64,000 nucleotides of DNA from assembly GCA_012103255.1 (NCBI GenBank), contig WLXD01000006.1, forward strand, positions 62,001 through 126,000, written 5' to 3'. This document shows, one piece after another, positions 1 to 64,000 of the stretch; within the stretch, counting starts at the first letter, position 1, and each line of letters opens with the position of its first letter. The position numbers and the translations under genes are program-made. Under the pieces are notes generated by a model. That model had not been told where the DNA came from and did no database searches. It saw only the letters and a program-made list of their open reading frames with translations. This stretch comes from Acidobacteriota bacterium. Lineage in GTDB: Bacteria > Acidobacteriota > UBA890 > WLXD01.

Positions 1-1
1 G

Positions 2-1129
2 GGTTTCGTCGACCTTCTCGACAGCGAAGACTCGAGCGCCTGGGTCTCGCGTGACTACCGCGGCACTCTTGAGACGCCGGATTCGGCACTGCCGAATCCC
101 GATCAACTGTGGGATTCGTCTCAGCTTCGTCGTCGCTGGGCGGAGATGGACCCAGGATTCGTACGAACGCGGAAAGCCCGCATTCTGGTGGCGCTATTGG
201 AGCGCGAGACCGAGGACGACGATTACCTCGCCCTCGCCGAGGCCCTCGAGGACACGCTGGCAGATCTCGTCGACATGCGTTGCGCCGATCTTCTGGAAGA
301 GATCGTTGAGGTCGCCGAAGACCATCGCGAGGACGCCCGGCGTTCTGAGCTGCAGCGTCGACAGGCTGGGCGCCTGCTCAACACGCTCGCCGAACCGGGT
401 CTGCTCACGCAGATCATCGCGATACTGGCCGATAACAAAGTGTCGGATGACCGCGCGCTTTGGCGCGTCGTCGACACCGTAGGGCCATCGGCAGTTCCGC
501 ACCTGATTGAAGCCCTGGAGGCCGGGGGTAGCACTGAATTCAGGCGCCTCGTAGCGCGCGCGGTGCGACGCCTACCGTCGCCACCGATCGAGCATCTACG
601 GCACGCGGTGATGGACGCCCGAGCGCCGATCGCCCGCAACGCGGCCTGGCTGACCGCCCAGCTGTCCCATCCGGAAGCGCCACAGGTGCTAGGAAGGGCA
701 CTGAAGCACGACGCACCCGAGGTTCGCCGCGAAGCCGTAGTCGGGCTAGCGGCCAGTGCCGAGGAGTTCGCGGAAGAGGCTATCGTCCGCGCTCTTTCCG
801 ATCCCGTCCTCGAGGTACGCCACGCGGCGGCCGTGGGGCTGCGCAACCGCCTGTCGTCTCGACCGGAGGACCGGGTACGCGAGTACCTTGCGCGCTCGAA
901 CTGGCACGGACGCAACACCGGCGTGATCGTTGCAGCGGCCCAGGCGCTGGGACACCTAAGCAACGGTGAGTCTCTTCAAGCCCTGCGTCGATTGGCTCAG
1001 CGACCTCTGCTGTTTCGCAAGCGACGACATCGCGTGCAGGCCGCTGCGATCGCCGCGATCGCTGCGATCGAGCAACGAACCTCCCGGGAATCGACGGCGC
1101 CGGAAGCATCGTTGGAGGTGGCGGCATGA
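2..1129 (+). CDS. HEAT-repeat protein (5' end outside window)
   Basis: The frame is open from base 2, so the gene starts before the window. The visible 375 residues are built of helical pairs rich in Ala, Leu, Glu and Arg, with HEAT-like signatures such as DAPEVRREAVVGLA and DPVLEVRHAAAVGL. HEAT solenoids bind protein partners; no enzyme motif is visible. Near the C terminus a run of Ala-Ala-Ile triplets is encoded by three 9-base repeats. The stop overlaps the next start as ATGA, so it is probably translationally coupled to the HD-GYP gene and may work with it. The fold is clear, the function is not. Confidence 0.8.
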   Translation, partial: GFVDLLDSEDSSAWVSRDYRGTLETPDSALPNPDQLWDSSQLRRRWAEMDPGFVRTRKARILVALLERETEDDDYLALAEALEDTLADLVDMRCADLLEEIVEVAEDHREDARRSELQRRQAGRLLNTLAEPGLLTQIIAILADNKVSDDRALWRVVDTVGPSAVPHLIEALEAGGSTEFRRLVARAVRRLPSPPIEHLRHAVMDARAPIARNAAWLTAQLSHPEAPQVLGRALKHDAPEVRREAVVGLAASAEEFAEEAIVRALSDPVLEVRHAAAVGLRNRLSSRPEDRVREYLARSNWHGRNTGVIVAAAQALGHLSNGESLQALRRLAQRPLLFRKRRHRVQAAAIAAIAAIEQRTSRESTAPEASLEVAA

Positions 1130-2502
1130 CTCGGCAGGGTTCCACCACGCTCGACCAGGTGCTTCATCACCTTCTCGGGGCGCAACAGACAGCGACGATC
1201 TATCCCCCCGAGCATCCGCGGGTGAGCGGCGCCGTCCGCGAACTGTTCGAACAACTGGTGAGTTTTCTCGAGACGGAAACGGCTCTTCGAATCGCGTACA
1301 CCGGAGATGGCCTGGTGCTCGGCGACGAGTCCGTCCCTATCGCCGGAGATCTCCGTACCGGTGTTGTTCGCATTCTTCAACGGGGTCAGATTGACCGGCT
1401 TGTCTTCCGTCGCGGCGTGCGGCGATGGGAGGTTGGCGCACTGGTTGATGCGTTGGCTCAGCCGGCGAATGCGCCGAGTGTGTGCAGCGCAGAGTTGCTG
1501 GGCGACGCCCGGGTCGAGCACATCGAAGCGGGAGCGCTCGGCAGCGGCGGTGCGCCGACGGACGAAGCCGACGCGACCGGAGAAAACCTCGTCGACGCAT
1601 GGCAGGTGTATTCGCTCGCCACTCGCGCCGTCGAGTCTCTGGCGTCGACGCTTGCCAGCTCCGCTGATGGTGCGGCGGTCGAACAAGCGCGGCGAACCGC
1701 AGGTGAACTCGTGGATGTCGTAGAGCGTCAGCCATCGATGCTCGCCCACATGCGTGACCTCAAAACCCACGACGACTACTCGTATACCCACTCCTTGAAC
1801 GTCGCTCTCCTGAGTACCCGGATCGCCGGCGCCATGGGAGTGCCGCGCCACGTCCTCGAGCAGGTTGCGACTGCCGCCTTGCTCCATGACGTGGGCAAGA
1901 CGCGAACCCCTGACGAGGTCCTCAACAAACCTGGCAAGCTCACGGAGAACGAATGGGAGGTCATGCAGCGGCACAGCGCCGACGGCATGAAGATGCTGGT
2001 GGCCTCACCGGATGTCGACGACCTCGCCGCAATCGTCGCCTACGAGCATCAACTCGCGTACGAACAGGACAACCCGGACCACGGCAGATGGCCGCTCCAC
2101 TACGTCTCGGAAATCGTTTGCGTTGCGGACGTATACGACGCGTTGCGTTCCAAGCGCCCGTATCGCGACGCGCTGCCGCCCGACGTGGCGATGCAGATCA
2201 TGGAAGAGGAGGCTGATGCCAAGTTCAGCGCCGAGATCTTCGAGGGGTTCCGCCGCATGATGGGCTACTACCCGCCCGGAACGGTCGTCCTACTCGACAA
2301 CGGGTGCGCAGCCATCGTGGATCGCGTAAACCCAAACGACGCCAAGGCTCCCGATGTGATGCTGGTGAGAGACGCTGCCGGCCACGATATCGAACCCCCT
2401 CGGAAGGTTGCGCTAGCGGAGTCCGAGCTTGAAGTCGATAAAGTTCTCGGTCCAACCGAAACCGATATCGATCCGATGGACTATTCCCTCGAGGCCGCCT
2501 GA
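1126..2502 (+). CDS. HD-GYP-type phosphohydrolase with degenerate GYP motif
   Basis: This 458-residue protein has an uncharacterised N-terminal region (about 1-190) and a C-terminal HD domain. Metal-site elements are visible: THSLN (His222), HDVGK (His254-Asp255), the KPGKLT..EW..M..H block and VADVYDALRSKRPY. HD-GYP proteins typically hydrolyse cyclic di-GMP. Here the canonical HHExxDGxGYP stretch is replaced by EHQLAYEQDN...GRWP, so the signature GYP is absent and activity on cyclic di-GMP is uncertain. The ATG overlaps the upstream HEAT gene stop. The 3' end overlaps the convergent LptC/OstA-like gene by 22 bases. No membrane segment is seen. Confidence 0.85.
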   Translation: MTRQGSTTLDQVLHHLLGAQQTATIYPPEHPRVSGAVRELFEQLVSFLETETALRIAYTGDGLVLGDESVPIAGDLRTGVVRILQRGQIDRLVFRRGVRRWEVGALVDALAQPANAPSVCSAELLGDARVEHIEAGALGSGGAPTDEADATGENLVDAWQVYSLATRAVESLASTLASSADGAAVEQARRTAGELVDVVERQPSMLAHMRDLKTHDDYSYTHSLNVALLSTRIAGAMGVPRHVLEQVATAALLHDVGKTRTPDEVLNKPGKLTENEWEVMQRHSADGMKMLVASPDVDDLAAIVAYEHQLAYEQDNPDHGRWPLHYVSEIVCVADVYDALRSKRPYRDALPPDVAMQIMEEEADAKFSAEIFEGFRRMMGYYPPGTVVLLDNGCAAIVDRVNPNDAKAPDVMLVRDAAGHDIEPPRKVALAESELEVDKVLGPTETDIDPMDYSLEAA

Positions 2503-4616
2503 CGCGGCACAACGCTGGTCGTTGCGCGCCCGTCCTCGGTAGATTCGATCACGATGGCATCGCCGTTGTAGCTCACGCGCAGTTCCTCGTTGCTCCGGTA
2601 CTCGGCCGGCGGGTCAACGCCGTCGTAGACGAACAACGCCGGGATCTCTGCGCTCCCTCCGAGCCGCAAGTCACGCGTAGCCATCGAGTACTGCAGCTCC
2701 GCACCACTGCCGCGTGCGCGATCATCCTCAAACTCCACCTCGTGCTCGGCGAAGACGTCACTCCAATCGCCGTTCTCGTCGACCGAGACGACCATCGTTT
2801 GGGCCGCAATTCGACGTCTTCCCTGGCGCAGTTGAGCGTCCCCCGCAACTCGCACCTCGGAGGCCTCCTCCTCAACCAACAAATTCTGTGCGCTCACGGT
2901 CACGAAGTCCGCTTCAGCACCGGTTACCGCAACGAGCTCGATGTCGCGAGAGGCACGCAGGCGACCGGGCTCGCTCTCCATGAGAACTTCGCCGGCAACG
3001 AGCGATTGTGTGTCCCAGACGATCTCGACTTTGCCACCGAGTCGAAGGCTTCCATCCGGCTCCACTTCCGCCTCATTCGCCTTCAGCTGAACCGCCTGCG
3101 CCTGACCAAACAGGGCCGCGGCCGCGGCGAGATAGCCACCACCGATGGTTCCCGCCACGCGCCCGACTGCCATCACTCCGCCGCGGGGATCCAGGCGCAG
3201 CTCGTCTGCTGAAAAAGCGAATTCCGCGGCCGCGACGCGCGGTGGCTCCTCTCCACCGAGAATCCACTCGCCCGTTTCCGGGTCGAGATTTGCACGGCCG
3301 GCGGAGAGCTGTCGGCCATCGACATCCAGTGAGATGCCCGCCGGCCATGCCCCGCGCTGCATTACTCCGTTGACCCAACCGAGCACGAGACGTTCGCCGG
3401 TGAACTCGCGGGCCTCGGCTCCGCCACCGCCCAGCAAGGCTCGCACTCCCCCATCGGCTTCAAGACTCTCGAGCTCCTCATCCGCAACAGCGAGTCGAAG
3501 GTCCTCCGCGCTGAGTTCCCCGAGGGCACCGTCCCCCCGCCGGGGAATCCACGCCACCTGATCTTCCGCACGGGCGATGAGTCGCTCGCCCGGCGTGACC
3601 TCGAGTAGTCCGGCACGCAGAGTGCCGAACCCGCGGAGACCAAGCTCTGCCGGAGCGCCGTCCACTGTTGCCGCGACGATCCGATCTACTGCGCCACCCT
3701 CCGGGGCGAGCTGCACCGAGATCGTGTCGCCTTCGAGCGTCTGTCTGCTACTCGAGTCCTCGGCACTCCCCGATAGCCTCACGCGAGCGCTGCCGGCCGC
3801 CTCGACACCGCGAAGTTCATCGGCATCGGGGCCCACGTCCAGCACCAACTCATCCCCGGAAATCGCCGTACCGGCGAGCACAACCTGTGGCTCGCCGTCG
3901 AGCCGCACGAACTCCCCGCCGGGGCGAAACCGCATCTCGTCGGCTCGGCCCGCCAACCCCTCGGGCATGTTCCCGGCGCCCTCGTCCGCCGCCTGGATCG
4001 AGAGGTCCTGCCACATGCGCAGTTCTTCCGCGACGGCGGTTGCGCTGCTCACATCTCCGGCGGTTTGGAACTCCATGCAATCCGCTCGCACTTGTAGACC
4101 CGCGTATCTCAGTGTGTTGCGGTTGCAATTGGATACTTCGCCGGTGATCGCGTCGTAGTTGATCCGGTGTGTTGTGAACTCGCCGCCGGACGGCAGAGTC
4201 GCTTGCACGCTGCCGATAAAAACAACCTCGTCGAAGTCCCCGGCTTTGGCGCCCGTGGTACGAGCACGCTCGCTCTGGATCTCGACGTCATCGTCTGTGC
4301 CCTCATCGCCGTGAATCACGACTCGCACTTCGGCCCAGGTATTCCAACCGTCGACGTAGTCCACTTGCTCCGACGCCCAGATCGAGAACACATCGCGGCC
4401 GTTCTTCGACTCGACGATGTAGATGTTCTCGGTCGTCGACGCGACCGCCTCCTCGCGGTCGGGCGCTGCTACCGCGGAATCGCCCGGCTCCGCCACCTGG
4501 CGCTCATCAGGCACCTCAGGGGTTTCCGCCGGCCGCCAGTTCCAATACACGGCCAGGGCCACGCTCGCTCCAAAGAGCACAACGACAGCACGGAGGACGG
4601 CACGCGTTCTCATCAT
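2481..4616 (-). CDS. Very long LptC/OstA(LptA)-like envelope protein
   Basis: The 711-residue product starts with one membrane anchor (about residues 8-26) followed by an acidic Pro-rich linker. An LptC-like region follows (about 60-200: biased towards beta strands, with NIYIVESKNGRDVFSIWA and repeated references to a modified variable chain). The rest is a long succession of short beta strands with OstA/LptA-style repeats. LptC anchors, and LptA bridges, the lipopolysaccharide export path. LptC is normally about 190 residues and LptA about 180, so this could be several jelly-roll units in one chain. It begins 30 bases after the second DUF507 gene and is probably co-transcribed. Assignment rests on architecture; no LptB, LptF or LptG is visible nearby. 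Confidence 0.6.
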   Translation of the reverse strand: MMRTRAVLRAVVVLFGASVALAVYWNWRPAETPEVPDERQVAEPGDSAVAAPDREEAVASTTENIYIVESKNGRDVFSIWASEQVDYVDGWNTWAEVRVVIHGDEGTDDDVEIQSERARTTGAKAGDFDEVVFIGSVQATLPSGGEFTTHRINYDAITGEVSNCNRNTLRYAGLQVRADCMEFQTAGDVSSATAVAEELRMWQDLSIQAADEGAGNMPEGLAGRADEMRFRPGGEFVRLDGEPQVVLAGTAISGDELVLDVGPDADELRGVEAAGSARVRLSGSAEDSSSRQTLEGDTISVQLAPEGGAVDRIVAATVDGAPAELGLRGFGTLRAGLLEVTPGERLIARAEDQVAWIPRRGDGALGELSAEDLRLAVADEELESLEADGGVRALLGGGGAEAREFTGERLVLGWVNGVMQRGAWPAGISLDVDGRQLSAGRANLDPETGEWILGGEEPPRVAAAEFAFSADELRLDPRGGVMAVGRVAGTIGGGYLAAAAALFGQAQAVQLKANEAEVEPDGSLRLGGKVEIVWDTQSLVAGEVLMESEPGRLRASRDIELVAVTGAEADFVTVSAQNLLVEEEASEVRVAGDAQLRQGRRRIAAQTMVVSVDENGDWSDVFAEHEVEFEDDRARGSGAELQYSMATRDLRLGGSAEIPALFVYDGVDPPAEYRSNEELRVSYNGDAIVIESTEDGRATTSVVPRQAASRE

Positions 4617-4646
4617 CGGTCCCGGTTTACAACCGCGGGTTCGCGC

Positions 4647-4928
4647 CTAGCGGACCGGCCGATGCCGGTCGAACTCGTCGCGGTAGAACTGACGGTAGAG
4701 GATTTCCCAATCCGGCCCCCCTTCTGGGATATCGCGGGCTTGCGACGCGATCTTCTGCCGGGCCTTGCGATCAATGTACTCGTCGCGGCGCAACTCTTCT
4801 TCGATGATTGAAACGACGGCCAACCGGACGTTGTTCGTATCACGGATGAACCGTGTCTCCGGATGATCTCCGAGAGCATCGACCACGAGTCGTGATAGGT
4901 GGTTCACCTTGGCGCGCGACAGTCGCAT
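4647..4928 (-). CDS. DUF507 family protein (second copy)
   Basis: The 93-residue protein begins MRLSRAKVNHLSRLVVDAL and contains the family-typical stretch IASQARDIPEGGPDWEILY. DUF507 proteins are short, highly charged, helical and of unknown function. This copy starts two bases after the stop of another DUF507 gene with the same MRLS opening, so the two form a tandem paralogous pair. The order DUF507-DUF507-LptC/OstA-like, with short gaps, suggests one operon. No signal peptide or membrane segment is visible. Confidence 0.8.
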   Translation of the reverse strand: MRLSRAKVNHLSRLVVDALGDHPETRFIRDTNNVRLAVVSIIEEELRRDEYIDRKARQKIASQARDIPEGGPDWEILYRQFYRDEFDRHRPVR

Positions 4929-4930
4929 GT

Positions 4931-5209
4931 TCAGATGATGATGTTGCGCTCGCGAGCGAGCTTGGCCTTGATAACTTTGAACATGTCGTGGAACTCGACA
5001 TCAGCACGTCGGATCTGGTCGTCGTAGGCGCGCATGATTTCGCGGACCTCGTCGTTGAGCTGATCTTCCAGCGACAACTCATCGGTGATGACTGCATTGA
5101 GTGCGGTCTCGAGATCGGCCTTGTCGGCGGCGGAAACCAATCCGTCCCGATCGAGGTCATGAACAACGCGGTAGGCGATGACCTCGATGTGTTCCGGGCT
5201 GAGGCGCAT
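4931..5209 (-). CDS. DUF507 family protein (first copy)
   Basis: The 92-residue protein begins MRLSPEHIEVIAYRVVHDL and ends with FKVIKAKLARERNIII, the C-terminal pattern of DUF507. It is predicted to be helical and cytoplasmic and its function is unknown. It is first in a minus-strand group with a second DUF507 gene and the LptC/OstA-like gene. A DxDxDG stretch near residue 20 resembles a calcium loop, but it falls where family members normally carry a similar charged turn. Confidence 0.8.
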   Translation of the reverse strand: MRLSPEHIEVIAYRVVHDLDRDGLVSAADKADLETALNAVITDELSLEDQLNDEVREIMRAYDDQIRRADVEFHDMFKVIKAKLARERNIII

Positions 5210-5326
5210 GGCTGGAGATCACTCCGCTCGCTCGAGACTCCGGGGAACCCGGATTAGCCCATCGTATCACGGTCCGTGAGGCCCTCCAGGAGCGCTACCG
5301 AAGCTCCCAGGGCGACGAATTGAACC

Positions 5327-6775
5327 TTACTCGAAGCGCACTCGGGTCTCCACGGGCGGCAACTCCGTGCCTACCTGAAGGCGCAGTACGTACTCGCCGG
5401 GCGCTGCCGCCGGCGCCACGGTCCGGAGCACCAGCGGGCCCGCGCCCGAGTCGCCCCACTCCAACTCAAAGTCCAGGGCAACCTCGTTACCCGACGCGTC
5501 GAAGATGGTGGCAGCCACGTCATCGGCAGTCAGGTTCATGCCGCGGACCCAGCTGAGGATCGAGAACGGCTCGCCGCTCGTCAGCCTCGCGGTTGCTCGA
5601 CCGACCGTCCCGATCTCGCCGGCATCTCGCAACGAGAACGTCTTGCGCGAGACAATCGGTGGACTCATAGCGGTACCGTCGGCACGGATCTCGACAGGCC
5701 CTTCCCACGTCCAGGCCGTGCCGGAAATCGGCTCGATGATCCGGGCAGTCACCGAATACCCGCCTGGCGCGGCGGGAACCACGAGAGCGGTCCGTAACGC
5801 TCCGCCTGCGATCGAATTGGCGTCCTCGGGTCCGACCGCGAGGCTCCACTCGTGGCGGACGACGTCTCCCTCGGTCTCTCCCATTCCCACCAGGCGGACT
5901 TCTGCGACCAGAGACGCCACGAGCGCGCTCTCTCCCGGCTCGAAAAGTAGGGAGCGAAGAGGCAGCTCGACCGGAATCACGGCCATTCCGGCCGCGCCGT
6001 CGTTGCCCCACTCTGCCATCGGCACTTCGAGAGGCTCCGTCCGGGCCACAACGTCGCGAACTTCCATGGTCGTACTGGTCGAGCCGCCGGTGGCGTTGAA
6101 GCCGGTGGCGCCATCCTGAATTACCGACAGGCGTGCGAAATCCATGAACTGTGCGACGTAGGTCGGCCAGCCCCCGACGCCGGTGAAGCCCGGATCGCAG
6201 ATATCGAACTGGCCCGGACGAACCTCCGCGAACAGCACGGGCAACTCACCCATCGTGGAGCCGACGGCTCCCGTGTAGTAGGTCCACAACTCGCCGTACT
6301 CGGCCGCCATGTAGCACCTACCCAGTGGCAGCAGCGGATCATCGAGCCCGATGCGTCTCGACCCCCCAGAGGGAGGACCGAGCGTCACGTATGCGCGACC
6401 ACGATCGGAACGCCATCCGCGCGGGAAGCCCCGAAAACGCTCGTTCGCGTAAGCAACGCGGGTGTAGAAGTCGGCCCGGAAGGGATGCTCTGTGTCGCGC
6501 TGATCAAGATCTCGTCGCGCCCAGAACCACTCGATGAACTCGATCCGTTCCTCGTCGGTGTTGAGGTCCTCCCACTGGTCACGCTCGTAGTCGAGGAGGA
6601 TGTACTCGACAGGTCCGCCGTCCCAATCCTTGAGCGGAACACCCACGCCATCCTCGAAGAACTCCCGCAAATGGATCGGGTTCGTGGAGTACTCGCGCTC
6701 CTGTGCGACGGCGGGGGGCGCGGCGACACTGAACGCAGCCGCGAGAGCCAGGGTCGAGATCAGCTCGGTTCGCAT
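5327..6775 (-). CDS. Secreted GWxTD-domain protein
   Basis: I start the gene at the ATG at 6775, which gives a clean signal peptide (MRTELISTLALAAAFSVAAP, cleavage near AVAQ) and a 482-residue product. A longer reading from 6898 would put the signal peptide inside the protein. The N-terminal third carries the GWxTD domain: a WARRD segment, then ADFYTRVAYANERF and GWRSDRGRAYVTLGPP, with Ser in place of the usual Thr. The remainder is strand-rich, and its end (EYVLRLQVGTELPPVETRVRFE) looks like an Ig-like domain. GWxTD proteins are exported and of unknown role. A promoter candidate lies 64-100 bases upstream. Confidence 0.75.
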   Translation of the reverse strand: MRTELISTLALAAAFSVAAPPAVAQEREYSTNPIHLREFFEDGVGVPLKDWDGGPVEYILLDYERDQWEDLNTDEERIEFIEWFWARRDLDQRDTEHPFRADFYTRVAYANERFRGFPRGWRSDRGRAYVTLGPPSGGSRRIGLDDPLLPLGRCYMAAEYGELWTYYTGAVGSTMGELPVLFAEVRPGQFDICDPGFTGVGGWPTYVAQFMDFARLSVIQDGATGFNATGGSTSTTMEVRDVVARTEPLEVPMAEWGNDGAAGMAVIPVELPLRSLLFEPGESALVASLVAEVRLVGMGETEGDVVRHEWSLAVGPEDANSIAGGALRTALVVPAAPGGYSVTARIIEPISGTAWTWEGPVEIRADGTAMSPPIVSRKTFSLRDAGEIGTVGRATARLTSGEPFSILSWVRGMNLTADDVAATIFDASGNEVALDFELEWGDSGAGPLVLRTVAPAAAPGEYVLRLQVGTELPPVETRVRFE

Positions 6776-6845
6776 CGAGACTCCGGAGCCGCTTACTCGC
6801 CGGTTTGTGCGAGGAAGCAGCGTCGTTAGGGGGTGTTCCCGTTCG

Positions 6846-6875
6846 ATTGTAGCGAAGGCAGGTACAGCGCGGCAA
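6846..6875 (-). promoter_or_regulatory. Promoter candidate for the GWxTD gene
   Basis: On the minus strand a TTGCCG box (6870-6875) and a TACAAT box (6846-6851) are separated by 18 bases. Transcription would start near 6839, giving a leader of about 64 bases before the GWxTD start codon at 6775. Confidence 0.45.
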
Positions 6876-6909
6876 AGACCCAGCGCGAGACCGATCACGG
6901 CTGCGCCGC

Positions 6910-6938
6910 TTGCTGCCCTCTCCCCGGCGCGCTACAAG
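6910..6938 (+). promoter_or_regulatory. Promoter candidate for the M20 peptidase, possibly leaderless
   Basis: TTGCTG (6910-6915) and TACAAG (6933-6938) are separated by 17 bases. The expected start of transcription falls at about 6945, the A of the start codon. No Shine-Dalgarno sequence precedes that codon, which fits a leaderless message. The -35 box is weak. Confidence 0.35.
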
Positions 6939-6944
6939 CACACC

Positions 6945-8297
6945 ATGTTCAAACATCCAGACCCCACGATACGTGCTGCAGCCCAGCGTGCCTTCGATGC
7001 ACTACTCGACGCCATCCCGGTTTCGAGTATCTCCGCCCAAGGACTCAATCTGGACGAAGGCGCTCAACATTTCTCGGGCGTACTGGAGAAAGCGGGCCTG
7101 CGCGCTGAGATCTGGGACGGCGAAGGCGCACCGACAGTGTTCGCCGAGCGCCCCGCTGCTGACGGCCGTCCGACCCTGCTGTTCTACGGCCACTACGACG
7201 TCCAGCCCCCCGACCCTCTCGATGATTGGGACTCACCGCCGTTCGAGCCGACCTTGCGCGACGGCGCGATCTTCGGACGCGGGGCTGGCGATAACAAAGG
7301 GCAACTCCTGGCGCACGTGGGCGCAATCGCGGAACTGATCGCTCGAGACGAACTCGACATCGGGGTCAAGTTTCTGGTTGAGGGCGAAGAGGAGATTGGC
7401 AGCCCGCACGTCGCGGCTGTCGCCGAGGCGCACGCCGACCGGCTGCATGCCGATCTCGCGTTGACTGCCGACGCACCGGTTCACGATGACGGGAGTCCTG
7501 TGGTGATCTTCGGCGTCCGCGGGCTGCTCTTCATCGAGGTAGAGCTCGCCGGGGCTCCGGCTGATCTGCACTCGGGCAATCGGGGCGGCATCGCTCCGAC
7601 ACCAGCCTGGGAGCTCGTGCACGCGCTCGCCAGTTTGCGAGCCGCCGACGGGCGCGTCCTTGTGCCGGGTTTCTACGATGTCGTTCGAGACCCGGAACCA
7701 GCCGAGATCCAGATGCTGGACCGCCTCCCTGTGAATCAACAGCAACTCACGGACGATCTGGGCGAAGCCGGTGCCGCTCGCTGGCAAGACGAATCCCCGT
7801 GGCGGGCGCTCGGCTTCAAGCCGAACTGCAACATTGCGGGCATCACTTCGGGGTATCAGGGCACCGGTGCCAAGACCGTCATTCCGTCGCGGGCGTCGGC
7901 CAAGATCGACTTCCGCCTGGTCGCCGATCAGGATCCGGACGCCGTGTTCGAGGCCGTCGCCAACCACCTTCGAGATATCAATCCCAATGTGGGGGTGCGC
8001 AAGCTCGCCGCGGTGCCTCCATCAGCCACATCCCCTGAGAACCCGCGAGTCCAATCAGTGATCGAAGCAGTCCGTCACGCGACCGGCCGCGACCCGTTGC
8101 TACGCCCTCGCCTGGGCGGGACTACTCCCGACTACGTTTTCACACAGGTGCTGGGGATCCCGAGCGTGCTGGTTCCCTACGGACCAACGAACATGAACCA
8201 CCACGCACCCAATGAGCGTATGACCATCGAAGCCATCGAACGCGGCGCCGCTTGCACCGTTGAGATCTGTCGCGCGTTGGGTCAGGAAGAGGCCTGA
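6945..8297 (+). CDS. M20-family metallopeptidase (dipeptidase-like)
   Basis: The 450-residue product (start ATG 6945, opening MFKHPDPTIRAA) has the di-zinc M20 core: HYDVQ (His83, Asp85), GAGDNKG (Asp116), EGEEEIGSP with the catalytic Glu at about 149-150, and the late NMNHHAPNE histidines (419-420). The dimerisation (lid) domain lies between about 185 and 300. M20 enzymes hydrolyse dipeptides or acylated amino acids with two metal ions; the exact substrate cannot be read. There is no signal peptide, so it should act in the cytoplasm. Its end overlaps the convergent transglutaminase-fold gene by 16 bases. Confidence 0.9.
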   Translation: MFKHPDPTIRAAAQRAFDALLDAIPVSSISAQGLNLDEGAQHFSGVLEKAGLRAEIWDGEGAPTVFAERPAADGRPTLLFYGHYDVQPPDPLDDWDSPPFEPTLRDGAIFGRGAGDNKGQLLAHVGAIAELIARDELDIGVKFLVEGEEEIGSPHVAAVAEAHADRLHADLALTADAPVHDDGSPVVIFGVRGLLFIEVELAGAPADLHSGNRGGIAPTPAWELVHALASLRAADGRVLVPGFYDVVRDPEPAEIQMLDRLPVNQQQLTDDLGEAGAARWQDESPWRALGFKPNCNIAGITSGYQGTGAKTVIPSRASAKIDFRLVADQDPDAVFEAVANHLRDINPNVGVRKLAAVPPSATSPENPRVQSVIEAVRHATGRDPLLRPRLGGTTPDYVFTQVLGIPSVLVPYGPTNMNHHAPNERMTIEAIERGAACTVEICRALGQEEA

Positions 8298-10477
8298 ATG
8301 CGGCAGAAGGTCGCGAACGCCGGGGCGACGAAATCGCCAGGAGCTCCGGCGCGCAACAGGTCGGCCACAAGCGATGTGGCGGCGCAGGCACCAGGAACCA
8401 AATCCGTGAGCGTCGTGGAGTCCGCCTCGCCGAGAGTCAGTAGCCACCCGACCGCCACATGAAGGTCGTGCAGGCTCGCCAGAATCGAGCCAAGTTCGCT
8501 GGAATCCGTCGGCGGGCCAATTTCCACCGAGGCTTGAGCGATGCCAAGCGGAGTACTGACGCGACCAGATGCCTGCCCAGAGTCCCCAAGCGCCCACCAG
8601 GCAAGAAGTTCTACTCCGCCTCGCTGCAGCGGCCTCTCGGGTCCGACCACGGTCGAGCCGCGCGATAGATCGTCGGTGGCAACGGCCGTCGCGGCCGCCG
8701 GCCAAGTTGCCGGACCGCGCGGCCTTTCGAACCAACTCAGACGTCGACCCGACCCCACAGCGCGAAGAGTGAGGTCGTAGGCCGTAAGCGGCGGCCGGTC
8801 GGCGAGCCTATTGAGCACCTGTCCGGCAATAGCCGACTGCAGAAAACCCAGGGCTGATTGAGTTGCGACTCGCGCTGGACTCGATGATCCCCCGACCTGG
8901 ATCGGGTCGGCTAGCCACACGGTGAGCTCGCCCGGAGAACTTGCCGAAGCCGGACGATAGTTGAGAGCCACCAAGCGAACGTCGGGGCGCTGCACCGGAG
9001 TCGCGCGGGGAACCCGATCGGCCGCTGCCAGCAGCGCTAAACCGATCGCCTCGGTACCGTGGTCAGAGAAGCTCTGCCAGGCACGAATTGCCTCCACGTG
9101 CAGGGCAACCGCGGGGTGAACAAGCGGCTCCTCCTCCAACTCCTCGGTATCAAACGCAGGCAGCGCCGGGGCTGGGGTCCTGTCCACGTCCGATTCGGAC
9201 TCCAGATCGTCGGCCTCCTCCTCGCGTGGGCGCAGTCTCCACGCTTCAAGGGCCGTCAACTCGGTGGCGAGCAGCTGGTCCATCGTCGAATAGAGGTCGT
9301 TGACCTGGCTCGCGTACGCCGCCGGGCGCACTGCCCCTCCCGCCAAGACAACGGTGAGATGACCAAGCGGATCGGAGCCAAAAGGAAGCGTGGCCTGAAC
9401 GTGGCGCCCCGGCGGCACCTCGACGTCCAGTAGCAGCCGCACGTCCGCAAGCTGCTCCCGCGCCACCGGAAGCGCGGAAATCGCACGTCCAGCAGCGCGG
9501 ATCTCAAGACTCACGGGACCGGGCGGAATGTCCCGCAGGGCCTCGTGTATCGGCGCAGGATCAAGCGGGTCATGCACCACCAACTGGTCCGAATCCGTCG
9601 TGTCCAGATCTTCCGCAGCTGGCAGTCCCGCAGATTCGATGACCGGATCCACCGTGGGCTCAGCATCAACTTCTTCGATCATCGGCCTGGCAAGTGCCAC
9701 GTGAACTGCCGAACCGAACAGCTCCGGCATTGGAAGCACCACGCCCGCAAGACGACGATTGGCCGCCACAAGTTCAATCCGCACGCTGGCAACCCACCGC
9801 GAGGGCACCTCCTCCACAGCTTCGCCACGGCGTCCGAATTCGTCGCCGAGGGTCGCATCGCGGAACGCGGGGTCCAGGGATGTCCAGCTTCCGCCCTGCC
9901 GCACCTGCACCCACCAGTGATCCGACGCTGCTTCCACTCGCCGCAACCACGGGTCGCCGCGGGCGGGACGCGCGCCAGGGCGCTCGCCCGCTAGTTGTTC
10001 CGCCCGCGCCCAGCCCAACCGGCCGAGAACCAACCGCGCCCGATGTCCCGCGGCCACCAGCAGTTCCCGCAGCAGCAGCGCCTGATCGAGCGCATTGCCT
10101 CCACCCGAACGAAGCGCACCGGCAGCGCCGCGAATACTGCCGGCGTAAGGCTCATATGCGATGCGACGCTGCACGTATCGGAAGTGAATCGAAACGTCGG
10201 CGCCAAGAGTGGCGGCCAGGCCCGTGACACTCCCCGCCACGTCGGCATCTGGCGGGGAGGTCAGTTCGGCGATTGCCTCGACGTCCTCGCGCTCGAAAAA
10301 CGTCCGTATTGGTGCCTCCACCTCGACTGGCCAGGCCCAGTCCGGGAGCTCTTCCGGAAGCTCTTCCTGGGGCGCTCCGTGGGCGTGAACCCGCGCGGGC
10401 ACGGGGAGCACGAGGAGCAGCGCAACTGCCGCCGCCAGCCAGCGGCCCAGAGATCGCGACGACGGTGAAAAGAGCAT
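8282..10477 (-). CDS. Secreted transglutaminase-fold protein with Asn at the Cys position
   Basis: From the ATG at 10477 the product is 731 residues, with a signal peptide ending near PARVHAHG. Residues about 85-210 match the transglutaminase-like core: GGGNALDQALLLRELL, DHWWVQV (His187) and SLDPAF (Asp202). The residue aligned with the catalytic Cys is Asn128, as in a known group of transglutaminase-like domains with a GNxxDQA signature, so classical catalysis is unlikely. The remaining roughly 500 residues are Ala/Leu-rich with acidic stretches and match no domain I recognise. It is divergent from the amidohydrolase gene and convergent with the peptidase. Confidence 0.65.
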   Translation of the reverse strand: MLFSPSSRSLGRWLAAAVALLLVLPVPARVHAHGAPQEELPEELPDWAWPVEVEAPIRTFFEREDVEAIAELTSPPDADVAGSVTGLAATLGADVSIHFRYVQRRIAYEPYAGSIRGAAGALRSGGGNALDQALLLRELLVAAGHRARLVLGRLGWARAEQLAGERPGARPARGDPWLRRVEAASDHWWVQVRQGGSWTSLDPAFRDATLGDEFGRRGEAVEEVPSRWVASVRIELVAANRRLAGVVLPMPELFGSAVHVALARPMIEEVDAEPTVDPVIESAGLPAAEDLDTTDSDQLVVHDPLDPAPIHEALRDIPPGPVSLEIRAAGRAISALPVAREQLADVRLLLDVEVPPGRHVQATLPFGSDPLGHLTVVLAGGAVRPAAYASQVNDLYSTMDQLLATELTALEAWRLRPREEEADDLESESDVDRTPAPALPAFDTEELEEEPLVHPAVALHVEAIRAWQSFSDHGTEAIGLALLAAADRVPRATPVQRPDVRLVALNYRPASASSPGELTVWLADPIQVGGSSSPARVATQSALGFLQSAIAGQVLNRLADRPPLTAYDLTLRAVGSGRRLSWFERPRGPATWPAAATAVATDDLSRGSTVVGPERPLQRGGVELLAWWALGDSGQASGRVSTPLGIAQASVEIGPPTDSSELGSILASLHDLHVAVGWLLTLGEADSTTLTDLVPGACAATSLVADLLRAGAPGDFVAPAFATFCRIQASS

Positions 10478-10484
10478 GGCGGCC

Positions 10485-10513
10485 ACGTTATGGCTGCCCC
10501 GCACATGTGTCAA
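10485..10513 (-). promoter_or_regulatory. Promoter candidate for the transglutaminase-fold gene, possibly leaderless
   Basis: A perfect TTGACA box (10508-10513, minus strand) and TAACGT (10485-10490) are spaced by 17 bases. The predicted transcript would begin at about 10478, next to the ATG at 10477, and no Shine-Dalgarno sequence is visible. Confidence 0.5.
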
Positions 10514-10607
10514 TTCGTCGAGCGTCGATCCGAGCCTCGTTTGCCGGATCCGCACACCTCGGGCCGGTTACAATCGCCTCCCGGTCAACAACCCACGGAC
10601 GACACCC

Positions 10608-12134
10608 ATGTATCGCACTGCGATCGCCATCCTCGCTTCGCTGGCAGCATTCGGCTGCGGGCCCCCTGGTCCCGCCGGGCCGGACATGATTCTCACCGGG
10701 GCAACGATCTACCCCTCCCCCGGCGCAGATCCTGTCGAGGCTCTCGCTATTCAGGGCAACGAGGTGATCGCCGTCGGCTCCGATGCTGAGATCCGCGCGC
10801 TTGCAAGCGACGACACCCAGGAAATGGCTCTGGAGGGCGCGGTAGTGCTGCCTGGGTTCCACGATGCTTGGGTCGATCTCTTCAAGTTGAGCGCCGTCGA
10901 CCGACGCGTAGACCTGCGGCTCACGACGTCCGAACGCGATGTGCAAGCCAAGCTGCGAGCAGCCCTCCCATCCCACGAGGGTGCCGTAATCGGCTGGGGT
11001 TGGGATGAGCGGCGCTGGCCGTCAGCGGCTGCCCCGACGAGCGCCGCGCTCGACACGGTAGCAACCGATCAAACGATCGTTCTCTACCGCAGAGACGGTC
11101 GCGTGGCCTGGCTTAATTCGGCCGCGCTCGAGGCTGCGCAGGTCGCGGACCAGACGTTGACTCTGAACGGCTTGAGAACCGGGCTCGTCGGCGGGGCGGC
11201 CCTGGCTGTCGTAGATCAGATGCTGCAAATCGAGGAGTCGGAGCTTGTGCGCGAAGGTGTGCTGGGGGCGTTCCGCGCCGCGGCGGCTGCGGGCCTTACA
11301 AGCATCGCCACGGCACCGCTCTCGGAACAACAAGCCGGATTGCTCGCGAGCCTGGATCCGGCGGAGATCACCATCAGGGTGCACGGACGGGTGGCGCCGG
11401 GCGTACGGCCTCCGGCACCGGCGGGGCGACTTCTCTTCGATGCGGTAGGGGTGGAAGCCGACGGCCCCATCGCGCTTGGTCTGGCTGCGCGAGACGACAA
11501 CGCGAGCTCGCTCGCCGACATCGATGCCGCCTGCGCAGCAGCAACAGCGGCCGCGCTTCCCCTCGACGTACAGGTGCGAGGAGAAGGGGGCGTCGCCCGG
11601 GCGGCAGCCTGTCCCGTCGCGCGCCTGATCGTCGGCGCCGACCTGATGCCGCCCACCGACTTCACGATGTCTGCGAAGTTTGTCGCGGTTCCGGGTCGCA
11701 TGACCCACGATATGTACTGGCTCGACGATGTGGTTGGTGCCGACGTCGAACTCGCCCACAGCTATCGAACCTGGGCGCGGCAGGGCTGGCTGGGCGGTAT
11801 CGCTTCGGACGCCCCCGCGAACGATCTACGACCAGTCGAAGCGCTTCGCGCGATGTTCACTCGGCGCGACCGAGAAGGCTTCCCTTTGGACGGATGGCGG
11901 GCAACGGAGAGGCTCTCGCCGGTTGACACCGCCCGTGCAGCACTCTCGGCCGGCGCTGTGTCATCGGAGATTGCGCCGGGCCGGCCAGCCGATCTCGTGG
12001 TGTGGTCGGAGGACTTCTTCGCGAGCGATGAAACGATTGCCCGAGCCCAGGCGATGCTGGTCTTCGTAGACGGACGGGTGATCTACTCGCGACCCCTCGT
12101 GACACCCAACCTGGATCGCCGTCAACGGCCCTGA
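10608..12134 (+). CDS. Lipoprotein amidohydrolase_3 (YtcJ-like) homologue lacking metal ligands
   Basis: The ATG at 10608 gives a 508-residue lipoprotein precursor with a lipobox ending at Cys17. The body follows the YtcJ-like amidohydrolase pattern: N-terminal beta-sandwich (DMILTGATIY...VEALAIQGNEVIAVG), TDQTIVLYRRDGRVAWLNSAAL, and a C-terminal return with RPADLVVWSEDFF. The metal-binding HxH after PGF is replaced by Trp88-Val-Asp90 (LPGFHDAWVD). The later His sites appear as Arg324 (VQVRGEGG) and as VGA in LIVGADL, while the late Asp (SDAP) remains. It probably no longer binds catalytic metals and may bind a ligand instead. No Shine-Dalgarno sequence precedes the start. Confidence 0.75.
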   Translation: MYRTAIAILASLAAFGCGPPGPAGPDMILTGATIYPSPGADPVEALAIQGNEVIAVGSDAEIRALASDDTQEMALEGAVVLPGFHDAWVDLFKLSAVDRRVDLRLTTSERDVQAKLRAALPSHEGAVIGWGWDERRWPSAAAPTSAALDTVATDQTIVLYRRDGRVAWLNSAALEAAQVADQTLTLNGLRTGLVGGAALAVVDQMLQIEESELVREGVLGAFRAAAAAGLTSIATAPLSEQQAGLLASLDPAEITIRVHGRVAPGVRPPAPAGRLLFDAVGVEADGPIALGLAARDDNASSLADIDAACAAATAAALPLDVQVRGEGGVARAAACPVARLIVGADLMPPTDFTMSAKFVAVPGRMTHDMYWLDDVVGADVELAHSYRTWARQGWLGGIASDAPANDLRPVEALRAMFTRRDREGFPLDGWRATERLSPVDTARAALSAGAVSSEIAPGRPADLVVWSEDFFASDETIARAQAMLVFVDGRVIYSRPLVTPNLDRRQRP

Positions 12135-12152
12135 CACGCGCCGTTGCTGTCC

Positions 12153-12181
12153 TTGACAACCCTCGGCCTCGCCCATACTTT
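12153..12181 (+). promoter_or_regulatory. Promoter candidate for the small lipoprotein gene
   Basis: A perfect TTGACA (12153-12158) is followed after 17 bases by TACTTT (12176-12181). Transcription would start near 12188, about 40 bases before the lipoprotein start at 12228. This unit could extend through the HEAT lipoprotein into acetyl-CoA synthetase. Confidence 0.5.
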
Positions 12182-12227
12182 GACGGCTCTGAGGGAGCCC
12201 CTTGAATCCGCATGTCCAGGCAGTCTT

Positions 12228-12707
12228 ATGCTCGCCCGCAGCCTTGTTACACGCCTGGGAATTGTCTGCGCAGCCATCGCGATCGCGGGCTGCGCCGAGA
12301 CTGACCCGGAAATCGTCGCGATTGAGTATCTGCGCGCCACGCGAGAGGCGCAGTCGGATACCGCGCTCACGTATCTCGACATGGACGAGATCGCGGATCG
12401 TGTCTCGGCGGAGATTGTGCTCGTCAATCCGGACGGCGACTCAGACTCTTTCCTGCGCGAGTCAGTCAGTTCGCTTATCTGGGGACTGTTCCAGGAGACC
12501 CCGCGTGAAGATCTCGCGTATGACGCCACCCCGGCGGACGTTAACGGCGATCGCGCAACCGTACGCGTCACCTTGCTTGATGCGGAGGGGGGCGAGCGCA
12601 CGCGAACGGTTCATCTCCGTCGGACGGACGCCGGTTGGAAGGTGTCCGGACGCTCCCTTGATCATCTCGTCAGCTACGCAATTACCCGGCTGGAGGAGCG
12701 CTTCTGA
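12228..12707 (+). CDS. Small lipoprotein, possibly NTF2/DUF4878-like
   Basis: I choose the ATG at 12228 because it opens a lipoprotein signal peptide (MLARSLVTRLGIVCAAIAIA) with the lipid-modified Cys at residue 22. The 159-residue product then reads DPEIVAIEYLRATREAQSDTALTYLD and ends with VHLRRTDAGWKVSGRSLDHL. That layout is typical of small NTF2-like or DUF4878-type lipoproteins: helix, accumulated strands, then a GWKV strand. No catalytic residue can be pointed out and the function is unknown. Confidence 0.65.
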   Translation: MLARSLVTRLGIVCAAIAIAGCAETDPEIVAIEYLRATREAQSDTALTYLDMDEIADRVSAEIVLVNPDGDSDSFLRESVSSLIWGLFQETPREDLAYDATPADVNGDRATVRVTLLDAEGGERTRTVHLRRTDAGWKVSGRSLDHLVSYAITRLEERF

Positions 12708-12760
12708 GCGCCTCAGCCACCCCCCTGCCGACCCGGGTCGGACCCAGACTGGAGGTCACA

Positions 12761-13483
12761 ATGACTGACCGACGCCTTCTTCTCCTGCTTTCCCTGGCAT
12801 TTGCCGTCGCAGCTTGTGGCTCGCCGCTCGAGAACGCTGCCGGGAGCTTCATGGAACAGATCCGACTCGGTGACCCGGCCGCACAACAAACGTATGCCGA
12901 GAGCCGCGAGTTGCTCGAATCCGCCGAGGCACTGCCCATCTGGACCGATGCCGTGGCAAACGCCGACTCTCCGCAGGTTCGGCGCTGGGCGGCCACGCTG
13001 CTGGGCAACATCGGAGACGCCTCCTCGCTGCCAGTTCTTTCAGCAGCGATGTCCGACAGCCGTGAGGTCCGCGACGCGGCCATCGATGCGATCGGCCAGT
13101 TCGATCCGGCCGATGCTGCTGGCGCTCTCGCCGCAGCGCTGACTGACGGCACCCGCGATGCCCAGACTCCGGCTTTGGCCGCACTCGCTCGCATGGGCGA
13201 CGACGCCGCGCCGGCCGTCGACGCGATTGGAGCGGCCGCCGCCAGCGATGAATCGATCGTCGCAAGCACTGCCGTGAACACGCTCGCCGACATCGGCACC
13301 GACGGCGCCATCGCAGCACTGAACGGACTTGCGACCGATACCGCCCTCGACATGGGTCGTAGGAAGTCCGCAATCCAGGCACTGCAACGTATCGAAGCCC
13401 CGGGCGCCGCGGCTGCTCTGACCGAGATCGGCGCAGCCATCGCCGAGGAAGAAGGCGCCGACGACCTGCGCGCATTGTTCTAG
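12761..13483 (+). CDS. HEAT-repeat lipoprotein
   Basis: A GGAGG sequence six bases upstream supports the ATG at 12761. The 240-residue precursor has a lipobox VAAC with Cys19. Residues about 60-230 are four or five short HEAT-like helical pairs ([37 protein letters not shown] and later copies). It is probably an outer- or inner-membrane-attached scaffold that binds another protein. It ends four bases before the GTG of acetyl-CoA synthetase, so the two are probably translated from the same message, although no functional link is known to me. Confidence 0.75.
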
Positions 13484-13487
13484 CGCA

Positions 13488-15401
13488 GTGGAGGGACTCG
13501 ACCTCGACTCGGTTCTCGAAGAACAGGACGCGGTAGCGCCTGCGCCCGAATTCGTGCAGGCCGCCGCGGTTTCCGACCCGGACGCACTTCGGGCGCGCGC
13601 CGCGGAGGATCCCGAAGCGTTCTGGGCCGAGGTCGCGTCCGAACTCGACTGGTTCAAACCCTGGGATCGCGCCGTCGACTGGGACCTTCCCTTCGCGCGT
13701 TGGTTCCCGGGAGCGCAGTGCAATATCACGCACAATGCGGTCGACCGACATCTCTCCACCTGGCGCCGACACAAAGCAGCGCTGATCTGGGAGGGCGAAA
13801 ACGGCGATCGTGAGGTGTTCACGTACGCCGAACTTGCCAGAGAGGTAAACCGGGGCGCGAATGGATTGCGCGCGCTCGGGGTCGGACGCGGCGACTGCGT
13901 CACGATCTACATGCCCGTCTGCCCTCAGCAGGCCATCGCCATGCTTGCGACAGCGAAGATCGGGGCGTTCCACAGCGTGGTCTTCGGGGGATTTTCGGCC
14001 GAAGCGCTCCGAGATCGAATGAACGATGCGAACGCCAAGGCATTGATCACCGCCGATGGCGCCTACCAGCGCGGGAAGGTCGTTCCCCTCAAGGCGACCT
14101 GCGACGCAGCTGTGGCCGACTGCCCAAGTGTCGAACATGTGATCGTCTACGAGCGTCTCGGGACCGCGGTGGAAATGGTCACCGGCCGCGATCGCACGTG
14201 GGCCGAGTTGACCGACGGGCAGGCTTCAGAGTCGACGGCTGAGGTCATGGAAGCTGCCGATCCTCTGTTTGTGCTCTATACGTCAGGATCCACTGGCAAG
14301 CCCAAGGGGATCATGCACTCGCATGGCGGCTATCAGGTCGGGGCCTACGCAACGACCAAGTGGGTGTTCGATCTCCAAGACACGGACCTTTATTGGTGCA
14401 CGGCAGACTCCGGGTGGATTACCGGACACTCGTACATCGTCTACGGACCGCTCATGAATGGAGCGACCGTCTTCATGGCAGAGGGCGCCCCCGACTTCCC
14501 GGATGCCGGTCGTTGGTGGAGCATCATCGAGCGCTACGGCATCAACATCCTCTACACAGCCCCAACGGCAGTTCGGATGTTCATGCGGCTCGGCGAAGAG
14601 TGGCCGGACAAGTACGACCTGAGCTCGCTACGCCTACTCGGTAGCGTCGGCGAACCGATCAACCCGGAAGCCTGGCGCTGGTACCACCGCGTGATCGGCG
14701 GTGGAAGTTGCCCGATCGTCGACACCTGGTGGCAAACGGAAACCGGATCGATTCTGATCACAGCACTGCCCGCGGACCCGCAGAAGCCCGGTTCTGCCGG
14801 TCTCCCCTTCCCGGGAATCGATGCTGACGTTGTGGACGAGCACGGAAACCGGCGACCCGACGGTGTCGGCGGCTATCTGGTCGTACGCCGTCCGTGGCCC
14901 TCGATGCTCAATGGCATCTACGGTGATCCGGACCGATATCGTGATACCTACTGGACGACCGTGGACGGCATGTACGCCGCAGGCGATGCCGCTGTCCGCG
15001 ATGCGGATGGATACATCCGCGTGCTGGGCCGCACGGATGACGTTCTCAACGTGGCGGGGCACCGCCTGGGCACGATGGAGATCGAGAGCGCGCTCGTTGC
15101 ACACGAAGCAGTCGCCGAAGCCGCCGTGATCGGTATTCCCCACGAGGTAAAGGGCGAGGTCCCGAAGGCGTTCGTGATCGCGCACGATCATGTCGAGCCG
15201 GGAGCCGATCTGGAGGCTGAACTGCGCGAGAGCGTGGCCCAGCAGATCGGCAAGATCGCGCGGCCTCAGGTGATCGAGTTCGTCGGCTCGCTCCCCAAGA
15301 CGCGGAGCGGCAAGATCATGCGCCGGCTGCTCAAGGCTCAGGAGCGAGGCGAGGCGCTCGGAGACACCTCCACTCTCGATCCGGGCTCAATCCCGGACTG
15401 A
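13488..15401 (+). CDS. acs: Acetyl-CoA synthetase (AMP-forming)
   Basis: The 637-residue enzyme activates acetate to acetyl-CoA through acetyl-AMP in the cytoplasm. Visible ANL-superfamily signatures are the P-loop [19 protein letters not shown], the adenine and carboxylate pocket [11 protein letters not shown], the hinge region [17 protein letters not shown], and the C-terminal [14 protein letters not shown] with the acylation-sensitive catalytic Lys. The ACS N-terminal domain ([10 protein letters not shown]) is present and the length is close to the usual 650. The start is a GTG four bases after the HEAT lipoprotein stop. Propionate use is possible, but the pocket looks ACS-like. Confidence 0.93.
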
Positions 15402-15434
15402 CCCGCGCCGCGTTCGACGGCCACGCCGCGCGGG
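15402..15434. terminator. GC-rich hairpin between convergent genes
   Basis: CCCGCGC (15402-15408) pairs with GCGCGGG (15428-15434), and an inner four-base-pair stem extends it past one mismatch. It lies directly after the acs stop and 21 bases beyond the stop of the convergent gene, a typical place for a bidirectional terminator. No T-run follows on either strand. Confidence 0.4.
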
Positions 15435-15454
15435 CGACATGGTGACCTGCACAC

Positions 15455-16264
15455 TCAAGCCTGTGCTTCCGCCCAAGTGGTGATGATCTCGTCGACCCGA
15501 TCGAGTCCGTCCGTTAGAGCAGCGGGCCCGGGCTGCAAGATGATGGAGGACTTCACCTCATGCAGCTGGCCGTGACGCACGGCGGGTGTTGTATCGAACC
15601 CGGGTCGCGCAGCGACCCGCTCCGGGCGGAATTTCTTGCCGCACCAGGAGCCCAGGATGATGTCAGGCGACCGCTCGACCACGGCGGCGGGACTCGCAAT
15701 GATGCGATTTGTCGCCAGCGACTCGGTTGCGAGTTCCGGGAAACAATCGTCCCCGCCGGCGGCGGCAACCACTTCGGATACCCACCGGATGCCGGAGATC
15801 ATAGGATCGTCCCACTCTTCGAAGTACACACGTGGGCGGCGATCAAACCTGGCGGCTCGCTCGCGTACCCGGGCAACTCGTTCGCTGAGCCGCTGCGCCA
15901 GATCCGTCGCTCCAGATCCGCAGCCGACCATCGCGCCCACCAGCTGAACCATGCGCAGGATGCCGTCGATCGTTCGGTGGTTGAACACGTGCACCTCGAC
16001 CCCGCGCTTCACGAGTTCCGCCGCGATGTCCGCCTGGAGATCCGAGAAACCAAGCACGAGATCCGGCTCTAGCGCGAGGATCTTGTCGATATTGGCAGAA
16101 GTAAACGCCGAGACACGCGGCTTCTCTTTGCGTGCGCGAGCCGGTCGCACCGTGTAACCGGATATGCCGACAATTCGATCTTCTTCGCCCAGGAGATAGA
16201 TCGTCTCCGTGGTTTCCTCGGTCATGCAGACGATGCGTTCGTAACCGGCCGCGGTAGTCGACAT
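15455..16264 (-). CDS. Periplasmic-binding-fold (BtuF/cobalamin- or siderophore-binding type) protein without signal peptide
   Basis: The product (269 residues from the ATG at 16264; a start at 16291 is also possible) matches the Peripla_BP_2 pattern: ERIVCMTEETTETIYLLGEEDRIVG, NIDKILALEPDLVLGFSDLQ, a helical backbone and RSPDIILGSWCGKKFRP. Homologues bind vitamin B12 or ferric siderophores for ABC import. No signal peptide or lipobox is present with either start, so the protein seems cytoplasmic, as in some stand-alone cobalamin-binding homologues. No permease or ATPase gene is adjacent. It is divergent from the methyltransferase, with 19 bases between the start codons. Confidence 0.7.
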   Translation of the reverse strand: MSTTAAGYERIVCMTEETTETIYLLGEEDRIVGISGYTVRPARARKEKPRVSAFTSANIDKILALEPDLVLGFSDLQADIAAELVKRGVEVHVFNHRTIDGILRMVQLVGAMVGCGSGATDLAQRLSERVARVRERAARFDRRPRVYFEEWDDPMISGIRWVSEVVAAAGGDDCFPELATESLATNRIIASPAAVVERSPDIILGSWCGKKFRPERVAARPGFDTTPAVRHGQLHEVKSSIILQPGPAALTDGLDRVDEIITTWAEAQA

Positions 16265-16283
16265 AGCTTGATAGTGTCCCTCC

Positions 16284-17009
16284 ATGGACAACGCATTGTA
16301 CGCGGAGGATCTCGCCTACATTCATGATGCGGGATTCTCGCACCATGCCCGCGGTACAGCGGCTGGACTCCTGCGTGTCCTAAGTCAGGGCGGCCTGAAC
16401 AACGGTCGCATTGTGGAACTCGGGTGCGGCGGTGGTGTCACGGCCCGTCACCTCACGCAGGCGGGCTACGACGTATTGGGGGTGGATCAGTCCGCCGAAC
16501 TGCTGCGACTCGCTCGCCAACGGGTTCCACAAGCAAAGTTCCGACGAGCGTCGATCTTCGATTTCGAGATACCCACCGCAGCGGCGGTGTTGTCCATGGG
16601 CGAATGTCTCGGCTATCGGCCGGGGCGCCGAGGCGGCACGGGACCCATGATGACCGTGCTCAAACGTGCGCACCGAGCGCTGCCGGCCGGCGGGATGCTG
16701 ATCTTCGACCTTGTGACACCGCGGGTTCCCGCGCAGGCCACTTTCATCCGCCAGGGAGACGATTGGTTTCTCGTTTCGGAGAACACCCGAGAGAGCGCTG
16801 GCGCCTGGCTACGCCGCGACATCACGACCTTCCGTCAGGTTGGGCGCAACTACCGCCGGAGCTTCGAGCAGCATCACGTACAACTCTATGACGCGACTCT
16901 TCTCGCCGATCGACTACGCCGAATCGGATTCGCGGTTCGCGTTCGCCGGTCAATCGACGGCTATGCACTCGCCCCAGGGCGCGCACTGTTCCTCGCACGC
17001 AAACGTTGA
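16284..17009 (+). CDS. Class I SAM-dependent methyltransferase
   Basis: The 241-residue protein has the S-adenosylmethionine motif I (GRIVELGCGGGVTARHL), the acidic motif II end (VLGVDQS) and a motif III-like stretch (AAAVLSMGECLGY). It belongs to the broad Methyltransf_25-type group; the substrate cannot be read. The fold is complete and no membrane segment is present. Its stop codon lies 38 bases before the start I prefer for the large fusion gene, so co-transcription is likely. Confidence 0.8.
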   Translation: MDNALYAEDLAYIHDAGFSHHARGTAAGLLRVLSQGGLNNGRIVELGCGGGVTARHLTQAGYDVLGVDQSAELLRLARQRVPQAKFRRASIFDFEIPTAAAVLSMGECLGYRPGRRGGTGPMMTVLKRAHRALPAGGMLIFDLVTPRVPAQATFIRQGDDWFLVSENTRESAGAWLRRDITTFRQVGRNYRRSFEQHHVQLYDATLLADRLRRIGFAVRVRRSIDGYALAPGRALFLARKR

Positions 17010-17047
17010 ACTTCGTCGACCGCGCGGTCGATCATCAGGAGACAGCA

Positions 17048-20000
17048 TTGATTCACTCGCGCGCGCGTATCCCCTGGGCGCTCTGCATTGCATTCATGAC
17101 GTTTGCCAGCTCCGGCTTTGCCCGGACGCCGTCCGAGTCTCTGTCAGCTCAGGACGGCACCCGGCTGGTCGAGTTCACGACCACGACCGGCACCTGGGTA
17201 TCCGTCGACGTGAATCCCGATGGAGATCTGCTGGTCTTCGATCTCCTAGGCGATCTCTACACCCTCCCGACGTCCGGAGGCACCGCAACGCCGCTGATCC
17301 AGGGGCCGGCATTCGACTCGCAGCCTCGCTACTCCCCGGCCGGCGACACGATCGTCTACGTGAGCGACGCCACGGGATCAGACAATCTCTGGCTCGCTCG
17401 TGCGGATGGCACCGACGCACACGCCATCACTGCGCTGCCTCGATCGCTGATCCTCTCGCCCATCTGGCGGGCCGACGGCGGTGCGATCTACGCAACGGTG
17501 GTGAACCCCGGGCAGCAAGCCGCGGCTGAGATCTGGGAATTCCCGGTGGGACAGGGCGACGGTGTTCGAGTTGTTGAAAACGTCAACGGCCGACCGGCCC
17601 CGCTGGTGTCCTCACCTGCCCCGGGGGCGTACAGCCCGACACCGGCACCGGACGGATCGCTGTACTACACGTCCCTGACGCCGCGGCCGTACGGTAGTCG
17701 TAGCGGCGCCTCTAGCGCGGTGATGCGATTCGACGGGAAAGCTGCAACGAACGGCCGCGTTGCGCTTGGCAGCGCCCGGTCGATGAAACCGACGGTGGCA
17801 CCAGACGGCAGCTTTCTGATCTATGCCGCAGAAGCCCGCGGTCAGACCGGGCTGAAGTTGCGCGACCTCGGATCGGGCGACGAACGCTGGCTCGCCTATC
17901 CGATTCAACGGAATCAACTCGAGTCTCGTGCCACACGAGACGTGCTTCCGAACTACTCGATCAGTCGCGATTCCCAGACTGTGTTCGCTGCATTCGGCGG
18001 AAGAATTCGAAAAATCGACGTCGCGACAGGATCCAGCCAGGTCGTTCCGTTCACGGCCGACGTCAAACTAGAGGTGGAGCCGCGGCTCACATTCCCGCGA
18101 GCAGTCGACACTGGTCCCGTTCAACCTCGGCGCTACCAGAGCGTTGCTGCCGGACCGGGATCAACTGTCGCGGTCGCTACGACCGGGCGGATCTTCATCG
18201 TCGAAGAAGGCGGGCGGCCCACCCGACTCACTGACACTCCCCGACCGCGCGAGTACATGCCCGCTTGGTCGCCGGATGGCAAGTGGATCGCGTACGTGAC
18301 CTGGGACGGCGACGGCGGCCACCTGTGGCGAGCCGCCGCGAACGGGTCCGAGGCGCCGCAGCGGCTCTCCACGGACCCGGCGATGTGGCTGGATCCCGTG
18401 TGGGCACCGGACGGAGAGTCGATCGTGGCCCTCCGAGCGCCGCTCACGTCGGTCCGCACTTCTCCTGCTGGCGCGCCGTCCGATCTCGAGATCGTTGCGG
18501 TGCCGACGGATGGCACTCCAAGCAGCCTGGGACCCGCCAACGGCCTGCGGGGGCCACACTTCACGAGGAGCGACGCCACAAAGATCTTCCTTGGAGGATT
18601 GGCAGGCCTCACGTCTGTCGAAATCGAAAGCGGACATCGGCGGCTCGAGGTGCCTGCGCCGGAATCCGCGGGCCGAGGCGGAGGGTTCGGACCGCCCCGC
18701 CCACCCGAGTGGAGGCTCTCCCCGGACGGTGGCCGCGTGGCACTGCGACACCCGGGCGCCCCGGTTGTCACATACGCCAGACCTGCGACCGGAATGGCCG
18801 TGGCCGCCGACGGCGGATCGCCGGTTGAGGGCTCAGAAGCAGCGGCGAGTTTTGCCTGGGCGGACGGTGAGATCGTATGGCTCGAGCACGGCGCGCTGGC
18901 ACGGGTCGAAGACGGTACGTCTCAACGCCGGGCGTTGGAGATCGAACTTCCGCGTGCGACGCCAACGGGCACCATCGTGCTTCGCGGTGGCACAGCAATC
19001 ACGATGCGTGGTGACGAGGTGATTGAGAACGCGGACATCATCGTGACAGACAACCGTATTGTCGCCGTCGGGCCTGCAGGATCTGCCCCGGCCGAGGCCC
19101 GCGTGGTCGACATCTCGGGCAAGTACGTGGTGCCCGGTTTCATCGACGTTCACGCGCATTTTCCAACGCCCGCGAACCTCTATGAACCGGATGGACCGGC
19201 CGCCCTTGCCAACCTCGCCTTTGGCGTCACCTCACTACGCAACCCTCAGGCGAGCCCGGACGTATTCGCTCTCGCCGACATGGTTGCCGCGGATGGGAGC
19301 CCGGCTCCCCGGATCTTCTCGACAGGACCGGGAATCTTCAGCTTTGCCAACATCCAATCGCTCGACCACGCCCGAGCGACGCTGACGCGATACCGCGACG
19401 AGTACCGGACTCACCTCATCAAGTCGTACCTACCCGGCAACCGCCAACAACGCCAATGGATCGTCGCCGCGAGTCGGGAACTCGAGATGATGACAACAAC
19501 CGAGGGCGGGGCCGATACGAAGGCCAACCTCACTCACGCGATCGATGGTTTCAGCGGCAACGAACACGCTCTGCCGGTAGCGCCGTTCTATGACGATGTG
19601 GTGCAACTTCTGGCTCGCTCCGGAATCACATACGCCCCCACGCTCGTGGTGTCGTTCGGTGCCGCACTCCCCGTCTTCCGATTGCTCGCCAACGAACGGC
19701 CCTACGAGAACGTCCAGCTGACTCCGTGGTTCGACGAGGAAGAGCTCTTTGCACGGTCGGCGACACGTCTGCTGGCGTTTCCCGACATCGCCTACAACGA
19801 TCTCGACGCATCGCGGTCGGCGCGAGACGTTCTCGAAGCTGGTGGCCGCGTGGCTTTAGGCGGCCACGGAGAAGCGCAAGGACTGTCGAACCACTGGGAG
19901 ATGGAACTCCTGGCGGCCGGCGGCATGAGCACGCACGACGTCCTCCGCGTCGCCACGCTTCATGGCGCGGAAGCACTGGGCTATGCCTCCGACCTGGGAA

Positions 20001-21523
20001 GCCTGGAGCCTGGAAAGCTCGCCGACCTTGTGGTGCTCGACCGAAACCCACTCGTCGACATCAGAGCCACAACGGCGATTCAGCACGTCATGAAGAACGG
20101 GGTTCTCTACGCGAGCGATCTGGCCGAGCTGTGGCCAACTGTGCGCCCGGCTCCGGCACCCTGGAGAACCCGACGTGACGACGCGACGATCGAGATGCGT
20201 ATCGACGAGTTGGTGCGCGGCAGCATGGGCTCCGGAAAGATTCCGGGAGCCGCGGTAGCGATTATCCAAGATGGCGAGCCCACGCTGGCACGTGGCTACG
20301 GCGTCGCGAATCTCGAGAACGACGTCCGGGTGTCTGACGCGACGATGTTCCAATCGGGGTCACTCGGCAAGCAGTTCACGACCGCTGGCATCATGGCGCT
20401 AGTAGAGGACGGCGTACTCGATCTCGACGGGTCCGTCCGGGAGCATCTGCCCGAGACGCCCGAGACCTGGAACGCGATCACGGTCAGACACCTGCTTACA
20501 CACGCGTCGGGCATCCCCGACTACACCGGCGAACGATTCGACTACACGCGGAACTACAGCGAGCAGGATCTCGTACGCCTCGCCTCGGAACTCGAACTCG
20601 AGTTCATTGCCGGCACGCGATGGAACTACTCGAACACCGGCTATGTGATGCTCGGCGTGATCATGAGCCGTGTTACCGGCGCGCCATACTGGGAGTATCT
20701 TCGCGAGAGGATCTTCGATCCTGCGGGCATGCCGACAATCCGGGTCAACACCGAGGCCGCGATAGTGCCGCACCGGGCGCGCGGCTACCGACCTACTCCC
20801 GATGGCTGGCGCCATGCCGACTGGGTGGCTCCCGACCTCAACACAACAGCCGACGGATCGATGCTATTGAGCCTGCGCGACATCGCGGCGTGGCATCAAA
20901 CCGTTCGCAGCCGTTCGGTGCTTTCGGCCAACAGCTGGGAGTTGATCCTCTCCCCCATGACCCTGTCTTCCGGGGCTCGATATCCCTATGGCTTCGGATG
21001 GTTCATCGACTCGGTCGGCGACCACCCGATGCTGCACCACAGCGGGTCCTGGCAAGGGTTCACGACGCAGTATTCATACTTCCCTGATCAGGATCTTGGG
21101 GTGCTCGTGCTCGCCAACGCGCGGTCCATCTCGGCGATTACGCTTGCCGGTCAGATCGCCGCGGTGATAGCCCCCGAACTACGGCCTGTGCCGCCCGCGA
21201 CTGAGCCGATCCCCGACCCGCATCCAGAGGTGAGCAGATATGTGGCGGCCATGCTGGCCAAGTCTGCGGCCGGAACGCTCGAACTCGCCGACTTCGCGTT
21301 CGTGCGGCAAACCGTGTTCCCTCGGATGCAGCGTGCGCTATTCGGTGCCCTCGACGGGTTGGGCGCACCCGACCGGCTTGAGTTGTTGAGCACCGAGGTT
21401 GTCGGCGACGATACGACCTTGCAGTACTGGGCCTGGTTCGGAGAGCGGCGCTTTCGGGTCCTCAGCAGCGTGGCTCCCGCCGGGGGCCTCACAGCGCTAC
21501 GCGTCTTGGAACCACCCGAATGA
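17048..21523 (+). CDS. Secreted TolB-like propeller / amidohydrolase / serine beta-lactamase fusion
   Basis: I start at the TTG at 17048, which has AGGAGA five bases upstream and opens a signal peptide ending near SGFA; an upstream TTG at 17006 would bury it. The 1491-residue product has three parts. Residues about 30-620 are a TolB/WD40-like propeller with repeats such as YSPAGDTIVYVSDATGSDNLW. Residues about 636-1040 are a metal-dependent amidohydrolase with PGFIDVHAHF (His702, His704). Residues about 1045-1400 are a serine beta-lactamase/penicillin-binding fold with Ser1105-x-x-Lys1108, Tyr1194-Ser-Asn1196 and His1331-x-Gly1333. All three beta-lactamase motifs are intact. It probably acts outside the cytoplasm on peptides or amides. 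Its stop overlaps the next ATG. Confidence 0.88.
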   Translation: MIHSRARIPWALCIAFMTFASSGFARTPSESLSAQDGTRLVEFTTTTGTWVSVDVNPDGDLLVFDLLGDLYTLPTSGGTATPLIQGPAFDSQPRYSPAGDTIVYVSDATGSDNLWLARADGTDAHAITALPRSLILSPIWRADGGAIYATVVNPGQQAAAEIWEFPVGQGDGVRVVENVNGRPAPLVSSPAPGAYSPTPAPDGSLYYTSLTPRPYGSRSGASSAVMRFDGKAATNGRVALGSARSMKPTVAPDGSFLIYAAEARGQTGLKLRDLGSGDERWLAYPIQRNQLESRATRDVLPNYSISRDSQTVFAAFGGRIRKIDVATGSSQVVPFTADVKLEVEPRLTFPRAVDTGPVQPRRYQSVAAGPGSTVAVATTGRIFIVEEGGRPTRLTDTPRPREYMPAWSPDGKWIAYVTWDGDGGHLWRAAANGSEAPQRLSTDPAMWLDPVWAPDGESIVALRAPLTSVRTSPAGAPSDLEIVAVPTDGTPSSLGPANGLRGPHFTRSDATKIFLGGLAGLTSVEIESGHRRLEVPAPESAGRGGGFGPPRPPEWRLSPDGGRVALRHPGAPVVTYARPATGMAVAADGGSPVEGSEAAASFAWADGEIVWLEHGALARVEDGTSQRRALEIELPRATPTGTIVLRGGTAITMRGDEVIENADIIVTDNRIVAVGPAGSAPAEARVVDISGKYVVPGFIDVHAHFPTPANLYEPDGPAALANLAFGVTSLRNPQASPDVFALADMVAADGSPAPRIFSTGPGIFSFANIQSLDHARATLTRYRDEYRTHLIKSYLPGNRQQRQWIVAASRELEMMTTTEGGADTKANLTHAIDGFSGNEHALPVAPFYDDVVQLLARSGITYAPTLVVSFGAALPVFRLLANERPYENVQLTPWFDEEELFARSATRLLAFPDIAYNDLDASRSARDVLEAGGRVALGGHGEAQGLSNHWEMELLAAGGMSTHDVLRVATLHGAEALGYASDLGSLEPGKLADLVVLDRNPLVDIRATTAIQHVMKNGVLYASDLAELWPTVRPAPAPWRTRRDDATIEMRIDELVRGSMGSGKIPGAAVAIIQDGEPTLARGYGVANLENDVRVSDATMFQSGSLGKQFTTAGIMALVEDGVLDLDGSVREHLPETPETWNAITVRHLLTHASGIPDYTGERFDYTRNYSEQDLVRLASELELEFIAGTRWNYSNTGYVMLGVIMSRVTGAPYWEYLRERIFDPAGMPTIRVNTEAAIVPHRARGYRPTPDGWRHADWVAPDLNTTADGSMLLSLRDIAAWHQTVRSRSVLSANSWELILSPMTLSSGARYPYGFGWFIDSVGDHPMLHHSGSWQGFTTQYSYFPDQDLGVLVLANARSISAITLAGQIAAVIAPELRPVPPATEPIPDPHPEVSRYVAAMLAKSAAGTLELADFAFVRQTVFPRMQRALFGALDGLGAPDRLELLSTEVVGDDTTLQYWAWFGERRFRVLSSVAPAGGLTALRVLEPPE

Positions 21524-23115
21524 CCTGGCGTCAACGAGCGGCCGGGTCAGTTCTCCTGATGGCCATCAGTTGCACCCCGGCAGGGCCGACCTACGATGTG
21601 GTCCTGCGTGGGGGCAAGCTGGTTGACGGCACTGGTGCTCCTGGACGGCCAGGAGATGTTGCCGTGCGCGACGGTCGCATCGTTGCGATCGCTGAGTCTC
21701 TGCCCGGCTCTGGGCTCGAGGAGCTCGACGTGACCGACCTGATCGTGTCGCCGGGCTTTTTGGGACAACCACGCGCACCTCGTCGACCTCGAGTCGAACA
21801 CAGACGCCGAGAACTTCGTGCGTCAAGGAATCACGACGGTCAGCGCCGCGCTCCACAGCCAGCCTCAGATCGCGGATATGACCGCTTATCGTGAACGGGT
21901 TCATATGGCGCCCAACGTACTCCTATTCGCCGGCCACACCTGGATTCGTGAGCAAGTGCTCGGTCGCGACAACAGGCGGCCGACCGGCTCCGAACTCAGC
22001 GCAATGGCTGACCTTGTCCGAGCGGCCATGCAAGACCATGCATTCGGACTTGCCAGCGGCCTCGAATACACACCGGCAGCGTTCGCCAATACCGATGAAC
22101 TGATCCATCTGGCACGCGTGGCCTCAGAGTATGGCGGCATGTACGTCACGCACATGCGGGACGAGGGAGTAAGAGTCCTCGAGGCGGTCAGCGAAGCCCT
22201 CGCCATAGGAAGGGAGGCCGGCGTTCCCGTTCTGATAAACCACCACAAGGTGACGGGGGCCGAGCAGTTCGGCCAGACGGAGCTGACCCTCGCACTGATC
22301 GATGTCGCAGTCGAGGCCGGCCAGCGTGTCGCCCTGGACGTGTACCCGTACACCGCCTACAGCACCTACTCGGATCTCATGTTTCCGCCATGGGCACTCG
22401 AGGGGACGTCGCAAGACTTCGCCGAACGCGTCGGCGACCCGGATACTCGCGCCCGACTCGTCGCCGAGATGATCGAGATCTTCCCGCGCCAGACCGGCAG
22501 CGACGCCGCGAGCGTGCAGTTTCGCGAAGTCGACGGCCGTCCAGACCTGACCGGCCGGACGCTGGCCGACTACCTGGAGCAGACTGGCAGATCTGCCGAT
22601 CTCGACGCCGCGGTCGACGCCCTGATCGAGCTCCAGCTGAACGGCCGGTTCATCGGAATCTTTCACGGAATGAGCGAAGGCGACATCCGGCGGCTCATGC
22701 GTCACCCGTGACGATGTTCGAAACCGACGGCGATCTCGTATCTCCCGGGGTCGGATTCCCACACCCGCGGAGCTACGGCTCATTCCCGAGGATTCTCGGC
22801 CTGTACGTCAGGGAAGGTGGCGTGCTCGATCTGGAAACGGCGATTCACAAGATGACCGCGCAGCCGGCAACCTGGTACGGTCAGCTCGAGCGCGGTCGCC
22901 TAGAGGCTGGCCTTATGGCCGACATCACCGTATTTGACGCCGCCACAATCGCGGATCAGGCCAGCTACACCGATCCGCACCATTACCCGATCGGCGTCAC
23001 CCACGTCATGATCAACGGTGAACTCGTGCTGCGCGACGGTCAGATGACCGGCCGTCTGCCGGGGCAGTTCCTCTCGCGCGGTGAGGCGGTTCAGCCGAGC
23101 GGGCCCGAACGCTAG
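21520..23115 (+). pseudogene. D-aminoacylase / N-acyl-D-amino-acid deacylase-like lipoprotein gene with two frameshifts
   Basis: The ATG overlaps the preceding stop and opens a possible lipoprotein signal (Cys18), followed by DVVLRGGKLVDGTGAPG and DLIVSPGF, an amidohydrolase start. At a run of five T (21757-21761) the frame shifts by one; in the new frame the expected WDNHAHLVDLESNTDAENF follows, then GLEYTPAAFANTDELIHLA and THMRDEG typical of D-aminoacylases. At CCC (22705-22707) the second frame hits TGA, and in the original frame the family C terminus resumes (MFETDGDLVSPGVGFPHPR...GRLEAGLMADITVFD). One added T and one missing C explain both. It is either a broken gene or two homopolymer sequencing errors. 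Confidence 0.8.
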
Positions 23116-23142
23116 CCCCCCTGCTCTCAACGGCAACAGAGA

Positions 23143-23167
23143 AGCGCCCGCCTATGCGGCGAGCGCT
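23143..23167 (-). terminator. Terminator after tRNA-Ala
   Basis: A ten-base-pair stem with one mismatch (23143-23152 with 23158-23167) and a five-base loop lies six bases beyond the tRNA-Ala 3' end. On the minus strand it is followed by the T-rich TCTCTGTT. It closes the long ribosomal block and may also serve the convergent D-aminoacylase-like gene. Confidence 0.6.
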
Positions 23168-23172
23168 CACAG

Positions 23173-23245
23173 TGGACCCTGGGGGATTCGAACCCCCGAC
23201 CTCTGCCTTGCGAAGGCAGCGCTCTCCCAACTGAGCTAAGGGCCC
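23173..23245 (-). tRNA. tRNA-Ala (anticodon CGC)
   Basis: The minus strand folds as a full cloverleaf: acceptor GGGCCCT with AGGGTCC, D arm TAGCTCAGTTGGGAGAGC, anticodon stem CTGCC/GGCAG with loop TTCGCAA (anticodon CGC) and T arm GGGGGTTCGAATCCCCC. The G3-U70 wobble pair, the alanine identity element, is present. CCA is not encoded. It follows rplQ at the end of the ribosomal block. Confidence 0.93.
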
Positions 23246-23279
23246 AAACCTCGGCGGGACATGCCGGGCCGGGTCACGG

Positions 23280-23918
23280 CTATTCGGGCTTGTTCTCTTC
23301 CGCGTCGTCGGCCTCGGCTTCCGGCGCATCGTCCGCCGGAGCATCGTCGACGGGCGCATCGGAAGCATCGTCATCGCCGGTTACGGCCTCGACGACATCC
23401 TCCACCACGTCCTTGGCGGCATCTTCCACGACGTCGCCCACAGCTTCGACCGCGTCTTCAGCGGCATCGCCGACTGCCTCAACCGCACGCGACGCGGCTT
23501 CGGTGGCCGCTGTCAGTGGCCCCGTGTAGCTCGGCTTCTTGCGCTTTTTGCGCTTGCCCATCTCAGCCTCGACGAGCTCGATGATCGCCATATCGGCGTT
23601 ATCACCGGCGCGCGTGCTCAGCTTGATGATGCGCGTGTAGCCGCCCGGCCGATCCGCATAGCGTGGGGCCAGTTCGTCGAAGAGCTTCTTGAGCACAGCC
23701 TTGTCGCGAAGGACCTTTGCCGCCTGACGGCGTGCCGTCAGGTTGTCCTTCTTGCCCATCGTGATGAGCTTCTCGGCGTACGGGCGCAGAGCCTTGGCCT
23801 TCGCCTGGGTCGTGCGGATCTTCTCGTGTCGGAGAAAGTCCGTCACCATGTTCCGCAGCATCGCCTTGCGGTGCGCGGGGGTGCGGCCCAGCTGAGGTGT
23901 TGTTTGCCGATGGCGCAT
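23280..23918 (-). CDS. rplQ: 50S ribosomal protein L17 with acidic C-terminal extension
   Basis: Residues 1 to about 130 are a normal L17 ([67 protein letters not shown]). L17 sits near the peptide exit tunnel of the large subunit. After the basic GKRKKRKK the protein continues for about 80 residues of Ala, Val, Glu and Asp, with repeated VEAVGD/VEDA units that could form an amphipathic helix. It is the last protein gene of the alpha operon, 12 bases after rpoA. Confidence 0.96.
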
Positions 23919-23930
23919 AGCGGTCTCCGA

Positions 23931-24914
23931 CTAGCTGGCGTCCGGCGCCGGCGGCAGATCGGACAGATCCATATCGAGGGTCAGGCCCATTTCGGCCAGG
24001 ACCTCGCGGATCTCCATGAGCGATTTCTTGCCGAAGTTCTTCGTCTTCAGCATTTCAGCTTCGCTCTTCTGGACCAGATCCCGAATCGTCCGGATGTTGG
24101 CATTCTTGAGGCAGTTGTATGAGCGAACCGACAGTTCCAGCTCATCCACGGACCGATTGAGGTGCGCGTAGAAGGCCGTGAAGTCCTGATCCGGCTCTTC
24201 CGGCTCGACCTCTGGCTCTTCCTCGATGTCCACGAAGATCGCGAGATGATCGCGGAGCAGCTTCGCTCCAAGGGCGATCGCGCGATCCGGAGTCACCGTG
24301 CCGTTGGTCCACAGTTCGATCACGAGTCGCTCGTAGTCGGTATCCCGACCCAGGCGAGCACGCTCAACCTTGTAGTTGACGCGCTGCACCGGCGAATGCA
24401 CCGAGTCGATGGGAATCCACCCGATGCTCATGTCATCGTCCAGGTTCGCATCCGCCGGCGAATAGCCGCGTCCGCGCGCCAGGCGCAACTCCATGTCGAT
24501 CGAACCACCCTTGGCGAGCGTGCAGATGTGCGCGCCCGGATCGATGCAGGTGAAATCGGGATCGTCACTGATGTCCGCCGCCGTCACCGGCCCGGGACCC
24601 TTCTTTTTCAACGTCAGCGTCTTGGTTCCGTCCACGTTGAGACGGAACGGTACCGACTTCAGGTTGAGAATCAGATCGGTGGTGTCTTCGACGATTCCTG
24701 GCAAGGACGAGAACTCGTGGAGAACGCCCTCCACCTTGAGTGCCGTGATCGCTGCGCCTTCAACGGAAGACAACAGCACACGGCGCATCGAGTGACCAAC
24801 GGTGACAGCGAAGCCTCGCTCAAAGGGCTGCGCGATGAACTTTCCGTACTGATCGGTCAGCGTATCGAGGTCAACCTCGAGTCGCTTCGGTCGCTGGAAC
24901 CCAGTCCAGAGCAT
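23931..24914 (-). CDS. rpoA: RNA polymerase alpha subunit
   Basis: The 327-residue subunit has the N-terminal assembly domain ([33 protein letters not shown]) and the C-terminal DNA- and activator-contact domain ([43 protein letters not shown]) joined by an acidic linker rich in EEPEVEPEE. It dimerises to nucleate polymerase assembly. Its place between rpsD and rplQ is the standard alpha-operon order. Confidence 0.98.
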
Positions 24915-24966
24915 ATCCGTGACCTCCTGACGAACCGGAGAATGCGGTTACGTTTCGTGCAGCTGT

Positions 24967-25578
24967 TTACTTCGAGTAGAGCTCGACGATTAGCTGCTCT
25001 TGAATCTCGTGGTCGATGTCTTCGCGCATCGGAAGTCGCGCGACTGTGCCTGTGTAGTTGTCCAGGTCAACTTCGACCCAGCTCACTGTGTACCCGGCGC
25101 GAGCTGCCTCAGCAGCCAGCGCGATCTCGGGGTTCTTGTGGCTCTTTTGCCGTACAGCGATCACATCATCCTGACTGACCTGGCAGGACGGGATGTCCAC
25201 CCGCTGGTCGTTGATGGTGATGTGGCCGTGCTTGACGAGCTGACGCGCGTGCGCCCGGGTGTGGCCGTAGCCCATCCGGTAGACAACGTTGTCCAGTCGG
25301 CGCTCCAGCTGCATGAGCAACGCTTCGCCGGTGACCGCTCGCTGCCGTGCCGCTTCCTTGAAGTAGAGGCGGAACTGGCGCTCGAGCACACCGTAAAGGC
25401 GCTTTACCTTCTGCTTCTCACGCAACTGAATCGCGTAGTCCGACGGACGACGTCGACGGCTACGGCCGTGTTCGCCAGGCGGATACGGCCGTCGCGTGAA
25501 AGCGCAATTCTTCTTGCCACACAGCGACATGCCTTCTCGGCGGCACTGCTTGCATTTGGGTCCCGTGTAACGAGCCAA
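24967..25578 (-). CDS. rpsD: 30S ribosomal protein S4 (zinc-type)
   Basis: The 203-residue S4 has four N-terminal cysteines (CKQCRREGMSLCGKKNC) that form the zinc-binding version, and the S4 RNA-binding domain (LERRLDNVVYRMGYGHTRAHARQLVKHGHI). The start is a TTG at 25578 with a perfect AGGAGG seven bases upstream. No ATG nearby would give the conserved MARYTGPKCK beginning. In enterobacteria S4 represses the alpha operon; no such site was identified here. Confidence 0.97.
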   Translation of the reverse strand: MARYTGPKCKQCRREGMSLCGKKNCAFTRRPYPPGEHGRSRRRRPSDYAIQLREKQKVKRLYGVLERQFRLYFKEAARQRAVTGEALLMQLERRLDNVVYRMGYGHTRAHARQLVKHGHITINDQRVDIPSCQVSQDDVIAVRQKSHKNPEIALAAEAARAGYTVSWVEVDLDNYTGTVARLPMREDIDHEIQEQLIVELYSK

Positions 25579-25589
25579 CTGAGTGCCTC

Positions 25590-25976
25590 CTAGACCCGGC
25601 GCCGCTTGGGAGCGCGGCAGCCGTTGTGCGGAATCGGGGTCACGTCGCGGATGGCCGTGATGGAAATGCCAGCGGCACCGATGGCTCGCACGGCGGATTC
25701 ACGCCCAGCGCCCGGTCCTTTGAGCCGCACTTCGCAACGTCGCAATCCATTGTCCCGTGCGGTGAAAGCCGCTTCGCTCGCGGCGATCTGTGCCGCAAAC
25801 GGCGTGCCCTTCCGGGAGCCACGGAATCCCTTGGACCCGGAACTGCACCAGGCGATTGCGTTGCCCTCGGTATCCGAGAACGTGATGATCGTATTGTTGA
25901 AGGTCGCCTGGATATGGGCGATCCCCTCGGGGATGTCCTTCTTGACTTTCTTCTTGCCTGGCTTTCTTTTGGCCAT
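25590..25976 (-). CDS. rpsK: 30S ribosomal protein S11
   Basis: The 128-residue protein has the S11 core [30 protein letters not shown] and the basic C terminus [13 protein letters not shown]. It lies on the platform of the small subunit and contacts mRNA near the E site. It stands between rpsM and rpsD as usual. Confidence 0.98.
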
Positions 25977-26019
25977 CGCTATTCCTGGTCGCCTGCGCTA
26001 CTTCGACGTCGAGCCGAGG

Positions 26020-26400
26020 TCAGTGCCTCGCGATTTGTTTCTTCTTGATCGCCAGACCCTTCGGGCCCTTCCGCGTACGCGCGTTGGTCTTCGTCCGCTG
26101 GCCGCGTGCCGGGAGATTGCGGCGATGCCGCATCCCGCGATACGAGCCGATCTCGATGAGCCGCTTGACGTTCATCTGCACTTCCTTGCGCAGATCGCCT
26201 TCGACACGGCCCTCACGATCGATCACCTGGCGGACACGGCTGACTTCCTGCTCAGTCAGATCCTTGACTCGAGTGTCAGGGTCGACCTTGGCCGCCGTCA
26301 AAATCAGATTCGATCGCTTCGGGCCGATACCGTAGATATCGGTCAGAGCGATCTCAACGCGCTTTTCAAGGCGTAAGTCAACACCCGCAATACGGGCCAT
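26020..26400 (-). CDS. rpsM: 30S ribosomal protein S13
   Basis: The 126-residue protein starts [21 protein letters not shown] and contains [11 protein letters not shown] and the rRNA-binding stretch [27 protein letters not shown]13 contacts the P-site tRNA and bridges to the large subunit. It follows rpmJ by 82 bases in the alpha-operon position. Confidence 0.98.
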
Positions 26401-26482
26401 CGGAAGCTCCTGTTACGTACGTTCCCGGGAACGGGAAGATGGCGTGAAGCCATCACCTACGAAGGGCGATTCGGGCGATTTC

Positions 26483-26596
26483 TCAGCCCTGGCGCTGCTT
26501 GTGCTTCGGGTTCTCGCAGATAACCCGGATCCTCCCCTTGCGGCGGATGACCTTGCACTTGTCACACATGCGCTTAACGGACGCTCGCACCTTCAC
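26483..26596 (-). CDS. rpmJ: 50S ribosomal protein L36 (zinc-type)
   Basis: This 37-residue gene reads from a GTG at 26596 to TGA. The product carries the L36 zinc ligands Cys11, Cys14, Cys27 and His32 ([23 protein letters not shown]). It is between infA and rpsM, the conserved position. The length is normal. A promoter candidate sits about 45 bases upstream. Confidence 0.95.
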
Positions 26597-26638
26597 GACA
26601 CACTCTCACCAATTTTAATTCGTTCGGGTAGACCGGGG

Positions 26639-26647
26639 ATTGTAGCA
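26639..26647 (-). promoter_or_regulatory. Extended -10 promoter candidate upstream of rpmJ
   Basis: On the minus strand TGCTACAAT forms an extended -10 element, with transcription expected near 26632 and the rpmJ start at 26596. No convincing -35 box is at the right spacing. The surrounding infA-rpmJ gap is unusually AT-rich for the window, which fits an internal promoter for the alpha operon. Confidence 0.4.
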
Positions 26648-26725
26648 GGGATCTGCAAACCCGACATCCACCCTTTCCCGCCTTTTTTTCGTCGTACCGA
26701 CGATTGAGGCGGAATCGAGATGAAA

Positions 26726-26947
26726 CTACTTGTAGCGATAGACGATCCGACCCCGGGTCAGATCGTACGGCGACAGTTCAACCAGGACCTCATCACCAGG
26801 AAGAATGCGGATGAAGTACTTCCGCATCTTGCCGGAGATATGCGCCAGGACCTTGTGTCCGTTGTCGAGTTCGATCCGAAACATCGCGTTTGGGAGCGTC
26901 TCGACGACCTTTGCGCGTACCTGTATCGCCTCTTCTTTCTGAGTCAT
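26726..26947 (-). CDS. infA: Translation initiation factor IF-1
   Basis: The 73-residue protein is a single S1/OB fold with [34 protein letters not shown] and the conserved ending [18 protein letters not shown]-1 occupies the ribosomal A site during initiation. It lies seven bases after map, in the usual spc-to-alpha junction. Confidence 0.98.
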
Positions 26948-26954
26948 GCTTTCC

Positions 26955-27737
26955 TCAGTTCCCCAGAGTGCTGGCCGCCACCGACTGCTCGGCGAGGCTC
27001 AAGACCCAGGGACCTTCCTCCGTGATCGCAACGCTGTGTTCGAAGTGAGCGGACGGGCGACGATCCACGGACACCGCGGTCCAGCCGTCGTCCAGCACCT
27101 CGACACCAGGCGCGCCCATATTCACCATGGGTTCAATCGCCAAGACCATCCCGGGCCGAAGTCGAGGTCCGACTCCGGGATCGCCAAAATTCGGTACTTG
27201 CGGATCTTCGTGGAGCGCTTTGCCTATGCCGTGCCCAACGAAGTCGCGCACGATGGAGAAGCCTTGCTCCTCAACGTAGCGTTGCACCGCAGCCGATATG
27301 TCGCCCACTCGGTTGCCAGGCAAACACTGGCTAATCGCCGCCCTCAACGAGGCTTCGGTGACGCGTAGCAGCCGATCCACTTCTGGCTCCACAGCGCCCA
27401 CCGGCACGGTAATCGCGGAATCGCCATAGTAGCCCTCGAGTCGGACGCCAAGATCGATGCCGAGGATGTCTCCGGGGGCCAGGCGCTTCTTCGTGGACGG
27501 AATGCCATGCACGATTTCTTCGTTTAGCGAAACACACAGGGTTCCGGGGAACCCGCGGTACCCCTTGAACGCCGGCTCGCCACCCAGTTCCCGCACACGC
27601 GCTTCGGCGTACGCGTCGAGTTCGCCCGTCGACACGCCGGGTGCAACGCGCGCGACGACCTCGTCGCGCACCGTCGCCACCACCTGATTGGCGTGGTACA
27701 TGAGCTCAAGCTCAGCTGGCGACTTACATACGATCAT
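26955..27737 (-). CDS. map: Methionine aminopeptidase, type I
   Basis: The 260-residue enzyme removes N-terminal Met from new proteins. The metal ligands are visible in [18 protein letters not shown] (two Asp), [14 protein letters not shown] (His), VLAIEPMVN (Glu) and [11 protein letters not shown] (Glu). I start at the ATG at 27737, which overlaps the adk stop as ATGA; longer in-frame readings would enter adk. The length is normal for the type I short form. Confidence 0.96.
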
Positions 27738-28381
27738 TGGCGCACCGTCGCGTCGACCCGATCCCAGACCTCGTCGATATCGCCCTCGCCATCGATCCGG
27801 GCCAAAAGGCCGCGCTCCGAGTAGAAGTCGACCAGGGGTTCGGTGGAATCCCGGTAAACGCCCAATCGGTCCCGAACAACTGCTTCGCGATCGTCTTCTC
27901 GCTGGATGAGTTCCGTGCCGCACCGGTCACAGTGCACACCGTCGGAGGGCGGGTTGAATCGCAGATGGAAGTTCGCGTTGCATCCGGGACAGGCACGGCG
28001 CTTCGATAGCCGATCCACCAGGACGTCTTCGGCAACCTCCAGAAAAAGGACCCTGTCGACTCGTCGCGAATCGGCATCGCTGAGAATCTCGTCCAAAGTG
28101 GTCGCCTGCGCCGTGTTGCGCGGGTAACCGTCGAGAATCGCTCCCCCGTCGGCATCCGCCTGGGCCAAGCGATCGCGGACCAGCTCCGCAAGGGTGTCGT
28201 CGTCCACGAGTTGACCCGAGTCCATGATCGACTTGGCTCGCAGGCCAACCTCAGTCTCCGCAGCCACGGCTTCCCGCAACATGTCTCCCGTGGAGACCTG
28301 CGGAATGCCGTACTTCGTGGAAAGACGGGCGGCCTGAGTGCCCTTTCCGGCACCCGGCGGCCCCAGAAAGACGAGGAGCAT
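27734..28381 (-). CDS. adk: Adenylate kinase (zinc-lid type)
   Basis: The 215-residue enzyme interconverts ATP plus AMP with two ADP. It has the P-loop GPPGAGKGTQA, the AMP-site block STGDMLREAV and DGYPRN, and a lid domain with four cysteines (CPGCNAN...HCDRCG) that bind zinc. It follows secY with a one-base TGATG overlap. Confidence 0.97.
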   Translation of the reverse strand: MLLVFLGPPGAGKGTQAARLSTKYGIPQVSTGDMLREAVAAETEVGLRAKSIMDSGQLVDDDTLAELVRDRLAQADADGGAILDGYPRNTAQATTLDEILSDADSRRVDRVLFLEVAEDVLVDRLSKRRACPGCNANFHLRFNPPSDGVHCDRCGTELIQREDDREAVVRDRLGVYRDSTEPLVDFYSERGLLARIDGEGDIDEVWDRVDATVRQ

Positions 28382-29766
28382 CAGACGAAACGCCTCCCTC
28401 TGACCTTGCCGCCCTTGATGAAGCCGTCGTAGTGCCGCATCACGAGCTGGCTTTCGATCTGGCGCACGGTATCCATGGCCACACCGACAAGGATCAGCAG
28501 GGACGTTCCGCCGAAGAAGAAGGTCACTCCAAGCCCCTCGGTTACCCAGAGGGGAAGCATCGAATCAAGGAACGGACCGATCACGGGAATCGGAGCCACT
28601 TTGAAGCCGGAAATCAGAAACACCGGCAACACCGCGACCGCCGAAAGATACAGCGCACCAACGAGGGTGAGCTTGGTCAGCACATCGTCGATGTACTGCG
28701 CGGTGCGCTTCCCAGGTCGGATCCCAGGAATAAAGCCACCGTACTTCCGCATGTTGTCGGCCACATCTTCGGGGTTGAAGATGATCGCGGTGTAGAAGTA
28801 ACAGAAGAAGATGATCCCGCTGACGTACAGCAGGTTGTAGAGGGGTTGGCCCCACTGCAACGCGTTGCTAACCGCCTGCGCCCACGGATGATTGATGAAC
28901 TGCGTAATCGTCTGCGGGAACATGATGATCGACGATGCGAAGATCACAGGGATAACACCTGAGGTGTTGACCCGAATCGGCAGATGCGTGCTCTGACCGC
29001 CGTACATTTTCCGGCCCACGACGCGCTTCGCGTACTGCACCGGGATGCGGCGCTGGCCACTCTCCATCAACACAACGAACGCCGTAGTCACGACCATCAC
29101 GAGGCCCAGCAGGGCCAGCGTGAGAACGCTGAGCGCACCAACTTCGAGCTGCTGATAGGTCTGAATGGCGCCGGTCGGGAGTCCCACCGCGATACCCGCG
29201 AAAATCAACAGCGAGATGCCGTTGCCAATGCCACGCTCGGTAATCTGCTCACCAAGCCACATCAGAAACGCCGTTCCGGTGGTGAGGGTGAGGATTGTCA
29301 TGAAGCGGAAGCCCCAACCCGGGGTATCCACGAGTGGCAGTCCCGAGGGGCTCGGTGTGTTCTCCAGCGTGATTGCGATCGCCGATGACTGGATGATCGA
29401 CAGAACGATCGTGCCGTAGCGCGTGTACTGCGTGATCTTCTTTTTCCCGAGCTCGCCTTCTTTCTGCAAGCGCTCGAGATACGGCCAGACGACCGTCAGC
29501 AACTGCAGGATGATCGATGCCGAGATGTACGGCATGATGCCGAGCGCGAAAATCGTCATCTGCGAAAGAGCACCACCGGAGAACAGATCGACAAAGCCGA
29601 AGAACGTTCCCTGCAACGAGTTGAACAGATCGGCAACTGCCTGCCCGTTGATGCCCGGCGTGGGAATGTTGGCACCGATCCGGAACACCGCGAGCAACCC
29701 GAACGTGAAGAGCACGCGGGCGCGCAGATCCGGGATCGAGAAGATATTCCGGATGGTCTCGATCAT
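28381..29766 (-). CDS. secY: Preprotein translocase subunit SecY
   Basis: The 461-residue protein has about ten membrane segments and SecY landmarks: RVLFTFGLLAVFRIGANIPTPGI at the start, the plug region GALSQMTIFALGIMPYISASI, and the cytoplasmic loops with RRIPVQYAKR and the KYGGFIPGIRPGK stretch. It forms the protein-conducting channel with SecE, also encoded here, and SecG, which is not seen. Its ATG overlaps the rplO stop. Confidence 0.98.
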   Translation of the reverse strand: MIETIRNIFSIPDLRARVLFTFGLLAVFRIGANIPTPGINGQAVADLFNSLQGTFFGFVDLFSGGALSQMTIFALGIMPYISASIILQLLTVVWPYLERLQKEGELGKKKITQYTRYGTIVLSIIQSSAIAITLENTPSPSGLPLVDTPGWGFRFMTILTLTTGTAFLMWLGEQITERGIGNGISLLIFAGIAVGLPTGAIQTYQQLEVGALSVLTLALLGLVMVVTTAFVVLMESGQRRIPVQYAKRVVGRKMYGGQSTHLPIRVNTSGVIPVIFASSIIMFPQTITQFINHPWAQAVSNALQWGQPLYNLLYVSGIIFFCYFYTAIIFNPEDVADNMRKYGGFIPGIRPGKRTAQYIDDVLTKLTLVGALYLSAVAVLPVFLISGFKVAPIPVIGPFLDSMLPLWVTEGLGVTFFFGGTSLLILVGVAMDTVRQIESQLVMRHYDGFIKGGKVRGRRFV

Positions 29767-30350
29767 TCCTCTTCGCCCCCATCCGCAGCGACGTCTTCAG
29801 AGTCGCTCTCGGCGACTTCCTCTACCGGCTCTGCTACCACCTCATCAGCGGCGTCGGCGGAGTCATCCGCGGCCTCCGCTACGGGAGCGGCCGCAGCCTC
29901 GTTGTCGGAGGCGACGGCATCGGCCGTACCACCGGCAGCAACGATCTTCTCTGCAGCCGACTTCGTGAAGCGGTGGACTCGAACCGTGAGGGCGACTTCG
30001 AGGTCGCCACGGCCCATCACCACGATCTTGTCGTAGCGCCCCTTGATGATCCCCGCGTCGAGCAACGCCGCTTCGTCAACGGTCGCGCCTGCGGCGAACC
30101 GCGCGAGCTGGTCGAGGTTTACCTCGGCCCATGCGGTGCGGAAAAGGTAGTTGCTGAAACCACGCTTCGGGATCCTTCGGATCAGCGGCAACGAGCCGCC
30201 CTCGAAACCGGGCTTCATGCTCCAACCGGAGCGCGATTTAGCGCCGTTCTCTCCGCGTCCCGCGGTGCGACCGTAGCCGGAACCGTGACCGCGGCCTACC
30301 CGCTTGCGCGCCTTGCGGCGTTCCTTGGGTCGTGCGTCGTGGATCTTCAT
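29763..30350 (-). CDS. rplO: 50S ribosomal protein L15 with acidic C-terminal extension
   Basis: The start at 30350 has AGGAGG seven bases upstream and gives MKIHDARPKERRKARKRVGRG, the standard opening. L15 features GRTAGRGENGAKSRSG and GFEGGSLPLIRRIPKRGF follow. The normal protein ends near residue 140; here about 55 further residues are rich in Ala, Asp and Glu (many EEVAES/DSADAADE-type runs). The product is 195 residues. Confidence 0.96.
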   Translation of the reverse strand: MKIHDARPKERRKARKRVGRGHGSGYGRTAGRGENGAKSRSGWSMKPGFEGGSLPLIRRIPKRGFSNYLFRTAWAEVNLDQLARFAAGATVDEAALLDAGIIKGRYDKIVVMGRGDLEVALTVRVHRFTKSAAEKIVAAGGTADAVASDNEAAAAPVAEAADDSADAADEVVAEPVEEVAESDSEDVAADGGEEE

Positions 30351-30404
30351 TCGGGTGCCTCCTGATGGTCGCCGCAACGATAGTTGCGACTCGGCTTGAT
30401 GAAT

Positions 30405-30587
30405 CTAAGCTTCGTCCACCTTGACGAGGTGGCTGACGATGTCGATCTGGCCGCGCACGCGCGGCGAATCATCGCGCTCTACGCGCTGTCCGATGCGGCG
30501 CAGGCCCAGGCCGAGAAGCGCTTCGCGCTGCGGCTTGGGACGACCGATCTTGCTGCGAACCTGTTCGATAACGATCTTCTTGGCCAT
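30405..30587 (-). CDS. rpmD: 50S ribosomal protein L30
   Basis: From the ATG at 30587 the product is 60 residues (MAKKIVIEQVRSKIGRPKPQREALLGLGLRRI...), with the expected L30 pattern and length. It lies between rpsE and rplO as in the standard spc operon. Confidence 0.96.
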   Translation of the reverse strand: MAKKIVIEQVRSKIGRPKPQREALLGLGLRRIGQRVERDDSPRVRGQIDIVSHLVKVDEA

Positions 30588-30601
30588 GACAGTACTCTTG
30601 G

Positions 30602-31123
30602 TCAGCTGACGGAAACGTGCTCGAGAGGAACCCCGCGAATACGCGCGACCTCTGCCGGGTCCTTGACGGCATCGATTGCCGCGAAGGTTGCCTTGAGCAT
30701 GTTGTGCGGGTTCCGTGAACCGATGCACTTGGTCAGGATGTCGTGAACGCCGGCAAGTTCGAGGACGGCGCGCACCGCGCCGCCGGCGATCACGCCGGTA
30801 CCAGGACCTGCTGGTTTGAGAACCACGTGGCCTGCGCCGAAGCGGCCTTCGACGCCGTGCGGCAGCGTGCCTCCGTCCATCGGGACGCGGACGACATTCT
30901 TGCGGGCTTCCTGCACGCCTTTGCGAATGGCCAACTGGACCTCGCGGGCCTTACCCAGCCCCCAACCAACGTGACCATGGCGGTCGCCGACCACCACAAG
31001 CGCGTTGAAGCCCATGTTCTTGCCGCCCTTGACGACCTTGGTGACGCGATTGATCGCGACAACCGTGTCTTGCAGCTCGTGCTCGAGCGTCTTGGGATCG
31101 ATGCGATCCAAACGTTTTGCCAT
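30602..31123 (-). CDS. rpsE: 30S ribosomal protein S5
   Basis: The 173-residue protein has the double-stranded RNA-binding part ([23 protein letters not shown]) and the [38 protein letters not shown] block. S5 takes part in decoding fidelity and mRNA helicase activity. The order rplR-rpsE-rpmD is standard. Confidence 0.98.
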
Positions 31124-31132
31124 TGGTAACTC

Positions 31133-31510
31133 CTAGACCACCAGGCCGGCTTCGCGGACGGCCTCGGCGACCGCGCGGACACGGCCATGATAGTTATAGC
31201 CGCCGCGATCGAATACGACCGTCTTGACGCCCGCCTCGCCAGCCCGTTCGGCCAGCAGCTTCCCTGCCTCGGTCGCAGCCGCCACTGTGGCGCCCTGCGC
31301 GTGACCGCGCTCCTTGAAAGCCTGCTCCAACGTGGAGACGGCTGCCACAGTGCGACCAACCGAGTCGTCGATGACCTGCAGCTGGAGGTGACGGTTCGAC
31401 CGGAACACGGCCAAGCGTGGTCGCTCGGGCGTGCCGAGCACCTTGCGCCTGACGCGCTGGCGCACGGCCGCGCGGCGGGCTTCCTTTTTCTTTCTGCGAT
31501 TGACCTGCAT
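31133..31510 (-). CDS. rplR: 50S ribosomal protein L18
   Basis: The 125-residue protein has a basic N terminus, then [21 protein letters not shown] and the terminal [25 protein letters not shown]18 binds 5S rRNA. The gene lies nine bases before rpsE. Confidence 0.97.
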
Positions 31511-31513
31511 CGT

Positions 31514-32062
31514 CTACGCTCCTACGCCCGCGCCGGACTTTCCGACCTTGGTACGTACGATCTCGTCGCTGTAGCGGATGCCCTTACCCTTGTAGGCGTC
31601 GGGCGGACGGAAGCGGCGAATCTGGGCCGCAACCTCCCCTACCTGCTGCTTGTCGATTCCTTCGATCACAATGTGCGTCTGATCAGGGGTGCTGATCGCG
31701 AGGCCGTCCGGCGTCGGGAAGTCGACATCGTGCGAAAAGCCGAGCTGCATGTTCAGCGTCTTGCCCTTCATCTGCGCGCGATAACCGACGCCCTGGATCT
31801 CGAGTTCACGCTTAAAACCGCTGGTAACGCCCTGCACGGAGTTGTTGGCAAGCGCACGAGCAAGACCATGGAACGCCCGCGTCTGCTTGTCCTCGTTGGC
31901 GCGCGCGAAGACGATCGCGCCCTCGTCGACGGATGCCGAGATTCCTGCGGGGATCGGGCTAGTGAGCTCGCCCTTGGACCCCTTCACGGTCAGCTGATCG
32001 CCTTTGACGACCGCCGTTACCCCATCGGGCAACGTGATCGGATTCTTGCCGACTCGGGACAT
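31514..32062 (-). CDS. rplF: 50S ribosomal protein L6
   Basis: I use the ATG at 32062 (MSRVGKNPITLPDGVTA), which gives 182 residues; a longer reading would overlap rpsH. The conserved C-terminal PDAYKGKGIRYSDEIVRTKVGKSGA is intact. L6 lies near the factor-binding site of the large subunit. Confidence 0.97.
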   Translation of the reverse strand: MSRVGKNPITLPDGVTAVVKGDQLTVKGSKGELTSPIPAGISASVDEGAIVFARANEDKQTRAFHGLARALANNSVQGVTSGFKRELEIQGVGYRAQMKGKTLNMQLGFSHDVDFPTPDGLAISTPDQTHIVIEGIDKQQVGEVAAQIRRFRPPDAYKGKGIRYSDEIVRTKVGKSGAGVGA

Positions 32063-32064
32063 GG

Positions 32065-32460
32065 CTACAAGACCTCGCAGAGCACTTCGCCGCCAACACC
32101 CTGCTCCCGGCACTGACGATCGGTCATGACGCCACGCGAGGTGGAGATCATGGCGACGCCAAGACCGTTGAGCACGGACGGCAAGCTCGACTTGTTGCAG
32201 TAGACGCGCAGGCCGGGGCTGCTCACGCGCTTCAAGCCGGTAATCGCGCTCTCGCGATCCCCGACGTACTTGAGTTCGATGTCGATGCGACCCTGCGGGC
32301 CCTCATCGACCGATTCGAAACCCTTGACGTAGCCCTCGTCCCGCAGGATTCGGGCGATTTCACGCTTCGTGTTCGACGCCGGAATACTGACGTCGGCATG
32401 CCCCGCGCCGATGGCGTTGCGTACCCGTGCCAGCATGTCGGCGATGGGATCGGTCATCAT
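32065..32460 (-). CDS. rpsH: 30S ribosomal protein S8
   Basis: The product of about 131 residues opens MTDPIADMLARVRNA and closes with GVAMISTSRGVMTDRQCREQGVGGEVLCEVL, the S8 signature. Two consecutive ATG codons (32460 and 32457) are possible starts. S8 binds 16S rRNA and in enterobacteria also represses the spc operon; no S8 site was identified here. Confidence 0.97.
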   Translation of the reverse strand: MMTDPIADMLARVRNAIGAGHADVSIPASNTKREIARILRDEGYVKGFESVDEGPQGRIDIELKYVGDRESAITGLKRVSSPGLRVYCNKSSLPSVLNGLGVAMISTSRGVMTDRQCREQGVGGEVLCEVL

Positions 32461-32484
32461 GGTCTTTTGTCTCCGGAGCCAGCT

Positions 32485-32670
32485 CTACCAGCTGGCTTTC
32501 TTGACGCCGGGAAGCTCGCCGTTGAGTGCGCGCTTGCGGAAGCACAACCGGCACATCTGGAACTTCCGCATGAACGCACGCGACCGCCCGCACTGGCGGC
32601 AGCGGTTGACACGGCGGCTCGAGAACTTCGGTTTGCGCTTCGACTTCGCGATCCAAGCGGTTGTGGCCAC
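32485..32670 (-). CDS. rpsN: 30S ribosomal protein S14, type Z
   Basis: A GTG at 32670 opens a 61-residue protein with the zinc ribbon Cys-x2-Cys ([10 protein letters not shown]) and Cys-x2-Cys ([10 protein letters not shown]) and the ending [10 protein letters not shown]. This is the short zinc-dependent S14. No longer zinc-free S14 copy is in the window. An upstream ATG in frame would add 30 non-homologous residues and overlap rplE, so I reject it. Confidence 0.95.
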
Positions 32671-32681
32671 AGCTTCTCCGT

Positions 32682-33239
32682 CTACTGGTCGCGGCGGAAC
32701 GGCATGCCGATCGCTTCGAGCAGCGCTCGGGCATCGTCGTCGTTTTCCGCCGAGGTACAAATCGTTACATTCATGCCCCGGGTACGATCCACTCGCGTGT
32801 AATCGACCTCGGGGAAAATCAGCTGGTCCTTGAGACCGAGCGTGTAGTTGCCTCGCCCATCGAAAGAGCGCCGCGGCACGCCGCGGAAGTCACGTACACG
32901 CGGAAGCGTGATGGTGATCAGTCGATCGAGGAACTCGTACATCTTGGCTCCGCGCAGCGTGACCGAGCACCCGACGGGCAACCCCTCACGCAGCTTGAAA
33001 GCCGCAATGGACTTCTTGGCGCGCCGCACCACCGGCTTCTGGCCGGTCACGACGCCCAACTCGTCAATCGCGCCATCGAGCTCCTTGATGTCCTGCGATG
33101 CACGGCCGACGCCAACGTTGACGCTGACCTTCACCAGGCGCGGCACGGCCATGACGTTGCCGAAGTCACCTTCGGTCAGCATCTTGGGCCGGATCTCCTG
33201 CTCGTAGACCGTCTTTAGTCGCGGAACCATTGCATTCAC
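32682..33239 (-). CDS. rplE: 50S ribosomal protein L5
   Basis: The protein of about 185 residues contains [38 protein letters not shown] and [33 protein letters not shown]5 binds 5S rRNA and contacts the P-site tRNA. The start is either the GTG at 33239 or the ATG at 33230; neither has a clear ribosome-binding site. Confidence 0.97.
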
Positions 33240-33241
33240 CG

Positions 33242-33568
33242 TCAGGACTTCTCGATGATGGCCCCGCCCCGGCTGACCCGGACCTTGGAACCGGCCTCGA
33301 GGAACTTGTAGCCGACTCGCGTCGGGGCGTTGGTCTCCGGATCGAGCACAGCAACGTTCGAGATATGAACGGCTGACTCGGCCTGCACAAGACCACCTTG
33401 AATATTTTGCTGGGGGTTCGGCTTCACGGCCTTCGTCATCATGTTGACGCCCTCGACCAGAACCCGACCACTATCAGGATCGACCGAGAGAACGCGGCCA
33501 CTCTTGCCGCGATCTTTGCCGGCGATCACATACACCGTGTCGTTCTTCTTGACCCTTACTCCCGCCAT
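33242..33568 (-). CDS. rplX: 50S ribosomal protein L24
   Basis: The ATG at 33568 shares its A with the rplN stop (TGATG). The 108-residue product has the KOW motif region VKKNDTVYVIAGKDRGKSGRVLSVDP and ends with the normal L24 C-terminal strand. A GTG one codon upstream is possible but inferior. L24 helps initiate large-subunit assembly. Confidence 0.96.
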   Translation of the reverse strand: MAGVRVKKNDTVYVIAGKDRGKSGRVLSVDPDSGRVLVEGVNMMTKAVKPNPQQNIQGGLVQAESAVHISNVAVLDPETNAPTRVGYKFLEAGSKVRVSRGGAIIEKS

Positions 33569-33939
33569 CACAGCACCTCGGGCGCGAGCGAGACGATCCG
33601 CATGAATCGCTTATCGCGCAGCTCACGACCCACCGGACCAAACACGCGCGTGCCAACCGGCTCGCCCTGTGCGTTGATCAGAACGGCTGCGTTGTTGTCG
33701 AACCGGATGTAGGAACCGTCCTTACGGCCGGTCTCCTTGCGCGTCCGAACAATCACGGCACGCACCACCTGGCCCTTCTTGATCTGCCCGTGCGGAATCG
33801 CTTCCTTAACGGTCGCAGAGATCACGTCACCGAGCCCGGCGATACGGCCCACGCTCGAGCCACCGATACGGCGGATGCACGCGATCTTTCGAGCGCCGGA
33901 GTTATCCGCGACGTCGAGTACCGTCTCCATCTGGATCAT
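33568..33939 (-). CDS. rplN: 50S ribosomal protein L14
   Basis: The 123-residue protein starts [22 protein letters not shown] and ends [23 protein letters not shown], an unmodified L14. It forms an intersubunit bridge and is the first gene of the classical spc operon, 15 bases after rpsQ. Confidence 0.98.
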
Positions 33940-33954
33940 GGTTCTACCTCGTCG

Positions 33955-34245
33955 TTACTCGCTGGCGCCCGAGCCGGGAGCGCGCTGAACCACCTCGACC
34001 ACACGCCACCGCTTGCGCGCCGACATCGGGCGACACTCGGCCAGGCGAACACGATCCCCGACATTGCAGTCGTTGTCAGCATCGTGGGCCATGAACTTGG
34101 TGCGCGAACGCACAACCTTCTTGTACAGCGGGTGCGCCCAGCTACGCTCGACCGTCACAACCACGGTCTGGTCCATCTTGTCGCTGGTCACGACCCCGAC
34201 TTCCTGGCGGCCCTTGATCGCGGGCGCCGCGTTGTCGTCACTCAT
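33955..34245 (-). CDS. rpsQ: 30S ribosomal protein S17
   Basis: The 96-residue protein has [28 protein letters not shown] and [25 protein letters not shown], the S17 OB fold. A slightly longer N terminus ([11 protein letters not shown]) precedes the core. Its ATG overlaps the rpmC stop as ATGA. Confidence 0.97.
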
Positions 34246-34481
34246 GACTGTTCCTCATTGCTTGCCGTCGCAGCCTCCGGCGCCTTCGCGCCGGCGAGCT
34301 CACGCTCTTTGGCTATGGTCAGTGCACGGGCAATATCCCGACGCACCGAACCCAGACGGGCCGCACTCTGGACCTGACCGGTCGTCTTCTGAAAACGCAG
34401 CTTGAACAGCTGCTCGCGCAAGTCCGTGACATGCGCCTGAAGTTCATCGGCGTTCATCCCGCGCAACTCATCGGCTACCAT
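34242..34481 (-). CDS. rpmC: 50S ribosomal protein L29
   Basis: From the ATG at 34481 the product is 79 residues with L29 core [28 protein letters not shown] and [17 protein letters not shown] short Ala/Glu-rich tail follows. The start lies seven bases inside the end of rplP. L29 is at the tunnel exit and contacts signal recognition particle. Confidence 0.95.
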
Positions 34482-34900
34482 TGCAGCTCCTCCAGCGTCC
34501 GCTTGACGAACTTCGTCTTGAACGGAAGCTTGCGCGCCGCGCGCTTCATCGCCTCGCGTGCGATCTCCTCGTCGACACCCTCCATCTCGTAGAGGATGCG
34601 GCCAGGCTTGATCACAGCAACCCAAAACTCAGGATTACCCTTACCCTTACCCATTCGGACTTCGGCAGGCTTCTGCGTTACCGGCTTGTCCGGGAACACG
34701 CGAATCCACACCTTGCCGCCACGCTTTACGTGACGCGTCATCGCAACACGAGCAGCTTCGATCTGGCGGGCTGTCATCCACGCCGGGTCGAGAGCCTGGA
34801 GACCGAACTCGCCGAACGCGACCGTCGATCCACGCAGCGCCTTGCCGCGACGATGACCGCGGTGCTGCTTGCGATGCTTGATTTTCTTCGGCATCAACAT
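34475..34900 (-). CDS. rplP: 50S ribosomal protein L16
   Basis: The 141-residue protein starts [21 protein letters not shown] and contains [23 protein letters not shown] and [27 protein letters not shown]16 lies at the A-site tRNA elbow. Length and motifs are standard. Confidence 0.98.
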
Positions 34901-34925
34901 CGGTTTACGTCCTTAACTCGTCCGC

Positions 34926-35585
34926 TCAGGCCGAAACGTTGGCGCGACGCGCCAGGTCCGGGCTGAGAATCTCTCCCTGATAAATCCACACTTTGACGCC
35001 GATTCGACCATAGGTGGTCTTGGCTTCGGCGAAGCCGTAGTCGATGTCTGCGCGTAGCGTGTGCAGCGGCAACTTGCCGTGGAGATACCACTCCGCGCGA
35101 GCAATCTCGAGGCCGCCGAGGCGACCACCACACCGAACTTTGATGCCCTCGGCACCGAACCGCTGTGCGCTCTCCAGAGCCTTACGCATCGCGCGGCGGA
35201 AGGCCACGCGGCGCTCCAACTGCATGGCAACATTCTCGGCCACCAACTGCGCGTCCACCTCCGGGCGGTGAATCTCCTGAATGTTGATGAACACCTCGCG
35301 GCCGGTCTCCTGCTCGATCGCTCGCTTCAGCCGATCCACTTCGGCTCCCTTGCGACCGATCACGATCCCGGGACGTGCTGTGTACACATCAATCTTCAGC
35401 TTGTTCGCCGCGCGCTCGATATCCACTCGGGAGATACCCGCGTGATACAGGCGCTCCTTGATGCTGTCGCGCAGCGAAATGTCCTCGTGCAGCAGGTCCG
35501 CGTAGTCCTTGTCGGCATACCAGCGCGAGCGCCAGTCCTTCGTGTAGCCGAGGCGAAAACCGTACGGATGAGTCTTGTTACCCAT
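34926..35585 (-). CDS. rpsC: 30S ribosomal protein S3
   Basis: The 219-residue protein starts [22 protein letters not shown] and has the KH-domain GxxG region ([19 protein letters not shown]) and the C-terminal [15 protein letters not shown]3 forms part of the mRNA entry channel. Its ATG shares one base with the rplV stop. Confidence 0.98.
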
Positions 35586-35938
35586 CAGACGTCCCTCTCT
35601 GCCAGCTTCACCGTGACGTGGCTGGTTCGCTTGATAATCGGAAACGCGCGACCCATGGGCTGCGGACGAATCCGCGGGGGTAGCGACGGGCCTGGGTCGA
35701 CAAACATCTCTGCGATGTACAGCTCGTCGACATCGACCTCGGGCTTGAGATTCTCAGCGTTCGCCACCGCGGAACGCAGCAGTGTCTCGAGCGACTTCGA
35801 AGCCCGCTTCTTGGACAACTGGAGCACTCCGAGAGCCGCGGGCACCTGCTGGCCGCGAATCTGATCCGCGACGAGGCGGAACTTCTGCGGCGATCCCCGC
35901 AGGAACCGGGCGCGCGCCGTACTGACGTGATCAGCCAT
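35585..35938 (-). CDS. rplV: 50S ribosomal protein L22
   Basis: The 117-residue protein has the L22 core [21 protein letters not shown] and [29 protein letters not shown], the latter part of the long beta hairpin that lines the exit tunnel. It lies two bases after rpsS. Confidence 0.97.
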
Positions 35939-35940
35939 GA

Positions 35941-36222
35941 CTACCTGAACCCCGTCTTCTTGTCGCCACCGATGTGCGAACGGAAAGTCCGCGTGGGCGC
36001 GAACTCGCCCAACTTGTGACCGACCATGTTCTCGGTGATGTAGACCGGAATGAATCGCTTGCCGTTGTGTACCGCCAAGGTGTGCCCGACCATGTCCGGC
36101 GTGACGGTGGAACGACGAGACCAGGTCTTGTGCACGCTGCGGTCGTTCGCCGCGTTCATCGCGTCGATCTTGCGCTGCAGGGAATCCTGCACGTACGGGC
36201 CCTTCTTCAGTGAACGTGTCAT
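35941..36222 (-). CDS. rpsS: 30S ribosomal protein S19
   Basis: The 93-residue protein starts [22 protein letters not shown] and has [30 protein letters not shown] and [15 protein letters not shown]19 sits in the head of the small subunit with S13. Standard length and place between rplB and rplV. Confidence 0.98.
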
Positions 36223-36225
36223 TCC

Positions 36226-37065
36226 CTACTTTCTCCTGCGACCCTGGTCGCGACGGCGCACGATGAACCGTGATGTGCGCTTGTTGCGCCGCGTCTTGGC
36301 ACCCTTGGTGGGCTTACCCCAGGGCGTACATGGGTGACGACCGCCAGAAGCCTTGCCTTCACCACCACCCATCGGGTGATCGATCGGGTTCATGGCCACG
36401 CCGCGCGTGTGCGGTCGGCGCCCGAGCCAGCGTCGCCGGCCCGCCTTTCCATAAGATTCGTTCTGGTGCTCTACGTTGCCGATCTGGCCGAGCACCGCCT
36501 TGCAATTCAGATGAATGAGCCGAACCTCGCCGGACGGCAGCCGCACCTGGGCGTACTTACCTTCCTTGGCAGCGAGAACGGCCTGAGCGCCGGCGCTGCG
36601 TGCGATCTGCGCGCCCTTGCCTGGCTTCATCTCGATGCATGAGATCACGGTACCGAGGGGAATCGCCCTCAGAGGCAGGCAGTTGCCGGGACGGATCTCG
36701 GCCTCTGCGCCCGACATAAGCACGTCGCCCACGCTCACACCGTTCGGCGCAATGATGTAACGCTTCTCGCCGTCGTAGTAGTGCAGGAGGGCAATCCGCG
36801 CCGTGCGGTTCGGGTCGTACTCGACCGAAGCCACCTTTGCCGGGACGCCATCCTTGTTCCGACGGAAATCGATCTCGCGGTAACGCCGCTTGTGCGCACC
36901 ACCACGATGACGAATCGTTACCCGGCCCTTGTGATTGCGGCCGGAAATCCGCTTCTTGCCCTTCGAAAGGCTCTTGAGCGGTTTGTTCTCAGTAACCTCG
37001 GCATAGTCCGGCTTCTTGCGGAAGCGCTGGCCCGGCGAGGTCGGCTTGAGCTGTCGCGTTGCCAT
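36226..37065 (-). CDS. rplB: 50S ribosomal protein L2
   Basis: The 279-residue protein has [40 protein letters not shown] and the peptidyl-transferase-proximal [22 protein letters not shown] with its essential His. L2 is needed for subunit association. It starts one base after the rplW stop. Confidence 0.98.
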
Positions 37066-37066
37066 C

Positions 37067-37357
37067 TCAGACCCCCTCGAAATACTCGACCATGGTCTCG
37101 CCGGCGGCCAGGCGCACGTACGCCTTCTTCCACGACGACTGATAGCCGGCGTGACGCCCCAACCGCTTGGGCTTCCCGTGCACGTTCATGACCCGCACGT
37201 TGTCGACCTTGACCTTGAAAATATCTTCTACGGCGCGACGCACGTCGATCGCCGTGGCGCGACGATCAACCTCAAAACAGAGGGTCGCCGCGTCTTCCTT
37301 CATCAGAGTCGCCTTTTCGGTGATCACCGGACGACGAATGACGTCATGTGAATTCAT
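37067..37357 (-). CDS. rplW: 50S ribosomal protein L23
   Basis: The 96-residue protein has [18 protein letters not shown] and [29 protein letters not shown]23 docks trigger factor and signal recognition particle at the tunnel exit. Its ATG overlaps the rplD stop as ATGA. Confidence 0.98.
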
Positions 37358-37977
37358 CGCAGAGCCTCGTCGATACGGGCGATGCCGTCCTGGCTGGTCA
37401 GGAGATTGTCGTGCAACAGCAAGTCGTACACGGACAGGCCGCGACCAGACACCACCTTGGCATTCGGCAAGTTGCGTGCCGCCAGAGCGAGATTGGCGTC
37501 AGCCTCAGGGTCATAAATCAGAGTGCGACCCTCGAGACCCAGACCAGCAAGAAGCGTCGCCACGTTCTTGGTCTTGGCCTCGTCAATCGCGAGCGATTCG
37601 AGCACGAAGATCTGATCCTCGGTGCGCATGGCCGAGAGCGCCATCTGCAGGGCAATCTTCATCTTCCGACGCGGGAACCGCGTGGAATGATCGCGCGGCT
37701 GCGGTCCGAAAGTCGTACCACCCTTGCGCCAGATCGGGCTACGCCGGTCACCTGCACGAGCGCGACCCGTTCCCTTCTGGCGAAACGGCTTGCGCTTGGA
37801 ACCGCGAATCTCGCCACGCGTCTTGGTGGCGTGAGTACCCTGGCGGGCACCCGCACGGAGATGAACGATCGCTTCGTGCAGCACGCTCGGCTTCACCGCG
37901 CGTTCGAAAACGCCGGCGTCAACGTCGACCTTGCCGACTACCTTGTTGCCGCGATCACGTACGTCAATGCTCGCCAT
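37354..37977 (-). CDS. rplD: 50S ribosomal protein L4
   Basis: The 207-residue protein has the exit-tunnel loop with [23 protein letters not shown] and the globular end [20 protein letters not shown]. In enterobacteria L4 represses the S10 operon through a leader hairpin; only 65 bases separate rpsJ from tuf here and no such structure was recognised. Confidence 0.98.
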
Positions 37978-37979
37978 GG

Positions 37980-38612
37980 CTAGCCTCGCACCGCGGGTCG
38001 AATGGTCACGTAGCTGTTCGGCGCACCGGGCACCGAGCCTTTGACCAGAATGAGATGACGCTCGAGGTCAACCTTGACCACACGGAGCGCCTGCTGAGTG
38101 TCGCGCTTGTTGCCCATCTGTCCCGGCAGACGCTTGCCCTTGAAGGTGCGGGACGGCCACGAAGCCTGTCCGACCGATCCGGGAGCGCGATGAAACATCG
38201 AGCCATGCGCCGCGCCGCCGCCCTTGAAGCCGTGACGCTTCATCACGCCCTGAAAACCACGTCCCTTCGTCGTGCCGGTGACATCGACCTTATCGACGCC
38301 CTCGAACGACTCGACGGTCACGCGATCGCCGAGTTGCGGCTCGTCCTCGCCCCCCATGGGGAACTCACGGATCATGCGTACCGCGGGAGCCCCGGCCTTG
38401 GCCAGATGACCCGCCATCGGCTTGTTCACGGACTCAGGGCGAACTCCGTCCTCGATGTACCCGAGCTGGACGGCGCTGTAGCCATCGCGCTCTTCATCGC
38501 GGACCTGCAACACCACGCACGGGCCGGCGCGTAGCACCGTCACCGGGACGTGATTGCCGGACTCATCGAAGATCCGGGTCATTCCGACTTTCTGACCGAT
38601 CAGGCCTTTCAT
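37980..38612 (-). CDS. rplC: 50S ribosomal protein L3
   Basis: The 210-residue protein begins MKGLIGQKVGMTRIFDESG and has the central FKGGGAAHGSMFHRAPGSVGQASWPSR loop that reaches the peptidyl transferase centre, including the Gln that is often methylated. The position after rpsJ is standard. Confidence 0.98.
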   Translation of the reverse strand: MKGLIGQKVGMTRIFDESGNHVPVTVLRAGPCVVLQVRDEERDGYSAVQLGYIEDGVRPESVNKPMAGHLAKAGAPAVRMIREFPMGGEDEPQLGDRVTVESFEGVDKVDVTGTTKGRGFQGVMKRHGFKGGGAAHGSMFHRAPGSVGQASWPSRTFKGKRLPGQMGNKRDTQQALRVVKVDLERHLILVKGSVPGAPNSYVTIRPAVRG

Positions 38613-38624
38613 CGCAGTCGCCGT

Positions 38625-38945
<321 letters not shown>

Positions 38946-39010
38946 TCCCTTATACCTTCAACTTCTTTTTCGCCCCGGGGAGTTTTGGCGGGTTCCCGGA
39001 GCCCTTGGCG

Positions 39011-40204
39011 CTACTCGTAAATTTCGGTAATCGTTCCGGCACCGACGGTCCGGCCACCCTCGCGAATCGCGAATCGCAGACCCTTGTCCATCGCGATCGG
39101 CGTGATCAGCTCTGCCTGGATCGTCACGTTATCTCCGGGCATCACCATCTCGACACCCTCAGGCAACTCACAGTCACCCGTAACGTCCGTTGTCCGGAAG
39201 TAAAACTGCGGCCGATATCCCTTGAAGAACGGAGTGTGGCGACCACCCTCCTCCTTCGTCAGAACATAAATCTCGGCTCCAAACTTCGTATGCGGCGTAA
39301 TCGCTCCAGGCTTCGTCAGCACCTGGCCACGCTCCACATCCTCGCGGTCCGTTCCACGCAACAGGACACCAACGTTGTCGCCCGCGTGACCCTCATCAAG
39401 GATCTTGCGGAACATCTCGACACCCGTCACGACCTTCTTCTGCGTCTCGCGGATGCCCACGATCTCGATCTCTTCGCCAGTAACAACCTTGCCCTGCTCG
39501 ATACGGCCCGTCACAACGGTGCCGCGACCCGAGATCGTAAACACGTCCTCGATCGGCATCAGGAAGTCTCGATCCAGCGCACGTTCCGGATCCGGAATGT
39601 AGCTGTCGAGCGTGTCCACCAACTCAATGATCTTGGCGCCCCACTGACCTTCCGGATCCTCTTCCTCGACCGCCTTCAGCGCCGAGCCCATGATCATCGG
39701 AATGTCGTCGCCAGGAAACTCGTACGTAGAGAGCAACTCGCGAACCTCGAGCTCTACAAGCTCCAGAAGCTCCTCGTCGTCCACCATGTCGCACTTGTTC
39801 AGGAACACCACCATCGCCGGCACGCCAACCTGACGGGCCAGCAGAATGTGCTCACGCGTCTGCGGCATCGGACCATCTGCGGCCGACACCACCAGGATCG
39901 CGCCGTCCATCTGCGCTGCACCCGTGATCATGTTCTTGATGTAGTCCGCGTGACCCGGGCAATCAACGTGCGCGTAGTGACGCTTCTCCGACTCGTACTC
40001 CACATGCGAAATCGCGATCGTGATACCGCGCTCACGCTCTTCCGGAGCCTTGTCGATCATGTCGAACGCCGAGTAGTCCGCACGCCCCAGCTTCGAAAGA
40101 ATCAGCGTGATCGCCTGCGTCAGTGTCGTCTTGCCATGGTCCACGTGACCAATCGTGCCGACGTTCACGTGCGGCTTTGTACGCTCAAACTTTTCTTTAG
40201 CCAT
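39011..40204 (-). CDS. tuf: Elongation factor Tu (str-operon copy)
   Basis: The 397-residue GTPase carries aminoacyl-tRNA to the ribosome. GTPase motifs are [17 protein letters not shown] and NKCDMVDD; domains 2 and 3 follow intact. The protein is identical to the second copy at 55345-56538. Read by eye, the two genes differ at four bases only, all in the last 165 or so bases (39011, 39074, 39131 and 39170); this copy stops with TAG, the other with TAA. It is 27 bases after fusA. Confidence 0.99.
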
Positions 40205-40231
40205 TGTTCTTATTCCCTGCTGATCGCTGGA

Positions 40232-42328
<2,097 letters not shown>

Positions 42329-42351
42329 GGGTCCTCAACTCCTGAAAAGCA

Positions 42352-42828
42352 CTACCAGCGGTAGTGCGCGAAGGCCTTGTTGGCCTCGGCCATGCGGTGT
42401 GTGTCTTCGCGCTTCTTGACAGCAGCGCCGCGGCCATTTACCGCGTCCAGCAACTCATTACACAGACGCTCGTCCATCGTGCGCTCACCGCGCTTGCGGG
42501 CAGCATCGATGATCCAGCGCATTGCCAACGACGTACGGCGGCGCGGATAGACCTCGACCGGCACCTGGTAAGTCGAACCACCAACGCGGCGCGACTTCAC
42601 CTCAAGGGCCGGACGGACGTTGTCCATCGCCTGCTTGAACATCCCCAGGACATCTTCTTCGCTGGTCTTCTCGCGAATCCGGTCCATCGCGCCATAGACG
42701 GCACGCTCCGCCACGCTCTTCTTACCGTCGAGCATGAGGTGGTTGATGAACTTGGACAGCAACCGACTGTCGTACTGAGCATCCGGCTTCACATCGTGTC
42801 GCCGAACTTTGACGTCTTTTCGCGGCAT
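42352..42828 (-). CDS. rpsG: 30S ribosomal protein S7
   Basis: The 158-residue protein has [44 protein letters not shown] and [42 protein letters not shown]7 organises the small-subunit head. A 111-base gap with stem-forming GC-rich segments separates it from rpsL. Confidence 0.98.
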
Positions 42829-42939
42829 GTCTTTACTCCGCTACGGCCGCAAGCAGCCGTCAGCAGTACACAAATCACCCGACTGTTGCCGGAAAAGTAA
42901 GAAATCAGCCGACAGAGGAGCCGGCGAGGCCGTCAGGAT
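42829..42939 (-). promoter_or_regulatory. rpsL-rpsG spacer, possible S7 operator
   Basis: This 111-base gap is longer than its neighbours. The minus strand offers GC-rich complementary blocks (GACGGC, GCCGGC, GTCGGC and GGCTGC/GCGGCC) and a GGAG ribosome-binding site eight bases before rpsG. In E. coli the equivalent spacer binds S7 and couples rpsG translation to rpsL. The similarity is positional only. Confidence 0.3.
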
Positions 42940-43314
42940 TTAGGCCTTGGGACGTTTCGCCCCGTACTTGGACCTACCCTGCTTGCGACCATCCACGCCC
43001 GAAGCGTCGAGTGTGCCGCGAATGATGTGATAACGAACTCCAGGAAGATCCTTTACACGGCCGCCACGAATGAGAACGATGGAGTGCTCCTGGAGATTGT
43101 GACCAATCCCGCCGATATATGAAGTCACTTCCATTCCGTTCGTAAGGCGGACACGTGCCACCTTTCGCAGAGCCGAGTTCGGCTTCTTGGGGGTCGTCGT
43201 ATACACGCGGGTACACACCCCTCGACGCTGCGGACACCTTTGCAGGGCCGGGCTCGAGGTCTTGGCGGTAGTCCGCTTACGCCCCTTTCTTACCAACTGG
43301 TTGATGGTAGGCAA
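42940..43314 (-). CDS. rpsL: 30S ribosomal protein S12
   Basis: The 124-residue protein starts with TTG at 43314 ([12 protein letters not shown]), preceded by GAGAGG about six bases upstream; no ATG matches the conserved N terminus. The streptomycin-determining sites carry the sensitive residues: Lys in [12 protein letters not shown] and Lys in [13 protein letters not shown]12 controls decoding. A strong promoter and an attenuator-like hairpin lie in its 160-base leader. Confidence 0.97.
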
Positions 43315-43421
43315 ACTTACCTCTCAACCTTCCGGGTTATCCCGACGAAGGCATTACGATCCCCAGGCGTACCAATAATGGTGGTGCCGGGAGACACAGC
43401 GCCCGTTGACGGGTGTTCAGC

Positions 43422-43456
43422 AAAAAACGGAGCTGTGGGGCACGCCGCACGGCTCC
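43422..43456 (-). terminator. Terminator-like attenuator in the rpsL leader
   Basis: On the minus strand GGAGC pairs with GCTCC, and an inner GTG/CAC extends the stem past one mismatch (43429-43456); one base later comes a run of six T (43422-43427). The structure lies about 20-50 bases after the predicted start of the rpsL transcript, so it would end or pause str-operon transcription early. It could equally stop read-through from rpoC. Confidence 0.55.
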
Positions 43457-43480
43457 CTATGTGCCTCTATGGCAGAGGCC

Positions 43481-43508
43481 AGTATAGCAGTCACTCTCGC
43501 GCAGTCAA
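43481..43508 (-). promoter_or_regulatory. Strong promoter candidate for the str operon
   Basis: TTGACT (43503-43508, minus strand) and TATACT (43481-43486) are spaced by 16 bases, with a TGC extension just before the -10 box. Transcription would start near 43474. A GCCTCT/AGAGGC inverted repeat (43463-43479) covers the start region and could be an operator or a 5'-end hairpin. Confidence 0.65.
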
Positions 43509-43532
43509 TTCACTTGGCGAAGAGTTTTTGCC

Positions 43533-43560
43533 CGGTTGACGAAGATTTCTTCGTCAACCG
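43533..43560. terminator. Perfect palindrome downstream of rpoC
   Basis: Bases 43533-43545 are the exact reverse complement of 43548-43560, with two bases between. It begins 46 bases after the rpoC stop and 25 bases upstream of the str promoter -35 box. It is placed like a terminator of the rpoBC message, but no T-run follows on the minus strand, so a role as an RNA end-stabiliser or a protein-binding site is also possible. Confidence 0.45.
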
Positions 43561-43606
43561 AAGCGCGCCGAGCGAGCCGCCCGGCGAGGTATCAGAGAGA
43601 CGCTCG

Positions 43607-46600
43607 TCAGTCAGAACCTGAGTCGAGCAAATCCGAGATATCGAGTGCATCCGCCTCGGCGGCCGCTTCGGCCATCCCGGCGAGAATATCCGCAGGACGA
43701 CGACGCTCCACCACGTCTTCAGTGAGGCCCGCGCCGCGGTACTCCGAGAAGCCCGTGCCAGCCGGAATCAGGCGGCCCATGATGACGTTTTCCTTGAGAC
43801 CACGGAGATTGTCCACCGCGCCGTTGATTGCGGCCTCGGTGAGTACCCGGGTCGTCTCCTGGAAAGACGCTGCCGAAATGAACGAGTCGGTCGACAACGA
43901 AGCCTTGGTGATTCCGAGCAAGAGCGGACGACCATTGGCCGGCTTGCCACCCTCTTCGATCACCTTGCGGTTCTCGTTCTGGAAGTGGAACCGATCGACC
44001 TGCTGACCCGCCACGAATGGCGTATCACCGACATCCTCGACCTTCACCCACCGCATCATCTGCCGTGAGATGACCTCGATGTGCTTGTCGTTGATGTTGA
44101 CGCCCTGCAGTCGATAAACCTCCTGGATCTCGTTGACCAGGTACTCCTGCAGTTCGCGCTCACCAAGCACGTCGAGAATGTCGTGAGGATCGACAGCCCC
44201 ATCCACCAGCGGCTCGCCGGCGCGAACCGGGTCACCCTCGCGAACGTTGATATGGGCACCACGCGGCAACGAGTACTCGCGGATCTCGTCCGTTTCCTCG
44301 TTCTTGACATAGACCTTGCGCAGCCCCTTCACGACCTCACCAAACTCGACCTGTCCGTCGATTTCAGCAACAACCGCGGGCTCCTTGGGCCGACGTGCCT
44401 CAAACAACTCCACCACGCGAGGCAAGCCACCCGTGATGTCCTGCGTCTTCGTGGTCTCACGCGGAATTCGAGCGAGAACCTCGCCAGGCTGGACCGATGC
44501 ACCGTCCGCAGCGTTCAAGTGAGCGTTGGCCGGCAGCGGGTACGCCCGGAGGACCTTACGCGGCGAGTTCGGATCCAGAATCTGGATCTGCGGCTGCAGC
44601 TTCTCGGGAATGGTGTCCTTAACGACGAGCTGCGACAGCCCCGTGACTTCGTCCACCTGCTCTTCGCACGTAACACCCGGCGTCATGTCCTGATACTTCA
44701 CCGTACCGAGATCCTCGGTAAGGATCGCGAAGGAGTAAGGATCCCATTCGACCAGAACGTGGCCCTGATCGACGGCATCTCCTTCCTTCACCTTGAGGCG
44801 AGCACCGTAGACGACGCTGTAGCGTTCGCGGATGTTGCCATCGTCGTCCTGCAAAGCGACCGCACCGTTGCGGTTCATCACGACGAGATCACCATCAGCG
44901 CCGGTGACTGTGCGCAGGTTGAGGAAGACCACCTTGCCCGGATGCTTGGCATCCAGCGTGGTGGCCTCACCAACTCGCGACGCGGCACCACCGATGTGGA
45001 ACGTACGCATGGTCAACTGCGTACCTGGCTCACCAATCGACTGCGCGGCGATAACGCCGACGGCGGTACCGCGTTCGGCAAGTCGACCGGTCGACAGGTC
45101 GCGGCCGTAGCACTTCTGGCAAACACCCCACTCGGTCTCGCAGGTGAGCACGGAGCGGATCCGCACCTTCTCGAGACCCGAATTCTGGATCGTGCTGGCC
45201 AGTTCGACATCGATGTCGTCACCCGACGCGCAGAGCACGTCTCCGGTGAACGGATCCTTGATGTCTTCTAGCGCCACACGTCCAACGATGCGATCGCGAA
45301 GCGGCTCGATGACCTCGCCACTTTCAACAATCGGGGCTACCCAGATTCCTTCGATCGTGCCGCAGTCGGGTTCGGTAACGATCACGTCCTGGGCGACGTC
45401 GACCAGACGCCGCGTCAGGTAACCCGAGTCAGCGGTCTTGAGGGCCGTATCGGCCAGACCCTTACGGGCACCGTGAGTCGAGATGAAGTACTGAGCAACC
45501 GTCAGTCCTTCACGGAAGTTCGCGGTAATCGGTGTCTCGATGATCTCACCCGAGGGCTTGGCCATCAGACCACGCATCCCGGCGAGCTGACGAATCTGCT
45601 GGATCGAACCACGCGCACCGGAGTCCGCCATGGCGTAGATCGAGTTGGGCTGACCAACACGGTCACCCTCCTCCATCTGACGGAACATAGCGTCGGCTAC
45701 CTGCTCGGTGACATCGGACCAGATAGCGATGACCTTGTTGTAGCGCTCACCATTGGTGATCGCGCCGTCGAGGTACTGCTGGTCGATCTCGATGACCTGC
45801 TGCCGAGCCTCCGCAACGAGTGCGTCCTTGGCTGCGGGAACGGTCATGTCATCAATCCCGACAGTGAAGCCGGCGAATGTGGCGTACTGGAAACCGAGGT
45901 TCTTCAACGCGTCGAGCGCCTTGACCGTGAGTTCCCGACCGAAGTTGATGAAGCAGTAGTTGATGACCTGTCCAAGCCCACGCTTCTTGAGCAGGCCGTT
46001 CACGAACGGCATGCCTTCGGGCATTGCGTCCTTGAACAACACGCGGCCCACAGTGGTGTCGATGATGTGGTTGGTCACCGATTCCACTTCAGCGTGCACG
46101 ACGTCCTGATCGTCGCTAGCGCGTGACATCTCGATCAGGTCGCCGCTGTAGCGCAGGCGGATCCGCGATTGCGTCTCCACTTCGCCGGACTCGGCCGCCA
46201 TGATGACTTCGTTGACGTCACCAAACAGACGGCCCTCGCCGCGTGATCCGCTGCGTGCCTTGGTCAGGTAGTAGCCGCCCAGCACGATGTCCTGAGTCGG
46301 CACTGTGATCGGGCGGCCATGCGCCGGAGACAGCAGGTTCTGCGTGCTCATCATGAGCACCTTCGCCTCGATCTGTGCGCGCGGCGAAAGCGGAACGTGC
46401 ACGGCCATCTGGTCACCGTCGAAGTCAGCGTTGAACGCCGTACATACGAGCGGATGAATCTTGATCGCCTTACCTTCGACAACCACCGGCTGGAACGCCT
46501 GCACGCCGAGACGATGCAGGGTCGGTGCGCGGTTCAGCAGCACGCAGTGCTCCTGAATGACTTCATCGAGCACGTCGAACACCTCGGGTGTCTGACTCTC

Positions 46601-47806
46601 GACCAATTCCTTGGCCGCCTTGATGGTGGCGACCAGGCCGCGCTCTTCAAGCTTCTGGTAGATGAAGGGCTTGAACAGTTCGAGCGCCATCTTCTTGGGA
46701 AGACCACACTGATGCAGTTCGAGGTCCGGACCGATCACGATGACGGAACGTCCAGAGTAGTCGACACGCTTACCGAGCAGATTCTGGCGGAAGCGACCCT
46801 GCTTACCCTTGAGAGTATCCGAGAGCGACTTCAGCGGGCGGTTGTTTGCCCCCCTCAACACCCGACCACGACGGCCGTTGTCGAACAGGGAGTCGCAGGC
46901 CTCCTGCAGCATCCGCTTTTCGTTGCGGATAATGACATCAGGAGCCTTCAGCTCGATGAGCTTCTTGAGTCGGTTGTTCCGGTTGATCACCCGGCGATAC
47001 AGATCGTTCAGATCCGAGGTCGCGAAGCGGCCACCGTCCAACGGCACGAGGGGACGCAACTCCGGAGGAATCACCGGAATCACATCCAGAACCATCCACT
47101 CGGGCTCGTTGCCCGACTTCAGGAAAGCTTCGACGACCTTGAGACGCTTGGCGGCTTTCGCGCGCTTCTGCTTCGAGGTCTCGTTCTTCATCGCCTCGCG
47201 CAACTCGACGGCCAGCGTCGGAATGTCGAGACGGTGCAGCAGCTCCTTGATTGCTTCCGCGCCCATCATCGCGAGGAACGCGTCACCGAACTCGGTGCGC
47301 GCTTCGCGGAAACGCTCTTCGCCGATCAGCTCGCCGAGCTGAAGATCGGTCGGCCCTTCATCGACGACGATGTACGCCTCGTAATAAAGGATGCGCTCCA
47401 TTTCGCGCATGGTCATGTCAAGGAGATGCCCCATCCGCGAGGGCAACCCCTTGAAGAACCAAACGTGCGAGACCGGGCAGGCCAACTCGATGTGGCCCAT
47501 CCGTTCGCGCCGCACCTTCGACTGAGTGACCTCAACGCCACACTTGTCGCAGATGACGCCGCGATGCTTCATCCGCTTGTACTTTCCGCACAAGCACTCC
47601 CAGTCATTGACCGGGCCGAAGATCTTGGCGCAGAAGAGGCCATCGCGCTCCGGCTTGAATGTCCGGTAGTTGATGGTCTCGGGCTTGGTCACCTCACCGT
47701 GTGACCAAGACCGAATCTTCTCCGGCGAGGCCAGTCCGATGCGGATGGCCTCGTACTCGTTGATGTTGACCGGCTTGCTCTCGAAGAATCCGAGTGCGCT
47801 TCTCAT
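43607..47806 (-). CDS. rpoC: RNA polymerase beta' subunit
   Basis: From the ATG at 47806 (GAGG seven bases upstream, [21 protein letters not shown]) the protein is 1399 residues. The zinc ribbon [20 protein letters not shown], the catalytic loop [15 protein letters not shown] with three Asp that hold the active-site magnesium, and the trigger-loop region ([17 protein letters not shown]) are all visible. An in-frame start 69 bases upstream would add an unrelated N terminus. It is 34 bases after rpoB. Confidence 0.98.
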
Positions 47807-47840
47807 GGTCGTACCTCGTGGTCCAGCTGGATCAAGCCCA

Positions 47841-51944
<4,104 letters not shown>

Positions 51945-52008
51945 TAGGCGCCATTCCTTCGGAGTCAGCCAGACTCCGCCAGTTGCGGGTTTCTACGAGG
52001 CGCACGAA

Positions 52009-52040
52009 GGCCCGGCGCACCGATGGTGTGCGTCCGGGCT
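52009..52040 (-). promoter_or_regulatory. Hairpin in the rplL-rpoB gap, possible attenuator or processing site
   Basis: The 155-base gap between rplL and rpoB can form a GC-rich stem: bases 52009-52015 pair with 52034-52040, continued by 52016-52020 with 52028-52032 past one bulged base. A second stem, CGGAGT/ACTCCG, lies nearer rpoB (about 51960-51978). In E. coli the same gap holds a partial terminator and a processing site that set the r-protein to polymerase ratio. No T-run is present here. Confidence 0.4.
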
Positions 52041-52099
52041 CGTCGTATCAAAGTGCCGCACACGGGCGGCACTCCTGTGTCGCGGGTAGGGCAAGCTCT

Positions 52100-52486
52100 C
52101 TACTTGAGCTCCACCTGTGCGCCCGCTTCCTCAAACTTGGCCTTGAGTTCGTCGGCCTCGTCCTTGCTGGCGCCTTCCTTGACAGGCTTCGGCAAGTTGT
52201 CGACAAGCTCCTTGGCTTCCTTGAGTCCGAGGCTGGTGACCTCACGGACCATCTTGATCACGTTGATCTTCTTATCGCCGAACGTGGTCAAGACCACGTC
52301 GAACTCGTCCTTCTCTGCGGCATCATCGGCGGCGGCAGCGCCACCGGCTGCGGCGACAGGTGCCGCCATCGCAGCGGCACTGACACCAAACTTCTCCTCG
52401 AGATCCTTGACCAGGCTGGCCAGGTCGAGGACCGACATGTTCTCAATCTGCTCGATCAGCTCTTCGCTGCTCAATTGCTTAGCCAC
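52100..52486 (-). CDS. rplL: 50S ribosomal protein L7/L12
   Basis: The 128-residue stalk protein starts with GTG at 52486 ([22 protein letters not shown]), has the Ala/Gly-rich hinge (about 40-58) and the factor-binding domain [42 protein letters not shown]. It recruits translation factors. Standard length. Confidence 0.98.
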
Positions 52487-52528
52487 GACACACCTCCACT
52501 CGGAAAAAACGCGCTGGGAACGCGGTTG

Positions 52529-53053
52529 CTATTCGGATTCCTTCTGCTGCCGGACCGCGTCCAGCACGACCACAGAACCTCGCAAGACACCACTCAGTGC
52601 CGTTGCGAGCCCCGTGATCGGGTACTTCATCAGATACAGAGCCTTCGCGATGAGTTCCTCGCGCGACGGCAAGTCGGCGAGACTGTCGAACTCATCCGCC
52701 GTGATCAGCCGCCCGTCCACGACACCCACCCTAACTTCGGCGAGTTCGTGCTCCTTGGCGAAATCACGTAAAACCTTGGCCACTCCGACGACGTCGTCGC
52801 CGACCGGATATGCGATCGCCGTCTGGCCCACGAGATTGGACTCGACGATCTCCATGCCGCCGTCAGAGAACGCGCGCTTGGCGAGTCGATTCTTGACGAT
52901 CCGGAGTCGAGCTTCTTTTTCCCTGAGCTGCACACGGAGGTCCGTCGACCGGGCCACATCGAGCCCTTTGAAGTCGATCAGGAACGCATGCTGCGACTGA
53001 CCGATCGTGTCGCGCAGGTACTCAACTTCTTGCTGTTTTTCTGCCTGGTTCAT
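52529..53053 (-). CDS. rplJ: 50S ribosomal protein L10
   Basis: I use the ATG at 53053 ([31 protein letters not shown]), giving 174 residues; a longer reading would overlap rplA. L10 is the base of the L12 stalk; the C-terminal helix that binds L12 ([26 protein letters not shown]) is present. Confidence 0.95.
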
Positions 53054-53054
53054 G

Positions 53055-53756
53055 TCACACCTGTGCCGCTTCGACGGCATCCGGGTCGATCCGGACACTG
53101 GGCCCCATCGTCGACGTCAGAAACGCGCTCTTGATGTACTTACCCTTCGAGGCAGCGGGCTTGGAACGCATGATCGCGCCGAACAGCGCCATCACGTTGT
53201 CGTTCAACTGCGCCTCATCGAAAGAGACCTTGCCCACCGGAGCATGCACGACCCCGTTCTTGTCGACGCGGAAGTCCAGCTTACCGGCCTTGATGTCGTC
53301 GACTGCCTTCGCCACGTCGAACGTCACGGTTCCGGTCTTCGGGTTCGGCATCAGGCCGCGCGGCCCAAGTACACGTCCCAACTTGCCGACCTCACGCATC
53401 ATGTCGGGAGTAGAGATGACAGCCTCGAACTCGAGCCAGCCACCGGCGATCTTTTCCACCAGATCCTGGCCACCGACATGATCGGCACCAGCGTCCTCGG
53501 CTTCTTTGACCTTCTCACCCTGAGCGATCACTACGATTCGCGAGGTCTTGCCCGTCCCGTGCGGGAGAACGACGCTCGCACGAACCATCTGATCCGCATG
53601 ACGAGGGTCAACTCCGAGATTCAGCGCCACTTCGACGCTCTCGTCGAACTTGACGAACGAGGCACCTTTGATCGCGCTGATCGCGTCACCGATCTGATAC
53701 TCGTGACTCTCGATCTTGGCCATGGCCGCGGTGAAGTTCTTTCCATGCTTCGGCAT
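53055..53756 (-). CDS. rplA: 50S ribosomal protein L1
   Basis: The 233-residue protein has [38 protein letters not shown] and [13 protein letters not shown]1 forms the mobile stalk at the E site and in enterobacteria represses rplKA translation. It starts four bases after rplK's stop. Confidence 0.98.
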
Positions 53757-53759
53757 CGC

Positions 53760-54209
53760 CTACCCCTCCGCCTCGAGGCCGTCAACCTTGATACCCATCG
53801 AACGCGCCGTACCCGCGATGATCTTCACCGCCTGGTCGACGTCATAGGCATTCAGGTCCGCCATCTTGGTCTTGGCGATCTCGGCCACCTGGTCACGCGT
53901 GACCGTAGCCACAATGTCCTTATTGGGTTCCGCAGAACCCGATGCAATATTCGCCGCCTTCTTCAACAAGACCGCCGCGGGCGGCGTCTTCGTGATGAAG
54001 GAGTACGTCCGGTCTGCGTAGACCGTGATCACGACCGGAATCACCATTCCGGGCTGATCCTGCGTCGCCGAATTGAAGGCGGTGCAGAAATCCATGATGT
54101 TGACGCCATGCTGACCCAGTGCCGGACCCACCGGCGGTGCCGGCGAAGCTTTGCCGGCAGGAATCTGCAGCTTGATGAGCCCGATAACGGGCTTGCTCTG
54201 TTTGGCCAT
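53760..54209 (-). CDS. rplK: 50S ribosomal protein L11
   Basis: The ATG at 54209 gives 149 residues ([42 protein letters not shown]). The proline-rich N-terminal domain that meets thiostrepton and stringent factor is intact. A longer reading would overlap nusG. L11 is the first r-protein of the rif block. Confidence 0.97.
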
Positions 54210-54231
54210 CTTTCTCTCTCGAGTCCCTAAG

Positions 54232-54927
54232 TCAGGTCTTTTCGACCTGGAAGAAATCCAGCTCAACCGGCGTTGCGCGACCGAAGATCGAAACCATGAC
54301 CTTCAACGTACTGCGACGGTTGTCCACTTCCTCGACCTTGCCGCTGAAGTTGGCGAACGGCCCATCGATAATGCGAACGGTCTCGCCGACCCCGAAACGG
54401 AACTTCGGCTTCGGCGTTTCCACCGACTCCTCCATCCGATTCAGAATGCCGTCGACCTCGGCCTGCGAAAGCGGAATCGCCTGGCGCCCTTCACCAACGA
54501 AGCCAGTAACCCGCGGCGTGTTCTTGACGAGGTGCCACAGCTCTTCGTTCATCCGCATGTTCACGAGCAGGTAGCCCGGGAAGAACTTCTTGGATGTGAC
54601 GACCTTCTTGCCGCCCTTCATCTCAACGACGTCCTCGGTCGGAATCAGGACGTCGGCGACTTCCGACTCAAGATCGAGCGTGCGCACGCGCTCCTCGAGA
54701 CTCTGCTTGACCTTCCGCTCGTAGCCGGAATAGGTGTGCACGACATACCAGTTCATGCCGTCCGCTTCGTCTGCGTCGGCCGACTCGTCGACTTCCGCGG
54801 GCACGTCGACAACCGCCGCCGTCTCTTCGACGTCGGCTTCAGGCGCGGACTGCTCGCCACCTTCGGGCTCCAGGCCCAAGGCGCGGGCGGCAGCCTCCAG
54901 TTCGTTCCGTTCGGCTTGCTCGGTCAA
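54232..54927 (-). CDS. nusG: Transcription elongation factor NusG with acidic N-terminal extension
   Basis: The core from about residue 58 ([68 protein letters not shown] motif) is normal NusG, which binds RNA polymerase and Rho or S10. With the TTG start at 54927 (GAGG five bases upstream) an acidic extension of about 56 residues precedes the core. Starting at the internal ATG would give a normal-length protein, so the extension depends on the start choice. Confidence 0.95.
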
Positions 54928-54958
54928 GTCAGCCTCGTTAGAGACATTGGCGTCGGCC

Positions 54959-55153
54959 CTAGCCGACTACCGCGTACAACCAGGTCAATACTCGTCCCAT
55001 GACGATATCGACGAACCACAGATAGATCCCGAAGACGACACAGGTGACCAGCACCACGATGGTCGTACCCCTGACCTCCGTGCGCTTGGGCCAGGTCACC
55101 TTGTTGACCTCCGCCCTGACGTCGCGCACGAACGTCTTCCAGCGATCCAGCAT
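54959..55153 (-). CDS. secE: Preprotein translocase subunit SecE
   Basis: The 64-residue single-span protein has the conserved amphipathic helix VRAEVNKVTWPKRTEVRGTT followed by one membrane segment (VVLVTCVVFGIYLWFVDIVM). This is the short form found in most bacteria. It clamps SecY. The rpmG (L33) gene that often precedes secE is absent from the interval to tRNA-Trp. Confidence 0.95.
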   Translation of the reverse strand: MLDRWKTFVRDVRAEVNKVTWPKRTEVRGTTIVVLVTCVVFGIYLWFVDIVMGRVLTWLYAVVG

Positions 55154-55239
55154 TCTCGTCTTCCTCGTGCGACCGCCGCGGAATGAATCCCGGGACGGCC
55201 CTATCTACTAGGAGCTCATCACTTGTCGCCGTTCAAAAG

Positions 55240-55316
55240 TGGCAGGGCAGCGGGGACTCGAACCCCGAACCTACGGATTTGGAGTCCGTCGCTCTGCCAA
55301 TTAGAGCTACTGCCCT
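55240..55316 (-). tRNA. tRNA-Trp (anticodon CCA)
   Basis: The minus strand gives a complete cloverleaf: acceptor AGGGCAG/CTGCCCT, anticodon stem ACGGA/TCCGT with loop CTCCAAA (anticodon CCA), T arm CGGGGTTCGAGTCCCCG, discriminator G and an encoded CCA. It lies between tuf and secE, a widespread conserved position. Confidence 0.95.
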
Positions 55317-55344
55317 CCCGGCGAAACCGTGCTGCGCTCCTCGC

Positions 55345-56538
55345 TTACTCGTAAATTTCGGTAATCGTTCCGGCACCGACGGTCCGGCCACCCTCGCGAA
55401 TCGCGAAACGCAGACCCTTGTCCATCGCGATCGGCGTGATCAGCTCTGCCTGGATCGTCACGTTGTCTCCGGGCATCACCATCTCGACACCCTCAGGCAA
55501 CTCGCAGTCACCCGTAACGTCCGTTGTCCGGAAGTAAAACTGCGGCCGATATCCCTTGAAGAACGGAGTGTGGCGACCACCCTCCTCCTTCGTCAGAACA
55601 TAAATCTCGGCTCCAAACTTCGTATGCGGCGTAATCGCTCCAGGCTTCGTCAGCACCTGGCCACGCTCCACATCCTCGCGGTCCGTTCCACGCAACAGGA
55701 CACCAACGTTGTCGCCCGCGTGACCCTCATCAAGGATCTTGCGGAACATCTCGACACCCGTCACGACCTTCTTCTGCGTCTCGCGGATGCCCACGATCTC
55801 GATCTCTTCGCCAGTAACAACCTTGCCCTGCTCGATACGGCCCGTCACAACGGTGCCGCGACCCGAGATCGTAAACACGTCCTCGATCGGCATCAGGAAG
55901 TCTCGATCCAGCGCACGTTCCGGATCCGGAATGTAGCTGTCGAGCGTGTCCACCAACTCAATGATCTTGGCGCCCCACTGACCTTCCGGATCCTCTTCCT
56001 CGACCGCCTTCAGCGCCGAGCCCATGATCATCGGAATGTCGTCGCCAGGAAACTCGTACGTAGAGAGCAACTCGCGAACCTCGAGCTCTACAAGCTCCAG
56101 AAGCTCCTCGTCGTCCACCATGTCGCACTTGTTCAGGAACACCACCATCGCCGGCACGCCAACCTGACGGGCCAGCAGAATGTGCTCACGCGTCTGCGGC
56201 ATCGGACCATCTGCGGCCGACACCACCAGGATCGCGCCGTCCATCTGCGCTGCACCCGTGATCATGTTCTTGATGTAGTCCGCGTGACCCGGGCAATCAA
56301 CGTGCGCGTAGTGACGCTTCTCCGACTCGTACTCCACATGCGAAATCGCGATCGTGATACCGCGCTCACGCTCTTCCGGAGCCTTGTCGATCATGTCGAA
56401 CGCCGAGTAGTCCGCACGCCCCAGCTTCGAAAGAATCAGCGTGATCGCCTGCGTCAGTGTCGTCTTGCCATGGTCCACGTGACCAATCGTGCCGACGTTC
56501 ACGTGCGGCTTTGTACGCTCAAACTTTTCTTTAGCCAT
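55345..56538 (-). CDS. tuf: Elongation factor Tu (tRNA-cluster copy)
   Basis: This second EF-Tu is identical in protein sequence to the copy at 39011-40204 and ends in TAA instead of TAG. It sits between tRNA-Thr and tRNA-Trp, the classical tufB context. Sequence identity between the copies breaks off at the start codon and just past the stop, as expected after gene conversion limited to the coding region. Confidence 0.99.
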
Positions 56539-56615
56539 CGTTCCCCTCAGTCATCTTGTGACAGGCCGGTCCGTACGAACCTGTTCCCTGGACCGAAAAA
56601 CAAAACTTGAAATGG

Positions 56616-56690
56616 TGGAGCCCACGACCGGGATTGAACCGGTGACCTCTTCCTTACCAAGGAAGCGCTCTACCACTGAGCCACGTGGGC
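56616..56690 (-). tRNA. tRNA-Thr (anticodon GGT)
   Basis: The minus strand folds with acceptor GCCCACG/CGTGGGC, anticodon stem CTTCC/GGAAG and loop TTGGTAA (anticodon GGT), T arm CCGGTTCAATCCCGG, and an encoded CCA. It directly precedes tuf. Confidence 0.94.
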
Positions 56691-56774
56691 CTCCCCAAAA
56701 AACCGAAAAACGGGTCGCAGCCGGAGTCTCGCTATTGGATGGCCGTGTTTACCGCCCCGGCACTGCGCACACAG

Positions 56775-56848
56775 AGCGGGAAACGGGACTCGAACCCGCA
56801 ACCCCCAGCTTGGAAGGCTGGCGCTCTACCAGATTGAGCTATTCCCGC
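56775..56848 (-). tRNA. tRNA-Gly (anticodon TCC)
   Basis: The minus strand folds with acceptor GCGGGAA/TTCCCGC, anticodon stem CCAGC/GCTGG and loop CTTCCAA (anticodon TCC), and a normal T arm (GCGGGTTCGAGTCCCGT). CCA is not encoded. A promoter candidate lies 45-73 bases upstream. Confidence 0.93.
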
Positions 56849-56892
56849 CTCGTACTACAAGTGCGCCCAGAGATCCCCTGTGCGAGCGGCAC

Positions 56893-56921
56893 ATGCTAAC
56901 ACCAGATTCCAGGCGCGCCAA
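56893..56921 (-). promoter_or_regulatory. Promoter candidate for tRNA-Gly, tRNA-Thr, tuf
   Basis: TTGGCG (56916-56921, minus strand) and TAGCAT (56893-56898) are spaced by 17 bases, and TGT precedes the -10 box as an extended element. Transcription would start near 56886, 38 bases before tRNA-Gly. It directly follows a terminator, so it would restart transcription for the tuf to rpoC block. Confidence 0.5.
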
Positions 56922-56933
56922 GTCGCCGAATTG

Positions 56934-56959
56934 CAAAAAATCGCCGCCATTTCGGCGAT
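56934..56959 (-). terminator. Intrinsic terminator inside the tRNA cluster
   Basis: On the minus strand a perfect seven-base-pair stem (ATCGCCG/CGGCGAT, 56940-56959, six-base loop) runs directly into six T (56935-56940). It lies 43 bases after tRNA-Tyr and would end the tRNA-Thr/tRNA-Tyr message before tRNA-Gly. Confidence 0.65.
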
Positions 56960-57002
56960 GCTGCGGCCTTTGCCGCTGGCGTCCGATCGGGCGACTCAGA
57001 AG

Positions 57003-57085
57003 TGGAGAGTGGAGGATTCGAACCTCCGTAGGCATAAGCCGGCAGATTTACAGTCTGCTCCCTTTGGCCGCTCGGGCAACTCTCC
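57003..57085 (-). tRNA. tRNA-Tyr (anticodon GTA)
   Basis: The 83-base minus-strand gene has acceptor GGAGAGT/ACTCTCC, anticodon stem GCAGA/TCTGC with loop CTGTAAA (anticodon GTA), a long variable arm typical of bacterial tyrosine tRNA and T arm GGAGGTTCGAATCCTCC. CCA is not encoded. Confidence 0.94.
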
Positions 57086-57111
57086 AAAAGGAATGGAACA
57101 CCGAGTCTGAA

Positions 57112-57184
<73 letters not shown>

Positions 57185-57203
57185 ACCCGATACCCAGGGG
57201 CGC

Positions 57204-57232
57204 ATTATGAATCGCGCCATCGCGGCCGGCAA
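57204..57232 (-). promoter_or_regulatory. Promoter candidate for the tRNA-Thr/tRNA-Tyr unit
   Basis: TTGCCG (57227-57232, minus strand) and CATAAT (57204-57209) are spaced by 17 bases. Transcription would begin near 57197, about 13 bases before tRNA-Thr. The GCGCC that follows the -10 box is a GC-rich discriminator, a common mark of stringently controlled stable-RNA promoters. Confidence 0.6.
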
Positions 57233-57258
57233 GCAACGTTTACGGATGGCGGCTCGAA

Positions 57259-57978
57259 CTAGCGTGCGCGTTGGCGCAGAACCTCGAAGGCCACGGCCGA
57301 GAACGCAGCGCTGGCGTTGAGCGATTGCGTCTTGCCGAGTCCCGGGAGCGCGACCAGATGGTCACATCCACTCGCCACCAGGCGGCGCAAGCCCTGCCCC
57401 TCCGAACCAACAACCAGAGCGATCGGCCCGCGATAGTCCACTGCCGACCATGACTCTCCCCCCTCGGGAGCGAGCCCCACAGTCCAATAGCCGCGTTCGC
57501 GCAACTGGCCGAGGAGTCGAGCGATATTGACGGTCCGACAGATCGAGAGGTGTTCAGTCGCCCCGGCCGACGCGCGGACCGCTGCCGGCGTCACTTGCGC
57601 TGCCCGGCGCGTGGCAATGCAAAGCGCATCTGCGCCGGCAACCTCCGCCGTGCGAACGATCGCTCCCAGGTTCTGAGGATCCTGGATTCCGTCGAGAACC
57701 ACCACCAATCGGTTACCGACACCGTCTGGGAGTTGACTCGCATCGACGTAGTCGAAGTCTGAGCAACGTGCGACCACGCCCGTGCCTCGCGGGGCGAGTT
57801 CATCGAACTGGTCGCGTTCCATGGCCTGGATGGCGACCCCCCGCTTCGCGGCAAGCTTCGATAGCCGCTCGCCGACGGCGTCGCGAGCACCAGTCCGCAC
57901 GGCGATCTCGAATATCTTGCGCGACCCCGCTGCGAGCGCCTCCTCCACAGAGTGGCGCCCTAACAACCACTCGGTCAT
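57259..57978 (-). CDS. rlmB: 23S rRNA (guanosine-2'-O)-methyltransferase, RlmB type
   Basis: From the ATG at 57978 (MTEWLLGRHSVEEAL) the 239-residue SpoU-family enzyme has the L30e-like N-terminal substrate domain and the knotted SAM domain: VLDGIQDPQNLGAIVRTAEVAGADAL, IALVVGSEGQGLRRLV and LPGLGKTQSLNASAAFSAVAFEVL. RlmB methylates G2251 in the P loop of 23S rRNA (E. coli numbering); TrmH-type relatives methylate tRNA, so the target is inferred. The start overlaps the stop of the glycosyltransferase as ATGA. Confidence 0.9.
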   Translation of the reverse strand: MTEWLLGRHSVEEALAAGSRKIFEIAVRTGARDAVGERLSKLAAKRGVAIQAMERDQFDELAPRGTGVVARCSDFDYVDASQLPDGVGNRLVVVLDGIQDPQNLGAIVRTAEVAGADALCIATRRAAQVTPAAVRASAGATEHLSICRTVNIARLLGQLRERGYWTVGLAPEGGESWSAVDYRGPIALVVGSEGQGLRRLVASGCDHLVALPGLGKTQSLNASAAFSAVAFEVLRQRAR

Positions 57979-59468
57979 GAGCCCTCCAAAGCCGGCACCG
58001 GCTCTTTTCGCCAGCTCCCCAGCTTTTCGCGGAAGGCCTGCCCAGCGATGTAGCTGTAGCCCGCGAGAAACAGCAACGTCACCGGCAAGCCGGACCACAA
58101 TCCTCTCTGCACCACGACGACAAGAACGCCTACGAAGTACAAGGCGAGCGTGGCTTCGAGCCAGGGCACCCAACCCAATCCGGCTCGATACCCCGACATG
58201 GCCGCCGGGACTTGCGAGGTCTTGGGCGTGCGCACGAACTCGCCGGTGGCGCCGGCGAATCCCCGCACCGTGGCGATGGTGTTGTTGAGAGCGAGACCCG
58301 CCCCCAGCGCCATGAGCAACGGGAGCTGTGCCACCGCGCCGATGAGCGGACGACCTAGGCGCCGCTGGCCCGCTACGAAGTAGAGGCACACTGATCCGGT
58401 GCCGAAGATCAGAACGGGGATCTCCAACCAGATGAGCGCGCCCCCGATGCCGCGAGCCCGCAGCGCCAACACTGGCGAGACGAGAATCGCCAGCCCAACC
58501 ATCATCCCGTAGGCCAGATTCGAGAGCAGATGAAAGGACGCCTCGATCTTCACGGCAATCGGTGAGGCGCTGCGCCAGATTCTCGGAAGCAGCTTCCGTG
58601 CGGTCTGAGCCGCGCCTCGTGTCCATCTACGTTGCTGAGCCTTGAATGCAGAGATCGTGAGCGGCAATTCGGCCGGAGCCTGAACGTCGTCCAGGTAGAT
58701 GAATTGCCATCCGGCCAACTGGGCGCGATAGGACAGATCCAGGTCCTCGGTCAGAGTGTCGTGGTGCCAGCCGCCCGCATCGTCGATGGCCTGGCGTCGC
58801 CAGACACCCGCGGTGCCATTGAAGTTGAAGAACCTCCCGGCCCGTTGGCGCGCCGTGTGTTCGATCGTGAAGTGCGCGTCCAGCAGCACGGCCTGAAGGC
58901 GTGTGAGCAGGTTGGCCTCGCGGTTGCGATGAGACCACCGCGCCTGGACCATTCCCACGCCCTCAGACTGAAAGTGCGGGATGACGCGGCGCAGGAAGTC
59001 GGGCGCCGGCGCGAAGTCGGCATCAAACACCGCCACGAACTCGCCGCGAGCGCTGCGCAGCCCCCGACGCAAAGCGCCAGCCTTGAACCCGTCGCGGCGC
59101 TTGCGATGCATGTGAACCGCGTCGATGCCGCGCGCGCGCAACCGGGCGACCGCGGTCGCGGCAGCAGCGGCGGTGCGATCGGTCGAATCATCGAGAACCT
59201 GTATCTCGAGGCGATCTGCGGGATAGTCCAGTGCCCCGACGGCATCAATCAACTGCTCCACAACATAGAGTTCGTTGAAGATCGGCAACTGAACTGTGAC
59301 GGTGGGCCACTCCGTGGGCGAGACCACGACTGTCTTCGTGCACCGCCGCCGCAGTACGAGCAACAGGACCAGATAGAGACGGTGGAGCCCGAAGACCGCA
59401 AGGACAACGAGCACGCACGCGTAGGCGGCGAGCAGGGCGTTGACGAGCAAGTCGGCGGGCAGGCTCAT
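57975..59468 (-). CDS. Processive family-2 glycosyltransferase (cellulose/mannan-synthase-like)
   Basis: The 497-residue membrane protein has an N-terminal membrane segment, a GT2 domain with VTVQLPIFNELYVVEQLIDAV, LDDSTDRT, the FDADF metal-binding motif, the acceptor motif LTEDLDLSYRA and QQRRWTRG, then several membrane segments. The combination TED plus QxxRW marks processive polysaccharide synthases that polymerise nucleotide sugars and extrude the chain. Candidate products are glucomannan-like or other beta-glucan polymers. No PilZ domain is present. Confidence 0.88.
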   Translation of the reverse strand: MSLPADLLVNALLAAYACVLVVLAVFGLHRLYLVLLLVLRRRCTKTVVVSPTEWPTVTVQLPIFNELYVVEQLIDAVGALDYPADRLEIQVLDDSTDRTAAAAATAVARLRARGIDAVHMHRKRRDGFKAGALRRGLRSARGEFVAVFDADFAPAPDFLRRVIPHFQSEGVGMVQARWSHRNREANLLTRLQAVLLDAHFTIEHTARQRAGRFFNFNGTAGVWRRQAIDDAGGWHHDTLTEDLDLSYRAQLAGWQFIYLDDVQAPAELPLTISAFKAQQRRWTRGAAQTARKLLPRIWRSASPIAVKIEASFHLLSNLAYGMMVGLAILVSPVLALRARGIGGALIWLEIPVLIFGTGSVCLYFVAGQRRLGRPLIGAVAQLPLLMALGAGLALNNTIATVRGFAGATGEFVRTPKTSQVPAAMSGYRAGLGWVPWLEATLALYFVGVLVVVVQRGLWSGLPVTLLFLAGYSYIAGQAFREKLGSWRKEPVPALEGS

Positions 59469-60800
59469 GTGGCCATCCCGCGCGACCCCGTCACGGTCAC
59501 GGCGATCGCGACGTTGCTGGCGCTCATAGCGGCGCTCGCCTGGCTCGGCGATCTCCGCGAATTCGCGTTACACGCGATCATCGTTCTCCTGATCGCGGCG
59601 GCGATCCATGCGGGACTTTGCTGGCGGCTGTGGGATGCGCATCGCCGAGGCGCGCGCGTCTCGTTGGCCGTGTTGGTGGGAATTGGCATCGTCGCACGCT
59701 TGGTGATGTTGTTCGGAACGCCCTCACTCTCGGACGACGTTTTTCGCTATCGATGGGACGGACGCGTTCAAGCAGCAGGCGAGAACCCATACGCCGCTGC
59801 CCCGGCCGATGTGCGGCTTGAAGAGCTGCGAGACAACGATTGGGCACTCATCAATTATCCCCGCATCCGGACTATTTATCCGCCCCTCGCGCAGAGCCTC
59901 TTCGCCGCTACCTATATTTTGCATCCGAGCGTCAAGGCGTTTCAGGTCGCCGCCGCGCTCGGCGACATCCTCGTGATCCTGCTCCTGGCGGGTCTACTCC
60001 GCTCCTTGCGTGCACCCCCGTGGCGACTCGCTCTGTACGCGCTCCACCCGCTGCCTATCGTCGAGTTCGCTGGCAGCGGGCACTTCGATGCTTGGGTCGT
60101 AGCGGCCGTGCTCGCGGCATACCTGGCCCATGTCCGCGGCAGAGCCGTCATCAGCTCCGTCGCTCTCGCCGCCGGGATCTTGCTGAAAACCTGGCCACTG
60201 ATCCTGGTGCCGCTCTTCTTGCGGCGGCGACCTCGCTGGCACGCCGGCCTGATCGTCGGCCTCGTGGTTGCCTACTTCGCTGTCTACTACGACCCGGGCA
60301 TGCTGCAACCCTGGCTCGACTACGCCGGTCGCTGGCGCTTCAACGACGCCGCCTTCTGGGTGCTAGCCGGGATCACCACCTCGCTCGAGACGGCAAAGGC
60401 GGCCGCGGCCGGCCTCGGAATGCTGTTATTCCTCGTGCTTTGGCGCCGTGACGCGGACCCCGAGCGGGGCAACTACTTGTTGCTGCTCGGGTTCATCCTG
60501 CTGATGCCCACGATCCACCCCTGGTACTTACTGTGGGCGCTCCCGCTGGCGGCTGTGGCGGCGGACCTGGCGTGGGTCGCGGTGTGCAGCCTCGCTCCTC
60601 TCGCCTACTCGATCCTCGTGATCAACTCAGGAACAAGCGACGCGTGGACGGAACCGGTCTGGCCGAGATTTGTCATCTTCGGGCTCGGCCTGCTGATATG
60701 GCTCGCGCAGACAGCGGTGGAGATGCGGCCCGCAGCCCCGGACGCACCAATCCAACCGGAGTCGGGAAGCGAGTCAGAGTCGGGCGACTTGCTGAGCTAG
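59469..60800 (+). CDS. GT87/DUF2029-like polytopic glycosyltransferase
   Basis: With a GTG at 59469 the protein is 443 residues and has about ten to twelve membrane segments. Loop motifs such as GTPSLSDDVFRYRWDGRVQAAGENPYAAAP, NYPRIRTIYPPLAQ, and HPLPIVEFAGSGHFDAW are typical of lipid-linked (polyprenyl-phosphate sugar) mannosyltransferase-like proteins with a catalytic Asp pair near the first loop. Substrate and acceptor are unknown. The GTG immediately abuts the divergent ATG of the GT2 gene. The last 30 residues are a Ser/Glu tail. Downstream starts at about 59514 are possible. Confidence 0.75.
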   Translation: MAIPRDPVTVTAIATLLALIAALAWLGDLREFALHAIIVLLIAAAIHAGLCWRLWDAHRRGARVSLAVLVGIGIVARLVMLFGTPSLSDDVFRYRWDGRVQAAGENPYAAAPADVRLEELRDNDWALINYPRIRTIYPPLAQSLFAATYILHPSVKAFQVAAALGDILVILLLAGLLRSLRAPPWRLALYALHPLPIVEFAGSGHFDAWVVAAVLAAYLAHVRGRAVISSVALAAGILLKTWPLILVPLFLRRRPRWHAGLIVGLVVAYFAVYYDPGMLQPWLDYAGRWRFNDAAFWVLAGITTSLETAKAAAAGLGMLLFLVLWRRDADPERGNYLLLLGFILLMPTIHPWYLLWALPLAAVAADLAWVAVCSLAPLAYSILVINSGTSDAWTEPVWPRFVIFGLGLLIWLAQTAVEMRPAAPDAPIQPESGSESESGDLLS

Positions 60801-60808
60801 GCGCTCAG
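60792..60808. terminator. Small hairpin at the convergent 3' ends
   Basis: CTGAGC (60792-60797) pairs perfectly with GCTCAG (60803-60808), with a five-base loop. It spans the stop codons of the GT87-like gene and rpsU. It could act as a compact bidirectional terminator but has no T-run. Confidence 0.3.
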
Positions 60809-61005
60809 TCGCTCATCAGGCGACGCAAGCGGCGGCGCCAGCGCCGACGCGCTGCAGCCTCCTTGGCTCGGCGTCGCTCACCCGGCTTCACGAAGTGGGC
60901 GCGGCGCTTCGCATCACGCAGGATGTTCTCCCGCTGAACCGAGCGCCGGAACCGCCGCAGGGCGTGCTCAATCGACTCGCCCTCTTCGACACGGATGTAG
61001 GCCAT
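60805..61005 (-). CDS. rpsU: 30S ribosomal protein S21
   Basis: The 66-residue protein reads MAYIRVEEGESIEHALRRFRRSVQRENIL and ends in a very basic helix (RRRAKEAAARRRWRRRLRRLMSD). S21 supports base-pairing between the 16S anti-Shine-Dalgarno sequence and mRNA. It is divergent from purD with its own promoter candidate. It is not next to dnaG, the common partner elsewhere. Confidence 0.95.
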   Translation of the reverse strand: MAYIRVEEGESIEHALRRFRRSVQRENILRDAKRRAHFVKPGERRRAKEAAARRRWRRRLRRLMSD

Positions 61006-61107
61006 GTTGCGTTGTCCTCGGAGAGTCGCACTCGATGCAACTCTGAAAAGTCTTCACTGGGCGGCGGGCGCACTAGACGCGTGCGGGCAATCCGCCGAAT
61101 CCGCTTA

Positions 61108-61136
61108 AAGGTAGCCAGCCGCGAGCCCTGCGTCAA
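61108..61136 (-). promoter_or_regulatory. Promoter candidate for rpsU
   Basis: TTGACG (61131-61136, minus strand) and TACCTT (61108-61113) are spaced by 17 bases; transcription would start near 61101, about 95 bases before rpsU. The -35 box overlaps that of the purD promoter on the other strand. Confidence 0.45.
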
Positions 61137-61162
61137 ACACTCCCGTGTCCCGTTGCTATAAT
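61134..61162 (+). promoter_or_regulatory. Promoter candidate for purD-purE
   Basis: TGCTATAAT (61154-61162) is a perfect extended -10 element, with a weak -35 (CAAACA, 61134-61139) 17 bases upstream. Transcription would start near 61169, giving an 80-base GC-rich leader before purD. I saw no purine-riboswitch fold in it. Confidence 0.6.
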
Positions 61163-61248
61163 CCGCCGCTTTCCGGCCCGATTTCCGCGCTCCCGCGCGT
61201 CGGTCGACGCTTCCATCCAGCAGGCGCACATTCGCCGGGTCAGGTCAC

Positions 61249-62523
61249 ATGGACGTTCTCGTAGTGGGTGGTGGCGGCCGCGAACACGCCTTGGTGCAGG
61301 CGCTCGATCGCAGCCCTAGCGTCGACAAGATTTTCTGTGCACCGGGCAATGCCGGGATCGCCCGACTCGCCGAGTGCCTCGACATCAACGTGGGTGATCT
61401 GGACGGAATCGCTCGCGCCGCCGATGAGCGTGCCGTGGACCTCGTCGTCGTTGGTCCAGAGGCCCCGCTAACCGCCGGGATCTCAGCGATCCTCGAGCAA
61501 TTCGGCATCGCCTGTTTTGGGCCCTCTGCCGCGGCCGCGATCCTCGAAGGCAGTAAGGCTTTCTCGAAGGCATTCATGGAACGCCACGGCATCCCCACTG
61601 CCGCGTTCCGAGTGTTCAACGACCCCACCGCCGCGCTGGAATTCGTAGCCGCCCCGGAATGGGGTTTTCCGATCGTCGTCAAAGCCGATGGTCTCGCCGC
61701 TGGCAAGGGTGTCCTCATCTGCGAGGACTCTCAATCGGCCTCAGATGCGATTCGCCTCTGCATGGAAGATGCAGCGTTCGGCACCGCGGGCGCGACTGTC
61801 GTCGTGGAGCAGTGTCTGCGCGGCGTCGAGACCACCGTCATGGCACTGACGGACGGCGAACGACTGGTTGTCCTGCCGCCATCCCAGGATCACAAGCAAG
61901 CGTTCGACGGCGATCAAGGACCGAACACGGGTGGCATGGGTGCATTCGCCCCGGCCGAGAACGTTATCGATTCCACGCTCCTCACCAAGGTTCGCGACGA
62001 AGTGCTGGTCCCCACGATCAACGGCATGAACGCGGAAGATCGCCGGTTCCAGGGCGTGCTCTATGCGGGCCTGATGCTGACGGACGATGGACCCTACGTA
62101 CTCGAGTTCAACTGCCGGTTCGGTGACCCCGAGGCGGAGGTGGTACTCCCCCTCATTCGGAGCGACGTGGGCGAACTTCTGTCAGGCATCGCTGAGGGCC
62201 GAGTGCCAGACCAAGTTGAAATCTCCGACGAACACGCTGCGATCGTCGTGCTTGCGGCGGAGGGCTACCCCGGCAAGCATCGGCACGGCGATGTGATCGA
62301 CGGTCTCGCGCAGGCCGAGGCCATAGAGGCGGTTGCAATCATCCACTGCGGCACGACTTCCGACGGCGACAAGATCGTCACCAGCGGCGGCCGCGTGCTC
62401 GGTGTCACGGCGACCGGTTGCAGTCGTGACGAAGCTCTACGGCGCGCATATGCGGCCGTCGAACAGATCAGTTTTCCAGGAATGCACTTCCGGCGCGATA
62501 TCGGGCGTCGGGATCAGGAGTAG
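61249..62523 (+). CDS. purD: Phosphoribosylamine-glycine ligase
   Basis: The 424-residue ATP-grasp enzyme joins glycine to phosphoribosylamine in purine synthesis. It opens MDVLVVGGGGREHALVQAL and has FGPSAAAAILEGSKAFSKAFMERHGIPTA, FPIVVKADGLAAGKGV, the signature SQDHKQAFDGDQGPNTGGMGAFAP and EFNCRFGDPEAEVVLP metal-binding strand. Length is normal. It is followed two bases later by purE. Confidence 0.97.
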   Translation: MDVLVVGGGGREHALVQALDRSPSVDKIFCAPGNAGIARLAECLDINVGDLDGIARAADERAVDLVVVGPEAPLTAGISAILEQFGIACFGPSAAAAILEGSKAFSKAFMERHGIPTAAFRVFNDPTAALEFVAAPEWGFPIVVKADGLAAGKGVLICEDSQSASDAIRLCMEDAAFGTAGATVVVEQCLRGVETTVMALTDGERLVVLPPSQDHKQAFDGDQGPNTGGMGAFAPAENVIDSTLLTKVRDEVLVPTINGMNAEDRRFQGVLYAGLMLTDDGPYVLEFNCRFGDPEAEVVLPLIRSDVGELLSGIAEGRVPDQVEISDEHAAIVVLAAEGYPGKHRHGDVIDGLAQAEAIEAVAIIHCGTTSDGDKIVTSGGRVLGVTATGCSRDEALRRAYAAVEQISFPGMHFRRDIGRRDQE

Positions 62524-62525
62524 AG

Positions 62526-63041
62526 ATGAGCGAAGCACGAGTAGCGATTGTGATGGGCAGCATTTCCGACTACGAAGTCATGGCTTCGGGAGCCAAGATC
62601 CTGGCCGATCTTGACGTGCCCTACGAGGTCAAAGTCATGTCGGCCCATCGCAGCCCAGCAGTTGTAGCCGACTACGTCTCCGGCGCCGAAGGTCGCGGCC
62701 TCGAGATCATCATCGCCGCTGCCGGTGGAGCGGCTCACCTCGCTGGCGCGGTTGCCGCACATACTCGCCTTCCAGTGATTGGCGTCCCGCTTGTTGCGAC
62801 CGCCATGGGCGGCATGGACGCCCTTCTCGCGACCGTGCAGATGCCTGGAGGCGTGCCCGTTGCGACGATGGGGTGCGGTAAGTGGGGGGCAATCAACGCG
62901 GCCCACTTCGCAGCGCGGATTCTAGCGCTCGGTGACGCCGACATCGCTGCTAACGTCGTGGCCAACCGCGCGACGCAGACCGAGAACGTCAACCGCATGC
63001 AGGCCCAGCTGGAAGAGAAGCTGGCAGCCGACGGCCTCTAG
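62526..63041 (+). CDS. purE: N5-carboxyaminoimidazole ribonucleotide mutase
   Basis: The 171-residue protein has the PurE signatures [12 protein letters not shown] (phosphate loop), [10 protein letters not shown] (catalytic His) and [27 protein letters not shown]. Class I PurE converts N5-CAIR to CAIR with PurK supplying the substrate; no purK is in the window. Its TAG stop overlaps the opposite-strand rlmN stop in a CTAG palindrome. Confidence 0.95.
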
Positions 63042-64000
63042 TCCGCAGACACCGTCGTCGGCGACACAGAGGGATCGTGGGCAGCCTGTAGCTGCCCACA
63101 GGCGGCGCCGATGTCTGCCCCGCGGCTATATCGAACTAGAACGTCCAGACCGGACCCGAGAGCCTCTCGGCGAAAGCGATCAATCGCGTCCTGATCCGGA
63201 CGCGCGAACGGCATCGTCTCGATCGGATTCCATGGGATCAGATTGACCTTGGCCGGCAGGCCTCGAAGCAGCTTGCCAAGCCTCTTGGCGTCATCCGGCG
63301 AGTCGTTCACGCCGCGAAGCAGCACATACTCGAACGTCACCCGTTCCCGGCGGCGCCAGGGAATGTCGCGCAACGCGGCGACCAGATCGGCAATCGGGTA
63401 CTTGCGATTGATCGGCATCAGCTCGGAGCGCACCGCATCCGTGGACGCATTCAACGACACCGCGATGCGGGGGCGTCGCTCCCCCAGGCGGCCCAACTCG
63501 GCAAGCGCAGGTACGAGTCCGACCGTGGAGACAGTGATGCGACGCCACGACCATCCGGGGCCTGCCGGATCCTGCAGCGCTTCGACTGCCCCGATGACGC
63601 CTGGAAGATTGTCCAGTGGCTCCCCTTGTCCCATGAAAACGACGTTGGTCCGCTTGGGAGGCAACTCGGCATCGGAAAGCAGGCTCAGAACCTGCCCAAC
63701 AATCTCCCCCGCGCTCAGCGACCGCTGGAGCTTCATGGTCCCGGTCTGGCAGAACGTGCAGGCGAAGCGACATCCCACCTGGGACGAAATGCAAAGCGTG
63801 GCCCGTTCGCCGGTGGGCATGTAGACGGCTTCAACGAGCTCGCCGCCGCCGGTTCTCAGCAAGTAGCGGCGACTCCGATCCGAGGAAACGAACCGCTGCG
63901 CCACTTCCGGCGGTGCAACTGCCGCCTGACTCGCCAACCCAGTGCGCATGTCGGCCGGCAAATTTGTCATGCGCTCGAAGTCGAAGACGCCACGCTGGAA
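63038..64000 (-). CDS. rlmN: Dual-specificity RNA methyltransferase RlmN (5' end outside window)
   Basis: The frame stays open to base 64000 (FQRGVFDFERMTNLPADMR), the expected RlmN N-terminal part, so the gene starts beyond the window. The radical-SAM cluster CRFACTFC, the GQGEPLDN SAM segment, and the C-terminal YSRGADIGAACGQL with the second catalytic Cys are intact. RlmN makes 2-methyladenosine in 23S rRNA (A2503) and tRNA. Confidence 0.95.
   Translation of the reverse strand, partial: FQRGVFDFERMTNLPADMRTGLASQAAVAPPEVAQRFVSSDRSRRYLLRTGGGELVEAVYMPTGERATLCISSQVGCRFACTFCQTGTMKLQRSLSAGEIVGQVLSLLSDAELPPKRTNVVFMGQGEPLDNLPGVIGAVEALQDPAGPGWSWRRITVSTVGLVPALAELGRLGERRPRIAVSLNASTDAVRSELMPINRKYPIADLVAALRDIPWRRRERVTFEYVLLRGVNDSPDDAKRLGKLLRGLPAKVNLIPWNPIETMPFARPDQDAIDRFRREALGSGLDVLVRYSRGADIGAACGQLQAAHDPSVSPTTVSAD

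Follow-up and report, generated by a model that had tools for sequence, protein, structure and literature searches.

A single reading frame in the genome of an Acidobacteriota bacterium raises the question of whether a beta-propeller, an amidohydrolase and a beta-lactamase-like domain truly belong to one exported chain, and on which substrates such a protein would act. The frame runs uninterrupted through 1491 codons at positions 17048-21523 of the window (the whole stretch of 64,000 nucleotides analysed), on the forward strand, as do all the features described below, and its GC3 is 0.64-0.83 over its entire length. The likely start is the TTG at 17048, with a Shine-Dalgarno-like AGGAG approximately 7 nt upstream, and is followed by the hydrophobic stretch ALCIAFMTFASSGFA, which makes the N-terminus signal-peptide-like; both features agree with the length of 1491 residues given by the first-pass annotation, which is correct provided that this TTG is the start. 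The earliest possible start recognised by the ORF tool is a TTG at 17006. Hydropathy and inspection by eye indicate a probable Sec signal peptide (17048-17125) around this core, with cleavage near GFA/RTP, and no lipobox was seen in it by eye. Judging from these sequence features, the protein is probably exported.

The boundary between the amidohydrolase and the C-terminal domain, which belongs to peptidase family S12, is a short linker (20168-20194) that contains no stop and is modelled with low confidence at the join. One explanation of such a frame is an assembly error or a frameshift merging two adjacent genes, and the two apparent one-base frame shifts in the downstream gene do leave the local sequence quality open to doubt. 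However, neither a signal-peptide-like stretch nor a stop is left over at the junction (hydropathy and frame), the identical junction is found, at 56-57% identity, in two independent genomes (L081 and L082) placed in the Acidobacteriota by RpoA, and the three fusions group together at 100/100 in the tree of each domain. The complete orthologue in L081 refutes an assembly join in practice, and its probability is next to nil. The fusion is thus real and of single origin, and the proposal of a three-domain exported protein is upheld by the frame, the export signal, the Pfam domains and the orthologues.

The complete architecture was recovered from 3 of about 543 Acidobacteriota genomes searched, which bears out its description as unusual, at least in this phylum, where it is not common. 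It is absent from all eight of the other genomes searched in the window's own order, and is therefore not a core function there; nor did any of the 41 genomes searched from the class of G152 contain it. A contig scan with six short peptides, of low sensitivity and no proof of absence outside the phylum, recovered six propeller-amidohydrolase loci and no match into the S12 domain past residue 1061. The plasmids searched by tblastn gave S12-only matches, and one Chelatococcus row (80% of the query, 25% identity, 58 bits) was judged to be spurious. Long frames at S12 matches were also found in two further genomes. The frame in L024 is a true fusion, of an S12 domain and a D-aminoacylase, whereas that in L045 is a read-through, with a normal signal-peptide start (MPKKLRAVFSLALLASAATAVAADD) ahead of the S12 domain and an N-terminal sequence that matches none of the domains of the fusion. 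A search of the literature found no paper on the propeller-amidohydrolase-S12 architecture. Rare as the fusion is, it is real, and the domains that compose it, called from Pfam profiles and two AlphaFold models, are all of known kinds. The same genome contains many further propeller-amidohydrolase and S12 genes.

The N-terminal half of the protein contains a PD40/TolB-like region (residues about 40-604; 17165-18859; PD40 E=2.6e-18), which the AlphaFold model shows as all-beta and packed with the amidohydrolase into a single unit (pLDDT 84, pTM 0.87). The Foldseek matches of this model include tricorn and two-propeller proteins, and the region is probably composed of two propellers in tandem. 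The amidohydrolase itself (residues about 640-1040; 18962-20167) is COG1228/prolidase-like, matching Amidohydro_1 (PF01979, E=1.4e-17) and, in Foldseek, prolidases. This combination of an N-terminal PD40 propeller and an amidohydrolase on a single exported chain is, as had been stated, a known type of fusion, represented by five paralogues in the same genome and by relatives in other phyla. These proteins align with residues about 40-1040 of the fusion over most of their length, and carry the same six conserved metal-site candidates (H702, H704, K792, E819, H840, H940), but stop after the amidohydrolase, where the fusion adds the S12 domain.

The canonical binuclear set of the amidohydrolases (HxH, Lys, beta-5 His, beta-6 His, beta-8 Asp) is incomplete in this domain. 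The HxH pair, K792 and H840 are kept, and the alignment, in which the beta-5 position was placed by eye, puts E819 and H940 at the expected beta-5 His and beta-8 Asp. All the invariant residues of its own propeller/COG1228 subgroup, a set that differs from the canonical one, are nevertheless retained, and the metal site looks non-canonical. Given that, by alignment, the domain has no canonical beta-8 Asp, its activity should not be assumed. Among its relatives are Xaa-Pro dipeptidases and Arg/Lys carboxypeptidases. Solved representatives of the prolidases and Arg/Lys carboxypeptidases (Cc2672 3mtw, 2qs8 and 3feq), together with the ochratoxin amidohydrolase ADH3 (8ihq), share with the fusion the TIM-barrel fold, the HxH pair, the Lys and the PGxxDxHxH motif, and differ from it at Glu819 and His940 and in the presence of the propeller.

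The C-terminal domain (residues about 1050-1390; 20195-21217; PF00144 E=3.6e-68) was originally described as a serine beta-lactamase with intact SLGK, YSN and HSG motifs. These motifs are indeed present (S1105-L-G-K1108, Y1194-S-N1196 and H1331-S-G1333), with their catalytic residues unchanged across 13 aligned relatives, and the ordered SxxK, YxN and H/KxG elements, together with the match of the model to S12 structures, place the domain in MEROPS S12/PF00144. The fold of the earlier description therefore stands, and the class does not. The domain has HSG in place of the KTG of class C and scores 91.4 bits against NCBIfam bla_class_C (cut-off 415), and its best solved relatives in sequence and fold (Pab87, alkaline D-peptidase, IS11 esterase, a DD-carboxypeptidase-like enzyme, flp, ClbP and D-aminopeptidase) all outrank the beta-lactamases. 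Because of this third motif and the proximity of Pab87, alkaline D-peptidase and the DD-peptidases, the domain is better described, on the evidence of sequence and model, as a peptidase of family S12 than as a true beta-lactamase. Against the D-aminopeptidase equivalog NF009622 it scores 105.9 bits, below the curated cut-off of 443.

The closest match in both sequence and fold is Pab87 of Pyrococcus abyssi (PDB 2qmi), an S12 enzyme of the CubicO type, which shares the SxxK, YxN and HxG motifs, the latter being HSG in both proteins. The CubicO proteases are defined by the YAEAF/L, FFYLN and ERY motifs and a C-terminal lipocalin domain (PMC2651629). The Pab87-specific motifs were not found in the fusion by eye, where the second motif lies in the context RWNYSNTGY rather than FFYLN. 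The fusion ends in an extension of about 100 aa (21218-21520; alignment and AlphaFold model), with helices followed by four predicted strands, fewer than a lipocalin barrel needs; this extension is common to many stand-alone S12 relatives and is missing from the fusions in which an S12 domain precedes a D-aminoacylase. Pab87 is also a stand-alone archaeal octamer, with no amidohydrolase. The Streptomyces R61 DD-peptidase, alkaline D-peptidase and ClbP have the same S12 fold and motifs, but no propeller or amidohydrolase.

A D-aminoacylase homologue lies directly downstream (21520-23115), its start overlapping the stop of the fusion in an ATGA, and is the next gene in all three of the fusion genomes. 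In the window, this gene is frame-broken twice and spread over three frames, with its longest (middle) piece matching D-aminoacylase 1m7j (E=2.7e-35; 3gip is a further solved D-aminoacylase) and its last piece matching Amidohydro_3; it is intact in L081 and L082. The two kinds of domain are linked elsewhere in the phylum, being fused in one clade (L053, L089 and L084), fused in the reverse order in L086, and adjacent in L057; four separate events are counted, against approximately 0.1 by chance (on a rough model, P is about 5e-6). Two findings are new here, namely the D-aminoacylase homologue that comes next after the fusion in all three genomes and the joining of S12 and D-aminoacylase domains, in both orders, in other members of the phylum. 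Near the L081 fusion, a D-aminoacylase is also fused to a class-A-like PF13354 domain, in which no clear ExxLN was seen by eye.

On balance, and with a probability slightly better than even, the fusion appears to be an exported enzyme that scavenges peptides containing D-amino acids, such as peptidoglycan stems or the D-residue-bearing peptides in debris. The S12 domain, with Ser1105 as the nucleophile, Lys1108 and Tyr1194, would remove D-residues or cut beside them, the propeller may let only small peptides reach the amidohydrolase, and the amidohydrolase could process the released pieces as a metal-dependent di- or carboxypeptidase. The D-aminoacylase of the next gene would act on N-acylated or dipeptide products to liberate D-amino acids. 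The presence of the S12 domain and the amidohydrolase on a single chain would keep the intermediates close, whether the reactions are periplasmic or extracellular. This reading, which the first-pass annotation had anticipated in outline and which finds partial support here, is favoured because a D-aminoacylase gene adjoins all three fusions, because S12/D-aminoacylase fusions occur elsewhere in the phylum, and because Pab87 cleaves D-residue peptides, preferring D-Ala-pNA over L-Ala-pNA, takes terminal D-Ala off muropeptides, and has its gene situated near a D-aminoacylase gene (PMC2651629). A bolder version, held only tentatively and considered rather unlikely, is that the protein is a rare enzyme with two active sites, in which an S12 D-peptidase and an amidohydrolase with a rearranged metal site (Glu and His in place of His and Asp) share a substrate and are coupled to a co-transcribed D-aminoacylase, as an undescribed extracytoplasmic Acidobacteriota module for D-amino-acid-containing peptides.

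Some of the evidence runs against the scavenging role, as the S12 homologues include esterases (IS11) and proteins with no specificity for D-residues, the alignment shows no canonical beta-8 Asp in the amidohydrolase, and the D-aminoacylase gene that follows has a broken frame in this genome. The protein may instead be a general exported amide or ester hydrolase, one of the genome's many propeller-amidohydrolase and S12 digestive enzymes and not specific for D-residues, with the S12 domain acting as an esterase or L-peptidase. Among fold matches to the model of residues 605-1491, the IS11 esterase ranks second, the genome is rich in comparable genes, and the prolidases and carboxypeptidases related to the amidohydrolase act on L-residues, but the way in which this S12 group is repeatedly linked and fused to D-aminoacylase homologues, and the mostly D-specific nature of its top relatives, leave this explanation a minority chance.

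Beta-lactam catabolism, in which the S12 domain would open the ring and an amidohydrolase would strip the acyl side chain, is improbable. The order does match the route described for penicillin-growing soil bacteria, a beta-lactamase followed by an amidase (PMC9426598, citing Crofts 2018), and the PF13354 fusion near the L081 locus would fit it, but HxG stands at the third motif, where class C enzymes usually have KTG, beta-lactamases score far below peptidases, the PF13354 domain has no clear ExxLN by eye, and none of the few neighbours examined was seen to be a phenylacetate gene. These neighbours are ordinary genes (a methyltransferase, a periplasmic binding protein, an acyl-CoA-synthetase-like gene and the ribosomal operon), and none was seen to encode a nonribosomal peptide synthetase. 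This last point also weighs against self-protection from, or maturation of, a nonribosomal peptide, as in ClbP or the D-stereospecific resistance peptidases; ClbP does resemble the S12 domain closely in fold and sequence, but its C-terminus is transmembrane, and no such segment follows the S12 domain in either sequence or model, which makes this role less probable still.

The preferred reading, a scavenger of D-amino-acid-containing peptides, illustrates how gene fusion and neighbourhood may serve as pointers to function, given that S12 peptidases and D-aminoacylase homologues have been brought together in the Acidobacteriota, by fusion or as neighbours and in both orders, on at least four separate occasions, and also lie near one another in Pyrococcus. 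This provides a testable role for the large and mostly unstudied environmental families of “beta-lactamase-like” proteins, which are easily mistaken for resistance genes, and the environmental fate of D-amino-acid-containing peptides becomes directly testable.

The three-domain fusion is a single gene, in which ORF analysis of the window reveals 1491 open codons on the + strand (17048-21523), beginning at a TTG (17048) that has AGGAG just upstream and a stretch resembling a signal peptide after it, with an even GC3 over the whole frame. The Pfam matches on this frame, to PD40 repeats, Amidohydro_1 and Beta-lactamase, bear out the chain of propeller, amidohydrolase and beta-lactamase fold described in the first-pass annotation. 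An assembly error joining two genes, which that annotation had considered, is contradicted by the lack of any signal-peptide-like stretch at the 1040-1050 join, and by the recovery of the same amidohydrolase-S12 join, using a 549 aa junction query against an entire class of the phylum, in L081 and L082, two loci from other Acidobacteriota genomes. The L081 orthologue is a 1539-codon frame with all three domains (57% identity over the junction), while that of L082 (56%) is cut upstream by the contig end, which leaves the propeller out of view. In the trees of both the S12 domain (50 rows) and the amidohydrolase (20 rows, where the L081 protein is row L071), all three fusions group together as one clade (support 100/100), within which the L081 and L082 proteins are sisters, so that a single fusion event is the simplest reading of these phylogenies.

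The window is placed in the Acidobacteriota by its RpoA, which shares 60-64% identity with two named Acidobacteria, versus 40-48% with records from Caldithrix, Planctomycetota, Gammaproteobacteria and Bacteroidetes. Within this phylum, the expected rarity of the architecture was confirmed, with three carriers among approximately 543 distinct genomes, drawn in overlapping samples: only the window's own among 297 evenly drawn genomes, only that of L081 in another draw of 395, two of the 193 genomes of one class, and none of 41 in another. The fusion was also absent from all eight other genomes of the window's order, which likewise constitute the class sample. The carriers are scattered over different families, and two relatives of the same genus (77% and 92% complete) lack the fusion, a patchiness which suggests transfer or repeated loss.

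Residues 31-1045 were modelled as one compact unit (pTM 0.87), with Foldseek matches that include tricorn and two-propeller proteins, and the all-beta part is long enough for two propellers. The amidohydrolase barrel matches prolidases and Arg/Lys carboxypeptidases. An alignment of 20 rows drawn from several phyla shows no variation at H702, H704, K792, E819, H840 or H940. E819 (codon at 19502) occupies, as aligned by eye, the expected beta-5 His position of canonical amidohydrolases, and H940 (codon at 19865) aligns with the beta-8 Asp. This rearranged metal site appears to be a trait of the whole propeller-amidohydrolase subgroup, rather than of the fusion. The window's genome (G000) has five further propeller-amidohydrolase genes (C1:1313282-1316521, C4:159930-163139, C7:153343-156720, C5:93958-97335 and C1:511795-514869) and many S12 genes, a large peptide-degrading repertoire.

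The description of the third domain as a serine beta-lactamase stands for its fold, in which the three S12 motifs are located at 1105, 1194 and 1331, but not for its closest affinities. A profile built from 13 relatives ranked Pab87, alkaline D-peptidase, IS11 esterase, DD-carboxypeptidase-like D-stereospecific hydrolase, flp and ClbP at the top, whereas the class C beta-lactamases lie far down. Foldseek again placed Pab87 first, using a model of residues 605-1491 (mean pLDDT 85), whose pTM of 0.59 leaves the relative positions of the domains uncertain. In hydrolysis, Pab87 strongly prefers D-Ala-p-nitroanilide to its L-counterpart; it also trims terminal D-Ala off muropeptides and is encoded near a D-aminoacylase gene (PMC2651629).

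A D-aminoacylase homologue (21520-23115, +) also follows the fusion, its start overlapping the stop codon (ATGA at 21520). Its middle piece matches D-aminoacylase 1m7j (E=2.7e-35), and its two longer pieces share 59-62% identity with their intact counterparts in L081 and L082, which there too come immediately after the fusion. The window copy lies in three frames, with apparent one-base shifts near 21757 and 22710, reflecting either recent gene decay (a pseudogene) or small sequence errors; its other relatives in this genome are all more distant. An Amidohydro_3 amidohydrolase with a lipoprotein-like start (10476-12134, +) is located approximately 5 kb upstream of the fusion.

The adjoining D-aminoacylase gene is found in all three fusion genomes. 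Among loci picked by S12 similarity alone, the two domain types are fused, in other Acidobacteriota, in L053 (6882-9395, -), L089 (8000-10492, +) and L084 (6766-10485, +), of one S12 clade, fused in reverse order in L086 (2549-5092, +), and adjacent in L057. The D-aminoacylase part of the L086 fusion is itself split over two frames. Counted by clade, there are four separate joinings or pairings. With 4-9 D-aminoacylase-like matches per genome and an estimated 4,500 or so genes, a rough model gives any one S12 gene a likelihood of approximately 0.3% of having such a neighbour, and a chance probability of about 5e-6 for four linked of 38 (8e-5 with the rate doubled). L081 also encodes a D-aminoacylase fused to a PF13354 class-A-beta-lactamase-like domain (12368-15190, +), 3.4 kb farther along in the neighbourhood of the three-domain fusion, with an M20 peptidase gene intervening on the opposite strand; SxxK, SDN and KTG are visible in this domain, with no clear instance of ExxLN.

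The analysis establishes the domain anatomy of the fusion, its single origin and its linkage to D-aminoacylase, and we infer the substrate, the order of action and the activity of each domain. In the best-supported role, peptides containing D-amino acids would be digested outside the cytoplasm: the S12 domain would act as a D-directed peptidase, the propeller-capped amidohydrolase would process the small products, and the separate D-aminoacylase would complete digestion. Beta-lactam catabolism, for which a beta-lactamase-then-amidase order has been described with penicillin (PMC9426598), is possible but not favoured over the digestion of D-peptides. Every part of the fusion comes from known families, and it is their combination that is rare and new.
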